Shown here piece after piece: positions 1-64,000 of a DNA stretch of 64,000 nucleotides. The DNA is taken from NCBI GenBank assembly GCA_023382715.1, contig JAHDWP010000015.1, forward strand, positions 1-64,000, given 5' to 3'. How positions within the stretch are numbered: the stretch's first letter is position 1; every line of letters starts with the position of its first letter. The translations under genes were made by a program, and so were the position numbers. Below the pieces are notes generated by a model. It saw nothing but the letters and a program-made list of their open reading frames with translations. It was not told the DNA's origin and did no database searches. The DNA comes from Anaerolineae bacterium (GTDB lineage: Bacteria; Chloroflexota; Anaerolineae; Aggregatilineales; Aggregatilineaceae).

Positions 1-164
1 AGGCCGGCATCATTGACCCGGCCAAGGTCACCAAGGGCGCCCTGGAAAACGCCGCCTCCATCGCCTCCATGATCCTCACCACCGAAGCCCTCATCACCGA
101 CATCCCCGCGCCCGAACCGCCCATGCCGGCGGGCGGCGCTGGTGGCATGGGCGGCATGATGTAG
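1..164 (+). CDS. groEL: Chaperonin GroEL, C-terminal end (partial)
   Basis: The gene enters from the left edge, and the readable frame begins at base 3. The 53 visible residues match the GroEL C-terminus: an [17 protein letters not shown] segment, then [15 protein letters not shown], then a glycine/methionine-rich tail ending GGMGGMM. GroEL is the cytosolic ATP-dependent chaperonin that folds proteins inside a double-ring cage, and the GGM tail lines the cavity floor. The stop is TAG at 162-164, followed 32 bases later by a strong intrinsic terminator, so the gene ends a transcription unit. The ATPase and apical domains lie outside the window. Confidence 0.95.
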
Positions 165-196
165 GCTGCCGGTCAGAAGCGCACGACCGATTACAG

Positions 197-230
197 CGCC
201 GGGCGGGAGCGATCTCGCCCGGCGTTTTTT
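197..230 (+). terminator. Rho-independent terminator of groEL
   Basis: A perfect 9-bp stem, CGCCGGGCG (197-205) and CGCCCGGCG (216-224), encloses a 10-base loop and is followed directly by six T residues (225-230). It sits just after the groEL stop. Confidence 0.9.
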
Positions 231-318
231 GCCTCGGTTGATCGAATCGCGCCGCGTGCACTACAATGAGCGCGGGCGATGAAGCCCGCTACGCCCGCGA
301 ACACCCAGGAGGGGCAGC

Positions 319-1674
319 GTGACGACGGCCAGAACGCGCATCCGATTGATAGTGCTTGTCTTGGGGCTGCTGATCCTGGCCGCGTGCGGCGGCGCGAGCG
401 ATGGCGGGGACGACTCCGCCCCGCTGCCGACGCTGGCCAGCCTGGACGACCTCGCCACCGCCCACGCCGGGACAACTACGAGCACCGTGCCGCCAGCGGA
501 TACGCTCCCCCCTGCGCCGTCGCTCACCCTGCCCGCGCCCGCCGTCGCGCTCGCCAGCGCCACCCGGACGCCTCTGCCTTCAGCAACTGCCACGCCCACC
601 CTTTCGCCGACCGCTACCGCGACACCCACCGTGCTCAGCGCCGCTGCTCTCGGCGCGACGGGCATCGCCCTGACCAACACGGCGGCGGCGGGCGTGCTGC
701 CTTTCACGCAGACGGCGGTCGCCGTGATCGGCGCGACGCAGACGGCGCGAGCGCGGATCACGCCCACCAACACGCCCGCCCCGCTTCCCGATGAGCCATA
801 CCAGGTCGTCTTCTACAGCGACCGCGACGGCAACGATGACCTGTTCCTGATGACGCTGAACGGCGCCGAACGCCGCCTGACCGGCTCGCTCGCCAACGAG
901 CGCGAGCCGTCCTGCGCGCCGGATGGCCGCTCGGTCGTCTATGCCTCAGACGCCAGTGGCAGCTACCAGATTCACCTGCTGCGCCTGGATGGCAGCGCGC
1001 CGGTCGCGCTCACGGCTTCCGCCGGGATGAGCTTCGCCCCGGTCTTCAGCCCGGACGGGGCGCAGATCGCCTTTGTCTCCACGCGGCAGAACGGCGTGCC
1101 GACGATCTGGGTGATGAACGCCGACGGGAGCGGTCAGCGCCAGGTGACGACCGAGCTGGGTCGGGCTACATCGCCGTCGTGGAGTCCGGATGGGCGCCAA
1201 CTGCTCTATTCCAGCGAACAGTTCGGCCCCTGGAACGTCTTCCTGACCGTGATCGGCGACGACGTGGAAGGGGAGTTCCCCGTGCTGCCGCCGGAGTTCA
1301 GCGAAGTCAACCAGCTCTGGCCGGTCTTCGACCCGACCGGCGAGCGCATCGCCTACACCGTCTGGGCGGATTTGAGCGACCCGCAGACCGCCGACATCTG
1401 GCTGCTGGACTTCGAGCAGCCGGAGCCGCTGGCGATCCGGGCGGGCGAAGGGGCCGCCGTCGCCTGGGCCTGGGGCGACGATGCACACCTGCTGGCCTCG
1501 GTCGGCGGACCGGACGACGTGCAGATCGCCCTGCTGGACGTGACGAACGGCGAGGCGATCCGCCTGACGAGCGCGGGGCGCTTCAACGGTGGGGCGCGGC
1601 TGTGCGTCGTCCAGCCGGAGGGATTGCCGCCGGAGCCGACCGCCGCGCCCAGCCCGACAACGGGCGGAGGGTGA
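319..1674 (+). CDS. TolB-like beta-propeller lipoprotein
   Basis: Predicted secreted lipoprotein of 451 residues. The N-terminus is a hydrophobic signal ending in a lipobox (LILAAC, lipidated Cys23). A Thr/Pro/Ala-rich linker follows to about residue 155, as expected for a stalk on the outer face of the membrane. The rest is built of PD40/TolB-type propeller blades, seen as repeated APDGRSVVYAS, SPDGAQIAFVS and SPDGRQLLYSS motifs. Such domains usually mediate protein contacts; no catalytic residue is evident. The start is GTG at 319, chosen because an AGGAGGGG ribosome site lies four bases upstream and the signal peptide begins there. The tail is again Pro/Thr-rich. It stands alone between the groEL terminator and fabI. 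Confidence 0.8.
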   Translation: MTTARTRIRLIVLVLGLLILAACGGASDGGDDSAPLPTLASLDDLATAHAGTTTSTVPPADTLPPAPSLTLPAPAVALASATRTPLPSATATPTLSPTATATPTVLSAAALGATGIALTNTAAAGVLPFTQTAVAVIGATQTARARITPTNTPAPLPDEPYQVVFYSDRDGNDDLFLMTLNGAERRLTGSLANEREPSCAPDGRSVVYASDASGSYQIHLLRLDGSAPVALTASAGMSFAPVFSPDGAQIAFVSTRQNGVPTIWVMNADGSGQRQVTTELGRATSPSWSPDGRQLLYSSEQFGPWNVFLTVIGDDVEGEFPVLPPEFSEVNQLWPVFDPTGERIAYTVWADLSDPQTADIWLLDFEQPEPLAIRAGEGAAVAWAWGDDAHLLASVGGPDDVQIALLDVTNGEAIRLTSAGRFNGGARLCVVQPEGLPPEPTAAPSPTTGGG

Positions 1675-1975
1675 TCGCGCCCTGGCTGACCTCACCCTCG
1701 CTCGGCGGGGAGCCAGTCTGGGATGCAGAACTACGGAACCGCAGAGACGCAGAGAGCGCGGAGAAAAACGCACGATTTATTTTTCCTTCGCACTCTCTGC
1801 GCCTCAGTGGTGGCGCGCCTCGCCGCCCCCTCTCCGCGTGTGGAGAGCGAGGCCGGGGGTGAGGTCAATGCCCCGCGTCCGGCGAGGCGCTGTCACGCCC
1901 CGCGTGACAAAACCGCGCCGGGTGTGTTACAACAGTCGGTCAACATCGCGGCGACCCACCAGGGAGGGATAACTT
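1675..1975. repeat. Intergenic repeat block (R3 hairpin plus R1 copy)
   Basis: No gene is seen. Bases 1738-1811 hold an R3 element: a long imperfect inverted repeat beginning ACCGCAGAGACGCAGAGAG and ending CTCTCTGCGCCTCAGTGGT, with other copies at 5115-5187 and 39506-39578. Bases 1824-1866 hold an R1-type copy (CCCTCTCCGCGTGTGGAGAG, then GGGGGTGAGG). A weak promoter-like pair, GTGACA and TTACAA 17 bases apart, precedes fabI. Confidence 0.7.
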
Positions 1976-2770
1976 ATGGGAGTGCTGACGGGCAAGACCG
2001 CGCTGGTCTTCGGCGTGGCCAACAAACGTTCGATTGCGTGGGGAATCGTCGAGGCGCTGCTGCGCGAGGGCGCGACGGTCGGCCTCAGTTACGCGGGTGA
2101 GGTGCTCGAAAAGCGCGTTCTTCCGCTGGCCGAGGAAGCGGGCATTGACTTCGTGGAGCAGTGCGATGTCACGTCCGACGAGCAGATCGCGGCGACTTTC
2201 GCCAAAGCCGGGGCGAAGTTTGGCTCCCTGGACATCCTCGTTCACTCTGTCGCTTACGCGCCGGGCGAAGACCTGGGCGGGCGCTTCCGCGACGTGAGCC
2301 GTGCCGGGTTCAAGACGGCTCTGGACATCTCCGCCTACAGCCTGATCCCTATGGCTCGCCATGCCGCCGACCTCATGCCGAACGGCGGCAGCATCATGGC
2401 CCTGACCTATTACGCAGCGGAGAAGGTCATGCCGCGCTACAACGTCATGGCCGTCGCCAAGGCCGCGCTGGAGAACATCGTGCGCTACCTGGCTGCCGAC
2501 CTCGGCCCGCAGGGCATCCGCGTCAACGCGCTCAGCCCCGGCCCGATCAAGACGCTGGCTGCGGCGGGCGTGCCCGGCTTCCGCATGATGCTCAATTACA
2601 GCGAGAAGGTCACGCCGCTGCGCTCGCAGGTCACGCAGGAGGACGTGGGCAACGTGGCCGTGTTCCTGGCCAGCGACTGGGGCCGCCAGGTGACGGGCGA
2701 GACCGTCCACATTGACGGCGGGTATCACGTCCTCGGCCTGACCCTGACCGAAGAAGACCTGGAGGAGTGA
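1976..2770 (+). CDS. fabI: Enoyl-[acyl-carrier-protein] reductase (NADH)
   Basis: FabI of 264 residues, the last reductive step of each fatty-acid elongation cycle in the cytosol (trans-2-enoyl-ACP to acyl-ACP with NAD(P)H). It is an SDR-fold protein with the FabI-type cofactor loop [12 protein letters not shown] at 13-24, an acidic-pair CDVTS segment near 63-67, and the catalytic set Tyr145, Tyr155 and Lys162 in Y-x6-K spacing, one residue off the E. coli FabI numbering. The [12 protein letters not shown] substrate-loop region and the C-terminal DGGYH are also conserved. Full length for the family. The ATG at 1976 follows a GGGAGGG ribosome site. No other fab genes lie nearby. Confidence 0.95.
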
Positions 2771-2945
2771 CTGCTCTCCCCGCTAAAGCGGGGAGCACTC
2801 TTGCGCAGGTTCGGTAGCGGGCGATCAGCCGCCAGCAATCAGCCGTCGGCGACCCGCACAAGGGAAGTCGCTTTCCCCCATCCCCGACCCTTCCCCCTCG
2901 AGGGGGAAGAGAGCAGAACGGCGGGAGGCTCTCCCGATCCCTCCG
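2771..2945. terminator. Hairpin between convergent fabI and metG, plus R1 remnant
   Basis: An 8-bp perfect stem, CTCCCCGC (2776-2783) and GCGGGGAG (2788-2795), with a TAAA loop lies directly after the fabI stop. It lacks a clean T tract, so termination is plausible but unproven. Bases 2876-2912 carry a degenerate R1 repeat (CCTTCCCCCTCGAGGGGGAAG palindrome). Confidence 0.5.
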
Positions 2946-4757
2946 TTACGAGTCGCGCGAGGGCTGCGTCTCCGCTTCGCGCGGCTGGCCCAGCCGGGCG
3001 CGCTCCTCGTCAATCAGCGATGGCTCCAGCTTGCGGAAGAGCGGCTGCGGCTCGCGCAGCGCCTGCCCGATCGGCAGGCGACCCGGCTCCCAGCGCCCGA
3101 CGACGCGCTCGTCGCTGTGATAGGTCAGCGCTTCGTGAGGGCGCTCGCTCTCCTGGAAGACCTCGATGCGCTGCTCGCCGAACAGCGTCCCCTCATAGCC
3201 CAGGTACTCGTGCACGCGCTGCGAGGTGAAGGGCAGGAAGGGGGCCAGCAGCGTCTTGAGGCTGTCAATGCAGCGCAGCGCGGTGTAGATCGTCGTCGCC
3301 GCTGCTGCCTTATCTTCCGCCACCACCTTGAACCAGGGCGCGCGGTCCAGGTAGCCGTTGACCTCGCGGGCCAGGGCGATGCCCTCGGTCAGCGCGTCGC
3401 GCAGCCGAACCGCCGCCAGCAGCCCGCCGATCGTCTCGAAGCCACCCTCCACCTTGCCGATGATCTCTTCGTCTATCTCCCGCAGCGCGCCGGGGCTGGG
3501 CACCACGCCGCCGAAATGCTTGTGGGCGAACTTGAGCACGCGGTTGACCAGGTTGCCCCAGGCGGCCAGCAGCTCGGTGTTGTTGCGCGTTATAAAGCCG
3601 TCCCAGCTCCAGTCGGAGTCGCGACTTTCGGGGAAGGTCATGGCGATGTAGTAGCGGATCGGGTCGGGATCGTAGCGGTCGAGGATGTCCGGCACCCAGA
3701 TCGCCCAGTTGCGGCTTTTGGAGAACTGCTGACCTTCGATGTTCATGAACTCGTTGGCCGGCACGTCGTAGGGCAGCGAGATCGGGCCGTCGCCGTCAGC
3801 GGCGTACAGCCCGTCAATGCCCATCAGCTCCGCCGGCCAGATGATGGTGTGGAACTCGATGTTGTCCTTGCCGATGAAGTTGTAGATTTTGGCGTCCGGG
3901 TTGTACCACCAGCGTTTCCAGGCGTCGGGCTGGCCGATGTTGCGCGCCCACTCGATGCTGGCCGTGAAGTAGCCCATCACCGCCTCGAACCAGACGTACA
4001 TGCGCTTGTCTTCCCACCCCTCCAGCGGGACGGGGATGCCCCAGGCAATGTCGCGCGTGATCGGGCGACCCTTGAGGTCTTCGACCTTATTCTGCGAGAC
4101 GCGCAGCACGTTCGGGCGCCAGGTCTGCGCCTTGACCGGATCGTTGAGATAGGCCCGCAGTTCGTCAATGAAGGCGGGCAGATTGAGAAAGTAGTGATCG
4201 GTCTCGCGGATAACCGGCGTGCTGCCGTCGGTTTTACTGCGCGGGTTGATCAGGTCTACGGCGTCGAGCAGGCTGCCGCAGTTGTCGCACTGGTCGCCGC
4301 GCGCGTCGGCGTAGCCGCAGACAGGGCAGGTGCCCTCGACGTAGCGATCGGGCAGGAAGCGCCGCTCGGTCTCGCTGTAGAGCAGGCGCTGCGTCTCGGT
4401 GTAGAGGTAGCCGCGCTCCAGCAGCCGCAGGAAGATGTCCTGGGCGATGCGGTGATGGTTCTCGGTGTCAGTGTGCGTGAACAGGTTGTAGCTGATGCCG
4501 ATGCGCTGCTGCGTGACCAGGAAGCGGTGGTGATAGTGCTCGAAGACCGCGCGCGGCGAGAGGCCCAGCCGATCCGCCTCGACGGTGATCGGCGTGCCGT
4601 GCGCGTCCGACCCGCTGACCATCAGCACATGGTTGCCCTTCAGCCGGTGGAAGCGGGCGAAGATGTCGGCGGGCAGGTAGGCTCCGGCCAGGTGCCCGGC
4701 GTGCAGGTCGCCATTGGCGTAGGGCCAGGCGACGGAAACGTGAATGTGCTCAGGCAT
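2946..4757 (-). CDS. metG: Methionyl-tRNA synthetase
   Basis: Class I aminoacyl-tRNA synthetase of 603 residues that charges tRNA-Met with methionine. The Rossmann catalytic domain carries the HIGH-type motif HAGH (19-22) and the KMSKS-type motif FSKS (345-348). A CP insertion holds one zinc knuckle (Cys144, Cys147, Cys157, Cys160). The rest is the helical anticodon-binding domain, which includes the NTELLAAWGNLVNRV segment. No C-terminal tRNA-binding EMAP/Trbp111 domain is present, so this is the shorter architecture. Start ATG at 4757. It is convergent with fabI and separated from the cinA unit by a repeat-filled gap. Confidence 0.95.
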   Translation of the reverse strand: MPEHIHVSVAWPYANGDLHAGHLAGAYLPADIFARFHRLKGNHVLMVSGSDAHGTPITVEADRLGLSPRAVFEHYHHRFLVTQQRIGISYNLFTHTDTENHHRIAQDIFLRLLERGYLYTETQRLLYSETERRFLPDRYVEGTCPVCGYADARGDQCDNCGSLLDAVDLINPRSKTDGSTPVIRETDHYFLNLPAFIDELRAYLNDPVKAQTWRPNVLRVSQNKVEDLKGRPITRDIAWGIPVPLEGWEDKRMYVWFEAVMGYFTASIEWARNIGQPDAWKRWWYNPDAKIYNFIGKDNIEFHTIIWPAELMGIDGLYAADGDGPISLPYDVPANEFMNIEGQQFSKSRNWAIWVPDILDRYDPDPIRYYIAMTFPESRDSDWSWDGFITRNNTELLAAWGNLVNRVLKFAHKHFGGVVPSPGALREIDEEIIGKVEGGFETIGGLLAAVRLRDALTEGIALAREVNGYLDRAPWFKVVAEDKAAAATTIYTALRCIDSLKTLLAPFLPFTSQRVHEYLGYEGTLFGEQRIEVFQESERPHEALTYHSDERVVGRWEPGRLPIGQALREPQPLFRKLEPSLIDEERARLGQPREAETQPSRDS

Positions 4758-5380
4758 GGTGTCCTCTTCTGTGTGCGGGCAGTCGGCTGACCGGCGGACA
4801 TTGTAGCAGGCGGCGCGCTGACGAACAACGGCGAGCGATCAGTTTTCAGCGATCAGTCATCGGTTTTGAGAGGTCGCTCGAAAAGTCGTGCGCCTCACCC
4901 CCTCAATCCCCCTCTCCGCGTGTGGAGAGGGGGCGGCGAGGCGCGTCAGCGAGGCCGGGGGTAAGCTCCCCCTCATCCCCCCAACCCCTTCTCCCCTTGG
5001 AGGGAGAAGGGGAGCAAGGCGCAGGATTTCCCCTCGCCCCGGTGAGGGAGAGGGGTGCAGGGGTGAGGGGTTTCCAGACACGCCCTAACGCACCCGACAC
5101 CAGAGCAAAGGATCACCGCAGAGGCGCAGAGAGCGCAGAGGAAAATAAGTGATACGTTCTTCTCCGCGTCTTCTACGTCTCTGCGGTTCCAGAATCCCGC
5201 ATCCCAGCCGCGCCTCACCCGGCAAAGCCCCCTCTCCACGCAGATGGAGAGGGGGCGGCACGGCGCGTCAGCGCCGAGCGGGGGTGAGGTCAGCCAGGGC
5301 GCAGCAGAGCAGCGCCCCACCCTGACAGGTTTTGCACGCACCCATAGGATGAGGCACTCCGCGCTGCCGCGCTCACTCGC
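4758..5380. repeat. Composite intergenic repeat block (R1, R3, R4 fragments)
   Basis: No credible gene. R1-type palindromes recur at about 4893-4960, 4975-5078 and 5215-5292 (for example CCCTCTCCGCGTGTGGAGAG). An R3 hairpin occupies 5115-5187 in the opposite orientation to the copy at 1738. A GCAGAGCAGCGCCCC R4-type fragment lies near 5305. The right end carries GACAGGTTTTGCACGCACCC (5323-5342), which reappears inverted near 24358 and in part near 24675. The block therefore looks assembled from several mobile or recombining repeat units. Confidence 0.75.
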
Positions 5381-5617
5381 TCAGGCGAAGTGTGGCGGCG
5401 CGGAGACGATCGCTGCCCGCCACAGCACCCCATTGGTGTGCAGCTCGAAGACGCGCCCATCCTCAACCAGCGCCAGGATGTGCACGCCATCGGCGGCCCG
5501 CCAGCGCCGCCCGGTGTCCACAATGGGCAGGCGCGCACCCTCCCAGCGCACGCTGCGCGGCACCGGCCAGCCGTCCGGCATAAAAATGGCCTCTACAGTG
5601 ATCACGCGGAACTTCAC
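5381..5617 (-). CDS. Small conserved-looking protein coupled to cinA
   Basis: Predicted 78-residue cytosolic protein of unknown function. It opens MKFRVITVEAIF and contains a mixed hydrophobic and basic core (GRRWRAADGVHILALVEDG) that could form a small beta-rich fold; no family can be named with confidence. The GTG start at 5617 overlaps the TGA stop of the preceding amidase gene (GTGA), a classic translational-coupling arrangement. That overlap is the main reason to accept it as real. It ends at a TGA inside repeat-rich DNA. Confidence 0.6.
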   Translation of the reverse strand: MKFRVITVEAIFMPDGWPVPRSVRWEGARLPIVDTGRRWRAADGVHILALVEDGRVFELHTNGVLWRAAIVSAPPHFA

Positions 5618-6120
5618 AGCTTCCCGTCCAGATAGTCCAGCAGCAGTTGCAGGGCTGCGTCAGCGGCGGCGTGACGGACGCTGCGCCGGTCGCCGGCGAA
5701 CACGTAGCGGCGCACCCAGGCCCCCTCGGCGGCGCTCAGCCCGATGAAATGCAACCCAACAGGCTTGGTCGCCGTGCCGCCGGTCGGCCCGGTGATGCCT
5801 GTCGTGCTGATTGCCAGGTCCGTCTTCAAGAGTGTACGTATGCCCTCGGCCATTTGTTGCGCAACGGGCGCGCTCACCGCGCCGTGCGCGCGCAGCAGCT
5901 CATCCCGAACGCCCAGCAGTTGAGCTTTGACCGAATCGGCATAGGCCATCACCCCGCCGATCATGTAGGCGGAGCTGCCGGAGATGTCCGTCAGGCGCTC
6001 GGCGATCAGCCCGCCCGTGCTCGATTCGGCGACGGACAAGGTCAGGCCGCGCGCCTGCAGCCGCGCGCCAGCCTGCGCTTCCAGCGGGAGAGTTTCGGGT
6101 GAAGCGGCGGGGGAAGTCAT
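5614..6120 (-). CDS. cinA: CinA-family nicotinamide-nucleotide amidase (PncC-like)
   Basis: 168-residue single-domain protein of the CinA C-terminal family. Members hydrolyse nicotinamide mononucleotide to nicotinate mononucleotide and ammonia in pyridine-nucleotide salvage. The signature AESSTGG sits at 31-37, and a TTGITGPTGGT glycine loop lies near 105-118, both typical of PncC. The N-terminal molybdopterin-like domain of full CinA is absent. The frame is open further upstream to 6246, but the ATG at 6120 gives the family-sized protein and avoids running into the tRNA promoter. Its stop overlaps the next start. Confidence 0.85.
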   Translation of the reverse strand: MTSPAASPETLPLEAQAGARLQARGLTLSVAESSTGGLIAERLTDISGSSAYMIGGVMAYADSVKAQLLGVRDELLRAHGAVSAPVAQQMAEGIRTLLKTDLAISTTGITGPTGGTATKPVGLHFIGLSAAEGAWVRRYVFAGDRRSVRHAAADAALQLLLDYLDGKL

Positions 6121-6208
6121 GGGTCTGCTCGTGTGAATCGGGTGGTCAGCGTGCGTCCAGTATACGCGCTGCGGGCGGGATGATCCAGGGCGTGCGCGCG
6201 ATTCAGCC

Positions 6209-6237
6209 TTGACTGGGGACAGTCGCTCTGGTATAGT
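6209..6237 (+). promoter_or_regulatory. Sigma-70-type promoter of tRNA-fMet
   Basis: TTGACT (6209-6214) and TATAGT (6232-6237) are separated by exactly 17 bases. The tRNA begins 12 bases after the -10 box. Confidence 0.8.
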
Positions 6238-6248
6238 ACTCTCCACGA

Positions 6249-6320
6249 TGCGGGGTAGAGCAGTGGCAGCTCGTCGGGCTCATAACCCGGAGGTCGCAGG
6301 TTCGAATCCTGCCCCCGCTA
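6249..6320 (+). tRNA. Initiator tRNA-fMet (CAU)
   Basis: A complete 72-base cloverleaf with CAT anticodon in a CTCATAA loop. Two initiator hallmarks are visible. The first acceptor pair (T6249 with T6319) is mismatched, and the anticodon stem carries three consecutive G:C pairs (GGG/CCC). The T arm is GCAGG-TTCGAAT-CCTGC. The discriminator base is A6320, and the CCA end is not encoded. A promoter lies upstream and a terminator downstream, so it is a single-gene unit. Confidence 0.95.
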
Positions 6321-6329
6321 TGACACAAA

Positions 6330-6362
6330 GACCCCAGTCTGCCGGACTGGGGTCTTGTTTTT
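6330..6362 (+). terminator. Terminator of tRNA-fMet
   Basis: A perfect 10-bp stem, GACCCCAGTC (6330-6339) and GACTGGGGTC (6345-6354), with a 5-base loop is followed by TTGTTTTT. Confidence 0.9.
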
Positions 6363-6390
6363 CCCCGTGCGCGCCCCGCTGGCTGCCGGC

Positions 6391-7236
6391 TCAGGCCCGG
6401 CCCCGGCGCTGGGCAGCCAGGTGATGGTAGAGCGCGTGCATATTGGCCTGGTGTAAATCCTGCACCAGGCCATTGAGCGGAATGCGGCTCTTGCCGCAGT
6501 CCTCGATGGAGATCGCGTTGAGCGTTTCCGGCGGCTGCCCCCGGTCGAGGGCGCGCTCGACGTGCCGGCGAATCAGCGCCAGATAGCCGAGGTGCCCCTG
6601 GATGACTTCCTCGACCTCGCCGCGCAGAATCACTTCCCCGTGCCCCTGCACCACGTTCTCGAAGCCGCCGTTCTGCAGCGCGTGCAGGCTGGCCACAAAG
6701 TCATCGTAGCTGCCGTCCACGAAGTAGGGCACGGGCATCATCGTATCGGCGGCGAACAGCACGCGATCCTCGCGCACCAGGCAGACAATGGAGTCCGGGC
6801 TGTGGCCGGGCGAGTGGCGCAGCTCGACGGTTTTGTTGCCCAGGCGCACGCTCATCGTGCCGCCATCGAAGACGATGTGCGGCAGGACGATCTGCACGGC
6901 TCGCAGCTCGCTGGCGCTGTGCTGAGCGGCGATCAGCCCCTCGCGCCCGCGCGTGTCCAGCAGATCATAGCAGCGCGCGTGAGTGACCAGTTGCGCGTCG
7001 GGGAAGAAGCACGTGCCGTAGGTGTGATCGGCATGATAGTGCGTGTTGATCACATAGCGAACCGGGCTGCTCAGCCGGTTTTCTAGGAAGTGCCGGATGG
7101 CGTGGGCCTCTTCGGGAAAGACCAGGGTGTCAATCAGGATGGCCCCTTCGGTGGTGAGGATCGCTCCGGCGGTGACTTGCGCGTATAGCTCGCTGGTGAA
7201 GACGTAGATGTCATCGGCGACTCGTTCTCGCTGCAT
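6391..7236 (-). CDS. MBL-fold metallo-hydrolase
   Basis: Metallo-beta-lactamase-fold hydrolase of 281 residues. The zinc motif HxHxDH is present as HYHADH (His66, His68, Asp70, His71). Later ligands are seen in SPGHSPDS, AADTMM and QGHGEV. The fold covers hydrolases such as glyoxalase II, lactonases and beta-lactamase-like enzymes, and the substrate cannot be told from sequence. There is no signal peptide, so it is probably cytosolic. The start ATG at 7236 has a GAGAG ribosome site. It is convergent with the tRNA unit, and the 6S RNA candidate lies upstream in the same direction with its own terminator between. Confidence 0.85.
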   Translation of the reverse strand: MQRERVADDIYVFTSELYAQVTAGAILTTEGAILIDTLVFPEEAHAIRHFLENRLSSPVRYVINTHYHADHTYGTCFFPDAQLVTHARCYDLLDTRGREGLIAAQHSASELRAVQIVLPHIVFDGGTMSVRLGNKTVELRHSPGHSPDSIVCLVREDRVLFAADTMMPVPYFVDGSYDDFVASLHALQNGGFENVVQGHGEVILRGEVEEVIQGHLGYLALIRRHVERALDRGQPPETLNAISIEDCGKSRIPLNGLVQDLHQANMHALYHHLAAQRRGRA

Positions 7237-7380
7237 CTCTCGTCAGTATCCTGGTGATGGACGCGAACCGGACAGGTCTGAACAAGTATAGCGAGTCGCC
7301 GACTCAGAAGCAAGAAAAGCCCCCTGCTGTAATAGGTCTAAAAATAATCCTCTAGTGGGCTGTGAGCTGGCGGTTGGGCG

Positions 7381-7409
7381 AAAAAACGCCCGGTGATGGA
7401 AGCCGGGCG
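7381..7409 (-). terminator. Terminator of the 6S RNA candidate
   Basis: On the minus strand, CGCCCGG and CCGGGCG form a perfect 7-bp stem with a 9-base loop, followed by six T residues (7386-7381). Confidence 0.85.
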
Positions 7410-7587
7410 TGGGATGATGACTCCCGCCATGCCGTGTGCCGCTACGTTTTGAACCTGCTTTCGCAGGTGGGTATCTAGCAGGCACATCGGCTTTGGACGA
7501 ATCCTAGTGCGTCTGTGCCTTGACCTGGATACCCTGAGTTTGGGTGTTGGCTCAAAACCGATGTGCGGATCACGCGCACGGCAGGGT
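7410..7587 (-). ncRNA. ssrS: 6S RNA (candidate)
   Basis: A promoter-terminator unit of about 180 bases with no coding sequence. It resembles 6S RNA, which binds the sigma-70 holoenzyme by mimicking an open promoter. Paired elements seen: TGCCGTG near the 5' end with CACGGCA near the 3' end (closing stem), and GCACATCGG with CCGATGTGC (internal stem). A small hairpin ACCTGC-GAAA-GCAGGT followed by TCAAAAC lies on the 3' side, matching the 3' bubble hairpin usual in 6S RNA; TTTTGAGCC lies on the 5' side. Length and layout fit. A covariance-model search would settle it; another structured small RNA is the alternative. Confidence 0.7.
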
Positions 7588-7593
7588 AGCATC

Positions 7594-7622
7594 GTTATAC
7601 CACGCTTCCCAGACCCTGTAAA
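7594..7622 (-). promoter_or_regulatory. Sigma-70-type promoter of the 6S RNA candidate
   Basis: On the minus strand TTTACA (7622-7617) and TATAAC (7599-7594) are 17 bases apart. The expected start is near 7587. Confidence 0.8.
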
Positions 7623-7787
7623 GGCAGAATCGAGCGCAAGACGTGAGGAGCCGCAGCGACATCACGGAGCATCGTCCTATGTTTTGAGAGAACATTTCCG
7701 GTATGATGAGAAAGACTTGTAACTGTTCGCCAGGGGGCGACAGGCGCGCAGCCGTGTACTGACAACCCGACGAAATCAAGAGGGGAC

Positions 7788-8645
7788 ATGGAGAATCAGC
7801 TCAAAATTGACGCACTCGTTCCTGCCGAAATGGCCTACCGTGCCGAGTACGTGGGCGCGGCAAAAGCAGAGATGCCCGCGTTGTCCATGTTCACCCTGGC
7901 TGTGCTGGCTGGGGCTTTTATCAGCCTGGGCGCGGTGTTCGCCACCACCATCACCGCCGGCGACGGACTGCCCTACGGCGTGAGCCGCCTGCTCAGCGGG
8001 CTGACCTTCTGCCTGGGCCTGATTCTCGTCGTGGTGGCCGGGGCCGAGCTGTTCACCGGCAACAATCTGATCGTCATGGCCTGGGCGGCGGGCAAGGTCT
8101 CCAGCAGGGCGCTGCTGCGCAACTGGGTCATCGTCTACCTGGGCAACCTGGTCGGCGCGCTGGGGACGGTGGTGCTCGTTTTCTGGTCGGGGCAGTATCG
8201 CTTTGGCCCGGCGGGCGGCGAAGTCGGGCGGACGGCGCTCAAGATCGCCGCCGCCAAGTGCGACCTGGGCTTCGGGCAGGCGATTGCCCTGGGCATCATG
8301 TGTAATGCGCTGGTCTGCCTGGCTGTCTGGCTGACCTTCAGCGCGCGCACCACGGTGGACAAGATCGTGGCCATCATCTTCCCGATCACGGCTTTCGTTG
8401 CGGCGGGGTTCGAGCACAGCGTGGCCAACATGTACTTCATCGCGCGCGGGCTGGTCATTCAGGAATTCGATCCGTCGTGGGTGGCCGCCCATGCCGCCGA
8501 CCTCAATCTGTCTGGTCTGACGGTGCGCGGCTTTCTGGTTGACAACCTGCTGCCAGTGACCATCGGCAATATCATCGGCGGGGCGGTGCTGGTGGCGCTC
8601 GTGTACTGGTTCATCTATCTGCGTCCGCGCGGTCGAGGAGGGTAG
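7788..8645 (+). CDS. Formate/nitrite transporter (FNT) family channel
   Basis: Integral membrane protein of 285 residues of the FocA/NirC family, pentameric channels for small monovalent anions such as formate, nitrite or hydrosulfide. About six membrane segments are visible. The family signatures are present: AGAELFTGNN in the second repeat-half helix and GFEHSVANMYFI in the fifth, which carries the conserved pore histidine. Substrate cannot be fixed from sequence. The ATG at 7788 follows an AAGAGGGG ribosome site. A small Lrp/AsnC ligand-domain gene starts four bases after the stop, so the two are almost certainly co-transcribed. Confidence 0.9.
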   Translation: MENQLKIDALVPAEMAYRAEYVGAAKAEMPALSMFTLAVLAGAFISLGAVFATTITAGDGLPYGVSRLLSGLTFCLGLILVVVAGAELFTGNNLIVMAWAAGKVSSRALLRNWVIVYLGNLVGALGTVVLVFWSGQYRFGPAGGEVGRTALKIAAAKCDLGFGQAIALGIMCNALVCLAVWLTFSARTTVDKIVAIIFPITAFVAAGFEHSVANMYFIARGLVIQEFDPSWVAAHAADLNLSGLTVRGFLVDNLLPVTIGNIIGGAVLVALVYWFIYLRPRGRGG

Positions 8646-8649
8646 TCCC

Positions 8650-8892
8650 ATGAAAGCATATGTGCTGATCAAAGTGCGCACTGGCGAGGTCACGTCGGTC
8701 GTTCGCCATCTGCACCGGGTCAAGGCTGTGCGCACCGCGGAGATGACGTTCGGCGAGTTCGACGCCATCGCCATCATCGAGGCGGGCGACCTGGAGGCGG
8801 TGGGCACGGTCATCGCCGCCCAGGTGCAGACCATCCCCGGCATCCTGACGACCAACACCTGCCTGGCGGTCGAGGTGGACAGCGGCGGGTAG
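8650..8892 (+). CDS. Stand-alone Lrp/AsnC ligand-binding (RAM) domain protein
   Basis: 80-residue protein equal to one RAM domain, the beta-alpha-beta-beta-alpha-beta effector-binding module of Lrp/AsnC regulators, without the helix-turn-helix. It begins MKAYVLIKVRTGEV and keeps the GEFDAIAIIEAGD core and a TTNTCLAVEV end strand. Such single-domain proteins form oligomers that bind amino acids or other small ligands. Tight linkage (four bases) to the FNT channel suggests a regulatory or sensing role for that transporter; this is inference. No DNA-binding region is present. Confidence 0.8.
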   Translation: MKAYVLIKVRTGEVTSVVRHLHRVKAVRTAEMTFGEFDAIAIIEAGDLEAVGTVIAAQVQTIPGILTTNTCLAVEVDSGG

Positions 8893-8914
8893 GGTGTGAG
8901 GGAGGAACGCGATC

Positions 8915-9110
8915 GAATATAGGCTGCTAAAAGGCCATTCGCTGCTATTCGCCAGTTGATTTTCGACTGCTGCTAGAGAATACCGGACTCGTTCTTGAGC
9001 GGATCGAGGTCGAGGGCGAAGCAGTGGATCTCGGAGCAGACCCCATCGCCACGGCTGGCCCCCTTATGGACGCCTGGAGTTACCTTGTTCAACTGAGAGC
9101 GATAGCATGA
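8915..9110 (+). pseudogene. Decayed methyltransferase C-terminus (probable)
   Basis: Translation in two frames gives a continuous protein-like stretch resembling the end of a SAM-dependent methyltransferase. EYRLLKGHSLL is read from 8915. After a shift near 8950, YSPVDFRLLLENTGLVLER follows, and later PLMDAWSYLVQLRAIA before a TGA at 9108-9110. The frameshift, missing N-terminus and absence of a start show that it is a remnant. The family call is from general resemblance only. It sits in a stretch of gene debris between the FNT unit and the YkgJ-type gene. Confidence 0.4.
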
Positions 9111-9318
9111 GGTGGGCAAGACCCCCTTGGGGTCGGCTGTCGTGGCTCTGATCGAGTTTCGGGCAGTCTTCTTCTGAGCGCGCGCAAAACTCAGTAGGTA
9201 TGTAGCGGAACATGCGGGTTCACCCTGAGGCCGTATGGTGTTCGCCTGGTAAATACTCCGGTAGCCAATTACCCAAAGCCGGTTGTGAGCAGCGTCCCTG
9301 CAAAATCAGCGCGCGCTT
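9111..9318. other. Non-coding stretch between two gene remnants
   Basis: A small GACCCC-CTT-GGGGTC hairpin lies at 9120-9134 but lacks a T tract. No promoter, RNA or coding signal is recognised in the remainder. Confidence 0.4.
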
Positions 9319-9417
9319 ATGGGAAAGGAATCACCGCCCAGGCGATTGCCCCCGTTCGTGAGCAGCAGTGACGAAGATGAAGCGATTCATTATGCCTTTG
9401 ATGCGCGGGCGATCTGA
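9319..9417 (+). pseudogene. Fragment of a TPR-type gene (copy of the 13.6 kb C-terminus)
   Basis: Thirty-two codons, from MGKE to AFDARAI and then TGA, closely match the segment at 13569-13667 ([13 protein letters not shown] there, [13 protein letters not shown] here). The rest of the gene is missing. Its 3' part overlaps the end of the YkgJ-type gene on the other strand, so the last residues of that protein are encoded by this debris. Confidence 0.65.
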
Positions 9418-9809
9418 GGCAGCCCCCAGGCGGCGCGCGCCTGCGTGCAGCGCGCCAGGTCTTCGGGCGTGAAGCGCACCCCTTCCCCCGCCCACTCCAC
9501 GCCGAACTCGCGGCAGGATGAGGGCCGTTCCTCGTAAATGGCGCAGCGCACTCCGCGCCCGATCTCGCCGATCAGCGCGGCGCAGCGCGGATGTTTCTGG
9601 TTGGTGCCCTTCATGCAGCTCAGCACTGGGGTCAGGTCGTCTGCCAGGTCAGGGGGCACGGTGCCGCCGTGCGACGGATCGGCTTCGGCCCAATAGAACG
9701 ACACGCGAAAATAGGCGCAGCACGCCCCGCAGCGCAGGCAGGGATTGCCGGTGGGCTGGGGCGTGGCGACCGGGATCACGATCAGGGGTTGGGATTCTTG
9801 CGTGCTCAT
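9390..9809 (-). CDS. YkgJ-family cysteine cluster protein
   Basis: Protein of about 139 residues of the YkgJ family (zinc- or iron-chelating cysteine-cluster proteins). It has the characteristic CLRCGACC cluster near the N-terminus, followed by spaced cysteines in [24 protein letters not shown] and ARCTQAR. The biological role of the family is not established; metal binding is the usual inference. The start is uncertain: GTG 9821, ATG 9815 and ATG 9809 are all in frame and none has a strong ribosome site, so the shortest is given. The C-terminal IARASKA is encoded inside the gene remnant at 9319-9417, suggesting the original 3' end was replaced. Confidence 0.75.
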
Positions 9810-10230
9810 GATCATCCACACAGCAGTTGCGACGAGCGATCAGGGTTGAGTCCGAGTCCGGCGGTGTTGGAGTATGGCGCCGCCAAGAGAGCCATCACAC
9901 GAAAGGGAGCAAGGCTGATCGGGCTTTCCGGCAGGCCGATCGATCCGGCGCGCCGGTCGGCGACACGCGCTGAGGTGGGGCGTCAGAAGAAGTTGAACAG
10001 CGTAGAGTCGGGCATAGCCTGTGCGCGGAGAGCATCCGCGCGCTGGCGGGGCAGATCGCAACTTGCCCCGATTCTACGGCAGCGGCAGGGCGCATGGCAA
10101 GCCCCAACTGCGCGCGGGGCGAGGCACCCTCCCCGTCCAGGGGCGTTCTATGCAAATCACACGAGGGCAGATCCTGATACAGTGCGGTACACTGGGCCGC
10201 TGCTGAACTGCCCGCATCTAAGGAATGCCC
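9810..10230. other. Intergenic region, nothing recognised
   Basis: No convincing gene, RNA or repeat is seen. Possible -10-like hexamers (TACAGT, TACACT) lie near 10179-10194 upstream of azlC without a clear -35 partner. Confidence 0.4.
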
Positions 10231-10974
10231 ATGTCTTCGCGGCGCGCGGAGTTCTGGGGCGGCGTGCGCGCCCAGCTCCCGATCCTGCTTGGCACGATGC
10301 CTTTTGGCATGATCTACGGCATCGCCGCCACCAATGCCGGGCTGCCGGTTGAGGTGGCGCTCGGCATGTCGCTGTTCGTCTTCGCCGGATCGTCGCAGTT
10401 CATCGCGGCGGAGCTGTTCGCGAGCGGGACGCCGGGCGTGATCATCGTGCTGACGACCTTCGTCGTCAACCTGCGCCACATGCTCTACAGCGCCTCGCTC
10501 GCGCCGTATCTCCGCCATCTGAGCCGCGCCTGGAAGTACCTGCTCGCTTTTCTGCTCACCGACGAAGTTTATGCCGTGACCATCACTCATTACGAGGCGG
10601 ACTCTGCCACGCCTGCGCCTGAATCATCGCGCCACTGGTATACGCTGGGCGCGGGTGCCACCCTGTGGGTGACGTGGCAGATGAGCACAGCAGCGGGTGT
10701 GCTGCTTGGCGCGCAGGTGCCGCCCAGTTGGGGGCTGGACTTCACGCTGGCGCTGACCTTCATCGCCCTGGTCATCCCTACGCTTAAGGATCGCCCGACC
10801 GTGCTGGCCGCATGGGTGGCGGGGATCACGGCCCTGGCCGGGCACGGGCTGCCCTACAATCTGGGGCTGATCATCGCCGTCTTGAGCGGTATCGCGGTTG
10901 GGGTCGGCGCGGAGCGCGCGGGTTGGGCCGCGCCGCGCAACACATCCACCACATCGGCGGAGCGCGCCTCATGA
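10231..10974 (+). CDS. azlC: AzlC-family branched-chain amino acid exporter, large subunit
   Basis: Integral membrane protein of 247 residues of the AzlC/YgaZ family. It forms the large subunit of a two-component exporter of branched-chain amino acids (in E. coli YgaZH also methionine). Family hallmarks near the N-terminus are [11 protein letters not shown] and [15 protein letters not shown], and later [15 protein letters not shown]. There are two in-frame ATGs; the second, at 10231, is chosen because an AAGGA ribosome site at 10220-10224 abuts the first. The stop overlaps the ATG of azlD (ATGA), so translation is coupled. The substrate is inferred from the family. Confidence 0.88.
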
Positions 10975-11285
10975 CTACCTGGCTGACGATCCTGGGCATG
11001 GTCGCCGTGACCTACACCATCCGCCTGTCGGTGATCGCGCTGCTGGGCGAGACGACGCTGTCGCCCGCCGTGCACAGCGCCCTGCGCTACGTGCCCCCGG
11101 CGGCGCTGTCGGCGATTGTCTTCCCGGCGATTTTCATGCCGAACGGCTCGCTCGACCTGTCGCTGAACAATACGCACCTCATTGCCGGGGCAGTGGCGGC
11201 GCTCGTCGCCTGGCGCGTGCGCAGCACCCTGCTATCCATCGCCGTCGGCATGGTCGCGCTGTGGGTGCTTGGCGGGGGGGCCTAG
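10971..11285 (+). CDS. azlD: AzlD-family branched-chain amino acid exporter, small subunit
   Basis: 104-residue membrane protein of the AzlD/YgaH family, partner of AzlC. The typical opening ([18 protein letters not shown]) and the [16 protein letters not shown] core are present, with about four membrane segments. The ATG at 10971 overlaps the azlC TGA. A longer open frame continues upstream inside azlC but is not needed. Confidence 0.88.
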
Positions 11286-11525
11286 GGCGGGTGATGCGCT
11301 TTTTCTCTCTAAATCCTCTCTTTACACGCGGCGAGAGGGCTTAACCGCCCAGCGCCAGATGCGTGGGCACTCAAGTGGCAGACTTCGGAAGTCTGGTGCC
11401 GTGCAAGGCCCCTTCTCCCGATCTCTCCCCGGCAGAGCCAGGGCGGGACAAGGCTGGGGGTGAGGTAAAGCTCCGCGCCCGACGAGTCGCGGGCAACCTT
11501 TGCGCGCGCCGCGCGCCCTGCCAAT
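11286..11525. repeat. R1 and R2 repeat copies after azlD
   Basis: An R1-like copy at 11307-11342 (CTAAATCCTCTCTTTACACG, then GGCGAGAGGGCTTA) and an R2 palindrome AGACTTCGGAAGTCT at 11380-11394, followed by a diverged R1 tail ending GGGGGTGAGG near 11466. No gene seen. Confidence 0.65.
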
Positions 11526-11553
11526 TTGCCCCCAGCGCCCATCGTGATATACA
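11526..11553 (+). promoter_or_regulatory. Promoter candidate of the TIM-barrel lipoprotein gene
   Basis: TTGCCC (11526-11531) and TATACA (11548-11553) are 16 bases apart. The -10 box ends only nine bases before the ATG, so the mRNA would be leaderless or nearly so. Confidence 0.5.
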
Positions 11554-11562
11554 CTCTCCTCT

Positions 11563-12981
11563 ATGAACATCCATACCGAATTCAAACTTTTCGCGCTGAT
11601 TGGCCTGCTGGCGGGCTTGCTCCTGCTGGCGGCCTGCGCCGAGCAGCAAAGCATCGCCGTCTACGTCACCCCCACCCCGGCACAGTCTCCTACGCCGGAC
11701 GCGCCGCCCACGCCCGCGCGAGTCGCCGCACAGCCGACGACTGATCCGGCGATCACGCCGCTGCCCACACCGGAGCCGCCGCCTCCCGGCGTCAACTTCG
11801 GCCCAATCACGGGGCCGCAGTACACGCCGGAGCCGCTGCACACCGCGCTGCCGGCCACGCTGAGCGCTCAGCCGTGCCGCGCGCGCGTCGTGGTGGCTGG
11901 GGCCAGCCTCTACACGTCGCCCGACTTCGGCGCGCCCGTCGCTCGCCCGGCGCAGGAGCGCGAGCGGTTGATCATCAGCCAGTTCGCTACCGACGCGATA
12001 GGCAATTTCTGGGCGGGCACGCCGGATGGCTGGCTGCCGCTCAGCCAGGAGGGGCGGGCGCTGGCGGAAGTGATCGACGTGCGCGCTTGCGAGATTCTGC
12101 GCGGGCACGATCCGAACACGACGCTGTTGGGGCTGCACATCCTCAACGATCGCAGCCAGACCGAGATCCTGACCTTCGTGCAGCGCATGAAGGACGCGGG
12201 CTACCCGGTCGGCACGCTCAAGGGGTTGAATGGCTCTGAGGAGACGCTCACCCTGGCCAAAGCCATCTCGCCGGAGACGGTCCTCGTCTACCGTTCGCTG
12301 CTCAACGCCGACGGCATGGGCGATTGCCCCGCCGACATCCGCCTGAGGCCGGACCCAGCAGCGACTGCCCGCCGCTGGCTGGACGGCCTGAAGCCGCACT
12401 GGGACCAGGTGGATGCCGACTATTATGAGCTGATGAACGAGTGCCCGGCGGCGCTGCAATGGATCGCCGAGTTCTCCATCGAGGCGATGAAGATCGCCAA
12501 CGAGCAGGGGCGTTGCCTGCTGCTGTTCTCGTTCCCCGGCGGCAACCCCGATATGCAGGTCTTCAATGACCTGCTGCCCGCTTATGAGTACGCGGTAGAG
12601 AATCCCTGCGCGCCGGGGCGCACGCACGGCATCGCCCTGCACGCCTACAGCCTGCAGGACACGCGCCTGACCTCTGAGTCCGATGTGTGGATCGCGCTGC
12701 GCCACCGCGTGCTGCACGAGCGATTGCTGCTCTCCCTGCCAGAGGCGGCCAATCTGCCAGTCTACATCACCGAGATGGGCATTGGCGGCGGGACGTTCCT
12801 GCCGCCCTGCGAGTGGATCATCCGCGATGCCTTGCAGTACACCTACCAGCTCGAAGAAGACCCCTATGTGAAAGGCTTCCACCTGTGGAATGTTGGCTCT
12901 GGCGCGCAGTGGTACGACATCACGCCCTGTCTGCCCGATCTGACCGATGCGCTGATTCGCTACTACACATTCAAGCCGTGA
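11563..12981 (+). CDS. Secreted lipoprotein with SH3-like and glycosidase-like domains
   Basis: 472-residue exported lipoprotein. The signal ends LLLLAAC; a Pro/Thr-rich linker follows to about residue 95. Residues 100-170 form an SH3-like domain (SLYTSPDFGAPVA, DGWLPLSQEGRA). From about 180 to the end the chain looks like a TIM barrel of the glycosyl-hydrolase type, with YYELMNECP as a candidate acid/base site and YITEMGI as a candidate nucleophile strand. Enzyme activity is inferred only from these motifs. No ribosome site precedes the ATG, consistent with the very close promoter. A 149-bp piece of the SH3-like region is duplicated downstream at 13133-13281. Confidence 0.65.
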   Translation: MNIHTEFKLFALIGLLAGLLLLAACAEQQSIAVYVTPTPAQSPTPDAPPTPARVAAQPTTDPAITPLPTPEPPPPGVNFGPITGPQYTPEPLHTALPATLSAQPCRARVVVAGASLYTSPDFGAPVARPAQERERLIISQFATDAIGNFWAGTPDGWLPLSQEGRALAEVIDVRACEILRGHDPNTTLLGLHILNDRSQTEILTFVQRMKDAGYPVGTLKGLNGSEETLTLAKAISPETVLVYRSLLNADGMGDCPADIRLRPDPAATARRWLDGLKPHWDQVDADYYELMNECPAALQWIAEFSIEAMKIANEQGRCLLLFSFPGGNPDMQVFNDLLPAYEYAVENPCAPGRTHGIALHAYSLQDTRLTSESDVWIALRHRVLHERLLLSLPEAANLPVYITEMGIGGGTFLPPCEWIIRDALQYTYQLEEDPYVKGFHLWNVGSGAQWYDITPCLPDLTDALIRYYTFKP

Positions 12982-13132
12982 CGGACTGGTTCCCCGCTGG
13001 TAATACCACTGCGCGGTGACACCCCCGCCGGGCTAGACGTACAGAGACCCTCTGAAAAGAGTTTCCGCTAAGAGTCTGACGCTACCGGATCGTTTCCAAA
13101 GCAGGCGCGCGCTTACCCGATAAATCCAGGCT
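12982..13132. other. Gap before the duplicated fragment
   Basis: No gene or structured element recognised. A GCGCGCGCTTA word at 13106-13116 also occurs just before the related remnant at 9308-9319, hinting that both remnants derive from one ancestral locus. Confidence 0.35.
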
Positions 13133-13281
13133 TCGCTCGCCCGGCGCAGGAGCGCGAGCGGTTGATCATCAGCCAGTTCGCTACCGACGCGATAGGCAAT
13201 TTCTGGGCGGGCACGCCGGATGGCTGGCTGCCGCTCAGCCAGGAGGGGCGGGCGCTGGCGGAAGTGATTGACGTGCGCGCT
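13133..13281 (+). repeat. 149-bp duplication of the lipoprotein SH3-like region
   Basis: Bases 13133-13281 repeat 11939-12087 with one substitution seen (gatcgac to gattgac). The copy starts mid-gene and keeps the reading frame of the source (LIISQFATDAIGNFWAGT), but has no signal peptide or start. It is followed within about 10 bases by a 5'-truncated TPR-type gene in another frame. It is a recent duplication, not a domain array. Confidence 0.9.
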
Positions 13282-13291
13282 GCAACAGGAG

Positions 13292-13721
13292 TCTGGGACA
13301 GCGCCAAGAGGCGGCGGCCCACTACCAGGACATGCTGCGCCTGAACCCCAACGACAACCAGGGCATTCGCTACGTCCTGGCCAATCTCCTGCTCGAGCTG
13401 CGCCGCTACGACGAGCTTGCCGCCCTGCTGGACAGGTATAATGAACCCACGGCTGCCCTGGCGTACACGCGCGCCCTGGCGACGTTCGAGCAGCAGGGGC
13501 CGACCAAAGCAGCTACGACCCAGTTGAAGCAAGCCATCCGGTCGAACCGCTTTGTCCCGGACTACCTGATGGGAAAGAGATCGCTGCCCAGGCGATTGCC
13601 TCCGTTCGTGGGCATCGGCGACGAGGACGAAGCGATTCATTATGCCTTTGATGCGCAGACGACCTGGGGCAGGAACCCGGAAGCACTGGCCTGGCTGCGT
13701 GAGGTGCAGGCGACCCTGTGA
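13292..13721 (+). pseudogene. 5'-truncated TPR-type protein gene
   Basis: The frame runs LGQRQEAAAHYQDMLRLNP and then a helical repeat region to the stop at 13721. The C-terminus carries an LPRRLPPFVGIGDEDEA signature. The sequence resembles the end of larger tetratricopeptide proteins; about 140 residues remain. The N-terminal part was replaced by the 149-bp fragment of the lipoprotein gene in a different frame, so a native product is unlikely. An internal ATG at 13332 could still give a 129-residue protein. A short second remnant of the same family lies at 9319-9417. Confidence 0.6.
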
Positions 13722-13939
13722 GCGCCCCGCACGCTGCGAGGGGGGTCCGCGTCCGATCCGTTCGCACTCGCCCGCCGTTCTGCGCTACAGCGGCGTTGGA
13801 GCACCCTCTCGGAACAACAGCCGCCACCTGAAGTTCCCTCAGAGTGGCGGCTTCTCTTGAGCGGGAGAGGGGAGGTGGAACATGCGCTGGCTATGGGCAA
13901 GCAGAGAGAGTTGCCACAACCCTCAGCGCGAAAAGCGCC
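13722..13939. terminator. Hairpin after the truncated TPR gene
   Basis: AGCCGCCAC (13819-13827) pairs with GTGGCGGCT (13844-13852), extended by CTGA/TCAG around a 7-base loop, and is followed by TCTCTT. It reads as a plus-strand terminator and lies near the left edge of the restriction-modification pair. Nothing else is recognised. Confidence 0.6.
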
Positions 13940-15085
13940 CTACGGCTTTTTCTCGGACAAATCGTCGTTGTCCTTGCTATTTATGTCAACCCCTATGAAT
14001 TTCTCAAGAGGAGCATCGCGTATCTTCTCTGTCAGAAAATTCCTGATCTCGGAGTGGTCCATGTCGAGTAAAGGATGCCTGAAGCCAAGTCTACGATTTA
14101 GTTCCCGAACTACTTGTTGCGGCCAGTAAGCTCCGCTCATCTGGACAATATGCCCATCAATTTCATGTGCCAGTGCCACTATGTTACTGCCTGGGCTGAT
14201 GGTATCTACGATGATGATTGTGGATACATACCAGTGCTGGTTGTTCAACTCTAGATGTCTTTCAAATCGAGATACCTTATCCAATGAAATCTCAGGGTTT
14301 CCGCGACCTATGAAGCCGATGTCAAAGCGAACAGCCCTGCCTGGCTTGTACAACAGCGTTGCATCACTCTCCCTTTTCTTCCCGCGCGACGAAAGCCAAA
14401 ACACGTTCTGATATTCCTCAAGCTCACCTTCGCGTATGTGCTTGAAGCCCAAAATGTGAAGAAGTGTCCCCAAAATGAGTTTCTCAAAGAGCTTTCCATA
14501 AGTAGATTTCTCTGACCCCCGAATCGCCAACGTTCCCGAACCCACCGTATTCATGAGATAGGTTAACAACAGCCAATCCACTCTTGCCTTAAGGCCAGAA
14601 GAAAGCTCAATCTGCCCCTGCAACGCACCGTATTTGCGTGTGTGGCTTTCGATCACGTCCTGACAAGTTTGGATATATCGGTCTCTGTACTCTGCGATAC
14701 GTTCGGGGTTATCTCGGAGCACATTCTGGAAGGCTTTGTGGGTCAACCCTAGAACCCAATAGGATAGCCAGCGCTCGGACTTACTCAATTGATTTCGTGT
14801 CAGACTATCCGCAGCGAGAAAGGGAAGCTGTTGAACGAAATCATCCGACACCGCCAGCCCGCGTAGAAAAAGGGTCACCATTGCAAGATTCAGGGCGACG
14901 ATCCGCCTGCGAGTCAAGATCTCCGTTGCGTCACGAAGGTTGTTTCCTGATAGAACATCCAGGACGACGCCTCGCACAACGTCCATTCCGATCTGTTCAA
15001 CCAGGGCATTGCCGCTAGAAGAGAGAAGGGCAAGCGAATCCGCAGAAAGCAAATCGCTCAGGGTCTCGATTCGTGAGGGGGGCAT
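13940..15085 (-). CDS. Type II restriction endonuclease (possibly CfrBI-like)
   Basis: 381-residue protein immediately downstream of a DNA methyltransferase gene, 14 bases after its stop. The central region has a PD-(D/E)xK-like arrangement: RESDATLLYKPG, then RFDIGFIGRGNPEIS, with acidic residues in beta strands, and an adjoining KLFEKLILGTLLHILGF helix. The N-terminal 180 residues are helical. Overall resemblance is to the CfrBI-type endonucleases, whose prototype cuts CCWWGG, but that assignment is tentative. Its role would be cleavage of unmethylated invading DNA. Base composition is visibly lower in GC than flanking genes, which fits horizontal transfer. Confidence 0.7.
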   Translation of the reverse strand: MPPSRIETLSDLLSADSLALLSSSGNALVEQIGMDVVRGVVLDVLSGNNLRDATEILTRRRIVALNLAMVTLFLRGLAVSDDFVQQLPFLAADSLTRNQLSKSERWLSYWVLGLTHKAFQNVLRDNPERIAEYRDRYIQTCQDVIESHTRKYGALQGQIELSSGLKARVDWLLLTYLMNTVGSGTLAIRGSEKSTYGKLFEKLILGTLLHILGFKHIREGELEEYQNVFWLSSRGKKRESDATLLYKPGRAVRFDIGFIGRGNPEISLDKVSRFERHLELNNQHWYVSTIIIVDTISPGSNIVALAHEIDGHIVQMSGAYWPQQVVRELNRRLGFRHPLLDMDHSEIRNFLTEKIRDAPLEKFIGVDINSKDNDDLSEKKP

Positions 15086-15099
15086 GTCTTGTTGACCTT

Positions 15100-16296
15100 C
15101 TAAAATAACATATCGGAACTGTCTATAGGTGGACAGTTAATTGTCAGCACATCCGCCACTTTTGTCCCCAGCCAGGTTTTCGCTCTCTCACGGATGATTT
15201 CAATATAGTCACGCTCATTATCTATTAGCACAAATCTTCGCCCAAGTTTGGCTGCTGCCTCGCCCACAGTACCGATTCCAGCGAAAGGGTCTAAAACCAC
15301 ATCTTGCTTGAAAGAATAATACGAGATGACCTTCTCAGCGAGTTCGACAGGGAAAATCGCTGGATGGCGCTTATCATAGGTGGGGGATATGCGCCAGATA
15401 TTCGTCCGTTCGTAGTCGTCCCCGATCTTTGATTGCTCGACCAGTTCTGGTTTCGGATGTGCCCTAATGTTCCAGTCAATGAGTTTTGATGTGTGTTTCC
15501 GATATACCAAAACATACTCAGTTACAGGCACCGGCTTATACTGGAGAGGGTTGCGATCGGCTGCAAAACGGCGTCCGCGTCCCGTAGCCCAACCAGCCCC
15601 TTCGGGCTTTTCCCAGATAATATCGTCCATGAAATCATAACCTTCCTCAACGAAAATTCGATGCACATCAAAGGGCACGGCTATTCTTCTTGATGATTCG
15701 CTTCGTTGGGTACGTCGTACCAACACGGGCGCAACGTTCATCACAAAGAAGCGACCTTCGGATAATACGCGGTGAACCTGCCGAATCATCTTGCGTATCT
15801 TAAGTAAATAATCCTCGTATGTCATGTAGTCAGTATATTCGGGCCTGGCATTGTAGTATGGCGGAGAAGTGAATACCAGGTCCACGCTGTCAGCAGCTAA
15901 GTCCTGGAGCACCTCTTCGCAGTCACCTAACGCGATGATATTACGCAGCGGTGAGAGGTCATATGTGCCATTCCTGCTGACATTGGATTTGCCCGTTCGC
16001 GGAGTTGATTTGCCTAGAAGCCGGGCTTCGATTATTTGTGGATCGGTTGACTTGCCCCTAAGGATAAGAGAGTTTCGTGCATCTATCACTACTTCACCTA
16101 CTCTACTTTGGTGACTCTTGCTCAGCAATGGCACCCGCCAAATGTGATAGCGGTCGTCAACTTCAGGGAGTCCGAAGCCTACTGCATTCTGCAACTGAAA
16201 TTCCTTCAGCCATGCCAATGCTATTTGCTTAGCTGCCTGGACGTTGCGAACGCTGTAACGTCGTTGTTCCGCCACAGTTGGCCGCTTCTTTGGCAT
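15100..16296 (-). CDS. Site-specific DNA methyltransferase, beta class (type II)
   Basis: 398-residue amino-methyltransferase. The catalytic motif IV is SPPY (144-147, in TSPPYYNARPEY), and the SAM-binding motif I, DPFAGIGT, comes later, near residue 348, followed by a GRRFVLIDNERDY strand. This IV-before-I order defines the beta class. The SPPY form is common in N4-cytosine enzymes but N6-adenine cannot be excluded. Residues 1-115 form an N-terminal extension without a recognised domain. The frame is open to 16368, but the ATG at 16296 has the better coding start. It precedes the endonuclease, so protection is made first. GC is low compared with neighbours. Confidence 0.88.
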   Translation of the reverse strand: MPKKRPTVAEQRRYSVRNVQAAKQIALAWLKEFQLQNAVGFGLPEVDDRYHIWRVPLLSKSHQSRVGEVVIDARNSLILRGKSTDPQIIEARLLGKSTPRTGKSNVSRNGTYDLSPLRNIIALGDCEEVLQDLAADSVDLVFTSPPYYNARPEYTDYMTYEDYLLKIRKMIRQVHRVLSEGRFFVMNVAPVLVRRTQRSESSRRIAVPFDVHRIFVEEGYDFMDDIIWEKPEGAGWATGRGRRFAADRNPLQYKPVPVTEYVLVYRKHTSKLIDWNIRAHPKPELVEQSKIGDDYERTNIWRISPTYDKRHPAIFPVELAEKVISYYSFKQDVVLDPFAGIGTVGEAAAKLGRRFVLIDNERDYIEIIRERAKTWLGTKVADVLTINCPPIDSSDMLF

Positions 16297-16387
16297 CTTT
16301 GCTCTCTTGAAGGCTTCTGCTGGATTTTGGATTTGATGACTTAGGCTAACGCATAAGCATTTTAGCACACCCAGTATCAGGGCACTA
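16297..16387. other. Upstream region of the restriction-modification pair
   Basis: Low-GC leader; a TAAAAT hexamer on the minus strand near 16360 could serve as a -10 box, but no well-placed -35 is seen. Confidence 0.3.
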
Positions 16388-16486
16388 TCAGTATTTCGGG
16401 AACCTGCGCGTCAAGTGTCTGGGGCGGGGAAACTGGAGTGAGGCCAGGTCTACGCTCTCATCGAAGTAGAAGCGCAGCTCAGTCAA
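16388..16486 (-). pseudogene. Truncated DUF5615-type (PIN-like) toxin gene
   Basis: Starting at TTG 16486, overlapping the DUF433 stop, the frame reads TELRFYFDESVDLAS. This is the N-terminus of DUF5615 PIN-like proteins, which normally follow DUF433 genes as toxin partners. After about 16 residues the match ends, and the frame runs through unrelated sequence to a TGA at 16388. Normal members have about 110 residues. The break lies close to the right flank of the restriction-modification pair. Confidence 0.65.
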
Positions 16487-16784
16487 GGCGTCCCAGCTTC
16501 CCCTGCTCGGCCAATTCCGCTTGCAGCCGGTCGGCCAGGTCCTGGTCGCGGCGCATCTCCTCGTCAAGGGCGCTCTTGTGCAGGTAGTAGTAGGCCAGGG
16601 CCGCGTGCACCTGGCCCAGCGTCAGCTTGAACTGGGCGGCCAGTTCCTCCGGGGTCGCGCCCCATCTCAGGTAGTGCGCCACCAGGTCGGCAACGGTCAC
16701 CGTGCGCCCGGCGATGCTGGGGCGTCCGCTGCGAATCGCGGGGTCAGAGACGATGGCATCAATGCTCAAGACGGTGGGGGTCAT
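16479..16784 (-). CDS. DUF433 antitoxin-like protein
   Basis: 101-residue DUF433 protein with the family features SDPAIRSGRPSIAGRTVTV, DLVAHYLRWGATPEELA and a helix-turn-helix-like FKLTLGQVHAALAYYYLH. DUF433 proteins are usually encoded directly upstream of DUF5615 PIN-like proteins and are regarded as antitoxins that may bind DNA. Here the partner survives only as a fragment overlapping the stop. The ATG at 16784 follows an AGGAGG ribosome site. It is presumably an orphan antitoxin. Confidence 0.8.
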   Translation of the reverse strand: MTPTVLSIDAIVSDPAIRSGRPSIAGRTVTVADLVAHYLRWGATPEELAAQFKLTLGQVHAALAYYYLHKSALDEEMRRDQDLADRLQAELAEQGKLGRLD

Positions 16785-16856
16785 GGCGTCCCTCCTGGGC
16801 CAGGTGACTCCATTGTATCCGGGGCGGGCGCTTCAGGCATAGACTGGGCGGAGAAA

Positions 16857-16884
16857 CAAAAACCGCCACGCGATCCGTTGGCGG
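16857..16884 (-). terminator. Terminator of tRNA-Gly
   Basis: Minus strand CCGCCA and TGGCGG form a 6-bp stem (16884-16879 with 16868-16863), followed by TTTTTG. Confidence 0.7.
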
Positions 16885-16893
16885 CTTGTGCTG

Positions 16894-16965
<72 letters not shown>

Positions 16966-16983
16966 ATGGCTCAACTGGCCCCC

Positions 16984-17012
16984 AGTATAGCCCAGGTCAG
17001 CTTGCTTGGCAA
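16984..17012 (-). promoter_or_regulatory. Promoter of tRNA-Gly
   Basis: Minus strand TTGCCA (17012-17007) and TATACT (16989-16984) with 17-base spacing; the tRNA starts 19 bases after the -10 box. Confidence 0.75.
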
Positions 17013-17236
17013 GATCAAAAAACACCCCCTACCAGGGCGATCGCATCAGAAAATGCTGCGGCTGAGCGGGGTGAGGTAAAGCCCTGCACACCGGGCAGTG
17101 AGGCGATTGCCCTGGCACCCCCAGCCGGGCCGGGTGGCAAAATCGGTAGGATGTGCACCCTCAGCGCGCTGTGTGCGTATATACAGGTGTTGGCACGTAT
17201 CTCTGCCCGCAGAACGCCGAGCACGGAGAGACACGC

Positions 17237-18604
17237 ATGGCCCGGACGACCTCGATCCGCACGTTCTACATCCTGATCCTCACTCAAACTTTTTCCTATA
17301 TCGGCAGCCAGATGACCGAGCTGGCAGTGGGCATCAAGATCTTCAACGATACCGGACAGGTCACCCCCCTGGCGCTGGTCGGCTTCTTCGGAATGTTGCC
17401 GCGCATCCTGGCGACCAGCTTCGCCGGCGTGCTGGCCGATCGCTGGGATCGCCGCTACGTCCTGATCGTGTCCGACGCTGGCCAGGCGCTGGCGACTCTT
17501 ATCCTGCTGCTCACCCTCGCCACCGGCACTTTCGAGCTATGGATTCTGTACATCCTGACCATCTGGCAGGCCACCTTCGCCATGTTCCAGGGGCCGGCGT
17601 TCAACGCCTCGGTCACCCAGCTCGTCCCCGACGCCATGCGCGACCGCGCCAACGCCATCCAGCAGATCACCGGACCGGCGGCGGGGTTGATCGCGCCGGT
17701 GCTGGCCGGAGTCCTGTTCGCAGTGATCGGCGTGACAGGCGTCATCGTCGTAGACATCGTCACCTTCCTGGTAGCAGTCGCGGTGGTAGCGTCGGTGCAC
17801 ATCCCGCGCCCGGCGCAGACCGACGAAGGCCGCGCCGCTGGCGGGTCGGTGTGGCGGGAGATGGCCTCTGGCTTCACGCTGATGTGGAAGCTGCGCCCGA
17901 TGTTCTACCTGCTCCTGCTGGCGACGCTGCTCAACTTCCTGGGCAACATGACCGGCGTGATGATCGTGCCCTATGTCTTGCTGCTGACCGGCAGTGAGGC
18001 GATGCTGGGCACGCTGATGGCGCTGCTCAGCCTGGGGATGGTCGTCGGCGGCGTGCTGGTCAGCGTTCGGACGATCAGGTCGAAGCGGATGCACATCGTG
18101 TTTTTGGCGATCATCGTCGAGGCACTGTTCCTGGCGCTGCTTGGTGTTGTCCGCACACCCCTCACGCTGGCGATTGTGATGTTCCTCTACCTGCTGCCCA
18201 ATCCGATGGTCAACGCGCCGCTGTTCTCGCTGGTGCAGGCCAAGACTCCCCCCGACATGCAGGGGCGCGTGTTCGCCGCGATCATGCAACTCGCCATGCT
18301 GGCCATGCCGCTGGCCTATCTGCTGGCCGGGCCGCTGGCCGACCGCGTGTTGGAGCCGGCGGTCGGCGGGGCCGGCTGGGACTTGGTCGCGCCGCTGGTC
18401 GGCAGCGAGCCGGGGGCGGGCATCGGCCTGTTGTTCATCATCAGCGGGCTGACCAGCGCGCTGGCGGGCGCAGCGTTCTACGCCTGGCCGCGTATGCGCC
18501 ACCTGGAGAGCGAGCTGCCAGATTACGCGCCAGTCAACCAGTCTCTGCCTGGCGAGGAAGCCCGAGACGCGCTGACACAAGGTGCCGAGCCGCTGCTGCT
18601 GTGA
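17237..18604 (+). CDS. MFS transporter (MFS_3-type exporter)
   Basis: 455-residue major facilitator protein with about twelve membrane segments. It resembles the MFS_3 group of efflux carriers (EntS-like and macrolide-type exporters): an N-terminal FYILILTQTFSYIGSQMTEL helix, the loop motif AGVLADRWDRRYVLI, and a VPYVLLLTGSEAMLGTLMA segment in the second half. Substrate unknown; drug, siderophore or lipid export are family possibilities. The ATG at 17237 follows a GGAGAG ribosome site, and the longer open frame upstream lacks one. It stands alone, with a repeat-filled space after it. Confidence 0.82.
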   Translation: MARTTSIRTFYILILTQTFSYIGSQMTELAVGIKIFNDTGQVTPLALVGFFGMLPRILATSFAGVLADRWDRRYVLIVSDAGQALATLILLLTLATGTFELWILYILTIWQATFAMFQGPAFNASVTQLVPDAMRDRANAIQQITGPAAGLIAPVLAGVLFAVIGVTGVIVVDIVTFLVAVAVVASVHIPRPAQTDEGRAAGGSVWREMASGFTLMWKLRPMFYLLLLATLLNFLGNMTGVMIVPYVLLLTGSEAMLGTLMALLSLGMVVGGVLVSVRTIRSKRMHIVFLAIIVEALFLALLGVVRTPLTLAIVMFLYLLPNPMVNAPLFSLVQAKTPPDMQGRVFAAIMQLAMLAMPLAYLLAGPLADRVLEPAVGGAGWDLVAPLVGSEPGAGIGLLFIISGLTSALAGAAFYAWPRMRHLESELPDYAPVNQSLPGEEARDALTQGAEPLLL

Positions 18605-18954
18605 GGCGGTGGCGGGGCATTCTCCAGACTCCCTCCCTGGCTCGGCTATTCATTACCCACATCCTGGATCGTGCCTGTCCCCATCTCCGGCCCTTCTTTC
18701 GTGGGGGATACTGTTGGCGAAATGCCCCTACAGGGGCGCGGCAGAGCAGCACCCCTACGGGAGGCGGCCAGAGGGCGGGGCCTTCTGCCGCAGCCCCATC
18801 GCCGCGCGCCCCTACGAAACCGGCGCGTGCTTCGTTCGCCAAAGTACCGCACGGGATGAAGGGGAAAGCGGCGAGCGCTCGGAGCTTCACACCTCGCAAG
18901 TTTGTGACCCGCCGCACACCTGGACAAATCGCACAATCGCCCGGCGGGGTGGCC
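18605..18954. repeat. R4 repeat copy (inverted relative to 53.4 kb)
   Basis: No gene. The segment 18650-18760 is an inverted relative of 53345-53482. Shared words, read on the minus strand, include TTTCGCCAACAGTAT, AGAAGGGCCGGAGATG and GGCACGATCCAGGATGTG. GCAGAGCAGCACCCCTACGG near 18741 belongs to the same family. Confidence 0.75.
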
Positions 18955-18963
18955 TGGTATAAT
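18955..18963 (+). promoter_or_regulatory. Extended -10 promoter of the glutamine synthetase gene
   Basis: TGGTATAAT at 18955-18963 is a consensus extended -10 (TGn plus TATAAT). No clear -35 is present. It lies 41 bases before the ATG. Confidence 0.6.
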
Positions 18964-19003
18964 CGCCTCTCCGCCGTTGGTCTCAGCCTGACGAGTGAGC
19001 ATC

Positions 19004-20353
<1,350 letters not shown>

Positions 20354-20377
20354 GCAAACCCGGCGTATACTATTAGG

Positions 20378-20532
20378 GGTGGTTGGTTATTTGGTTAGCG
20401 GGGGTTGGTCGCTGAACTCGATTGCTTGCCGGAGCGATGCCGTCTGCTCGCGGTTTTTGGTTCTGGTTCATGGTGAAGAGTGCTTCGCCCCATACGGTTC
20501 TGCCAATAACTAACAACCAATCACCAACCACC
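20378..20532. repeat. Small element with inverted terminal repeats
   Basis: GGTGGTTGGTTATTTGGTTA (20378-20397) is roughly the reverse complement of the sequence ending CAATCACCAACCACC at 20532. About 110 bases lie between. Similar AACCAATAACC-type words occur at 48475-48500 and 49921-49945. It looks like a short MITE-like or recombining unit; no coding content. Confidence 0.5.
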
Positions 20533-20560
20533 AACAACCTGGCTTGTTGTGAGGATCGCC

Positions 20561-22174
20561 GTGCCGGCTCCATCCCGCCCCACCATTCGCGCGCTGCTGC
20601 GCATGGCGCTGCCCGTCGGCACGACCATCGTCGCCGGGCACCAGGGGGGCGACCGTCCCGTGACCTGGGTGCACGTGCTCAACACGCGCCCGCCCGCCTT
20701 CCCAGAGCTGCGCGGTGGCGAGCTGGCGCTGCTCTCGCTGGACGCTATGCACCTGCTGAGCGACAAGCTCACCCTCGTCGGCCTGATCCGCGACCTGGCC
20801 GAGATGGAGGTCAGCGGCATCGGCGTGCTCGGCGAGATCGGGCGTCCCGCCCAGGAAGCCGCCGACGAGTTGGGGGTCGCCCTGCTGCGCCTGCCCGACA
20901 CGGCCCAACTGCGCAATGTCGAGCGCGATATCGCCCAGGTGCTGCTCGGCACACCGCCCTCGCCCGAACAGCGCGGCCACGAGATCCGCGAGCAGCTTCT
21001 CCAGCTTTCCACCGAGAATCGCGGCCTGGAGGCGCTCAGCGAGGTCATCGCGGCCATGGTCGGCAAGACGGTCGTCGTGCAGGATAAGCGGCTGCACCCG
21101 CTGGCCGCCGCCGGCGCGCTGACCGAGTCGCGGCTGTGGCCGGACATCGAGGACGCCCTTTACGACACCAACCCGCTGCCCGCCCTGTTCCGCGACCGCG
21201 TGGAGGTGGCCCAGGCCAGCCCGGACCCGGTGGCCATCCCCCTGCCGAACCTGGGCATGCAGCGCCTCGTCGCGCCGATCGTCGCCGGCAAGATGGGGCG
21301 CGGCTTCCTGTCGCTGGTCTTCCCCAGGGACGAGCCATACGATGCGCTGGACCTGCTGATCACGCGGCACGGCGCGGCGGTCTGCGCGCTGGAAATGGCC
21401 AAAGAGAAGGCCATCCGCGAGGCGCAGAAGCGTGTGCAGGGCAACGTGCTGGAGCAGTTCCTCGGCGGGATAATCAACGAGAGCGAGGCGCTGCTGCGCC
21501 TGACCCGCCTGGGCTATCAGCCCGATCAGCGTTACACCACGCTCTATATCAGCGGCGTGCGCGAAAACACGCCCACCGCCCGCCAGATTGAGGCGCTGTG
21601 CAACGAGCAGGCTGGGGCGCTCGGCTTCGGCGCGCTGGTGCAGCCCTACGGCAGCGCGGTGATCGTCTTCTGCGAGGGCGACGAGAACACCGCCCGCGAC
21701 CTGGCCCTGGCCGTGCAGGGCCGCGTCGAAGAACGTTATGACGCGGCAGTGGCCTGCGGGCTGGGCCAGTGCGCCGGCGACCTGCGCGCCTGGCGCGAGA
21801 GCTTCGAGCAGGCCCGCGCCGCGCACCGCACCGCGCTGCAATGGCGGCTGAGCGCCCCGCTCGCCTTCAACGAGATGGGCGTTTACCGGCTGCTGTCGCT
21901 GCTGGTCGGCTCGGCGGAATTGAGCCGCTTCTACCGCGAGACGCTCGGCGAGCTGGCCAGCGCCACCCCGCAGAACGCCGAGTTCATCGCCACGCTCGAA
22001 GCGTTCTTCGAGGAGCACGGCAACCTGACGCGCACCGCCAAACGCCTGCACGTCCACCGCAACACGCTGCTCTACCGCATGGATCGCATCAAGGAGATCA
22101 GCGGGCTGGACATGGACAACCCGGAGACGCGGCTGGCCGTGCACCTGGCCCTGCGCATCCGGCGGATTCTATGA
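20561..22174 (+). CDS. PucR-family transcriptional regulator
   Basis: 537-residue regulator of the PucR/CdaR type. The N-terminal 130 residues match the PucR ligand domain (GTTIVAGHQGGDRPVTWVHV, GGELALLSLDAM). A GAF/GGDEF-like middle follows, and the C-terminus is the HTH_30 DNA-binding domain (FFEEHGNLTRTAKRLHVHRN, LLYRMDRIKEISGLD). Such proteins activate catabolic genes for purines, gamma-aminobutyrate or other nitrogen sources. It lies between the glutamine synthetase-type gene and an oxidoreductase, all on the same strand. The GTG at 20561 is preferred because GAGG precedes it; GTG 20549 is possible. Confidence 0.85.
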   Translation: MPAPSRPTIRALLRMALPVGTTIVAGHQGGDRPVTWVHVLNTRPPAFPELRGGELALLSLDAMHLLSDKLTLVGLIRDLAEMEVSGIGVLGEIGRPAQEAADELGVALLRLPDTAQLRNVERDIAQVLLGTPPSPEQRGHEIREQLLQLSTENRGLEALSEVIAAMVGKTVVVQDKRLHPLAAAGALTESRLWPDIEDALYDTNPLPALFRDRVEVAQASPDPVAIPLPNLGMQRLVAPIVAGKMGRGFLSLVFPRDEPYDALDLLITRHGAAVCALEMAKEKAIREAQKRVQGNVLEQFLGGIINESEALLRLTRLGYQPDQRYTTLYISGVRENTPTARQIEALCNEQAGALGFGALVQPYGSAVIVFCEGDENTARDLALAVQGRVEERYDAAVACGLGQCAGDLRAWRESFEQARAAHRTALQWRLSAPLAFNEMGVYRLLSLLVGSAELSRFYRETLGELASATPQNAEFIATLEAFFEEHGNLTRTAKRLHVHRNTLLYRMDRIKEISGLDMDNPETRLAVHLALRIRRIL

Positions 22175-22219
22175 TCGTCACGCTGCGCAGAGGCAGCGCG
22201 TATCCACCAGGAGAATGCC

Positions 22220-23233
22220 ATGCCTGCACAGACTCCCATCCGCCTGGCGCTGATCGGCGCCGGCATCTTCGCCCGCGACATGCACCTGCCCGCCCTGGCC
22301 GCGCTGGGCGACCTGTTCCACATCACCGCCGTCTACAGCCGCACGCTGGCCAATGCCGAGGCGCTGGCCGCCCGGCTGCCGGCCCCCGCCGCCGCCTCCG
22401 ACGACCTGGACGCCATCCTGGCCCGCGATGACGTGGAGGCGGTCAACATCGTGCTGCCCATCCCCCAACTGCCGGACGCCGTGCGGCGGGCGCTGGACGC
22501 GGGCAAGCACATCATCAGCGAGAAGCCGGTCGCACCGGACGTGGCGACCGGGCGGGCGCTGCTGGCGCACTACGCGGGACATGCCGACCGGGTGTGGATG
22601 GTCGCTGAAAACTACCGCTACGAGCCGACCTACCTGCGCGCGGCGGAGATTGTCGCGTCCGGGGCCATCGGCAGGCCGGGCGTGGCCGTCTGGCCGATCC
22701 AGATTGACATGACGCCCAACAACAAGTACTACCACACCGCCTGGCGACGTTCCGGCACCTTCCCCGGCGGCTTTTTGCTGGATGGCGGCGTGCATCACGC
22801 GGCGGCGCTGCGCCTGATCCTGGGCGAGATCGCCAGCGTCAGCGCCCTTGCCGGGATCATTCGCGGCGATTTGCCCCCCTGGGATACGCTGCACGCGGCC
22901 CTGGCCTTCGCCAGCGGCGTCAGCGGCGTCTACAGCATCACTTTCGCCCATGCCGCCCCCTGGAGCACCGCGCTCGACATCGTGGGCGATGCCGGCGCGC
23001 TGCGGGTGCGACTCGGCGCGCTGGAGCTGACCAGCGGCGGGGCAGCCCAGCGCATCGAGCTGCCCGCCCCGCGCGGCGTGGAGGAAGAGCTGCGCGCCTT
23101 CGCCGCCGCCATCCGTGACGGCGCGCCGCATCGCAACCCACCCGCTCAGGCGGTGCAGGACGTGGCCGTGATCGAGGCCATGCTGCGCTCGGCGGAGACG
23201 GGTGTGCGCACGGACGTGGCGCGCATTGTATGA
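22220..23233 (+). CDS. Gfo/Idh/MocA-family oxidoreductase
   Basis: 337-residue NAD(P)-dependent dehydrogenase. The Rossmann domain begins IRLALIGAGIFARDMHLPAL, and the conserved EKP motif is present in GKHIISEKPVAPD. The C-terminal dimerisation domain carries GGFLLDGGVHHAAALRL, whose His is the usual proton relay. Members oxidise or reduce sugars, inositols and related cyclic polyols; substrate unknown. An AGGAG ribosome site precedes the ATG. It starts 45 bases after the pucR stop and is probably co-transcribed with it. Confidence 0.85.
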   Translation: MPAQTPIRLALIGAGIFARDMHLPALAALGDLFHITAVYSRTLANAEALAARLPAPAAASDDLDAILARDDVEAVNIVLPIPQLPDAVRRALDAGKHIISEKPVAPDVATGRALLAHYAGHADRVWMVAENYRYEPTYLRAAEIVASGAIGRPGVAVWPIQIDMTPNNKYYHTAWRRSGTFPGGFLLDGGVHHAAALRLILGEIASVSALAGIIRGDLPPWDTLHAALAFASGVSGVYSITFAHAAPWSTALDIVGDAGALRVRLGALELTSGGAAQRIELPAPRGVEEELRAFAAAIRDGAPHRNPPAQAVQDVAVIEAMLRSAETGVRTDVARIV

Positions 23234-23275
23234 CGCCTTTAAGCCTCATCTTTAACGAATTCACACATATTCCAC

Positions 23276-23305
23276 TTGACCCCGCCGGGTCTTGTGGCGT
23301 ACACT
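23276..23305 (+). promoter_or_regulatory. Promoter of the first SH3-like secreted protein gene
   Basis: TTGACC (23276-23281) and TACACT (23300-23305) with an 18-base spacer; the coding start lies 57 bases downstream. Confidence 0.65.
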
Positions 23306-23362
23306 GTTTGTAAACATCTTCATATAGCGGCGGCCACTTTGGAGCCAGGAGGTTCTTGAGTC

Positions 23363-24040
23363 ATGAAGAAACGTCTGCTCTTGCTGACGATTGTCGCGCT
23401 CTCTACCTTGGTACTGCCAGCGATCCGCCCTGCGGGGGCGATTACCGCCAACATCCCACCCAACGTTGTCCTGGACTGCGCAGGCTTTACGGATTTAGGG
23501 TCCGATTTCACCGCCGATCGCGACAACACTGGCACAGGTTATGAGGCCTACACCATCACCGGCACCGACGGTTATGGCAACGTGATCTTTTCCTTTTCCA
23601 ACCAGTTTTCCGTGGGCTTCACTGCCCCCTTTGGCTTTGCTCTCTGGACTACCGCCCCTCTGGCTAACCCCCTGACGCTCCGGTTCGTCAGCTTGGCGGG
23701 CAATGGCTTCAGCGAGCAGCTTGTCATGGAAGTCACTGGGGAATGTGAGGGTTTGCCCTACTTTGCCGGCTGCGACGTGCTGATGCCCATCCCCAAGACG
23801 GCGGTGGGCGGGACTTTCGTGGCCGACGCGCCCGTCTACTGGGCACCGGGCGAGCTGACCAGCCCCCTGGTCACGATCCCGGCGGGCAACTCGGCGCGCG
23901 TGATCGGCCTGGACAGCACGGGCGAGTACTACCAGATCATCTGGGTGTGCGACTTCTTGTGGGTGTCCAGGGCAACACTGGGGCCGAACTACGACGCGGT
24001 GTGGAACGGCGCGCCGCTGCCGACGGCGGTGGTGAACTGA
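23363..24040 (+). CDS. Secreted protein with C-terminal SH3-like domain (paralogue A)
   Basis: 225 residues with a Sec signal peptide (MKKRLLLLTIVALSTLVLPA, cleavage after PAGA). The N-terminal domain of about 120 residues is not recognised. The C-terminal 75 residues look like a bacterial SH3-type domain (DAPVYWAPGELTSPLVTIPA, YDAVWNGAPLPTAVVN). That module is nearly identical to the C-terminus of the paralogue at 24768-25526, at DNA as well as protein level, while the N-terminal domains are unrelated. Probably an extracytoplasmic binding protein. The ATG at 23363 follows an AGGAGG site. Confidence 0.75.
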   Translation: MKKRLLLLTIVALSTLVLPAIRPAGAITANIPPNVVLDCAGFTDLGSDFTADRDNTGTGYEAYTITGTDGYGNVIFSFSNQFSVGFTAPFGFALWTTAPLANPLTLRFVSLAGNGFSEQLVMEVTGECEGLPYFAGCDVLMPIPKTAVGGTFVADAPVYWAPGELTSPLVTIPAGNSARVIGLDSTGEYYQIIWVCDFLWVSRATLGPNYDAVWNGAPLPTAVVN

Positions 24041-24699
24041 AACAGGCGGGGGCAGGGGGGCGACTCCTCTCCCCAAGGAAGTAGGATCGCTTGTCGGGGC
24101 GGGCTTCCAGGCTCGCCCCGGTCATTGTGCCTTCTTTGCACGCGGGTCCACGAACAACCTGTTGCCAGGGGAAGTTCGGGAATGCTCGCTGAACGCCTCC
24201 CCCCTCAATCCCCTCTCTGGCTTCGCTGGAGAGAGGATGCAGGCCGCCCATCCCTTCCCCTGACTTTGTGTATAGACCGGAGAGATAGCTGGCACTTTCT
24301 GGGGGATGGGGACCTTCGACAACCGCCTGGCAACTCGCTCGTGGACCCGCTATATACCGGGTGCGTGCAAAACCTGTCGGAGACCATGTGAGAAGCCGTT
24401 TCCTCCCATCCCAAACCCCTCCCCCACGAGGAGGAAGGGGCTTAAGGCCGGCGCGCTTCTCCCTTCCCCCCTCGTGGGGAAAGGGCCGGGGATGGGGGGC
24501 AAAGGCAGGCGCGCGACTTCTCGCTCAGGGTGGAGCACTGCGTCCTGCTGCACCCTGGCTGACCTCCCCCCGCTCGGCGCTGACGCGCCTCGCCGCCCCC
24601 TCTCCGGCGCGGAGAGGGGGCAAGCCAAGCGCAGCGCGGCTGGGGGTGAGGTCAATCAGCGAGTCGCTGTCAGCCTTTGCACGCACCCTATATACCCAC
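24041..24699. repeat. Large repeat block between the two secreted paralogues
   Basis: No gene seen. R1-type palindromes lie at about 24200-24240, 24398-24500 and 24560-24655. A GGGTGCGTGCAAAACCTGTC copy at 24359-24378 is the inverse of the one at 5323-5342, and a partial direct copy, TTTGCACGCACCC, lies at 24676-24688. A GGGGCGGGC and GCTCGCCCC hairpin near 24096-24119 may end the upstream transcript. Confidence 0.7.
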
Positions 24700-24728
24700 T
24701 TGCGTGTCAAAAAAATCATGGATATATT
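24700..24728 (+). promoter_or_regulatory. Promoter candidate of the second SH3-like gene
   Basis: TTGCGT (24700-24705) and TATATT (24723-24728) with 17-base spacing; the -35 is a weak match. Confidence 0.45.
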
Positions 24729-24767
24729 ATCGTCACACTGAGCGGGTAGGCATTTATGGAGGCTGAC

Positions 24768-25526
24768 ATGGTCGCAAATCGCAGAAGGCAGGTTGTGCTA
24801 GGGGTCCTGATCCTCGTCGTGGGGCTGGTGGTTGCCATCCAGCCCGTTTTGGCGGCGGCCACCGCCCAGGGGGTGGCACTCAGTGCCTGGGCCAATTGTG
24901 GTGACGCCGATCTCGATATCACGCTGACAACCGTCGGGGCCACGCGCGAGTATGGGCTGATCACCAACGAGGCCGGGGATGTGCTCGGTGAGTTTGAGGA
25001 ACCCACAGGTCTTTCCAATTTTAGTGGGACTTATGGTGGCTATGGGATGCTTGTTTCTCCTACTCAGCCGGAGGGGACGGTGATCGGCAGCTACGCCTAT
25101 GTCGGCGAGACGCCGCCCAGCGCCGCTGATACGGCGGAGTTCTTTGTGCTGTACGAATGCAGCAGCGGGACCAGTAACGTCCTCGACACGTGCTATGGCC
25201 CCTATGGGATGTGCCCGCAGACGGCTCAGCAGGCGCTGGCGATCACCGCCCCCGGCTGTGATGCGCTGCTCAACATCCCCAGCACGGCGGTCGGCGGCAC
25301 CTTCGTGACCGACGCGCCCGTCTACTGGGCGCCGGGCGAGCTGACCAGCCCCCTGGTCACGATCCCGGCGGGCAACTCGGCGCGCGTGATCGGCCTGGAC
25401 AGCACGGGCGAGTACTACAAGATCATCTGGGTGTGCAACTACGTGTGGGTGCCCAGGGCGACGCTGGGGCCGAACTACGATGCGGTGTGGAACGGCGCGC
25501 CGCTGCCGACGGCGGTGGTGAACTGA
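24768..25526 (+). CDS. Secreted protein with C-terminal SH3-like domain (paralogue B)
   Basis: 252-residue exported protein. A basic MVANRRRQVV opening leads into a hydrophobic signal that ends near VLAAA. The N-terminal domain (to about residue 170) differs from paralogue A and contains several cysteines. The final 75 residues are almost the same as in paralogue A, with only a few substitutions such as YYKIIWVCNYVWVPRA versus YYQIIWVCDFLWVSRA. The ATG at 24768 is preferred over 24756 because GGAGG ends five bases before it. Function unknown; the shared module may anchor both proteins to the same surface. Confidence 0.75.
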   Translation: MVANRRRQVVLGVLILVVGLVVAIQPVLAAATAQGVALSAWANCGDADLDITLTTVGATREYGLITNEAGDVLGEFEEPTGLSNFSGTYGGYGMLVSPTQPEGTVIGSYAYVGETPPSAADTAEFFVLYECSSGTSNVLDTCYGPYGMCPQTAQQALAITAPGCDALLNIPSTAVGGTFVTDAPVYWAPGELTSPLVTIPAGNSARVIGLDSTGEYYKIIWVCNYVWVPRATLGPNYDAVWNGAPLPTAVVN

Positions 25527-25578
25527 GACAGGCGGGGCGAAGGACGCCGCAGGGATAAGATCGAAGATCAGGCGAATT

Positions 25579-25608
25579 GCAGGGGCGGGTTGGCCAACCC
25601 GCCCCTGC
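25579..25608. terminator. 30-bp palindrome between convergent genes
   Basis: GCAGGGGCGGGTTGG and its exact complement form a perfect 30-bp palindrome between the secreted protein gene (+) and the histidine kinase gene (-). It suits a bidirectional terminator, although neither side has a good T tract. Confidence 0.55.
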
Positions 25609-25635
25609 GCTTGTATCTGGTGTGTTGCGATCCGC

Positions 25636-26808
25636 TCAGGGCCGGAAGGGAATCTGCACGGTGATGCACGTCCCGCCTTTTTCCGGATCGCTGTCAATGG
25701 AGAACTGACCGCTGAGTTGGCGGGCGCGCTGATCCATGTTGCGCAGGCCGAAGCTCTCCGGGTTGCGCAGCTTGGCCGGGTCGAAGCCCACGCCATTGTC
25801 TTCGACGGTGAGCACCAGGGTATTCTCTTTTTCGCGCACTTTGACCAGCACGTGCGTGGCGTGCGCGTGGCGCGCCACGTTGGACAGCGCCTCGCGCACG
25901 ATCTGGGTCAGCGAGTGGCGCTGGCGATCGCCGATCGTGCGCAGCCGGGACGGCACGTCTACCATCACATCCACGCGGGCGAAGTCGTGGAAGTGGCGGG
26001 CCAGGTTATCCAGCCGCTGGCGGAAGGTCGCCTGCTCTTCGCGCGCAGTGCGCAGGTTGCGAATGTAGAGGCGGATGTCCTCGATGATCTGGTTGAGGTC
26101 CTCGATGATGCTCTTGTACTGCTCTTCCTGCTCCGGCGTCATGGGGAACTGCCCGCGCAGGATTTCCAGCTTCATGCCCACCGCGTAGACGGACTGGATC
26201 ACCCCGTCGTGCAGCTCCATGCCGATGCGATCGCGCTCGCGGCTGAGGGCGATCTCCTGGAGCTGCTCGGACAGGCGGGCGTTTTCAATGGCGACGGCGG
26301 CGTGATTGGCCAGCAGCACGATCAGCCGCTCGTCGTCTTCGCTGAACGGCTCGTCGTCGAACGGATCGGTCAGGTAGAGGTTGCCCAGGCGCGCGCCGCG
26401 ACTGATGATCGGCACGCCGAGGAAGCGCCGCATGAACGGGTGGTCCTTGCCGCAAAACCCCGCCGAGCGCGGGTCTTTTGTCAGGTCGTCCAGGCGGATG
26501 GGTGCGTCGGATACGAGCACCGCGCCCAGCAGGCCCAACCCGCGCGGCTCTGGCCCCATGTGGCGCATCTGTTCCGGCGACATGCCCGAAGTGATGAAGG
26601 CGCGCAGCGAGCCATCGTCGCTGGGCACGCCCAGCGCCGCGTAGCGCGCCTGCACCAGCTCGCGGGCGATGTCGGTGATGGATTGCAGCGCGCGCGGCAG
26701 GCTCAGCTCGCTGGTGATCGCTGTGGCCGCCCGGCTGAGCGCATCGAGCATGGACGCGTTCCGGTCCTGGGAATCAGCGGGTGGGTGTGAGGAAGGAGTC
26801 ATGTACAT
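25636..26808 (-). CDS. GAF-domain sensor histidine kinase (NarL-type, HisKA_3)
   Basis: 390-residue soluble kinase. Residues 20-185 form a GAF sensor domain (LPRALQSITDIARELVQARY, FLGVPIISRG, NHAAVAIENARL). The phosphoacceptor helix RERDRIGMELHDGVIQSVYA carries the His of the HisKA_3 family, and the HATPase_c domain has VREALSNVARHAHA (N box), DNGVGFD and FGLRNMDQRA. No membrane segment is visible, so it senses an internal signal such as redox state, gas or a small molecule; the ligand is not deducible. The NarL-type response regulator is divergently encoded 221 bases away and is the obvious partner. Confidence 0.88.
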   Translation of the reverse strand: MYMTPSSHPPADSQDRNASMLDALSRAATAITSELSLPRALQSITDIARELVQARYAALGVPSDDGSLRAFITSGMSPEQMRHMGPEPRGLGLLGAVLVSDAPIRLDDLTKDPRSAGFCGKDHPFMRRFLGVPIISRGARLGNLYLTDPFDDEPFSEDDERLIVLLANHAAVAIENARLSEQLQEIALSRERDRIGMELHDGVIQSVYAVGMKLEILRGQFPMTPEQEEQYKSIIEDLNQIIEDIRLYIRNLRTAREEQATFRQRLDNLARHFHDFARVDVMVDVPSRLRTIGDRQRHSLTQIVREALSNVARHAHATHVLVKVREKENTLVLTVEDNGVGFDPAKLRNPESFGLRNMDQRARQLSGQFSIDSDPEKGGTCITVQIPFRP

Positions 26809-26939
26809 TCACCAGGTTGATCTATAACGCGAATCAGATTACCATTCCACCATAAATGTCATAAATATGACGATAAATCGTCACCAGTTATTAAGCCGGA
26901 GAGCCACGCAACAGTTGGTTTTCCGCGCGCCGGACACGG

Positions 26940-26945
26940 TATAAT
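26940..26945 (+). promoter_or_regulatory. -10 box of the NarL-type regulator gene
   Basis: A perfect TATAAT at 26940-26945. The best -35 candidates (TTGGTT, GGTTTT) have imperfect spacing. The coding start is 85 bases downstream. Confidence 0.55.
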
Positions 26946-27029
26946 CTGATCGCAACATGGGTGGCGGCCCAAACCAATGCTCGACACAGCGCGACGGCCC
27001 GATTCATGCACCTCTTGCCGGAGAATTCA

Positions 27030-27707
27030 GTGACCCCTCTTCGCATCTTGATCGCCGATGACCATGCTGTCGTGCGCGCTGGTCTGAAGGCGCTTCTGGA
27101 ACAACAGCCCGATTTTGCAGTGGTAGCTGAAGCCGAGAGCGGCATTGACGCTGTGCGCCAGACGGTGACTCACCGGCCCGATATCATCGTGATGGACATT
27201 CGAATGCCGGGCGGGCTGTCGGGCATCGAAGCCTGTGAACAAATTGTCGAGCAGATGCCCGACGCCAAGGTGATCATGCTCACCTCCTACGCCGAGGATG
27301 AGCTGGTCATGGACGCCGTGCGCGCGGGCGCGGTGGGCTACGTCCTCAAGCGCGTCGGCAGCAGCGACCTGGTGGACGCCATCCGCACCGTCGGGCGTGG
27401 CGATGCCCTGATTGACCCGACGATGACCAAAGCCCTGCTCGAAGAAGTGCGCCAGGCGGCCCAGGTCAAGGAAGCCTCCGCCTTCTCCGGGCTGACCCCC
27501 CAGGAGATGCGCATCCTGGCGCTGATGGTGGAGGGGCTGACCAATCGCGAGATCGCCTCGCAGTTGTTCCTCGGCGAGGGCACCGTGCGCAACTACGTGG
27601 GCAACATCCTCAGCAAGCTACAGGTCTCCAACCGGGCCGAAGCCGCCGTCTTCGCCGTCAAAAACCACATCGAGCGCCATCTGCCCAAGGACGACGATCA
27701 CGCCTGA
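27030..27707 (+). CDS. NarL/FixJ-family response regulator
   Basis: 225-residue two-component regulator. The receiver domain (1-120) carries ADDH acidic residues, the phospho-Asp in IIVMDIRMPGG and the Lys in GYVLKRVGSS. The C-terminal LuxR-type helix-turn-helix reads LTPQEMRILALMVEG, LTNREIASQLFLGEGTVRNY and ILSKLQVSNRAEA. The GTG at 27030 is chosen because GGAG lies six bases before it and the receiver begins right there; the ATG at 27006 is possible. Partner of the divergent GAF kinase. Its 3' end overlaps the convergent MgtC-type gene by ten bases. Confidence 0.9.
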   Translation: MTPLRILIADDHAVVRAGLKALLEQQPDFAVVAEAESGIDAVRQTVTHRPDIIVMDIRMPGGLSGIEACEQIVEQMPDAKVIMLTSYAEDELVMDAVRAGAVGYVLKRVGSSDLVDAIRTVGRGDALIDPTMTKALLEEVRQAAQVKEASAFSGLTPQEMRILALMVEGLTNREIASQLFLGEGTVRNYVGNILSKLQVSNRAEAAVFAVKNHIERHLPKDDDHA

Positions 27708-28165
27708 TCGTCGCGCCTCGCCGCGCTGATCCGGCGCGCCGCGCGCCGGTCGGAGCGCGCCCCTCTGGTCAGCCAGCGCAGCACCGATAGCACCAGCACG
27801 CCCATCAGAGTCGCCCCAGTCGCCAGCACGTACAGCCGTGCTCCCGTCACCAGGCCGATCATGGCCACGAACCACAGCGACGCCGCCGTCGTCAGCTCGT
27901 GAACCCGGTCGTTGCGGCGGATGATGACCCCGGCTCCCAGGAAGCCCATGCCGGTGATCACGTTGGCCGCCAGGCGGGCCGCCGAATTATCGTCGTAGAG
28001 CGCCTGGGCCATGACCATGACCAGCGCCGAGCCGATGCCCACCATCATGTGGGTACGCATCCCCGCCGGACTCTGTCTCCACTGGCGATCCAGGCCAATC
28101 AGGCCGGACAGCACCAGGGCCACGGCCAGCGGAATCAAAGCCTCCAACTGCGCTTGGGTGCTCAT
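27698..28165 (-). CDS. MgtC/SapB-family membrane protein
   Basis: 155-residue membrane protein of the MgtC family. The typical N-terminal half is present: ALVLSGLIGLDRQWRQSPAG, MRTHMMVGIGSALVMV and ANVITGMGFLGAGVIIR, with four to five membrane helices. The long cytoplasmic C-terminal domain of virulence MgtC proteins is absent; instead there is a basic tail (RSDRRAARRISAARRD). The family is linked to low-Mg growth and ATP synthase modulation, but short forms are poorly characterised. Convergent with the response regulator, overlapping it by ten bases. Confidence 0.82.
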   Translation of the reverse strand: MSTQAQLEALIPLAVALVLSGLIGLDRQWRQSPAGMRTHMMVGIGSALVMVMAQALYDDNSAARLAANVITGMGFLGAGVIIRRNDRVHELTTAASLWFVAMIGLVTGARLYVLATGATLMGVLVLSVLRWLTRGARSDRRAARRISAARRDDQA

Positions 28166-28341
28166 CGCGGGACTCTCAGCTTCTCACAACTATAATCGCA
28201 CCCTTTGCGAGGCGGCTAGTGCTATTGATCACGGCGTGCGCGGGCCATCAGGCACACAGGGAGGCGCCCGCCGTGAGGCCGTTCAGGAAGCCTTCAACGA
28301 CTTCCGAAGTCTTGCCCGCTAAGTCCCTCCCTTCTTGTTAC

Positions 28342-28761
28342 GATACGCCGCTGGCCATTGCCCTGCCTTACTTCGGGTCAGCGTTCGGCACTTTTCTGGT
28401 GCGCCAGGCATTTCTGGGCGTCCCGCGCGAGCTGGTGGACGCCGGGACGATGGACGGCTGTCGCTGGTATCACCTGCTGTGGCACGTCTATCTGCCGCCA
28501 AGCTGGCCGTCGCTGGTGGCTTTTGGGCTGGTCAGCGTCAGCCTCCACTGGAACGAGCTGCTGTGGCCGCTGGTGATCACCAGCCAGAACGCGCGCCCGC
28601 TGACGATGGGCCTGCTGCGCTTCACCCAGCTTACAGACATCGGCGCGCAGTGGAGCCTGGTCATGGCGGCAACGATGATCATCGTCGCGCCGCTCCTGCT
28701 CGCGTTCCTGTTTTTCCAGCGCCAGTTCATTCGCAGCTTCCTGTGCTCCGGCATGAAGTAG
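28342..28761 (+). pseudogene. Truncated carbohydrate ABC transporter permease (MalG-type)
   Basis: The C-terminal half of a MalG/UgpE-type inner-membrane permease. It has a PYFGSAFGTFLVRQAF helix, the EAA loop (ELVDAGTMDGCRWYHLLWHV) that docks the ATPase, and the final helices ending RSFLCSGMK. Only about 140 of the usual 270-280 residues remain. The first three helices are missing, and the upstream part of the open frame is unrelated. The breakpoint lies about 30 bases after an R2 palindrome (GACTTCCGAAGTC, 28299-28311). No ABC partner genes remain nearby. Almost certainly non-functional. Confidence 0.75.
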
Positions 28762-28931
28762 GACGCTGCCGAAGCCGGCTGCCCGGGCTGAAAACCGCGT
28801 GAGAATTCGCCCCCGACCGCTCGCCTGGGATGCGCCTGCCCAGGGCTGTTTCGCGCTATCGCGATTCTGGCTATAGTTTGTGCAATATGCGAGCGCCAGC
28901 CGTCGCGCCCGATCGTCTTGAAGGATTGTCT

Positions 28932-30731
28932 ATGCGCCGCCCGATCGCCATCGCCCTGCTCATCCTGCTGATCATTTCTCTGCTGGTCAGTGGATCGCCC
29001 CCTGCGCGCGCCCAGGATGGGGCAGGTCCCACGGTGCACATCGTCCAGGCCGGCGACAACCTGTACCGCATCGCCCTGCGCTACGGCGTGACGATCGAGG
29101 CGCTGATGGCCGCGAACGGGCTGACGACGACCAGCGTCATCGTCCCCGGCCAGGCGCTGGCTATCCCCGGCCCGCTGGCTCCTCTCCCTGCATTTGCCGC
29201 GACTATCCCCGCCGGCGCGCGGACGCACCGCGTGGTAGAAGGGGAGTCGCTGCTGCAGATCGCGCGGCGCTACAACGTGACACTGGACGCGCTGGCCCGC
29301 GCCAACAACATCACCCACGCCGCGCTGATCGTGCCGGGCCAGGTGCTCATCATCCCCACCGGCGGCACGGCAGACCTGGGGCTGGTCGGCGTGGCCGCGC
29401 CCGTGCAGCCGGTCCGGCCTCCGGCGACGGACCTGGGCATCCTGCCCGCCGACGCATCCAGCGCCCCTGCCGCGCTGCAAAGCGCGCCGCAGATGCCAGC
29501 CCATACACCGGTCGCGCCCGCCAGCGTCGCGCCGGTCGAAGTCCTCGCGGAAGCCACGCCGTCCGCGACGCCTGAACCGCCGCCCAGCGCCACACTCACC
29601 CCCGCCGCGACCGCCACCAGCACGCCCACCGCCACCATCCCGACGCCCGTCATCAGCGGCACCTTCGACGCCGAGCTGGTCGCGCCAGACCTGGGCATCC
29701 TCGCCCCGCCGCCAGAGACCGAGCCGCCCCAGGACGTGACAACTTCCCCGGAAGCCGCCGCCCTCACCGCGCCGGACGAATCGGCCAGCCTGCCGGAGCA
29801 GCCGGCTGATGTGTCTGCGGAAGCAGAAGCGGACGTCGCTCCTGTGCCTGCGCCCGCTGACGAGGCGCTCAGCGCGGCAGAGCAGCCCGCCGCAGTCCCG
29901 GCGGAACCCGCCGCGAACGCCGCCCTGGTGCCCGGCTCTATTGACGAGACGCTCAACACGCCCGACCTGGGCATCATCGCCCCGGACACGGCGGCCTGGG
30001 TGCGCCAGCCGGGACTGTTCACGACGGGGGGGGCGCGCGTCCGCGAGATCTTCGAGCGCGGGCAGGCGCGCGGCAACAATGCCCACGCTTTCTCCAAGGT
30101 AGGGGACTGCAACAGCGAGCTGCCCTTCTTCCTGGGCCGCTTCGACAGCGGCGACTACGACCTGGGGCCATACGCCTATTTGCAGCCCACCATTGACCAC
30201 TTCGCCGGATCGTTCGGGCGGCAGAGCATGGCCGTGTGGACGGGCAGCCACGCCTGGTCTGTGCTCGATTCTACCTGGGCGAACCCGGCCCTGTGCCTGC
30301 CCGGTGAGACGCCGCTCGGCTGTGAGTTTCGCCTGAACCGGCCCAGCATCGTGCTGATTCGCCTGGGCACCAACGAAGCCTACAGCCCGGCGCTGTTCGA
30401 GAAGCATATGCGCGCGATCATCGAGTATTCTATCGAGCAGGGCGTCATCCCGGTCTTGGGGACGAAAGCCGATCAGCTTGAGGGGAGCGACCACATCAAT
30501 GACATCGTGCGCCAGCTCGCGGCGGAATATGAGGTGCCGCTGTGGGATTTTGGGCGGGTGGCGAGCACGGTGCCAGGGCGCGGCCTGCGTGAAGACGGCT
30601 TCCACATGACCTGGTACCCGCTCACCTACGGCGATCCGCGCGCGCTGCAAGCCGGACATTCCGTCCACAACCTGGCCGCGTTGATCGCCCTTCACACTGT
30701 CTGGCAGAGCGCGCTGACGAGCGTGGGCTGA
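28932..30731 (+). CDS. Secreted LysM protein with C-terminal SGNH-like domain
   Basis: 599-residue exported protein. After the signal peptide (cleavage near ARAQ), two LysM modules occupy about 32-78 and 97-142 (VQAGDNLYRIALRYGVTIE; VEGESLLQIARRYNVTLD) and should bind peptidoglycan or other GlcNAc polymers. A low-complexity Pro/Ala/Thr/Glu region follows, punctuated by four DLG(I/L) words (DLGLVGV, DLGILPA, DLGILAP, DLGIIAP). The last 230 residues look like an SGNH hydrolase: block III GTNE and block V DGFH. Block I is GDC rather than GDS, so the nucleophile may be Cys. The ATG at 28932 has AAGGA six bases upstream. Confidence 0.75.
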   Translation: MRRPIAIALLILLIISLLVSGSPPARAQDGAGPTVHIVQAGDNLYRIALRYGVTIEALMAANGLTTTSVIVPGQALAIPGPLAPLPAFAATIPAGARTHRVVEGESLLQIARRYNVTLDALARANNITHAALIVPGQVLIIPTGGTADLGLVGVAAPVQPVRPPATDLGILPADASSAPAALQSAPQMPAHTPVAPASVAPVEVLAEATPSATPEPPPSATLTPAATATSTPTATIPTPVISGTFDAELVAPDLGILAPPPETEPPQDVTTSPEAAALTAPDESASLPEQPADVSAEAEADVAPVPAPADEALSAAEQPAAVPAEPAANAALVPGSIDETLNTPDLGIIAPDTAAWVRQPGLFTTGGARVREIFERGQARGNNAHAFSKVGDCNSELPFFLGRFDSGDYDLGPYAYLQPTIDHFAGSFGRQSMAVWTGSHAWSVLDSTWANPALCLPGETPLGCEFRLNRPSIVLIRLGTNEAYSPALFEKHMRAIIEYSIEQGVIPVLGTKADQLEGSDHINDIVRQLAAEYEVPLWDFGRVASTVPGRGLREDGFHMTWYPLTYGDPRALQAGHSVHNLAALIALHTVWQSALTSVG

Positions 30732-31108
30732 GCGGGGAACTTCGCCTCACCGCGCCTGCTCCGGCCTCCCGGTCTTCCGATCTGGCAGAAGCGATCCCCT
30801 GCGCGCTGAAGTCAGCAGCCAGCCGTCAGAGGCCGTTGAAAGGCCCCGATCTGGCGGGTTTACCTCACCCCTAAATCCCCTCTCCACACGCGGAGAGGGG
30901 ACTTAATCGCCCGGCGATTCCCCCCTCTCCGTTTACAGAGAAGGGGCGGAAGGTGGGGTTCGCAAACGGTTTCTGATAGCTGATACTGGCGGGTTTACCT
31001 CACCCCTAAATCCCCTCTCCACACGCGGAGAGGGGACTTAATCGCCCGGCGATTCCCCCCTCTCCGTTTACAGAGAAGGGGCGGAAGGTGGGGTTCGCAA
31101 ACGGTTTC
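30732..31108. repeat. Tandem duplication of a 124-bp R1-containing unit
   Basis: The unit at 30851-30974 is repeated without visible difference at 30986-31109, with an 11-base spacer. Each unit contains the R1 sequence (CTCCACACGCGGAGAGGGGA), a second palindrome (CCCCTCTCCGTTTACAGAG, then AAGGGG) and the tail TTCGCAAACGGTTTCT. The last base of the second copy is also the final base of the MFS stop codon on the other strand. No gene in this interval. Confidence 0.9.
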
Positions 31109-32281
31109 TCAATCGGCAGGGGCGACCGCCCGGCGCGGTGAGCGCGCCTGCACAGCCATCATCACCAGCACCATGGCCAGCGTCTCGGCAAGCAACAGCA
31201 GAGTCATCGCCGGCGTGCTCACGCGGTCGAACAGCACACCTTGCAGCCAGGGCAACGTCGCCGCGCCCAGGCTGCCCATCGCCACGACGACGCTCGTCGC
31301 CTTGCCCGGCCCGTTGGGGAACGTCGCCGTGGTGATGGCGACAATCGTCGGGTAAGGCGGGCCAGACCACAGACCGAGCACGAGCACAGCCAACACCGTC
31401 AGGACGGCACTGCCATGCCCCACCGCCAGCAGAGCGCTGCCGCCCACCAGGCCCAACAGACACGCCCATAACACCGTCTGCGGCGTGAAGCGCGCGCTGT
31501 AGAGTGCCCCCAGAATGCGCCCGATGGTCAGCGCCAGCCAGTAGCCGGACGTGATCAGCGCGCCCGCTTCCTTGCCAAGCGCAGTCGTGCGATCCACGTA
31601 GGCAGTCGTCCAGGCCCCCATCCCCGCTTCCAGCCCCACGAACAGCAGCAGCAGAAAGCCGAGCGCCCATAGCAGCGCCACCCGGTAGCTGAACCCATTG
31701 GCGCGCCCGGCGCTGACCGGCGGGGCCGGCAGAGGCACGTTGTCCAACTGCCAGACCAGCGGCAGCGGGATCAGAATGGCTACGAAGCCGAGTCCGAAAG
31801 CGGGGAGCGCCGAATCCCACAAGGCCAACGTCAATCCGGCCACCGCCGGGCTGATGACTGAGCCGACGCCGTAAAAAGTGTGCAGCAGATTGAGCATGGG
31901 CACGCTGCGCCGCGCGAAGCGGTGCGCGATCAGCAGGTTGATGCTGATGTCTACCGCGCCGAAGCCGAACCCATACACAAAGCCAATGACCAGCGTTGCG
32001 GTCAGGCTGTGGCTGAACAGGATGCCCAGGGTGCCCAGCCCCAGCAGCGTAGCCCCGACCAGGATCACCGGGCGCTGCCCCAGGCGGTCGTTGAGCGGCC
32101 CGGCGACGATCTGTGCGGCCATTGTCCCGACGAATGTCGCCGTAATCAGCCCGCCAAGCGCCGCCAGATCGCGCCCGATCTGGTCGGCCAGGTTGGGCAG
32201 CGCCGGGCCGAGCGCCCCGCCCAGCCAGCCAATGGCTATGAACAGGGCGAAGGCCATCACCATGAGTTTTCGGGGGGACAT
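31109..32281 (-). CDS. MFS transporter
   Basis: 390-residue major facilitator with about twelve membrane segments. Features include MAFALFIAIGWLGGALGPAL in helix 1, the loop GPLNDRLGQRPVILVG, and FGAVDISINLLIAHRFARR in the first half, the last resembling sugar and FucP-like or YfkF-like carriers. Substrate not deducible. The ATG at 32281 has an AGGAG site nine bases upstream; the frame stays open to 32344 without a better start. The stop codon abuts the tandem repeat unit, so the gene end may have been reshaped by it. Confidence 0.8.
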   Translation of the reverse strand: MSPRKLMVMAFALFIAIGWLGGALGPALPNLADQIGRDLAALGGLITATFVGTMAAQIVAGPLNDRLGQRPVILVGATLLGLGTLGILFSHSLTATLVIGFVYGFGFGAVDISINLLIAHRFARRSVPMLNLLHTFYGVGSVISPAVAGLTLALWDSALPAFGLGFVAILIPLPLVWQLDNVPLPAPPVSAGRANGFSYRVALLWALGFLLLLFVGLEAGMGAWTTAYVDRTTALGKEAGALITSGYWLALTIGRILGALYSARFTPQTVLWACLLGLVGGSALLAVGHGSAVLTVLAVLVLGLWSGPPYPTIVAITTATFPNGPGKATSVVVAMGSLGAATLPWLQGVLFDRVSTPAMTLLLLAETLAMVLVMMAVQARSPRRAVAPAD

Positions 32282-32772
32282 GAGAGCTTGCTCCTGAAGA
32301 GGGGGACGCCGCGCGTCCGCACGCTGGGAGTGTATTACCGCCAAAGCGGGTGAGTGTCAAGCGGCACGAGCGCGCGGGTTGCGCGCAAACTCTGTCGGGC
32401 GGAGCCGCGGCAGAGTGTCACGCAGCATGGGGTTCTGCTACGGAATCCGGCTATAGAGGCTTACTCTCTGTCAGTGGCAACATAGGCCCCCGTATCGTAC
32501 CAGAAGTCGGTTGACCTCACTCCCGGCTCTCTTCCCACACGCGGAGAGAGGGTCCTGTTCAGGGCGCTGCTCTGCTGTGTCTCCGTAGGGATGTATAAGC
32601 CATACGCCCCTGTGGAAGCGTGTCGCCAACAGCCTCTCTTGTGGGGGAAGGGCCGGGGTGAAGATTTCGACAACTGCCTGGTCACTCCTGCGCGATCTCG
32701 CCCAGAACACCCTTGCCAGGCGCGCCGCTTCGCACTAGAGTCAGGGCAGAGACGCGCACACCAGGAGCTATC
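32282..32772. repeat. R1 and R4 copies upstream of the dehydrogenase pair
   Basis: R1-like sequence at 32513-32550 (CTTCCCACACGCGGAGAGAG). R4 sequence at 32555-32680: GGCGCTGCTCTGCTG, CATACGCCCCTGTGGAAGCG and GTCGCCAACAGCCTCTCTTG. No gene; the start of the dehydrogenase gene is preceded by CAGGAG. Confidence 0.65.
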
Positions 32773-33645
32773 ATGCCATCCGCCACCATGATCGCCATCG
32801 TCGGCGCGGGCGAGCTGGGCGTGGAAATCGCCCAGGCCGTCGCGCTGGGGGGCTGGCCCGTCGTGCTGCACGACACCGACGAGTCAGCGCTGCGCCGCGC
32901 CGTCGGGCGCATCAGCCGCCGCCTGGAGAAGGCCGCCCGCCTGGGCCGCCTCAGCGCGCAGGAAGCGCGCCGGGCGCGGCGTGTCTTCACGCTGAGCAGC
33001 GACCTGGCCGCCTGCGCGCCCGCTGGGCTGGTCATCGAGGCCATCCAGGATCGCATGGGCCTGAAGGGGGCGCTCTTTCAGGCGCTCGATGCGCTGGTCA
33101 GCCCGGACGCGATCCTGGCGACGAGCACCAACACGCTGTCAGTCACCCGGCTGGCCGCCCCCACGCGCCATCCGCAGCGCGTGATCGGGCTGCATTTCCC
33201 GCGCCCCGCCCATGTCATGCGCCTGGTGGAAGTCGTGCGCACGCCCACCACCCGCCAGGACATCCTCGACCAGGCCATGCTGCTGGTGCGCGGCTTCGCC
33301 AAAACGCCGCTGCTGGTGGACGACACGCCCGGCCTGATCGTCAACCGCGTCGCCCAGGCGTACTTCAGCGAGGCGCTGCGCCTGCTGGACGGCGGAGGCC
33401 TGGACGAGGCGACCGTAGACCGCCTGCTAGAGGCGGCGGGTTTCCCGATGGGGCCATTCCGCCTGATGGACTTCCTGGGCGTGGATCGCGTGCTGGAGAT
33501 GACCGAGTCGCTGTACGAGGCGACCTTTCACGTGCCGCGCTACCGCCCGCAGCCGCGCCTGCAGCGCCTGGTGGAGGCCGGGCGCATCGGTCGCGGCAAC
33601 CCGCTGGGCGGCTTCTTCCCCGCGCCGCCGAAGGACGGCTCCTAG
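32773..33645 (+). CDS. 3-hydroxyacyl-CoA dehydrogenase-type protein
   Basis: 290-residue NAD-dependent dehydrogenase of the 3-hydroxyacyl/3-hydroxybutyryl-CoA family. The Rossmann opening is ATMIAIVGAGELGVEIAQAV; the middle has TSTNTLSVTRLA and the catalytic His in IGLHFPRPAHVMRLVEV paired with the following Glu. The C-terminal domain follows (DTPGLIVNRVAQAYFSEALR, GFPMGPFRLMDFLGVDR). It would oxidise an (S)-3-hydroxyacyl-CoA to the 3-keto form. The ATG at 32773 has an AGGAG site. A second, diverged member starts three bases after the stop, suggesting a heteromeric enzyme or split function. Confidence 0.88.
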   Translation: MPSATMIAIVGAGELGVEIAQAVALGGWPVVLHDTDESALRRAVGRISRRLEKAARLGRLSAQEARRARRVFTLSSDLAACAPAGLVIEAIQDRMGLKGALFQALDALVSPDAILATSTNTLSVTRLAAPTRHPQRVIGLHFPRPAHVMRLVEVVRTPTTRQDILDQAMLLVRGFAKTPLLVDDTPGLIVNRVAQAYFSEALRLLDGGGLDEATVDRLLEAAGFPMGPFRLMDFLGVDRVLEMTESLYEATFHVPRYRPQPRLQRLVEAGRIGRGNPLGGFFPAPPKDGS

Positions 33646-33648
33646 ACT

Positions 33649-34428
33649 ATGCGCGTGCTGATCGTGGGCGAGGTGCCTTTTGTGGACACGCTGGCCGGGC
33701 TGTGTCTGGCCAAGAACCACAAGGTAGACCTGTTCGTGGCCGACGACTTGGAAGGCCAGGAGACGCTGGATAAGATGGTGCGCGCCGCCAGCCGCTGCCA
33801 GATCGCCATCGAGTCGCTCAACGACTCGCGCGAGAGCAAGCAATGGCTGGTCGAGGGCATCGAGGCGAATATCTCTGACGAAGCGATCCTGCTGGTCAGT
33901 GCGCTGGCAGCCAGCGCCACCGAGGTCGCCAGTTGGACGGAGCGCCCGGCGCGCGTGGCCGGTTACGGCCTGCTGCCGCCCATCGCCGTCACCGGGCTGG
34001 TCGAGTTCGCGCCCGCCCTGCAAACCGACTTCGACACGGCGGCGCGCGCCCGTCGCTTCTGGGAGGAGCTGGGCTTCAGCGTCGTGCGCGTGCCCGATGG
34101 CACAGGGCTGGTGCGCCCGCGCATGGTCTGCGGCCTGATCAACGAGACGGTGCAGACCATGACCGCCCACAACCTGAGCGCCGAAGCGGCAGACAGCGCC
34201 GTGCAGCTCGGCCTGAATCACCCGCGCGGCCCACTCTCGTGGGCCGACGAGATCGGGCTGGATGTGGTGGTCGGCACGCTGGAAGGGCTGTGGCGCGCCT
34301 GGGGCGACGAGCGCTATCACCCCGCGCCGCTGCTGCGTCAGAAGGTCTACGCCGGGCATCTGGGCCGCAAGGCCGGGCGCGGCTTCTACGACTACGACGC
34401 GAACGCGCCGCGCTCCTCCGCGTCATGA
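33649..34428 (+). CDS. Diverged 3-hydroxyacyl-CoA dehydrogenase-like partner
   Basis: 259-residue protein encoded three bases after its intact relative. The N-terminal Rossmann glycine motif is altered (MRVLIVGEVPFVDTLAGLC instead of GxGxxG), and the TSTNTLS catalytic segment is replaced by ALAASATEVASW. The C-terminal dimerisation domain is well kept: TGLVRPRMVCGLINETVQTM, GLNHPRGPLSWADEIGLDVV and LGRKAGRGFYDYD. It probably pairs with the upstream enzyme as a structural or substrate-binding subunit; independent catalysis is doubtful. Confidence 0.72.
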   Translation: MRVLIVGEVPFVDTLAGLCLAKNHKVDLFVADDLEGQETLDKMVRAASRCQIAIESLNDSRESKQWLVEGIEANISDEAILLVSALAASATEVASWTERPARVAGYGLLPPIAVTGLVEFAPALQTDFDTAARARRFWEELGFSVVRVPDGTGLVRPRMVCGLINETVQTMTAHNLSAEAADSAVQLGLNHPRGPLSWADEIGLDVVVGTLEGLWRAWGDERYHPAPLLRQKVYAGHLGRKAGRGFYDYDANAPRSSAS

Positions 34429-34470
34429 GCGGCCTCTGCGAGGGTCTCTGATCGCTGGCGCGCCCCCCCC

Positions 34471-34510
34471 AAAAAAAAGACTTCCAAAGTTTTCGAGAAC
34501 TTCGGAAGCC
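34471..34510 (-). terminator. R2 repeat acting as terminator of the selenoprotein gene
   Basis: On the minus strand GGCTTCCGAAGTT pairs with AACTTTGGAAGTC around a 6-base loop, and eight T residues follow (34478-34471). It is an R2 dispersed repeat that here forms an excellent intrinsic terminator 12 bases after the stop at 34522. Confidence 0.8.
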
Positions 34511-34521
34511 TGGAACCGGCC

Positions 34522-34956
34522 CTACTCCCCGGCCAGCTCGCTCACTGCCGCGCGAAAACGCCCGGCATCGGGCATTCCTGTCTCGCGCAGCACGACGCGC
34601 CCCGCGCCGTCGAAGAGCAGTGTCGTGGGCACCATTTTCACGTCATAGGCGCGCGCCGCCTCGCGCCCGACCCCGCTCAGCAGGTCGAGCCGCAGGACTG
34701 TCGCCCGCCCTCTTACATCCCGCTCCAACCCATCCACGATGGGCTTAGTCAGCGTGCAGGCCGTTCAAAGGTTCGAGTACCACTCGACGATAGTCGGCTT
34801 GCCGCCCGTCAGGCGGGCCTGCAGATCGTCCATCGTCTTGACATCGCTCGGCCTGATGTACCACACGATATGGATCAGCACGAAGCCCGCCAGCGCAACG
34901 ACGGCCAGGCCGGTCAGCCCGGTCTTGAGCAGGGACAGACTCGCTGCCAGGGGCAT
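34522..34956 (-). CDS. Membrane-anchored thioredoxin-fold selenoprotein (UGA as Sec64)
   Basis: The frame opens at ATG 34956, gives one N-terminal membrane helix (about 12-33), then KPTIVEWYSNL, an in-frame TGA at 34767-34765, and continues without interruption as TACTLTKPIVDGLERD to TAA or TGA-type termination at 34522. Reading the TGA as selenocysteine yields 144 residues with a UxxC active site (Sec64, Cys67), exactly where thioredoxins have CxxC, and an intact cis-Pro strand (VKMVPTTLLFDG). A bacterial SECIS-like hairpin follows at the right distance. The likely role is extracytoplasmic thiol-disulfide exchange. The alternative is a Cys-to-stop mutant, but precise placement and the intact downstream frame argue against it. 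Confidence 0.75.
34727..34745 (-). promoter_or_regulatory. SECIS-like hairpin downstream of the in-frame UGA
   Basis: AGCCCAT and ATGGGTT form a 7-bp stem (one G-U pair) around the loop CGUGG. The loop G-U is 28-29 bases after the UGA, and the loop has G among its first two bases. This fits the known bacterial SECIS rules for SelB recruitment. Confidence 0.6.
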
Positions 34957-35109
34957 GATCTCCTCATCTCCTCCGCGCGTGCACAGTGCCAGGGAAAATT
35001 ACGGATTGCGAAACGCGAATCGCGGATTGTGCAAGCGTGCTCCGCGTGTGCATGGCGCTATCTCGTTGGATGCGTGCCGCGCGCGAAGGTTGCAGCCGGA
35101 ACTGCCCGC

Positions 35110-36396
35110 TCACTCCGCGCCCTGCAGAATGGCCATGATCGCCGCCGCCGAAGGCTCCGCGTGGTGCAACCGATTGGGGTGCGCAGCGCGAATGCCCGCC
35201 AGCGCATCGCGGTGATAGCCGATCGTCGCGTCGGGGTCTTTGAGGACGTGCCCGGTCAGGATGCCGACGACGGTCTCGTGTGGGCGGATGACGCCCGCCT
35301 CGGCCAGGGCGCGCGTCCCGGCCAGCGAGCAGGCCGACGCCGGCTCGCAGCCGATGCCTTGCCGGTCAATCAGCGCCTTGGCATCCATGATCGCCTGGTC
35401 GCTCACCTGGGCGACGACACCGTCCGTCCAGCGCAGGGCGCGCACGGCCTTCGGGTAATTGACCGGGTTGCCGATCTTGATCGCGGTGGCGATGGTCTCG
35501 GCGTGCAGTGCCTCATAGCGGGCGAAACCACTCTGGAAGGCGCGGTAGAGCGGGTTGGCCCCTTCCGCCTGGATAATCGCCAGGCGCGGCGGGCGGTCAA
35601 TCAGGCCAAGCTGGTGCAGCTCGTGCAGCGCCTTGCCGAAGGCCGAGCTGTTGCCCAGGTTGCCGCCGGGGCACACCACCCAGTCCGGCACCTGCCAGCG
35701 AAGCTGCTGGATCGTCTCGAAGATGATGGACTTCTGCCCCTCCAGCCGGAAGGGGTTGACCGAGTTGAGCACGTAGATGCCCAGCGCGTCGGCGATCTCG
35801 CGCACCAGGGCCATGTTGCGGTCGAAGTCGGCGCTGATCTGCACGCACGTCGCGCCATAGGCGATGGCCTGCGACAGCTTGCCCAGCGCGATCTGCTGGT
35901 CCTGGAAGAAGACGATGCCTTCCATCCCGGCGTAGGCGGCGTAGGCGGCCATGGAGGCCGAGGTGTTGCCGGTGGAGGCGCAGGCCACGCGGCTCATGCC
36001 CAGGACACGCGCCTGGGTCACGCCGCTGGTCATGCCCCGGTCTTTGAACGAGCCGGTCGGGTTCTCGCCCTCGTGCTTGAGGTGGAGCGCGCCCACGCCC
36101 GCCCACGCCGCCAGCGCGGGCGCGGGGTAGAGGTTGGTGTTGCCCTCGCTACGCGTGACGATCTGCGCGTCGGCCAGGCCGGGGGCGATCAGCTCCCTGA
36201 AGCGCCACACGCCGCTGCGGGTTGGCGCGTCGAGTGCCCCCAGCCGCTGGTCGAACAGCTCGCGCGAGACCGTCGCCCGCAGCGCGTCCAGGTCGTGCTG
36301 CACATCGAGCAGGCCGCCGCACGTTTCGCAGGTGTACAGCACGGCGTTGATGGGGTATTCTTGTCCGCAGTCCATACATTTGAGCAAGCTGAACAT
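35110..36396 (-). CDS. thrC: Threonine synthase
   Basis: 428-residue PLP enzyme that converts O-phosphohomoserine to threonine. An N-terminal zinc-ribbon-like segment (LKCMDCGQEYP, CETCGG) is followed by the fold-type II core, with the PLP lysine in NPTGSFKDRGM, the phosphate-contacting ASTGNTSASMAAYAA, and the glycine loop CPGGNLGNSSAFGKAL. The C-terminal TGHVLKDP matches the family. The frame is open to 36576, but ATG 36396 has a GAGG site and begins where homologues start. Divergent from thrB across 133 bases, so the two threonine genes can share control. A diverged relative fused to receivers is at 54037-56166. Confidence 0.93.
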   Translation of the reverse strand: MFSLLKCMDCGQEYPINAVLYTCETCGGLLDVQHDLDALRATVSRELFDQRLGALDAPTRSGVWRFRELIAPGLADAQIVTRSEGNTNLYPAPALAAWAGVGALHLKHEGENPTGSFKDRGMTSGVTQARVLGMSRVACASTGNTSASMAAYAAYAGMEGIVFFQDQQIALGKLSQAIAYGATCVQISADFDRNMALVREIADALGIYVLNSVNPFRLEGQKSIIFETIQQLRWQVPDWVVCPGGNLGNSSAFGKALHELHQLGLIDRPPRLAIIQAEGANPLYRAFQSGFARYEALHAETIATAIKIGNPVNYPKAVRALRWTDGVVAQVSDQAIMDAKALIDRQGIGCEPASACSLAGTRALAEAGVIRPHETVVGILTGHVLKDPDATIGYHRDALAGIRAAHPNRLHHAEPSAAAIMAILQGAE

Positions 36397-36529
36397 CGTA
36401 TCCGCCTCATGGTGTGCCTGAGAGCGCATAAAACCTGCCAGCGGCGAGAGGGCTGCTCTGCTGCCCCCGGTCTTCGTCCGCTGCTCTGCGCCTACGGGGC
36501 CGCCGACCGCCACAAGGATAGCACCGATC

Positions 36530-37471
36530 ATGGGGATTGCCAGAGCAGCAGCCTTCGCGCCGGCCAGCATGGGCAACTACGGCGTGGCGTTTGATGTCAT
36601 CGGCGTGGCTTTCGCCGAGCCGGGCGACGTGATCAGCGCGGAATGGCGCGACCAGCCCGGCGCGATCATCGCCTCGATCGAAGGGGACGGCGGGCGGCTG
36701 CCGCTCGATCCGGCCCAGAATACGGCGACCGTCGCCGCCAACAGCCTGCTCAGGCACCTCGGTCTGCGGCGGGGCGTCAGTCTGGCGCTGCAAAAAGGGC
36801 TGCCGCTGGGCAGTGGCCTGGGCAGCAGCGCGGCCAGCGCGGTCGCCGCAGTGGTGGCCATCAACGCGCTGGCCGGCGAGCCGCTGTCGCGCGAGGAGTT
36901 GCTGCCCGCCTGCCTGGACGGCGAGGCGCTGATCAGCGGCTACCATCCCGACAACGCCGGGCCGAGCCTGCTCGGCGGCATCACCCTGATCACCGGCGCG
37001 CACCTGACCGAGATTCGGCGGATGCCCGTGCCGGACAACCTGCGCTTTGCCCTGGTCACGCCAGACCTGTCCGTGTCTACGGCGGCAGCGCGCGCGCTGC
37101 TGCCCAAGACCGTGCCGCTGCGGGCGATGGTCGCGCAGACGGCGGCGGTCGCCCGGCTGGTGGACGCCCTGCATCGCGGCGACCTGGAAGCGATGGCCGA
37201 GGCGATGGAGCGCGACGGGATCATCGAGCCGGCGCGCTCCAGCCTGATCCCCTTGCTGGCCGAGGCGCGCGCTGCTGCCAAGCGGGCCGGGGCGCTCAAC
37301 CTGGTCATCAGCGGGGCCGGGCCGACGCTGGCCGCCGTCTGCGCCGGAGACGAGACGGCGGGGCGCGTCGCGGCGGCGCTGGGCGCGCTCTACGACGGGG
37401 CGGGCATCGGCTGCATGGCCCGTGCGACCAGCGTTTCGGCGGAAGGGGCGCGCGTGCTGGCGGTGGAGTAG
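36530..37471 (+). CDS. thrB: Homoserine kinase
   Basis: 313-residue GHMP kinase that phosphorylates homoserine with ATP, the step before threonine synthase. The opening AAAFAPASMGNYGVAFDVIG is characteristic, as are the ATP loop LPLGSGLGSSAASAVAAVVA (near 91-110), the HPDNAGPSLLGG segment and the C-terminal VISGAGPTLAAVC motif. Normal length. Start ATG 36530; the region between thrB and thrC contains an R4-like GCTGCTCTGCTGCCCCCG word near 36449. Confidence 0.92.
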   Translation: MGIARAAAFAPASMGNYGVAFDVIGVAFAEPGDVISAEWRDQPGAIIASIEGDGGRLPLDPAQNTATVAANSLLRHLGLRRGVSLALQKGLPLGSGLGSSAASAVAAVVAINALAGEPLSREELLPACLDGEALISGYHPDNAGPSLLGGITLITGAHLTEIRRMPVPDNLRFALVTPDLSVSTAAARALLPKTVPLRAMVAQTAAVARLVDALHRGDLEAMAEAMERDGIIEPARSSLIPLLAEARAAAKRAGALNLVISGAGPTLAAVCAGDETAGRVAAALGALYDGAGIGCMARATSVSAEGARVLAVE

Positions 37472-37802
37472 CGATCAGCCGCCAGCAATTTGCGCGGGGC
37501 GAGGTCTGATCCGGGCGCTAAGAGGCCGTTCGAGAACCTCACCTCCCGGCAAAAGAAGCGCGATGCGCTGGTTTCGTAGGGGCGCAGCAGCGTGTCACCC
37601 GCTGTAGGGTTATCCCAACCGGACGTCGTAGGGTTATACCGAGTTGATGCGGGAAGCGGGCAGATTTACCTCACCCCTCATTCCCCTCTTCGCGTGTGGA
37701 GAGGGGGCGGAACCCCAGCAGACTCCCCTCTTTCCGCATGTGGTAGGGGTGAGGTCAACCGGCCAGCCAGGGCTTCGCAAACGGGCGCTCAGAGGGGGTG
37801 GC
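37472..37802. repeat. R1/R4 repeat block after thrB
   Basis: R1 copies between 37667 and 37760 (CCCTCTTCGCGTGTGGAGAG; CTCTTTCCGCATGTGGTAGG), an R4-like GTAGGGGCGCAGCAGCGTGT near 37577, and a TTCGCAAACGG tail near 37778 also seen in the 30.9 kb tandem unit. No gene. Confidence 0.65.
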
Positions 37803-38174
37803 TCAGTCTTCGGCCAGCAGCGCCGCGACCATCTGCCGGAATTCGCGCGGAGACACCGGCTTGCTCGACCAGCGGTCAATGCGCGGATCCACCGTGGCGG
37901 GGGCGACGCTCGGCCCGGTCGCGGTCAGGACCATCACCCGCATGGCGTCCAGCCGGGGCACTTCCTTGACACGGCGCAGCACGTCATAGCCGTTCACGCC
38001 GGGCATGGCCAGGTCCAGGATGAGCAGATCGGGCGTCTGTTCGCCGAGCAGGACAAGCGCCTGTTGGCCGCCGTGCGCGAGCAGCACGCGGCATCCCAGG
38101 GGGCGCACCATCGCTGCGAATAGCTCCAGCAGCCCCAGCTCATCGTCAACGATCATCACCAACGGTTCGCTCAA
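37803..38174 (-). CDS. Single-domain response regulator (CheY-like receiver)
   Basis: 123-residue receiver. The acidic pocket is IVDDE, the phospho-Asp lies in LLILDLAMPG, the switch Thr in MVLTATG, and the Lys in WSSKPVSPREF. No output domain. The start is taken as TTG 38174, with ATG 38156 (MIVDDE) possible but probably too short. No kinase is adjacent, so its partner is elsewhere; the single receiver at 53600-53977 belongs to a different locus. Confidence 0.85.
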   Translation of the reverse strand: MSEPLVMIVDDELGLLELFAAMVRPLGCRVLLAHGGQQALVLLGEQTPDLLILDLAMPGVNGYDVLRRVKEVPRLDAMRVMVLTATGPSVAPATVDPRIDRWSSKPVSPREFRQMVAALLAED

Positions 38175-38523
38175 CAGAATTCACCTTCTCCCTGCCTGGC
38201 TCCACAGCCAGCGTCAGCGATCTTGTGCGGCTGTCGCCGTCCCGGCGAGGCGTACCCCTCAAGGATGTTCTTTGACTCTGTCGGGCGCATACAGGAGTTC
38301 CTGCCAGGGCTTGTGACTCTGCGCCCCCGCGACGGGCGCTGCAAGGCGGCGCTCCTGCTGGCAATAGGCGTCACTATAGCGCGGGAGCGCAGATCGCGCG
38401 AGTTCTCGCCAGGAGCGCCTGTCCCGGTGAGGTGCTCGCCACTCTACGACAGCCCCCTCTCCAGCCGGGCTAGAGAGGGGGACTTGGATAGTAGAGACAG
38501 GCGAGGTGTGGAGGGGTGTGCCC
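38175..38523. other. Intergenic region with an R1 remnant
   Basis: A CCCCCTCTCCAGCCGGGCTAGAGAGGGGG palindrome of the R1 kind lies near 38453-38481. Nothing else recognised. Confidence 0.45.
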
Positions 38524-39273
38524 CTATTGCAGGGCGAAGGTGATCGTCACTTGCATGTCCACGCGCAGCGTGCCCTGGCTGATCGCAGCAGACTCAGCGT
38601 AGGCCGCGCCACCACCGCCCAGGCCGATCGGAGGGCCGTACACGTTGCCACCCTCGGTGATAGTCAGCGGCTCGCCGACGCTCAAACCGAGCGCCGCCGC
38701 CAGCAGGCTCGCCCGCGACTGCGCGTCGGCCACGGCCAGGTCGCGCGCTTCGGCTTCCAGGCCCGCGCGGTCTTCGATGTCGAACTGGAGATAGTTGACC
38801 ATGTTCGCGCCCGCCTGCACCGCCGACGCCAGCAGCTCGCCAACCGTTTCCGTCTGGCGGACGATGACGGTGACGCCCACTGAGACGCGATACTGTGGCT
38901 GGCCCATCTCGCCCGTCGAGGCCGGGTTATAGCCGTAATCCTGGTAGATCGAGTAGTGATCGGTGCGAATATCCTCAGCGGCGACGCCGCCGGCCTTCAG
39001 GGCGTCCATGACGGCGTTCATGCGGGCGGTTGTCTCGTCCATGGCCGCCACGATGTCGGCGTTGACGACTTCGACACCCAGGCCCAGCATCACGATGTCC
39101 GGCGCGCCAAAGGCCGAGCCATAGCCGGTCACAGTGATCGTGCGCGGCGACTCGCCCGCCTGCTGCTGCGGCGCGGCGCTCGCCGGCTGCGCGCGGAAGC
39201 TCAGCGCGCCACCCATAACCGCGATCAACACGGCCAGAGTTCCCACCATCATCAGGGCTTTCTTGTGAGACAT
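38524..39273 (-). CDS. SIMPL-domain (DUF541) secreted protein
   Basis: 249 residues. A signal peptide (HKKALMMVGTLAVLIAVMG, cleavage near ASA) is followed by one SIMPL/DUF541 domain. Its features are RTITVTGYGSAFGAPDIVML, the long helix AAMDETTARMNAVMDALKAG, and DIRTDHYSIYQDY, with later ARDLAVADAQSRASLLAAAL. The domain is related to BP26 and YggE-type periplasmic proteins that form channel-like oligomers; the biochemical role is unsettled, with stress protection suggested. The ATG at 39273 has a GAGGAGG site. Gene stands alone. Confidence 0.85.
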   Translation of the reverse strand: MSHKKALMMVGTLAVLIAVMGGALSFRAQPASAAPQQQAGESPRTITVTGYGSAFGAPDIVMLGLGVEVVNADIVAAMDETTARMNAVMDALKAGGVAAEDIRTDHYSIYQDYGYNPASTGEMGQPQYRVSVGVTVIVRQTETVGELLASAVQAGANMVNYLQFDIEDRAGLEAEARDLAVADAQSRASLLAAALGLSVGEPLTITEGGNVYGPPIGLGGGGAAYAESAAISQGTLRVDMQVTITFALQ

Positions 39274-39778
39274 TGCGTGCCTCCTCAGACACACTTCAAG
39301 CGGACACATGAGATCATCCTAGCAGGCATTGCCATCTGGCACTGCACGCCGGCACCGCTGTCTGCCGTGCGACTGCCTGCCGGAATCTAGACGCTGGTCG
39401 CGGCTCAAAGGTTCCACAGTGCGCCAGAATCGGTGGAATCCCCCAGCAAAGCGAGGGAGTATGGTCAAGCCGGGCGGGGCGAGGCTGAGGGTGCAGAATC
39501 CTGGAACCGCCGGGGCGCAGAGGGCACAGAGAAGAACGTACACTTTATTTTCCTCTGCGCTCTCTGCGCCTCGGCGGTGATCCTTTGCTCCAGAGTCCGG
39601 CGTTTGGATAGGCGCTGCCTTATCACGTCTGGTTTACCTCCTCCCCGCTCGGCGCCCGGCGAGTCGCTGCCGCCCTGCACGCGCGCTGGCGTTGCGCCGG
39701 TTGTCAAAACGCGCCACGCACGGTAAGGTTCAGCCACTCGCCCGCGTTGAGCTGCGGGCGTCTTGTCAGGACGGGTGT
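39274..39778. repeat. R3 element upstream of the glycosyltransferase
   Basis: A third R3 copy at 39506-39578 (ACCGCCGGGGCGCAGAGGGC and CTCTCTGCGCCTCGGCGGT). Its outer flanks GGTGCAGAATCCTGG and GATCCTTTGCTCCAGAGTCC are shared with the 5.1 kb copy, so the mobile unit is longer than the hairpin itself. No gene. Confidence 0.7.
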
Positions 39779-41479
39779 GTGGACTCCGTGCTCGAAGCGC
39801 TGCTGGTGTTGGCGGCGGGCCTCTATCTGGCCGCCGTCGTGCTGCTTGCGGTGTTCGTGGGCAGCTTCGGCGTGCTGATCGCGCTCTATCTGCGGGCGCG
39901 CTGGCAGGATTCTCAGCGCGAGCGCGCCGGAGTGGTAGGGGCGTATCGCCATACGCCCTCACAAGGGCGCTGCTCTGCTGCGCCTCTGCGAGACGAGCAG
40001 ACAGGGACAACGGCGCCCGGCACCCTGCCCCCGGTGACGATCCAGCTTCCGATCTACAACGAAGCGCACGTCGTCGAGCGGCTGGTCGCCGCCTGCGCCC
40101 GCCTGGATTACCCGCGCGACCGGCTGCACATCCAGATCATTGACGACTCGACCGACGAGACGACGCACCTGCTGCGCCAGGCCATCAGCGCCTGGCAGGG
40201 GCCGGGCGCGCCGCCGATGACTCTGCTGCGCCGCCCGGCCCGCGCCGGCTACAAAGCCGGGGCGCTGGCCTATGGGCTGGAGCGGGTCACCACGCCATTC
40301 GTCGCCATCTTCGACGCCGATTTCGTCCCGTCGCCGGACCTGCTGCGGCGGGCGATGCCGCACTTCGCGACGGATGTGCGCTTGGCCCTGGTGCAAACGC
40401 GCTGGAGCCATCTCAACGCGGCAGATAACCTCCTCACGCGCGCCCAGGCGCTGAACACCGACGGCCATTTCATCATCGAGCAGATCGCGCGCAGCCGGGG
40501 CGAGCTGCCCATGTCCATGAACGGGTCGGGCGGCGTGTGGCGCGTGTCCGCGCTGCGCGACGCGGGCGGCTGGTCCGCCGCCACGCTGACCGAAGACCTC
40601 GATCTGTCGTACCGGGCATTGCAGCGCGGCTGGCGCTTCGCCTACCTGCCAGACGTGGCCGCGCCGGGCGAGCTGACCCCGCAGGTGCAGGCGTACAAGT
40701 TGCAGCAGCGGCGCTGGGCGACCGGCATGACGCAGAACCTGCTGCGGCACGCGCTGCCGCTGCTGCGTGCGCGACGCTACGCGCCCTGGCAGCGGATCAT
40801 GGGGCTGATGCACCTGGGCCAGTACGCCGCCCAGCCGCTCATCCTGCTGACCTTTCTGCTGGCACCGCCGCTGATCGCCGGGGGGATGTTCGCCCGCCTG
40901 CCGAACCTGGGGCCGCTCGGTGCGGTGGGCGTCATCCCGCCGCTGATGGTGATCCTGGCCCAGCGCGCCCTCTATCCGGACTGGCCGCGCCGCCTGCTGT
41001 TCATGCCCGTGCAGGGGATGATCGGCGTGGCGATCGTGCTCAATAACACTGCCGGCGTGCTGGACGCGCTGACCGGCTCGCGGGCGGCGCGCGAGTTCAG
41101 GCGCACGCCCAAGTTCAGCGCGGCGGGCGCGGACTGGGCGCGCAGCCGCTACGCGCTGCCCGCCGACCGCATCACCCTGGGCGAGCTGGCCCTGGCCGCT
41201 TACGCGCTCGGCGGGCTGGGGATCGCCCTGGCCCGGCTGCCCGCGCTGGCTCCCTATTTCGCCACCTACGCGTTCTCGTTTGCTGCCTTCGCCCTGTGGA
41301 ATCTCGCCCAGACGCGGCACGCGCGCCGGGCCGAGGGGGAGGTCAGGCGGGCGCGCCAAAGGGCGATCCCCCTGCGCCACAAGGCGGTATACTTGCAGTC
41401 CAGCGGCAAATGGCTGGGCGCATCAGAGCAGCGCCCCTACGTGAGCAGGCTATCCCCGCCCGGCGAGGAAGACTCATGA
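39779..41479 (+). CDS. Glycosyltransferase family 2 membrane protein (cellulose synthase-like)
   Basis: 566-residue processive-type GT2 enzyme. One N-terminal membrane helix precedes the GT-A domain: PPVTIQLPIYNEAHVVERLV, IIDDSTDETTHLL, the DAD motif in VAIFDADFVPSPDLL, and the acceptor-site TEDLDLSYRA and QQRRWATGM (Q/RxxRW). Four or more C-terminal membrane helices follow. It should transfer sugars from a nucleotide donor to a membrane or polymer acceptor. Residues around 53-83 (GVVGAYRHTPSQG, CSAAPLRD) and the last 25 residues are encoded by R4 repeat DNA. Start taken as GTG 39779. Confidence 0.83.
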   Translation: MDSVLEALLVLAAGLYLAAVVLLAVFVGSFGVLIALYLRARWQDSQRERAGVVGAYRHTPSQGRCSAAPLRDEQTGTTAPGTLPPVTIQLPIYNEAHVVERLVAACARLDYPRDRLHIQIIDDSTDETTHLLRQAISAWQGPGAPPMTLLRRPARAGYKAGALAYGLERVTTPFVAIFDADFVPSPDLLRRAMPHFATDVRLALVQTRWSHLNAADNLLTRAQALNTDGHFIIEQIARSRGELPMSMNGSGGVWRVSALRDAGGWSAATLTEDLDLSYRALQRGWRFAYLPDVAAPGELTPQVQAYKLQQRRWATGMTQNLLRHALPLLRARRYAPWQRIMGLMHLGQYAAQPLILLTFLLAPPLIAGGMFARLPNLGPLGAVGVIPPLMVILAQRALYPDWPRRLLFMPVQGMIGVAIVLNNTAGVLDALTGSRAAREFRRTPKFSAAGADWARSRYALPADRITLGELALAAYALGGLGIALARLPALAPYFATYAFSFAAFALWNLAQTRHARRAEGEVRRARQRAIPLRHKAVYLQSSGKWLGASEQRPYVSRLSPPGEEDS

Positions 41480-41520
41480 GTCGGGCGAAACACCGCTAAG
41501 CGCATCCAAAGGAGCATCGC

Positions 41521-42567
41521 ATGTATCTCGACCAGGAAATCGCCGAGCAGCCCGTCGTGCTGCAGCGCCTGCTGAGCGAAGAAAGCGCCACCGCCCAGCA
41601 GATTGCCGCCGCCATCCGCGAGTTCGACCCGGCGTTCATCTGCATCGCCGCGCGCGGCACGTCGGACAACGCGGCCCGCTATGCCCAGTATCTCTTCGGG
41701 GCGCAGGCGCGGCTGCCCGTCGCGCTGGCCACGCCCTCGCTGCACACGCTCTACCAGGCTCCCCCCAACCTGGCCCGCGCCCTGGTGATCGGCATCTCGC
41801 AGTCGGGGCGCGGCGAAGACATCCGCCAGGTGATCGCCGACGCCCGCGAGCAAGGTGCGCTGACTGTCGGTATCACCAACGACGCGCAGTCGCCCATCGC
41901 GCAGACGGCGGCCTATCACCTGCCGCTGCTGGCCGGGCCAGAGCTGAGCGTCGCCGCGACCAAGACCTACACGGCCCAGCTCGTCGCCATCGCCATGCTG
42001 GTGACCGCGCTGGCCGACGAGGACGCGCTGCGCGCGGCGCTGGCCCGCCTGCCCGGCTATGTGGCGCAGACGCTCACCGAGCACATCGCCTCGCCGCTGG
42101 CAGAGCCGCAATGGGTCGAGCGCTACCGCTACATGGACGCCTTCGCCACCATCGGGCGCGGCTACAACTACGCCACCGCCTTCGAGATCAACCTCAAGAT
42201 CAAAGAGTTGTGCTATATCGCGGGCGAGTCCTACAGCGAGGCGGACTTCCGGCACGGCCCCATCGCCGTCATTGATCGCGGCTTCCCGGTCATCGTCATC
42301 GCGCCGGCGGGCCAGACGCTGCCTGCGCTGCTCGATCTGCTCGATCAACTGCGCGACCGGGGGGCCGAGCTGCTGGTCATCTCCAACGAAGAAGCGGCCT
42401 TCGCCCATGCCCGGCACGCCATGCGCCTGCCCGCCGACATGCCCGAATGGTTGACGCCGATCGCGGCGGTGGTGCACGGGCAGGTCTTCGCTATGCGCCT
42501 GGCGCTGGTCAAGGGGCACGAGGTAGACCGCCCGCGCGGCCTGACCAAAGTGACGGTAACGCGCTAG
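41521..42567 (+). CDS. SIS-domain sugar-phosphate isomerase/deaminase (GlmS/NagB-II-like)
   Basis: 348 residues with two SIS domains equivalent to the isomerase half of GlmS. Signatures: ICIAARGTSDNAARYAQYLF, VIGISQSGRGEDIRQVI, GPELSVAATKTYTAQLVAI, and the catalytic-region INLKIKELCYIAGESYSEAD followed by FRHGPIAVID. The glutaminase domain is absent, so ammonia-dependent synthesis is unlikely and the protein probably deaminates or isomerises an amino-sugar phosphate (NagB-II type). AAGGAG precedes the ATG. It lies directly upstream of an ABC sugar or peptide importer and a PIG-L deacetylase, which supports amino-sugar catabolism. Confidence 0.82.
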   Translation: MYLDQEIAEQPVVLQRLLSEESATAQQIAAAIREFDPAFICIAARGTSDNAARYAQYLFGAQARLPVALATPSLHTLYQAPPNLARALVIGISQSGRGEDIRQVIADAREQGALTVGITNDAQSPIAQTAAYHLPLLAGPELSVAATKTYTAQLVAIAMLVTALADEDALRAALARLPGYVAQTLTEHIASPLAEPQWVERYRYMDAFATIGRGYNYATAFEINLKIKELCYIAGESYSEADFRHGPIAVIDRGFPVIVIAPAGQTLPALLDLLDQLRDRGAELLVISNEEAAFAHARHAMRLPADMPEWLTPIAAVVHGQVFAMRLALVKGHEVDRPRGLTKVTVTR

Positions 42568-42976
42568 CGCGAGTTTATGCGCTCTTGGCTCCCGATCCCT
42601 TTTCCGAGCCGCACGCAGGGGCCGAGGAAGAGGGTCGGGTGCTGCAGCGGACTTCGGAAGCCTGCGCAGGCTTGCGAAGTGCCCGACCCCCCACCCCCCC
42701 CCCCCCAGGGGGGGGGGGGGGGTGGCCTCTGGCCCCCCCCCCCGTTCCCCGCCCCCCCCGCGGGGGCGGCGGGCGGGGGGGGGGGGCGGCCGCGGGGGGG
42801 GGGCGCCGCCGCCGCCCCCCCCCCCCCGCTCCGCCGAACGCCCCCGCGCAGAGGCGAGGGAGGGCGGCGCATCCGCCAGGCTCTCACTCTTCGTAGAGAA
42901 AGGGTCTGGGGTGAGGGAGACAACTCCCCAGTTGACTTCTGGCAACCCATCCGTAGCTTTCCCTCTTACATTTTTT
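42568..42976. repeat. R2 palindrome followed by an extreme poly-C/poly-G tract
   Basis: An R2 palindrome ACTTCGGAAGCCTGCGCAGG and its complement occupy 42651-42680. Immediately after it, 42681-42838 is almost pure C runs and G runs (up to 18 identical bases). It may be an assembly or base-calling artefact over a hard-to-read R1 copy, or a genuine G-quadruplex-forming tract. No gene. Confidence 0.8.
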
Positions 42977-43005
42977 TTGAAACGCTGCCTGAGTGGATAT
43001 ATACT
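42977..43005 (+). promoter_or_regulatory. Promoter of the ABC transporter operon
   Basis: TTGAAA (42977-42982) and TATACT (43000-43005), 17 bases apart; the coding start lies 86 bases downstream. Confidence 0.7.
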
Positions 43006-43091
43006 TGTCGTCCATCCCACTGCGACGTGGTGAAGCTCATCCAATACTCCGCCCGAGACATCTAGCTCATCTAACGCCAAGGAGGACGTAT

Positions 43092-44747
43092 ATGCGGTAC
43101 AGACTGTTTGCTGGTGTGGTGACCCTCAGCCTGCTGGTCGCTGCGGCAGCGGGGGCACTGTCTTTCTCGCGGGCGACGCCCGCCGCTGCGCAGGCTGATG
43201 ACTTCGCGTGCCCCTCGACCGGGGGGACGCTCATCACCGCCATCACGGACGACCCCGTGAGCCTGAACGGCATCTACGCCAACGATGGCGCGTCGGTGTC
43301 GGTCCTGTCTTACGTATTCAATCCCCTGACGCTGGGCGGCGAGAACTGGGGCACCGAGATCAAAGGCGACCTGGCCGAAAGCTGGGAAACCAGCGACGAT
43401 GGGCTGACCTGGACCTTCCACCTGCACCAGGGCGTGCTGTGGCACGACGGCCAGGAATTGACGGCTGAGGACGTGGTCTACACCTTCCAGACCATCCAGA
43501 CCTCCGAGGAAGACATTGCGCCGTTCCGGCCCCGCTTCATGCAGGGCGGTGAGCCGATCCAGTTCGAAGCGACGGACAAGTACACGGTGGTGGCCACCCT
43601 CAACGCGCCGAACGCCTCCTTCTTCACTGACATCAGCGTGCCGATCGTGCCCAAGCACGCTCTTGAGGGGCAGGACCTGCGTGAAGGCCCCTTCAATCGC
43701 GCGCCCATCGGCTCTGGCCCGTTCAAGGTCGTCGCATGGAACACCGCCGAGAGCATCGTCCTGGAAGCGAACGAGAACTACTTCCGGGGCCGCCCGTGCA
43801 TTGACCGCCTGATCTTCCGCATCATCCCCGATGAACAGGCGCAGGTGGCGGCGCTGCAAACCGGCGAAGTGGACTTCCTGCCCGGTGTGCCGGGTGCATC
43901 GGTGGCAGCCCTGGAGAACAACCCCGATTTCACCGTCTCTGTGGCCGAGCAGGACAGCCTGTTCCAGATGTTCTTCAACCTGGCCAATCCCAAGTTCCAG
44001 GATGTGCGCGTGCGCCAGGCGCTGATGATCGCCATTGACCGCCAGGCGGTTGTGGACATCGCGCGCCAGGGCTATGGCGTGGTGCACAACTCGCACTTCG
44101 ACCACACGGTGCCCTTCTATCGCCAGGACAAGCAGGGCGGCTATGACTACGATCCCGAACGGGCCGGCCAACTGCTGGACGAGGCGGGCATCAGCGATAC
44201 CAATGGCGATGGCATCCGCGATCTCAATGGCGAGCCGTGGGTGCTCCACATCGTCTCGTTCGCTGGCGGCTTCCGCGACTACTCCAAGTTCGCCGTGGCC
44301 GTGCAGGCCTTCTGGACGGACATCGGGGTGCAGACAGAGCTTGAGCTGCGCGATCTTTCGACCATGGTCGAGCAAATCTACCAGGAACGCAAGGTGGATA
44401 AGCCCTTCGAGGTCATGACTTCCGGCTGGAGCGTCATCGGCCCCGAACCCAACAGCTACGCCAACTTCTACATGTGGACCGACGCGCTCGGCCCCAATAT
44501 CCCGAACTATCGCAACGAAGAGGTCAACGCCCTCTTCGAGCAGGCACGCATCGAGTCCGACTTCGACACACGCATGGCCCTTTACGAGCAGATCGAAGCC
44601 ATCCTGTGGGAAGAGCTGCCGACTCTGCCGCTCTATCGCAACACTGAGCCAGCCGTGATCAGCAGCCGCTTCAACCTCGAGGACGCGATTCTGGACATCT
44701 CGATCGGCACCAACTTCCGCCATCCAGAGCGCCTCTACCAGAACTAG
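43092..44747 (+). CDS. ABC transporter substrate-binding protein (peptide/oligosaccharide type, SBP_bac_5)
   Basis: 551-residue exported binding protein of the DppA/OppA cluster. Signal peptide MRYRLFAGVVTLSLLVAAAA with cleavage near AAAQA. The family pattern is clear: GGTLITAITDDPVSLNGIYA, LAESWETSDDGLTWTFHL, LTAEDVVYTFQTI, FRIIPDEQAQVAALQTGEVD, QALMIAIDRQAVVDIA and ELEL-type C-terminal lobe. It delivers di- or oligopeptides, or in related systems oligosaccharides such as chitobiose, to the permeases encoded next. AAGGAGG precedes the ATG. A strong hairpin follows, which may let the binding protein be made in excess. Confidence 0.9.
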   Translation: MRYRLFAGVVTLSLLVAAAAGALSFSRATPAAAQADDFACPSTGGTLITAITDDPVSLNGIYANDGASVSVLSYVFNPLTLGGENWGTEIKGDLAESWETSDDGLTWTFHLHQGVLWHDGQELTAEDVVYTFQTIQTSEEDIAPFRPRFMQGGEPIQFEATDKYTVVATLNAPNASFFTDISVPIVPKHALEGQDLREGPFNRAPIGSGPFKVVAWNTAESIVLEANENYFRGRPCIDRLIFRIIPDEQAQVAALQTGEVDFLPGVPGASVAALENNPDFTVSVAEQDSLFQMFFNLANPKFQDVRVRQALMIAIDRQAVVDIARQGYGVVHNSHFDHTVPFYRQDKQGGYDYDPERAGQLLDEAGISDTNGDGIRDLNGEPWVLHIVSFAGGFRDYSKFAVAVQAFWTDIGVQTELELRDLSTMVEQIYQERKVDKPFEVMTSGWSVIGPEPNSYANFYMWTDALGPNIPNYRNEEVNALFEQARIESDFDTRMALYEQIEAILWEELPTLPLYRNTEPAVISSRFNLEDAILDISIGTNFRHPERLYQN

Positions 44748-44774
44748 GGGGCCGCTTTCTGCCCAACACAGTCT

Positions 44775-44805
44775 GCCGGGGACGGAGCATCGTCCCCGGC
44801 TTGTT
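44775..44805 (+). terminator. Intra-operon attenuating hairpin after the binding-protein gene
   Basis: GCCGGGGACG (44775-44784) pairs perfectly with CGTCCCCGGC (44791-44800) and is followed by TTGTT. It separates the binding-protein gene from the permease genes and probably causes partial termination. Confidence 0.65.
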
Positions 44806-44835
44806 ATCGCATCTTGAGCAGGTGGCAGTCGCAGC

Positions 44836-45807
44836 ATGACCCGCTATCTCTTGCGCCGCATTGTCCAGATGATTCCGCTGCTGATCGGAATCTCGATTCT
44901 GGCTTTCCTGATCATCCGGCTTGCGCCCGGCGATCCGACGGTCGTCTACATTGACCCGAACAAGCCGCCGCCCAGCGCAGAAGACCTGGCGCGGCTGCGC
45001 GCCAGGCTGGGGATGGACGATCCGCTGCCGGTGCAGTACGCGCACTGGCTGGTGAACGCCGTCCAGGGCGACCTGGGGTTTTCGCTCTCCGGGCGGCGCC
45101 CGGTCGCAGCCGAGATCGGCGAACGGCTGCCCAACACGTTGCTGCTGGGCCTGGTATCGCTGCTGGTGACCATCGTCATCTCGATCCCGGTCGGCGTTCT
45201 GTCCGCCGTGTATCGCTACACGCTGCTGGACTATGCGATCACCTTCCTGTCGTTTGTCGGGCTGAGCGTGCCGGGGTTTGTGGTGGCCCTGTTCCTCATC
45301 CAGTTCTTCGCTGTAGAGATGCGCTGGCTGCCGTCCACGGGGATGCACGACGTGCGCGAACAGTATAGCGGGCTGCGCGCCGTGCTGGACGTGGCCGAGC
45401 ACCTGGTCTTGCCGGCGATCGCCCTCAGCGCGGCGTCCATCGCCCGCTGGGCGCGCTACCAGCGATCGAGCCTGCTCAACGTGCTGACCCAGGACTATAT
45501 CCGTACCGCGCGCGCCAAAGGAGCGCGCGAGCGGCGCGTGCTGGGCCTGCACGCCCTGCGCAACGCCCTGCTGCCCATGATCACCCTGGGCGGGCTGTCC
45601 ATTCCGCAGCTTGTGTCAGGAGCGTTCATCATCGAGTACGTGTTCGGGTGGCCGGGCATGGGACGCCTGGCGGTGAACGCGGCCCTGCGCCGCGACTACC
45701 CGGTGATCATGGGCGTCACCATGATCTCCGCCATCTTCATCGTCCTGGGCAACTTCCTGGCCGATCTCGCTTATCACTGGGCAGACCCGCGCATCCGCTA
45801 TGAATGA
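44836..45807 (+). CDS. ABC transporter permease (DppB type)
   Basis: 323-residue inner-membrane permease with the DppB/OppB opening (MTRYLLRRIVQMIPLLIGIS), the extracytoplasmic GMDDPLPVQYAHWL segment, and the EAA loop (RTARAKGARERRVLGLHALR) that contacts the ATPase, then six membrane segments in total. It forms a heterodimer with the DppC-type protein that overlaps its stop by eight bases. The ATPase subunits (DppD/DppF types) are not in the window and must be supplied from elsewhere. Confidence 0.92.
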   Translation: MTRYLLRRIVQMIPLLIGISILAFLIIRLAPGDPTVVYIDPNKPPPSAEDLARLRARLGMDDPLPVQYAHWLVNAVQGDLGFSLSGRRPVAAEIGERLPNTLLLGLVSLLVTIVISIPVGVLSAVYRYTLLDYAITFLSFVGLSVPGFVVALFLIQFFAVEMRWLPSTGMHDVREQYSGLRAVLDVAEHLVLPAIALSAASIARWARYQRSSLLNVLTQDYIRTARAKGARERRVLGLHALRNALLPMITLGGLSIPQLVSGAFIIEYVFGWPGMGRLAVNAALRRDYPVIMGVTMISAIFIVLGNFLADLAYHWADPRIRYE

Positions 45808-46702
45808 GCAGACTGTTCAGCTTACTGGCAAGCCCGGCCAGGAGAGCCTGTGGCGGCTCACCTGGCGCAATTTCCGGCGGCATCACCTCGCCGTGTTCAG
45901 CCTGGTGCTGCTGATCGCGCTGGGGACGATGGCGATCTTCGCCAATGTGCTGGCGCCGTACAATCCCAATGACATTGATCCGCGCAACCCGCTGGTGCCG
46001 CGCGGGACACCCCAACCGCCCAGCGCCGAGCACCTCTTCGGCACGGACAACTACAACCGCGATCTTTTTTCGCGCGCGCTGTATGGGATGCGCGTGTCGC
46101 TGGGAGTGGGCTTCCTGGCCATGCTGATCAGCATCGGCGTCGGCGTCCTGGTGGGGGCGCTGGCCGGCTATGCGGGCGGGCTGGTGGACAACGTGTCCAT
46201 GCGCGTGGTGGATGTCTTCCTCTCGGTGCCCAGTTTCATCCTGTTTCTGGCGCTGAATGCCATCCTGGAGCCGAGCATCTGGAACATCATCCTGATCCTG
46301 GGCTTCTTTAGCTGGATGGACGTGGCGCGGCTGGTGCGCGCCGAGTTCCTGGCGCTCAAAGAGAGCGACTTCGTGCTGGCTGCGCACGCGATCGGCGTCT
46401 CTCCGCGCCAGATGGTGCTGGCGCACCTGCTGCCCAACGCGCTGGCCCCCATCGTCGTGGCGGCGACGCTGGTGGTGCCGTCGGCCATCCTCAGCGAGTC
46501 GGCGCTGAGCTACATCGGCCTGGGCGTGCCGCCCCCGGATGCCAGCCTGGGCAATATGCTGGAAGACGCCAAAGCCTGGATGCTGACCGCCTGGTGGATG
46601 TGGACGGTGCCCGGCGTGCTGATCAGCATCATCGTGCTGGCCTTCAACTTCGTCGGCGATGGGCTGCGCGACGCCTTTGACCCCATGCTCTACCGGCGCT
46701 GA
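45800..46702 (+). CDS. ABC transporter permease (DppC type)
   Basis: 300-residue DppC/OppC-type permease. The short cytosolic N-terminus leads to SLWRLTWRNFRRHHLAVFSL; HLFGTDNYNRDLFSRALYG is the family hallmark. The EAA loop reads EFLALKESDFVLAAHAIGVS, and the end carries LSYIGLGVPPPDASLGNML. The ATG overlaps the upstream stop (TATGAATGA), so translation is coupled. Confidence 0.92.
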   Translation: MNEQTVQLTGKPGQESLWRLTWRNFRRHHLAVFSLVLLIALGTMAIFANVLAPYNPNDIDPRNPLVPRGTPQPPSAEHLFGTDNYNRDLFSRALYGMRVSLGVGFLAMLISIGVGVLVGALAGYAGGLVDNVSMRVVDVFLSVPSFILFLALNAILEPSIWNIILILGFFSWMDVARLVRAEFLALKESDFVLAAHAIGVSPRQMVLAHLLPNALAPIVVAATLVVPSAILSESALSYIGLGVPPPDASLGNMLEDAKAWMLTAWWMWTVPGVLISIIVLAFNFVGDGLRDAFDPMLYRR

Positions 46703-46831
46703 GTGGCTGCTGTGAAGGACCGGCCACGCGAAGCGGGATGCGCCCCCCACGATCTCGTGCTGGCGGGGCGGTCCCGGCTCAGCGCGCGGCATGAGAGCAC
46801 AGCGTTCCCAGGGCAACTCAACGGAGCGGCC

Positions 46832-48295
46832 ATGTCGCCTTTTCCCCATCCTGGATTTCGTCGCCACATGCTCGCCACGCTGATCGTGGCGCTGCTGGCG
46901 ATCCCCGCCTGGACGGCGTTGGCGGGCGGCCCGGCCCCCCAGGCTGCGCACGTCGAGCCGTCGCGCTTCGGCGTGGTGGAGGCGTACTACCGCCCGGACG
47001 ACGCGCACGCGCTCGGCGTGGGCTGGGAGCGCATCATCTTCGAGTGGGCGCAGTTCCAGCCCAACAGCCCCGACGAGTTCCGCACCGAGGTGATCCCCGA
47101 CGAGTGGCTGCGCGCGGCGCAGGAGAGCGGGCGGGAAGTGGTGGGGCTGCTCAAGAACACGCCGCGCTGGGCTTCGGCGATCCGCGAGCTGGGCGCGCCG
47201 CCCTTCGGCCTCGACCTGCCGGTTGACGATCCGGGCAACTACTGGGCGGCGTTTGTGCGCCAGGCGGTGGCCTACTACGGCGAAACGTGGGGCATCCGGC
47301 GCTGGATCATCTACAACGAGCCGGACATCCGCCCTGGCGAGCTGGGCTGGTACGAGTTCGATGGCGAGGTTGAGGACTATTACCAGATGCTCAAGGTGGC
47401 CTACCTGGCGGCCCGGTCGGTTAACCCGGACGCGGTGATCCACCTGGCGGGGATGGCCTGGTGGACTGACAAGGCCGCCGGGCGCGCGCCCTACCTGAAG
47501 CGGCTGCTGGACGTGGCGGCCCAGGACCCCGAAGCCCGCGAGCACGGCTTCTTCTTCGACGTGCTGATGGTGCACACCTACTTCAGCACGATCAACGTGT
47601 GGAACGTGATCGTCGAGACGGAGGGCCTGCTGTGGCACTACAACCTGCAGGGCAAGCCCATCTGGGTGGCGGAGACGAACGCCCGCCCCTCGCACGACCC
47701 GCGCGCAGCGACGCCGCCCCACCCAGCTTTCTCCGTGACCCTGCAACAGCAGGCCGACTACCTGGTGCAGGCGGCGGCGCTCAGCCTGGCGGCGGGAGTC
47801 GAGCGTTTTGCCGTGTACAGGCTGTACGACGATCACTTCGTGCCGGGCGTGACCGAGCCGTGGGGATTGGTGCGCTGGGATGGCACGCGCCGCCCCGCCT
47901 TTACGGCCTATCGCACCGTCATCCGCGCTTTCGAGGGGACGCTGCGCGCCCAGTGGCGCTACAGCGATCGCTCCTCACTGGTCGCGCTGGAGCAGCCCGG
48001 ACGCACCGTGTACGTGATGTGGGCGCGCGAAAGCGACCCGGTGCGCTTCCACGTGGCGGCGCGGGACGATGATGCGTTCGCTACACGAGTGGGCGTGTTC
48101 GGGACGGAACACGAGCAAACAGCCCGCCGCGTGCCGGGCGTTGAAGGGCGCTGGTACGTGCTGGAAGCGCCCGGCGCGCGGCCCGACGCAGACGGCGCAG
48201 TGGTGGTTGAAGGCTCGCCGTTGATCCTGGTGGCAGAGGGAGCGCCGCGTGCAGTGTGGGTAGAGGTCAGGGGAGCGCGCTGGCGGCTGCGCTGA
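46832..48295 (+). CDS. Exported glycosidase-like TIM-barrel protein
   Basis: 487 residues. A hydrophobic signal near residues 13-33 is followed by a TIM-barrel domain resembling GH39/GH5-type glycosidases. RWIIYNEPDIRPGELGWYE supplies the likely acid/base Glu, and GKPIWVAETNARPSHDPR the likely nucleophile Glu. VGWERIIFEWAQFQPN and NTPRWASA are other barrel strands. A C-terminal beta domain of about 120 residues follows. It would cut extracellular glycans, feeding the adjacent importer; the substrate is unknown. ATG 46832 has a GGAG site; the longer frame from 46703 starts right at the permease stop but gives no signal peptide at its N-terminus. Confidence 0.72.
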   Translation: MSPFPHPGFRRHMLATLIVALLAIPAWTALAGGPAPQAAHVEPSRFGVVEAYYRPDDAHALGVGWERIIFEWAQFQPNSPDEFRTEVIPDEWLRAAQESGREVVGLLKNTPRWASAIRELGAPPFGLDLPVDDPGNYWAAFVRQAVAYYGETWGIRRWIIYNEPDIRPGELGWYEFDGEVEDYYQMLKVAYLAARSVNPDAVIHLAGMAWWTDKAAGRAPYLKRLLDVAAQDPEAREHGFFFDVLMVHTYFSTINVWNVIVETEGLLWHYNLQGKPIWVAETNARPSHDPRAATPPHPAFSVTLQQQADYLVQAAALSLAAGVERFAVYRLYDDHFVPGVTEPWGLVRWDGTRRPAFTAYRTVIRAFEGTLRAQWRYSDRSSLVALEQPGRTVYVMWARESDPVRFHVAARDDDAFATRVGVFGTEHEQTARRVPGVEGRWYVLEAPGARPDADGAVVVEGSPLILVAEGAPRAVWVEVRGARWRLR

Positions 48296-48521
48296 CGGGC
48301 GAGCGAAGCCGAGCGCATCCTCCGTCGTCGCTTTTCTGTCGCGCTGCGCAACTCCCCCGCAGACGTGACGCCGCCCTTTCATCTCCCATTCCGATACATC
48401 GCGTTATACTATGTGCTTAGTTCGCCCGATCTCCTGGCCGGTGGCCCAAAGCTGGCAGCCGCCCGATCGCGGACAACCAATAACCAGTAACCCATAACAA
48501 CCTGTTTTGGAGAACCTCGTC
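48296..48521. other. Intergenic region with AACCAATAACC-type words
   Basis: A GTTATACTATG -10-like sequence lies near 48405-48415. ACAACCAATAACCAGTAACC at 48473-48492 is related to the inverted-repeat element at 20.4-20.5 kb. No gene. Confidence 0.4.
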
Positions 48522-49922
48522 ATGACCCACGCACTCACGCTCATTGCTCCGCGCTTCGTCCCGCCGCTCGATCCCGGCTTTCGCCCGGCAGTCCTGGCCA
48601 ACCGCGCTTTTCTGGCGGAAGTCGCCGCATCGGGGGCCGGCGTGCCGCTGGTGCTCGGCCTGGAGCGCGTGGGCGGCACGCTGTCGCGCTTCGAGACGAC
48701 CGTCTTCCCGGAAGGGCACCCGCGCGCCGAGGCCAATCTGCACTACGCCGAGCGGCTGGTCAAGTTCCTGCTGTGGCAGCGCGGCGGCTGGAAGGTCTAC
48801 GCCGGCGGGCCGCGCGCCATCGGCGAGCACCTGCGCCGCACCTACGCGCCGGATGGCCCGCGCGCCTTCGACTACCATTTCATGGGCGAGCAGGTCTACC
48901 AGCAGCCGTTCACGGTCGTCCCCTGCGCGGCGGACGAGGTGCCCCCGGCCCACGAGAGCGAGAAGGCTCTGGGTCGCCATCTGGACGGCTGCCGCATCGG
49001 GTTCGACCTGGGCGCGTCCGACCTCAAGGTGTCGGCGGTGATTGACGGCGAGCCGGTCTTCAGCACGGAGATCGTCTGGGAGCCGCGCCAGAACAGCGAC
49101 CCAGCCTACCATTACGAGCGCATCCTGGCCGCGCTGCAACTGGCCGCGTCCAAGCTGCCGCGCGTGGACGCCATCGGCGGCAGCTCGGCGGGCGTCTATG
49201 TGGACAACCGCCCGATGGTCGCCTCGCTGTTTCGCGGCGTGCCCGCCGAGCGCTACGGGGAAGTGCGCAGCCTGTTCGCCCGCATCCGCCAGGCGATGGA
49301 CGGCGTGCCGCTGGAAGTGATCAACGATGGCGAGGTGACGGCCCTGGCCGGCTCGATGTCGCTGGAGGATGACAGCATCCTGGGTGTGGCCATGGGGTCG
49401 AGCGAGGCCGCCGGCTACGTCACGCCGACGGGCAGCCTGACCGACTGGCTCAACGAGCTGGCCTTTGCGCCGGTGGACTACCAGCCCGACGCGCCCGCCG
49501 ACGAATGGTCCGGCGACCGGGGCGTGGGCGCGCTCTACTTCTCGCAGCAGGCGGTCTTCCGCCTGGCGCCGCGTGCCGGCATCGAAGTGCTCAGCGGCGT
49601 GACCGACGCCGAGCGGCTCAAGGCTGTGCAGGAGAAGCTGGAGACGGGGGACGCGGGCGCGACTCAAATCTGGCAGACGATCGGCATCTATCTTGGCTAT
49701 GCGCTGGCCCACTACGCCGACTTCTATGCGCTCAAGCACGTCCTGATCCTGGGGCGCGTCACGTCGGGGCGCGGCGGCACGCTGATCCTCGACACGGCCA
49801 ACGAAGTGCTGCGCGGCGAATTCCCCGACCTGGCCGGGCGGCTGCATATCCAGCTGCCGGACGAAAAGAGCCGCCGCGTCGGGCAGTCCATCGCGGCGGC
49901 GAGTCTGCCGGAGTTGGGGTAG
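48522..49922 (+). CDS. ROK/ASKHA-type sugar kinase-like protein
   Basis: 466-residue ASKHA-fold protein. Residues 1-150 form an N-terminal region not seen in ordinary ROK kinases. From about 155 the ROK-like core appears: phosphate-1 loop IGFDLGASDLKVSAVIDGE, IGGSSAGVYVDNRP, a catalytic-Asp segment LEVINDGEVTALAG, and phosphate-2 region LGVAMGSSEAAGY. The zinc-binding cysteine cluster of ROK proteins is absent. Its neighbours suggest phosphorylation of an imported amino sugar. ATG 48522 preferred over TTG 48507. Moderately sure of fold, less of substrate. Confidence 0.7.
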   Translation: MTHALTLIAPRFVPPLDPGFRPAVLANRAFLAEVAASGAGVPLVLGLERVGGTLSRFETTVFPEGHPRAEANLHYAERLVKFLLWQRGGWKVYAGGPRAIGEHLRRTYAPDGPRAFDYHFMGEQVYQQPFTVVPCAADEVPPAHESEKALGRHLDGCRIGFDLGASDLKVSAVIDGEPVFSTEIVWEPRQNSDPAYHYERILAALQLAASKLPRVDAIGGSSAGVYVDNRPMVASLFRGVPAERYGEVRSLFARIRQAMDGVPLEVINDGEVTALAGSMSLEDDSILGVAMGSSEAAGYVTPTGSLTDWLNELAFAPVDYQPDAPADEWSGDRGVGALYFSQQAVFRLAPRAGIEVLSGVTDAERLKAVQEKLETGDAGATQIWQTIGIYLGYALAHYADFYALKHVLILGRVTSGRGGTLILDTANEVLRGEFPDLAGRLHIQLPDEKSRRVGQSIAAASLPELG

Positions 49923-50019
49923 GTGGCTGGTTGGTTTTTGGTTGTCGGTGATCAGTGATCGGTTGTCAGGGGCCGGTCCAGGGGCATGGGCGCACGGCCC
50001 GGCTGACCGCTGCTAGCTG

Positions 50020-50046
50020 ACCGCTGACCGCTGACCGCTGATCGCT
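50020..50046. repeat. Short GACCGCT-type tandem repeat
   Basis: GCTGACCGCTGACCGCTGACC followed by GCTGATCGCT: a 7-base unit repeated about four times just before the PIG-L ribosome site. Possibly slippage-prone. Confidence 0.6.
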
Positions 50047-50066
50047 TTTTTCAGGGAGAGTTACCC

Positions 50067-50915
50067 ATGCAGTTCAAGCTCGCAAGCGCACAGGTTTTCA
50101 TCCCCGACGGGCTGCCCGTTGAGGGAGCCTTGGCCCGCACCACGCACCTGGCCATCGCCGCCCACCAGGACGACATCGAGATCATGGCCATGGACGGCGT
50201 TCTGCAATGCTACCAGCGCGACGACCGCTGGCTGACCGGCGTCACCGTCACCGACGGGGCCGGCTCATCGCGCACAGGGCTGTACGCCGACTACACCGAC
50301 GAGCAGATGCGCCTGGTGCGCATCCGCGAGCAGAAGAAGGCCGCCTTCGTCGGGGAGTACGCCGCGCACGTCTTCCTGAACTATCCCAGCAGCGCCATCA
50401 AAGACGGGGCCAACAGCGACCCGGTGGACGACCTGTTCGCCCTGCTGCGCGCGACGCGGCCCCAGGTCGTCTACACGCACAACCTGGCCGACAAACACAC
50501 CACGCATATCGGTGTGGTCACCAAGGTGATCGCCGCCTTGCGCCGCCTGCCCGCCGCAGAGCGCCCGCAGAAGGTCTACGGCTGCGAAGTATGGCGCGAC
50601 CTCGACTGGCTGCTCGACGCGGACAAGGTCGCCTTCGACCTGTCGGCGCAGGAGAATCTGCAGGCCGCGCTGGTCGGCATCTTCGATTCGCAGATCAGCG
50701 GCGGCAAACGCTACGACCTGGCGACGATGGGCCGCCGCCGCGCGCACGCCACCTACTACGCCTCGCACGAGGGCGACGCGACGACCGGCACGACGTTCGC
50801 CATGAACCTGATGCCGCTGATCGCCGACCCGACGCTGGATATCGTGGCCTACACGCTGAGCTTCATCGAGCGTTTCGCCGAGGACGTGCGCCAGCGCATC
50901 AGCAGCGTGCTGTGA
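50067..50915 (+). CDS. PIG-L (LmbE) family deacetylase
   Basis: 282-residue zinc deacetylase of the PIG-L/LmbE fold. The metal motif appears as AIAAHQDDIEIMA (usual form AHPDDE), with YTHNLADKHTTHIGV providing the downstream histidines, and a DGAGSSRTGLYADYT loop. Family members remove N-acetyl groups from GlcNAc-containing substrates, including chitooligosaccharide-type, mycothiol and bacillithiol intermediates. Next to a sugar kinase, glycosidase, importer and GlmS-like SIS gene, deacetylation of an N-acetylated amino sugar is the natural inference. GGGAGAG precedes the ATG. Confidence 0.85.
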   Translation: MQFKLASAQVFIPDGLPVEGALARTTHLAIAAHQDDIEIMAMDGVLQCYQRDDRWLTGVTVTDGAGSSRTGLYADYTDEQMRLVRIREQKKAAFVGEYAAHVFLNYPSSAIKDGANSDPVDDLFALLRATRPQVVYTHNLADKHTTHIGVVTKVIAALRRLPAAERPQKVYGCEVWRDLDWLLDADKVAFDLSAQENLQAALVGIFDSQISGGKRYDLATMGRRRAHATYYASHEGDATTGTTFAMNLMPLIADPTLDIVAYTLSFIERFAEDVRQRISSVL

Positions 50916-51233
50916 GGGAGCAGCCGCGCTCACAGATCAGACTTCCGAAGTTTTCGCGAACTTCGGAAGTCTGGCGCGTTATGCGCTTTTCCCCCTCAAC
51001 CCCCACCCCTGCCAGAGAAAGCAAGTCCCCTCTCCGCGTGTGGAGAGGGGATTTAGGGATGAGGTAAACCCGCCAAGCCAAGGCTTCGCAAACGGTCTCC
51101 AAGCCGCGCTCACAGATCGGACTTCCGAAGTTTTCGCGAACTTCGGAAGTCTGGCGCGTTATGCGCTTTTCTCCCTCAACCCCCGCCCCCTTCTCCCGCG
51201 CTGCGGGCGAAGGGGAGCGCGGCCTGCCTTTCG
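50916..51233. repeat. Two R2 hairpins with R1 copies between convergent genes
   Basis: R2 hairpins GACTTCCGAAG-TTTTCGCG-AACTTCGGAAGTC lie at about 50940-50971 and 51120-51151. Each is embedded in the same roughly 77-base segment (CGCGCTCACAGATC before, GGCGCGTTATGCGCTTTTC after), repeated with a period near 180 bases. An R1 palindrome (CCCTCTCCGCGTGTGGAGAG) lies between. No gene; the hairpins may end the convergent transcripts. Confidence 0.8.
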
Positions 51234-53210
51234 TCACGGGCGCGCCCAGGCGACCGGCTGGCACCCGCTGATCGGCAGCACAGTCTCCCCATAGTTGCTG
51301 AAGCCCGCATCCGTCTGCTCGTACAGCCCGAAGCGCACCTGCGTCATGTCCGGCAGGCGCGGCAGCGTGAAGTCGTCGCGCACGAGCTGGCGGGGCGCCA
51401 TCTGCGCGAACGGGTACAGCCCGTAGACGGGATGGCGCGCGTCGGCGTCCGGCGGGTTCGGCGCGGGCGCGTCGCCGGTCAGGTGGACGAAGATGCTGGG
51501 GTCGCCCTCTGGCTGTCGCTCGGCGCTCCAGATGACGTGCAGGTAGAGATGCGCCGCGTCGCAAGTCAGCCAGGCCGCCCGCCGCGTGATGCCGTAGACG
51601 AGCGGCTCGCCGGGCGACTCGCCGGGCGCAGCCAGGTCGGGGGCGGTCAGCAGGCGCGCGTAGCCGGGCGCTGCTGAGGTCAGGCTGAGCGCGTCCAGGT
51701 GTTCGGGCCACCAGTCCGAGGGTGCGCCGTAGGCGCTCGGCCAGGGGGGCGGATGGGTGTAGAAGGTCTCCGGCTCGCTATAAAGCTGGTAGCCCTCGGC
51801 CAGCAGCGCCCGATAATCCGCCTTGTGATCCACTACCCGCAGGTCGGCGTACTCGCCAGTGACCAGCCGCGCGTAGGACGCCGCCGCGTAGCGTGGCCCC
51901 CAGGGGAACAGCAGCGCCGGTTTTCCGTCGCGCGGCAACCGCTCCAGCCGGGCGATCACTTCCAGGCCGCTGCGCTCGCCGGTCAGATCGCGGATGGTGC
52001 CGAAGTGCCAGCCGGCCAGCCCCGCCGCCCACAGCGCCAACGCCAGCGGCGCGAGCACGGCGGCGCGCGGTCGCCGCGCGATCAGCCCGTCGGCGGCAAC
52101 GACGACGGCGAAGACCAGGGCCAGGGTGGTCGGCATCAGCACGGCCTGGGGCAGCACTGCTGTGTGGAAGAACACGGCGAACAGCGTCGGGCCGGCGGCG
52201 CTGAGGGCGACCACCCGCGCGGCGCGGCGCTGTGGCGCAACAGTGATCGCCAGCAGCAGGCAGGCCAGCCCAATCAGCAGGCCCGGCAGCGACAGCTCGT
52301 GAAGCAGGATGCGCCACACGCTGGCCAGGTTGTCGGCCAGCCCGGAGACGTCGGCGGGCAGCTTCACCAGGCGGTCGGCTTCCTTCCCGCTGAACTCGAC
52401 CCACAGGCCGCGCAGCGTGCCCGGCTCGCCATAGACCCAACTGCCGTCTTGCCGAGCGCGCAGGGGCAGGTAGAGGTACGGCAGAAAGCCCAGCGCGGCC
52501 AGCCCGACGGCCTGCAGCGCCGTGCGCCGCCAGGGTGGGCGCTCGCGCCACAGCGCCGGGCCGATGGCCAGGAACAGCCCTGGCGCGACGAAGGCCACCG
52601 CCCGGTGATGGGCCACACCGATCCCGCCCAGCAGGGCCAGCCACAGCAGCCGCCGCCGGGCGCTCCACGCGCCAGCCCAGGGCGCGGGCCACAGCGCAAC
52701 CAGCAGCAGCAGGACGGTGATCGCCAGGCTCATGCTGTACACTTCGGCGATGACGTGGTGCAGCCAGATCGAGCGGGCCGTGCCCAGCAGCGCGGCGCTG
52801 ACCGCCGCCAGGGTCGCTCGCCCCGTCAGCCGCCAGACGAGCAGCGCGAACCCGCCCAGCAGCACCGCGCCCCAGGCCGCCGCATACAGGCTGGCGGCGG
52901 CGGCAGGCTCGACGCCCAGCGCGCGCAACGGCAGGGTGAACAGGTTGCCCAGGATGGCGAACAGCGGGTAGCCGGTGTGATGGATCGTCCCCCAGATGTT
53001 GAGCGCCACCTGAATCTCGGCCACGTCCTTGATATACTCGTTGTAGAGGATGTTGCGCGCGCTGGTCTCGCCAAAGCTGCCGCTGATGTGCGTTTGCAGC
53101 GTGGCAGCGTACAGCCCGGCCAGGGCCAGCGCAGCCAGCCCGCAGACGATCCAGCGGGCCGGGGCGGGGCGAAACAGGTAGGCGACAGAGAGGGAACGCG
53201 GTGAGCGCAT
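51234..53210 (-). CDS. DUF2723-family polytopic membrane protein (glycosyltransferase-like)
   Basis: 658-residue membrane protein of the DUF2723 group, distantly like GT-C (protein O-mannosyltransferase type) enzymes. Roughly ten membrane segments occupy residues 20-430; the first loop holds EIQVALNIWGTIHHTGYPLF with the conserved acidic/His features, and RSIWLHHVIAEVYSMSLAI follows. A soluble C-terminal domain of about 200 residues ends the protein. It probably uses a lipid-linked sugar to glycosylate an exported acceptor; this is family inference. The ATG at 53210 has a GAGG site; upstream in-frame sequence is repeat DNA and is excluded. Confidence 0.78.
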   Translation of the reverse strand: MRSPRSLSVAYLFRPAPARWIVCGLAALALAGLYAATLQTHISGSFGETSARNILYNEYIKDVAEIQVALNIWGTIHHTGYPLFAILGNLFTLPLRALGVEPAAAASLYAAAWGAVLLGGFALLVWRLTGRATLAAVSAALLGTARSIWLHHVIAEVYSMSLAITVLLLLVALWPAPWAGAWSARRRLLWLALLGGIGVAHHRAVAFVAPGLFLAIGPALWRERPPWRRTALQAVGLAALGFLPYLYLPLRARQDGSWVYGEPGTLRGLWVEFSGKEADRLVKLPADVSGLADNLASVWRILLHELSLPGLLIGLACLLLAITVAPQRRAARVVALSAAGPTLFAVFFHTAVLPQAVLMPTTLALVFAVVVAADGLIARRPRAAVLAPLALALWAAGLAGWHFGTIRDLTGERSGLEVIARLERLPRDGKPALLFPWGPRYAAASYARLVTGEYADLRVVDHKADYRALLAEGYQLYSEPETFYTHPPPWPSAYGAPSDWWPEHLDALSLTSAAPGYARLLTAPDLAAPGESPGEPLVYGITRRAAWLTCDAAHLYLHVIWSAERQPEGDPSIFVHLTGDAPAPNPPDADARHPVYGLYPFAQMAPRQLVRDDFTLPRLPDMTQVRFGLYEQTDAGFSNYGETVLPISGCQPVAWARP

Positions 53211-53599
53211 GGCGATCCTCGGCTGGGCGGGCGATGGCACGCGGATTATAACGCACTGGGCCGTGAAGCAGGGTGGGGGGTGCGCGGCGCTCGGCGATGA
53301 GACTTCCGAAGTCTGCTGCGGCAGAAGACCCTTCCCTCTGCCGCCTCTCACAGGGGTGCTGCTCTGCTGCGGCCCCGTAGAGGCGTATGGCTATATGCCC
53401 CTACGGAACATTTCGCCAACAGTATCTCCCGTGGTAGAAGGGCCGGAGATGACGGGGCAGGCACGATCCAGGATGTGAATAATGATTAGCCGCGTGCGGA
53501 GAAGGGACCGAGAGGGATAGGGATCAATCAGGCCAAACCGCGCCTATTTCCGCCCTGATGTTCGTGATTTCGCAATCCGCAATCCGCCCTTCCCGCCGC
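53211..53599. repeat. R2 and R4 copies between DUF2723 gene and signalling operon
   Basis: R2 palindrome GACTTCCGAAGTCTG at 53301-53315. R4 copy at 53345-53482: GGTGCTGCTCTGCTGCGGCC, GGCGTATGGCTATATGCCCC, TTTCGCCAACAGTATCTCCC and GGCACGATCCAGGATGTGAA, inverted relative to 18650-18760. No gene and no clear terminator for the operon arriving from the right. Confidence 0.75.
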
Positions 53600-53977
53600 T
53601 CAGCCCTTCCCGTCGCGCAGATGCCGTTGCAGCTTCTCCAGCAGCTCGGCAGTGCTGATCGGCTTGGACAGGTAATCGTCGCAACCCGCCGCCAGAAAGC
53701 GCTCGCGGTCGCCGCGCATGGCATTGGCCGTCAGGGCGATGATCGGGATTGGCCCTGTGTCGGGGCGCGCCTTCAGGCGGCTCGTGGCTTCCACGCCATC
53801 AATCCCCGGCAGGCTGATGTCCATCAGGATCAGGTCGGGCAGCTCTTTGGTCGCCACCTCGACGCCGGTCAGCCCGTCGTCCGCTTCCAGCACCTCGAAG
53901 CCGCGCGCCTGCAGCATCTTGCGCACCAGGCGCTTGTTCTGGAAATTGTCCTCGACGTACAGAATGCGGTATGCCAT
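53600..53977 (-). CDS. Single-domain response regulator closing the signalling operon
   Basis: 125-residue receiver. The acidic pair is in YVEDN, the phospho-Asp in LILMDISLPGIDG, the switch Thr in IIALTANAMRGDRE, and the Lys in DDYLSKPIS. It resembles DivK/CheY-type relay proteins, especially receivers working with hybrid kinases (ALTANAM signature). It starts 59 bases after the PLP-receiver fusion, and the ATG at 53977 has a GGAG site. It is a likely shuttle or a competing phosphate sink in the relay. Confidence 0.9.
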   Translation of the reverse strand: MAYRILYVEDNFQNKRLVRKMLQARGFEVLEADDGLTGVEVATKELPDLILMDISLPGIDGVEATSRLKARPDTGPIPIIALTANAMRGDRERFLAAGCDDYLSKPISTAELLEKLQRHLRDGKG

Positions 53978-54036
53978 AGCACGCTCCACGCCCCACCCTC
54001 CAGGATGATCCTGGCCACTGCCCTGCTCGCGCGTCC

Positions 54037-56166
54037 TCATCGTTCGCCGAGCGTTTCGTCTACCGAAGCAATCAGCGCCTGGCGATCCAGGGTTGCCTTC
54101 TGAAACAGCGAGATTATCTGGCCGAGCAGCCGCTCGCGCTCGTCATGGCGCAGATCCTTCGCCGTCAGCACAACCACCGGGATGTCGCGCGTCCTGGCGT
54201 CGGCGCGCAGCCGCTCCAGCAACGCCTCACCGCTGATGTCCGGCAGCATCAGGTCGGTGACGACCAGCGCGGGCTGCTGGCGCAGGATGGCCAGCCAGCC
54301 AGACTCGCCGTCATACGCCTCGCTCACGCGGTAGCGTCCCGTCGCTTCGAGCAGGCGGCGGATCAGGCGGGCGTCGTGGCGCTCGTCGTCAATGACCACG
54401 ATCTCGCGCAGCGGCGGTGGCTCTGGGGCGATGCTCTCTTTAGAAGCAGCCGCCACCTGTCCCTCGCTGGCCAGGGTTAGCTCCGGCGGGGTTTCGCCCA
54501 GGCTGCCGCCGAGCGCGCCGATCACATGCTCGACCAGGTCGCGCGTGTTGAAGCTGCCCTTCTGCCACAGCGACTCGGCGACCCCTTCCAGCCGCGCGCG
54601 GTCGGCGGGGGTCAGCGTCTTGGCCGAGACGACCACGACCGGTATCTGGGCCACATCCGGGTCGTTCTTCAGCATCGTCAGCAGGGTGAAGCCGTCCAGG
54701 TCGGGCATCATCAGGTCGAGCACCACCAGGTCGGGCCGCCGCTGGCGCACGATGTCCAGGCCGTCGCGCGGGTCGTTGACCTCAAACACGCGATAGCTCT
54801 TGTGCGCTTGCAGCAGGCGGCGGATCAGGCGGCTGTCCTGCGGGTTGTCGTCTATGACGACGATGGTCGTCACCTGCTCGTCGAGGCGCTCGAAGGCTGT
54901 GCCCAGCCCTTCGGCCATCTGCACGCGCCCTGGCCCCGGCTCTGTCTCGGCGAATTCCAGATCGAGCACAAACTGGTCTTCGAGGATGTGTTTCTCCGCC
55001 GGGAAGGTGTGGCCGGAGCAGTTGACGATCACCGTCGCGGTGGGGTCGATCACCCCGCCCGCGATCAGGTGCTCCAGTCCGGCGAAGGCCACCGCCGCCG
55101 CCGGCTCCATGCTGATCCCCTCGACGCGGGCCAGGCGGCGCATGGCGCGGAACGCCTCGCCATCGCCAGCGGCGATCATCGTCCCGCCGGTCTCCTGGCA
55201 CGCCTGGCGCAGCAGCGGGTAGGCGCGCCCAGGGTCGCCCGTCGCCAGCACGGAGATGCGCGTCTGCGGGCTGACCGGCTCGGCCATTTCGTGCCCGGCC
55301 TCCCACGCCGCCACCATCGGCGCGCAACCCGCCGACTGCACCAGCGCCAGGCGGGGCAGCCGGTCAATCAGCCCCATCTGCCACAGCTCGACGAAGCCCT
55401 TCCACACGCCGAGCGGGCCGATCCCCCCGCTGACCGCCTGGACGTACCAATCGGGCGCGTGCCAGGGGGTGTTGCTGGGCACCATGCGCGCAAGCTGCTC
55501 GGCGATCTCGTAAGCGATGGTCTTGAACGACTCGCGGCCCAGCAGCGAGCTTGCGCCGGGGTCGTAATACAGGTCGCGCCGGGCGGCGAAGTCCTGCGCG
55601 ATCTGCTTGGCCTGGTCGTAAGAGCCAGCGATCTTGACCACTTCTGCGCCGTAGAGGGCCAGCTCGCGCAGCTTTTCGGCGGGCACGCTGCTGGTCAGGA
55701 AAACCCACAGACGGATGCCCGCCCGCGCGCAGAAGGCTGCATAAGCCGCCGCCTTGTTGCCCGTCGAGGCGATCACGCACTCGTCAATGCCCTGCTGGGC
55801 CAGGTGCGTGATGGTCAGCGCCGCCTGCCGGTCCTTGAAGCTGGCGGTGGGCAGCCGCCGCTCGTCCTTGACGAACAGACCGGCGTGACCCAGCTCGCGG
55901 CCCAGCCCGATAGCCGGAATGAGCGGAGACCATCCCTCGCTCATCGAGATCGCGCCGTACGGCGCGATGGGCAGCAGCTCGCCATAGCGCCACAGCGAGG
56001 TGGGACGGGCGTTCAGGCTGCCATGCCACACCGCCGCCGCGCGCTCGTAATCGTATTGCGCGTCGAGCCAGGCCGATCCGCAGCGGTCGCACACGGCGGG
56101 CAGCGGGTCTGGCGCCATGCGCTGACCACAGTCCAGGCACATCACCGCGTTCAGCAGCGAAGGCAT
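54037..56166 (-). CDS. Threonine synthase-like PLP enzyme fused to two receiver domains
   Basis: 709 residues. Residues 1-420 are a threonine synthase-like fold-type II PLP domain. It has a zinc ribbon (Cys10, Cys13, Cys26, Cys29), the PLP lysine Lys111 in LPTASFKDRQA, IASTGNKAAAYAAFCA (133-148) and glycine loop VSGGIGPLGVWKG (245-257). Receiver 1 (about 433-552) keeps Asp439/Asp440, phospho-Asp484 in VVLDLMMPD and Lys516 or Lys536. Receiver 2 (about 587-706) keeps Asp593/Asp594, Asp638 in VVTDLMLPD, Thr668 and Lys690. The fusion implies phosphorylation-controlled catalysis or a PLP domain reused as sensor or scaffold. A normal thrC exists at 35.1-36.4 kb. It begins ten bases after the kinase stop. 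Confidence 0.9.
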   Translation of the reverse strand: MPSLLNAVMCLDCGQRMAPDPLPAVCDRCGSAWLDAQYDYERAAAVWHGSLNARPTSLWRYGELLPIAPYGAISMSEGWSPLIPAIGLGRELGHAGLFVKDERRLPTASFKDRQAALTITHLAQQGIDECVIASTGNKAAAYAAFCARAGIRLWVFLTSSVPAEKLRELALYGAEVVKIAGSYDQAKQIAQDFAARRDLYYDPGASSLLGRESFKTIAYEIAEQLARMVPSNTPWHAPDWYVQAVSGGIGPLGVWKGFVELWQMGLIDRLPRLALVQSAGCAPMVAAWEAGHEMAEPVSPQTRISVLATGDPGRAYPLLRQACQETGGTMIAAGDGEAFRAMRRLARVEGISMEPAAAVAFAGLEHLIAGGVIDPTATVIVNCSGHTFPAEKHILEDQFVLDLEFAETEPGPGRVQMAEGLGTAFERLDEQVTTIVVIDDNPQDSRLIRRLLQAHKSYRVFEVNDPRDGLDIVRQRRPDLVVLDLMMPDLDGFTLLTMLKNDPDVAQIPVVVVSAKTLTPADRARLEGVAESLWQKGSFNTRDLVEHVIGALGGSLGETPPELTLASEGQVAAASKESIAPEPPPLREIVVIDDERHDARLIRRLLEATGRYRVSEAYDGESGWLAILRQQPALVVTDLMLPDISGEALLERLRADARTRDIPVVVLTAKDLRHDERERLLGQIISLFQKATLDRQALIASVDETLGER

Positions 56167-56176
56167 ACGATTCCTC

Positions 56177-59440
<3,264 letters not shown>

Positions 59441-59494
59441 AGGTTCATGCCCCTGTTACGATGGCCCGCTCGCTGTGGCGCGGCCTGTTGCGCA

Positions 59495-60559
59495 TCACGC
59501 CTCAGCGCCCAGAAAATCGAGCGTATAGGCCGCCTCCACATCCAGCGGCGCAGTCAGCAGGCCCAGGTCGAGCAGCGTTTGGTGGGTGAACGTCCAGTTG
59601 TCCGCATCCATCACGCCCGGCTGCCCGCCGGCGGGCACCAGCAGCGGGATGGAGGACTGCATCCCCAGCAGGTGAACCTCGCGCTCTGCGGCGTAGGGCT
59701 GGCCGTAGGTGGACTTCAGGAAGTCCTCCACTGCCTGGTCGGGCTGCTCGACGGCCCACTGCGTGCCCTTCATTGTCGCCTGCAAGAAGGCGCGCACCAG
59801 GTCGGGCTTGCTGGCGATCAGGTCTTCGGTGGTGAAGATGACGCTGCTGTAGATGTCAATGCCGTAGTCGCTGACCATGATGAAATTCGCTTTGGGGTCG
59901 CGCTGGCGCACCTGCACGCCCTCGGTCGTCACGAAACCAGCCAGCACCTCCGCCTCGCCGGTGAACAGGGGGTTGCTGGTGAAATCGGTGCGCATCGTCT
60001 CCTGAATCTGCGCCCGGTCAATGTCCTGCGCAGCCAGCAGCGCTTCGTAGGCCAGCCCAACGGTGGCGTTGGTGGGCTGGGTGGAGACGCGGCGTCCGAC
60101 CAGGTCCTGGGGCCGGGCGATGCCGCTCTCGGACAGGGCGATCAGCACCACCGGGCTGCGCTGGTAGATCGTGCCAATAGCGACGATGGGCGCGCCCTCG
60201 GCGCGCTGCGCCAGCAGCACGTGCGCGCCGGTCACGCCGAAGTCGGCCTTGCCGTCCAGCACCGCCTGCACCGGGTCAATGAACGCCCCGCTCTCGTCGA
60301 AGCCGCCGCCGCCCAGGCGCACCTGCAAGCCAGCGTCACGGTAGTAGCCCTGCTGCTCGGCGGCGTAGAAGCCGATGAACTCCACGTTGTGCACCCATGA
60401 AAACTGGATGCTGGTCTGGGCCAGGCCGGCGGGCTGCTGCGCTCCGCCAGACGGCTTGTTGTCGCTCTTCTTGTCATCATCCCCGCAGGCGGCCAGCGCA
60501 GCGACCAGCAAGGCGATCAGCAGAAACAACCCCACACGGCGAAGCAAACGGACTGACAT
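59495..60559 (-). CDS. NMT1/THI5-like substrate-binding lipoprotein
   Basis: 354-residue lipoprotein (lipobox VAALAAC near residue 24). The NMT1/THI5-like periplasmic-binding fold is clear: SIQFSWVHNVEFIGFYAAEQ, GYYRDAGLQVRLGGGG, DGKADFGVTGAHVLLAQRA, and a hinge GRRVSTQPTNATVGLAYEAL. Members bind pyrimidine precursors of thiamine, riboflavin, nitrate, taurine or alkanesulfonates; the ligand here is unknown. No permease or ATPase is linked; instead it sits between two sensor genes, so a ligand-presenting role for the sensors is plausible. Confidence 0.85.
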   Translation of the reverse strand: MSVRLLRRVGLFLLIALLVAALAACGDDDKKSDNKPSGGAQQPAGLAQTSIQFSWVHNVEFIGFYAAEQQGYYRDAGLQVRLGGGGFDESGAFIDPVQAVLDGKADFGVTGAHVLLAQRAEGAPIVAIGTIYQRSPVVLIALSESGIARPQDLVGRRVSTQPTNATVGLAYEALLAAQDIDRAQIQETMRTDFTSNPLFTGEAEVLAGFVTTEGVQVRQRDPKANFIMVSDYGIDIYSSVIFTTEDLIASKPDLVRAFLQATMKGTQWAVEQPDQAVEDFLKSTYGQPYAAEREVHLLGMQSSIPLLVPAGGQPGVMDADNWTFTHQTLLDLGLLTAPLDVEAAYTLDFLGAEA

Positions 60560-60607
60560 GGTTTCCCCTCCCCATGCCGGGCGCCCACACGCCCGGCTGA
60601 CCGGCCA

Positions 60608-62386
60608 TCACCGGGCCGGAGCAGACTCCTCTGATGGCCCGGCGCGCCCGTCGGCGTCGTCCGGGGCCAGCTTCAACTCAATGGCCGTATGTGGCACGCG
60701 CAGCGCCTTGCCCAGCTCGCGCGCCGTCGTATGGATCAGCTCGTCGAGGTTGGTGGCGCGCTGAATCTGCTCGGCGATGACGTTGAGCGTCTGCTCGTGG
60801 CGGGTGACCCGCTCCACGTCGCGGAACAGGCGAGCATTCTCCAGCGCGACAGCGATCTGGCTGGCCAGAGTCATGAACACGTCCAGCAGGTCCGGCCCGA
60901 AGCGATCTTCAATGTCCGCCTGCACGTCGAGCACGCCCAGCACGCGCGCGCCTGCCAACAGCGGGAAAGCTGCCTCGGAGCGCGTGCCGGGCAGCAACGG
61001 GTTGGGCAGGAAGTTGGGGTCCTGCGCCGTGTCGGCCACGATCACCGGCTGGCTTTCGCGGGCAGCGCGGGCCACCAGGCTGCGCGCGTGCAGGGGAATG
61101 CGGTGCCCGCGCGCGAGCATCGCCCGCCCAGGCTCGCCAGCGCCTGCCGTCAGCAGCAGCATATCGCCTTCCTCGTTGAGCAGATAAACATGCGCGTGAT
61201 AGAGGTCGAAGCTCTCTTTGGTCAGCTCGACAATCTGCGGCAGCAGCTCGTCCGGGTCGAGAATGGCCGCCGCCTGTTGCGCCACGCGCGCCGCCACGCG
61301 CAAGTCGTGGGTGCGAGCCTCTACGCGGTCTTCCAGCGCGCCGACCAGCGCGCCAAGCTGCCCGGCCATGTCGTTCAGCGCGCGAGCCACCGTGCCGATC
61401 TCCACGCCGCCGGCCTCTGGGGCGCGCGCCGCCAGGTTGCCAGTGCCCAGCGCGCGCGCCGCGCCAGCCAGGGCCGCCAGCGGGCGCGTGACGCGCGCCG
61501 CGGCCAGCAAGCTGATCGCGGCCACACCCAGCACTGTTGCGACCAGCGCGATGATGGTGGTGCTCAATACGTCATAGGCGGGCCGGTACGCTTCGGAGGT
61601 AGGAAGCTCGGCCACCACCGTGAGCGCCTGATCCCCTAACTGCACGCGCTCGTAGGCCAGCACCACCTCGCCGCCGTTCAAGCCGGTGGTCTCGCCAAAG
61701 CCGTCCGGCACGGCGAACTCGGTGCCGCGCAGCACAATGGAGGGGTTGCGGTGGGCCACCACGCGGCTCTGTGCGTCCACCATATAGACATCCTGGCCCC
61801 TGACAACGGGCAGATCGGCGATCAGGTTCCAGACCGGCTTGAGCCGGACGGTGGCGGCGAGCACCGCCCCCACCTGGCCGGAGCGCAGGTCTACCAGCGG
61901 CAAGGACATCTCCATCAACGGCTCGCCGGTCGCCGCCTCGATAGTCACCGGGCCGTAGTAGGCCGTTTGCTGCGTCGCCGGCACGCGGAAGACATCCTCG
62001 CTGGCGCGGTTGGCGAGATCGGCGGGAGAGACGACCGCGCGCTGGGCCAGGCGCACCGTCTCCTGCCCGTCTGGGTTGAGCAGGATCAGCTCGGCGAAGA
62101 CACGGTCATAAGCCAGCAGGTCCGCCAGCACCGCCGACTGCCTTTCAGGGGGCAGGCCGAGCAGCCCGCCGACCTGTGCCGCCAGCTCCAGCGAGCGGAT
62201 GCGCTCAGTCAGGAACTGGTCTACTTCGCCCGCCACGCGCCGGGCGACCTCGGCCTGCAAGTCCTGTGACTGCTCGCGCTGCGCGTTGAAGCTGCGCACA
62301 GTGGCCACGCCGCCCGCGATCAGCGTCGGTACCACGGCCAGCGTGATCATGATCAGGGTCAGTCGTCCACGTAGGCTCTTGAACAT
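60608..62386 (-). CDS. dCache-like/HAMP/GAF signalling protein without kinase domain
   Basis: 592 residues with the front half of a sensor kinase only. Helix 1 (about 8-28), an extracytoplasmic dCache-like domain (TAYYGPVTIEAATGEPLMEM, GQDVYMVDAQSRVVAHRNP), helix 2 near 285-305, HAMP, and one GAF (ESFDLYHAHVYLLNEEGDML, FLPNPLLPGTRSEAA). The chain stops about 60 residues into what resembles a second GAF-type region (LDELIHTTARELGKALRVPH). There is no HisKA, HATPase, GGDEF or methyl-accepting region. It closely parallels the kinase two genes on and may form mixed oligomers with it. ATG 62386 follows GGAGAAGGGG; the longer frame lacks a signal. Confidence 0.85.
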   Translation of the reverse strand: MFKSLRGRLTLIMITLAVVPTLIAGGVATVRSFNAQREQSQDLQAEVARRVAGEVDQFLTERIRSLELAAQVGGLLGLPPERQSAVLADLLAYDRVFAELILLNPDGQETVRLAQRAVVSPADLANRASEDVFRVPATQQTAYYGPVTIEAATGEPLMEMSLPLVDLRSGQVGAVLAATVRLKPVWNLIADLPVVRGQDVYMVDAQSRVVAHRNPSIVLRGTEFAVPDGFGETTGLNGGEVVLAYERVQLGDQALTVVAELPTSEAYRPAYDVLSTTIIALVATVLGVAAISLLAAARVTRPLAALAGAARALGTGNLAARAPEAGGVEIGTVARALNDMAGQLGALVGALEDRVEARTHDLRVAARVAQQAAAILDPDELLPQIVELTKESFDLYHAHVYLLNEEGDMLLLTAGAGEPGRAMLARGHRIPLHARSLVARAARESQPVIVADTAQDPNFLPNPLLPGTRSEAAFPLLAGARVLGVLDVQADIEDRFGPDLLDVFMTLASQIAVALENARLFRDVERVTRHEQTLNVIAEQIQRATNLDELIHTTARELGKALRVPHTAIELKLAPDDADGRAGPSEESAPAR

Positions 62387-62450
62387 ACCCCTTCTCCAGT
62401 TACGGGCCGGGCCGCTGGCAGCGTCTCGCGCTCCCCCGCGCCGCCAGGCA

Positions 62451-63458
62451 TCACTGCGTCGCCGGGCGGAGGATCGTGTCGGCCTGGCTGAGCACGGCGG
62501 TGGGCACTTCAATGCCTAGCGCCGCCGCCGTCTCCAGATTGATCATCAGCGCGAAATCGAGCGATTCAACGGGCAGATCGCCGGGGCTGGTCCCGCGCAG
62601 CACCTGCGCCGCCAGCCGCGCCACCTGCTCGCCTGCCGGATAGAACTCAACGCCGTAACTGAGCAGCACGTTGTCCGTCTCCGGGATGCTGGGCGTGGAG
62701 AAGGGCACGCGCCGCGCCATAGCAGCGGCGGCGAACTCAACGGCGAAATCGTTAGTCGTCACGTCGGGCAGGATGACGATCACATCCACGTCTTCGGGGA
62801 TCTCGGCAATGGCCTGGCGCACTTCGTCCGGCGTGTGGACTTCGCGCAGCACCAGCTCCAGGCCAAGCGGGTCGGCCACGGTGCGCACGTCTTCCAGCGC
62901 TGACTGCACCGCCTGGATGTCTGTGTCCAGCGGCAGGTACACGCGCTGCATGTCGGGCAACACCTGTTTGAGAATCTGCAGGCGGCGCGAGTCCGGGTTG
63001 GCGTCGGAGACGCCGGTCATGTTGCCGCCGGGCTGCGGCCAGCTCGCCACGAAGCCCGCGCCGACCGGGTCGGTGACCAGCGTGAAGATGATCGGGACGG
63101 TTTTGGTGACGGACTGGGCGGCCAGCGCCCCCGGCGTGGTGATGGCGAAGATCAGGTCTACGTCGCGCTCGACCAGGGTTTGGGCGTAGGTTGTCAGCTC
63201 CTCGCCGAAGGTGCCGACTGGCCCAGCGTATTCGTAGGTGATGTTCTGCCCCTCGACATAGCCCAGCGCGGCCATGCCCTCTTTGAATCCCTCAACGGAC
63301 GGGGCAAAGAGTTCGATCGGATTGAGGATGCCTACCTTGAACCGCTCCTGGGCGCTGCCATCATCGCCGCCACAGGCAGCCAATCCCAGCGCCAGCAGCA
63401 TTACGACTACCCACAGACCTGGCCGATGGGGCTGCCCGTGTGCTGTGTGATGGGACAT
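62451..63458 (-). CDS. ABC_sub_bind-family substrate-binding lipoprotein
   Basis: 335-residue lipoprotein of the ABC_sub_bind family (COG2984, TrpX-like). The lipobox is LGLAAC. The type I fold shows FKVGILNPIELFAPSVEGFK, LIFAITTPGALAAQSVTKTV, PIIFTLVTDPVGAGFVASWP, PGGNMTGVSDANPDSRRLQI and VLLSYGVEFYPAGEQVARLA. Members bind aromatic amino acids or unknown small ligands; some are encoded with sensor kinases rather than transporters. It is the first gene of the signalling operon. ATG 63458 follows GAGAGAG. Confidence 0.87.
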   Translation of the reverse strand: MSHHTAHGQPHRPGLWVVVMLLALGLAACGGDDGSAQERFKVGILNPIELFAPSVEGFKEGMAALGYVEGQNITYEYAGPVGTFGEELTTYAQTLVERDVDLIFAITTPGALAAQSVTKTVPIIFTLVTDPVGAGFVASWPQPGGNMTGVSDANPDSRRLQILKQVLPDMQRVYLPLDTDIQAVQSALEDVRTVADPLGLELVLREVHTPDEVRQAIAEIPEDVDVIVILPDVTTNDFAVEFAAAAMARRVPFSTPSIPETDNVLLSYGVEFYPAGEQVARLAAQVLRGTSPGDLPVESLDFALMINLETAAALGIEVPTAVLSQADTILRPATQ

Positions 63459-63581
63459 TGGCTCTCTCACCTTTTCTGGCTGGAGCGTTTCCAGCGCCTG
63501 TAACCCAGGCCAGCCCTCTGGCAGGGGATGGCGTCGGCGGGCTGGCTCGTGAAGAATCTGCGAGGTCCATAGGACATTTTT

Positions 63582-63610
63582 ACTATGGCATAACATGAAG
63601 GGGAAGTCAA
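63582..63610 (-). promoter_or_regulatory. Promoter of the signalling operon
   Basis: Minus strand TTGACT (63610-63605) and CATAGT (63587-63582), 17 bases apart, leaving a leader of about 115 bases. Confidence 0.55.
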
Positions 63611-63923
63611 CGAAGCGTTGAGCCGCTCTGCACACTTTTCACGAATTTTTCAGTTGCGCTTTACGCTGCAAAATCGTCAGCATAGGCGCTATCACGCGGG
63701 GATGGGAGCAGCCATAGGAGCGGAGTGGGCGGGGTGCCCCCCACGGGCGAAAGACTTCTCCCGACCACGTTGCGCCCGGCGCACCTCTCCTCCGGCGGGC
63801 CAGGCGTGACCTGCAGATGCCGCGTAACGTTATCTCTCGCGCAGCGGGGAGAGAGTGAAGGAAGTTCGCGAATGAGGGGAGAGCGGAGTACGCTGTGTTA
63901 ACGGGAACAGAGGAGGGCGGCGA
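63611..63923. other. Intergenic region, nothing recognised
   Basis: No repeat family copy, RNA or gene is evident. A small GGGGTGCCCCCC hairpin-like word lies near 63739. Confidence 0.35.
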
Positions 63924-64000
63924 TCACCATTCGCCCTCTTCGGCTCCCTCAATGATGCCTGCCAGGGGATCGGGCTGGTCCGCGCTGAACTGGTGGCCGC
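63924..64000 (-). CDS. C-terminal end of a gene entering from the right edge (partial)
   Basis: On the minus strand the frame reads GHQFSADQPDPLAG, then IIEGAEEGEW and a TGA at 63926-63924. The acidic, tryptophan-ended tail looks like a genuine C-terminus. No family can be named from 25 residues. Confidence 0.5.
   Translation of the reverse strand, partial: GHQFSADQPDPLAGIIEGAEEGEW

Follow-up and report, generated by a model that had tools for sequence, protein, structure and literature searches.

The window, a stretch of 64,000 nucleotides from an Anaerolineae bacterium, carried a short thioredoxin-like gene interrupted by an in-frame TGA (Table 1). The preliminary description had given its coordinates correctly and omitted the strand, which was minus. 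With TGA read as selenocysteine (U), the translation (MPLAASLSLLKTGLTGLAVVALAGFVLIHIVWYIRPSDVKTMDDLQARLTGGKPTIVEWYSNLUTACTLTKPIVDGLERDVRG...DVKMVPTTLLFDGAGRVVLRETGMPDAGRFRAAVSELAGE) comprised 144 amino acids. The single TGA fell within YSNLUTAC, at the first cysteine of the CxxC site, and the frame remained open through MVPTTLLFD to the thioredoxin end, both as described earlier. In the table-11 ORF list, the gene appeared as two pieces, 34765-34956 (63 amino acids) and 34522-34737 (71 amino acids, GTG start), which is the split that had been anticipated for a standard gene caller. Since ordinary ORF calling cuts it in two, database records probably lack the gene or show it truncated. It stood alone: a threonine synthase-like gene on the same strand lay upstream of it, and the dehydrogenase-like genes downstream were convergent.

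Table 1. Features of the thioredoxin-like gene and positions in the window.
Feature	Position	Strand	Remark
Predicted Sec-thioredoxin gene	34522..34956	minus	144 codons + TAG stop
Start ATG	34956-34954	minus	
N-terminal hydrophobic helix, residues 3-31, predicted membrane anchor	34864..34950	minus	Hydropathy and model helix 3-31
In-frame TGA, codon 64, proposed selenocysteine, first UxxC residue	34765..34767	minus	Same codon in 89/89 distinct Sec-type homologues
TGC, Cys67, resolving cysteine of UTAC	34756..34758	minus	Invariant in A1 + A2
SECIS hairpin core CCCAUC-GUG-GAUGGG	34729..34743	minus	Extends to 8 pairs, 34727-34745
Pro110, putative cis-proline in MVPTTL	34627..34629	minus	Invariant in A1 + A2; just before strand 111-115 (model)
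Stop TAG	34522-34524	minus	

Thioredoxin fold and membrane topology

The AlphaFold2 model, calculated with 45 family members, showed a complete thioredoxin fold with a pLDDT of 95. The helix of residues 3-31 was followed by the strand and helix order of thioredoxins, and residue 64 was located directly before helix 65-80. Best matches in Foldseek were thioredoxins and the C-terminal domain of DsbD, with target-normalised TM-scores of up to 0.83 to thioredoxins. The family profile matched thioredoxins of the PDB at 9e-17. With TGA read as Cys, the Pfam model Thioredoxin (PF00085) scored 28.9 bits against a cut-off of 23.5. Profile score and fold, with the putative cis-Pro110, placed the protein in the family PF00085 and upheld the thioredoxin fold proposed in the preliminary description.

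Based on the charge bias of the family, the thioredoxin domain is probably located outside the cytoplasmic membrane; the window protein itself was ambiguous, with 1 versus 2 K/R. The type with one transmembrane helix had on average 1.7 K/R before and 1.0 after the helix, favouring an inner N-terminus and an outer domain. In the QSPYU type with two transmembrane helices, the positive loop was located between the helices, again favouring an outer domain. The positive-inside signal was mild (42/70 versus 20). The QSPYU loci (L092-L124) had, in about 17 cases, a divergent EF-G-like gene on one side and, on the other, a methyltransferase together with a phosphatase-like gene.

An alternative for topology and electron donor is a Sec-thioredoxin tethered to the membrane, with its domain in the cytoplasm and served by TrxA/TrxR. 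Gene neighbourhoods of some relatives would fit: of 81 loci, 10 encoded an ordinary Cys-TrxA directly upstream, at 0.5-0.9 kb, and 13 had a TrxR or a pyridine-nucleotide flavoprotein reductase at a distance of up to about 5 kb. This arrangement is considered possible, though rather doubtful, as the charge bias predicts an outer domain in the one-helix and the two-helix subfamilies alike and the window gene was without TrxA/TrxR neighbours. In one of these 13 (L048, 62% identical) the TrxR-like flavoprotein lay directly upstream, and a protein disulfide oxidoreductase was present near the gene in 8 of 81 loci. The only DsbD/CcdA-type protein of the window's genome was a CcdA-TlpA fusion.

Selenocysteine machinery and the SECIS hairpin

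The genome comprised 3.88 Mb with 98.6% completeness, as a draft in 82 contigs. The genes selA (543 bits), selB (347 bits) and tRNA-Sec (selC, 68.5 bits) were mutually adjacent on contig C18, and ARAGORN also called the latter a tRNA-SeC. Further matches to the tRNA-Sec model had much lower scores and were taken as other long-arm tRNAs; ARAGORN was run at the C18 locus. The selD gene (L155; contig C4, 82168-83103) contained its own in-frame TGA in SSCAGUASK, and the formate dehydrogenase alpha gene fdhA (L190; contig C6, 46438-48447) contained one in DHCARLUHSS. Both are likely selenoproteins. Because selA, selB, tRNA-Sec and selD were present together with TGA codons in selD, fdhA and the thioredoxin gene, the host decodes Sec and has three or more likely selenoproteins. 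The machinery was implied by the preliminary description, which had named absence of selB or selC as contrary evidence; both were found.

A 7-bp hairpin with a CGUGG loop had been reported downstream of the TGA. It was present, as AGCCCAU-CGUGG-AUGGGUU, and is better viewed as six core pairs, CCCAUC/GAUGGG, that close a GUG loop. Counted from the T of the TGA, the 15 core bases (CCCATCGTGGATGGG) began at a distance of 24 bases, and the distance from UGA to the GUG loop was 27 nt. Published rules for bacterial SECIS elements comprise a loop of 3-9 nt with G in its first two positions, a stem of 4-16 bp, a UGA-loop spacing of 16-37 nt and an MFE <= -7.5 (PMC13188914). With a loop of 3 nt starting with G, a stem of 6-8 bp and this spacing, the hairpin lay within these limits, as had been proposed, and it was conserved in relatives. 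The 19-nt hairpin had a family mean MFE of -9.1 kcal/mol, and the first 54 nt from the UGA of the window gene had a folding energy of -17.5. By itself, the 81-nt region had an unremarkable folding energy (z -1.16), and it is therefore comparison that gives the hairpin its significance.

Of 89 distinct Sec genes, 80 retained the full set of six core pairs, versus 1 of 30 Cys thioredoxin genes, and the spacing from the TGA was fixed in relatives. The sequence pattern of the hairpin occurred once in the whole 3.88-Mb genome, at the TGA of the window gene. Among the 89 Sec genes, pair 27/35 was A-U in 50, G-C in 35 and other in 4 (Fisher 6e-20), and pair 26/36 was C-G in 65, U-A in 20, U-G in 3 and G-C in 1. 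The pairing links the first base of an Ile/Val codon to the synonymous third base of Asp (GAU/GAC), and the first base of a Gly/Arg codon to that of Pro (CCC/CCU). Phylogenetically independent comparisons, on a tree built with the paired residues masked, gave joint change in 6.6 of 8 (27/35) and 5.8 of 6 cases (26/36); opposite change was never observed. The aligned genes show compensatory changes in the predicted hairpin, several via synonymous codons. A two-helix relative (L044; G045 C166) had its TGA at SNY-U-VGC and a hairpin of other sequence, GCGCAC-CGUGC-GUGCGC.

Homologues and the reading of UGA64

In a search of 60 relatives, homologues with one TGA were detected in 16 species of the order including the window's own genome, with identities from 92% to about 38%. 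Base-level reading placed the TGA of the order homologues at the first Cys of CxxC. Genus g19 held stop-free homologues, with Cys at the site in the same reading. The class survey detected the family at E<=1e-15 in 129 of 396 genomes, the majority of which had one TGA, and members were also present in other classes of Chloroflexota. Nearest named relatives were Chloroflexota MAGs (Thermoflexus sp. isolate, Anaerolineales, Anaerolineae). The family was also carried by a few MAGs of Myxococcota, Planctomycetota and Acidobacteriota, which may be due to transfer or mis-binning. Base-level reading covered the fetched loci; further TGA members, and some stop-free ones such as those of nine family f55 genomes, come from the search listing. 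In the matched frames of fetched loci the site was U in 120 and C in 40, the latter including ordinary TrxA genes nearby, and the second Cys was kept. Because the pattern of the locus scan of relatives, KP[IV]VD[GRN], overlaps the SECIS, Sec forms were over-sampled there, and the Sec/Cys counts and the link to selA rest on pattern-free genome searches. Cys homologues were expected to carry Cys at position 64, and this was observed in the alignment for L022, L024, L025 and L027.

Within the class, selA was present in 50 of 55 TGA genomes versus 3 of 14 stop-free genomes, with a Fisher value of 7e-7 that is only nominal because related genomes are not independent. The five TGA genomes without selA were 67-78% complete. 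Two TGA genomes without full selB, G002 and G009, were both fragmented drafts with partial selA. In the tree, the Cys clade of g19 was nested within the Sec genes, which suggests a Sec-to-Cys reversal; its hairpin was broken. Anaerolineae CG2_30_57_67 (L119) had TGC at the Sec position and a perfect hairpin CCGGTC-GTG-GACCGG, likely a recent Sec-to-Cys reversal. Tandem pairs of Sec-thioredoxins were observed in another Chloroflexota class (L184, L185), with YUASS or YUAKS in the second copy, a Sec without resolving Cys. L188 (DTUGAS) resembled these second copies.

Translation of the TGA as Trp or another standard residue (table 4-like), or leaky read-through without selenium, is highly improbable: the other in-frame TGAs encountered in the genome sit at known Sec sites (SelD, FdhA), homologues have Cys and not Trp at the site, and the hairpin and selA co-occur with TGA. 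Even less credible is a sequencing or assembly error. The TGA is one base from TGC or TGT and the genome is a draft, but TGA, followed by the hairpin, occupied the same codon in genes of other species with 92%, 74% and 64% identity and in 89 distinct genes. Its presence in independent species therefore rules against a read error, and the TGC or TGT named in the preliminary description as contrary evidence was not borne out. Decay of a nonsense-mutated gene after loss of function, in which the TGA would truncate the protein at the active site, is just as implausible, as selection 3' of the TGA is purifying judged by dN of 0.019-0.074 versus dS of 0.24-0.78 among genus members, residues C67, K71, P72, D75 and P110 were invariant (A1 + A2), and the TGA form persists across a class.

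The in-frame UGA aligned with the Cys of homologues, the downstream frame was conserved, and the host possessed selA, selB, selC and selD, as is characteristic of bacterial selenoproteins. Dozens of related bacteria carry this gene with its stop codon and RNA signal, so it is genuine. Based on machinery, SECIS and conservation, it most probably encodes a thioredoxin with UGA64 read as selenocysteine, with a probability of about 0.96. During translation, SelB carrying Sec-tRNA(Sec) would bind the hairpin located 27 nt downstream of UGA64, and selenocysteine would be inserted in place of termination. The product would be a membrane-anchored thioredoxin-fold oxidoreductase with the active site Sec64-Thr-Ala-Cys67. 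By analogy with other UxxC thioredoxins, the Sec64 selenolate would attack disulfide or sulfenic substrates and Cys67 would resolve the Se-S bond. Candidate electron donors are the CcdA-TlpA fusion protein of the genome, or a flavoprotein reductase/thioredoxin pair as encoded beside the gene in some relatives. Topology and electron donor are far less certain than the reading as a Sec-thioredoxin.

Relation to known selenoproteins

The catalysis of a Sec-containing thioredoxin has reportedly been studied by Kim et al. in 2015, as cited in PMC9312934. Sec-containing thioredoxin (Trx, PF00085, UxxC) is listed as an experimentally verified selenoprotein (PMC13188914). The window protein resembles it in the thioredoxin fold, the proposed Sec in place of the first CxxC cysteine and the resolving Cys, but is set apart by description through its N-terminal membrane helix and the UTAC site (family [YF]SNxUxxC). 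A thiol:disulfide interchange selenoprotein (PF13098, UxxC) is also catalogued (PMC13188914). It shares UxxC and the Trx fold, but the PF13098 match of the window protein, 25.5 bits, was below the Pfam cut-off of 27. ResA/TlpA and the DsbD C-terminal domain, the latter among the fold matches, are similar in combining an N-terminal anchor and a Trx domain. In contrast to these, the window protein carries the predicted Sec and scored far under the NCBIfam cut-offs for ResA (NF002854, 14.0 versus 170 bits) and DsbD (NF001419, 12.9 versus 330 bits). Canonical thioredoxin (TIGR01068) reached 38.5 versus 96.8 bits, with the motif NLUTAC and not W-C-G-P-C; this was the best NCBIfam score, and no NCBIfam model covered the window protein.

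Three selenoproteins were counted in Chloroflexi in 2006 (PMC1794560), and Chloroflexota are unmentioned in a 2026 selenoprotein review and catalogue (PMC13188914). The literature searched on selenoproteins or selenocysteine in Chloroflexota (Chloroflexi), Anaerolineae and Anaerolineales yielded nothing on the Sec-thioredoxin described here. As UxxC thioredoxins are already catalogued (PMC13188914), the kind is known, and the "new selenoprotein" of the preliminary description holds as a new subfamily or member of that kind. The novelty is a subfamily outside the NCBIfam models that is membrane-anchored, extends across Chloroflexota and has a near-invariant SECIS. The balance tips slightly towards a distinct, uncatalogued family of extracytoplasmic, membrane-anchored Sec-thioredoxins, common in Anaerolineae and other Chloroflexota, with a few representatives in Myxococcota, Planctomycetota and Acidobacteriota, and a SECIS kept near letter-for-letter by compensatory synonymous change. 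The Chloroflexota clade may well merit its own family.

The finding adds a widespread selenium-dependent redox protein, from a large and little documented family of selenium proteins, to an abundant and mostly uncultured phylum. One SECIS with fixed spacing exists in about 90 natural variants, which, together with the Sec-to-Cys reversals tied to the loss of selA, provide ready data on SECIS recognition and on the exchange of selenocysteine and cysteine.
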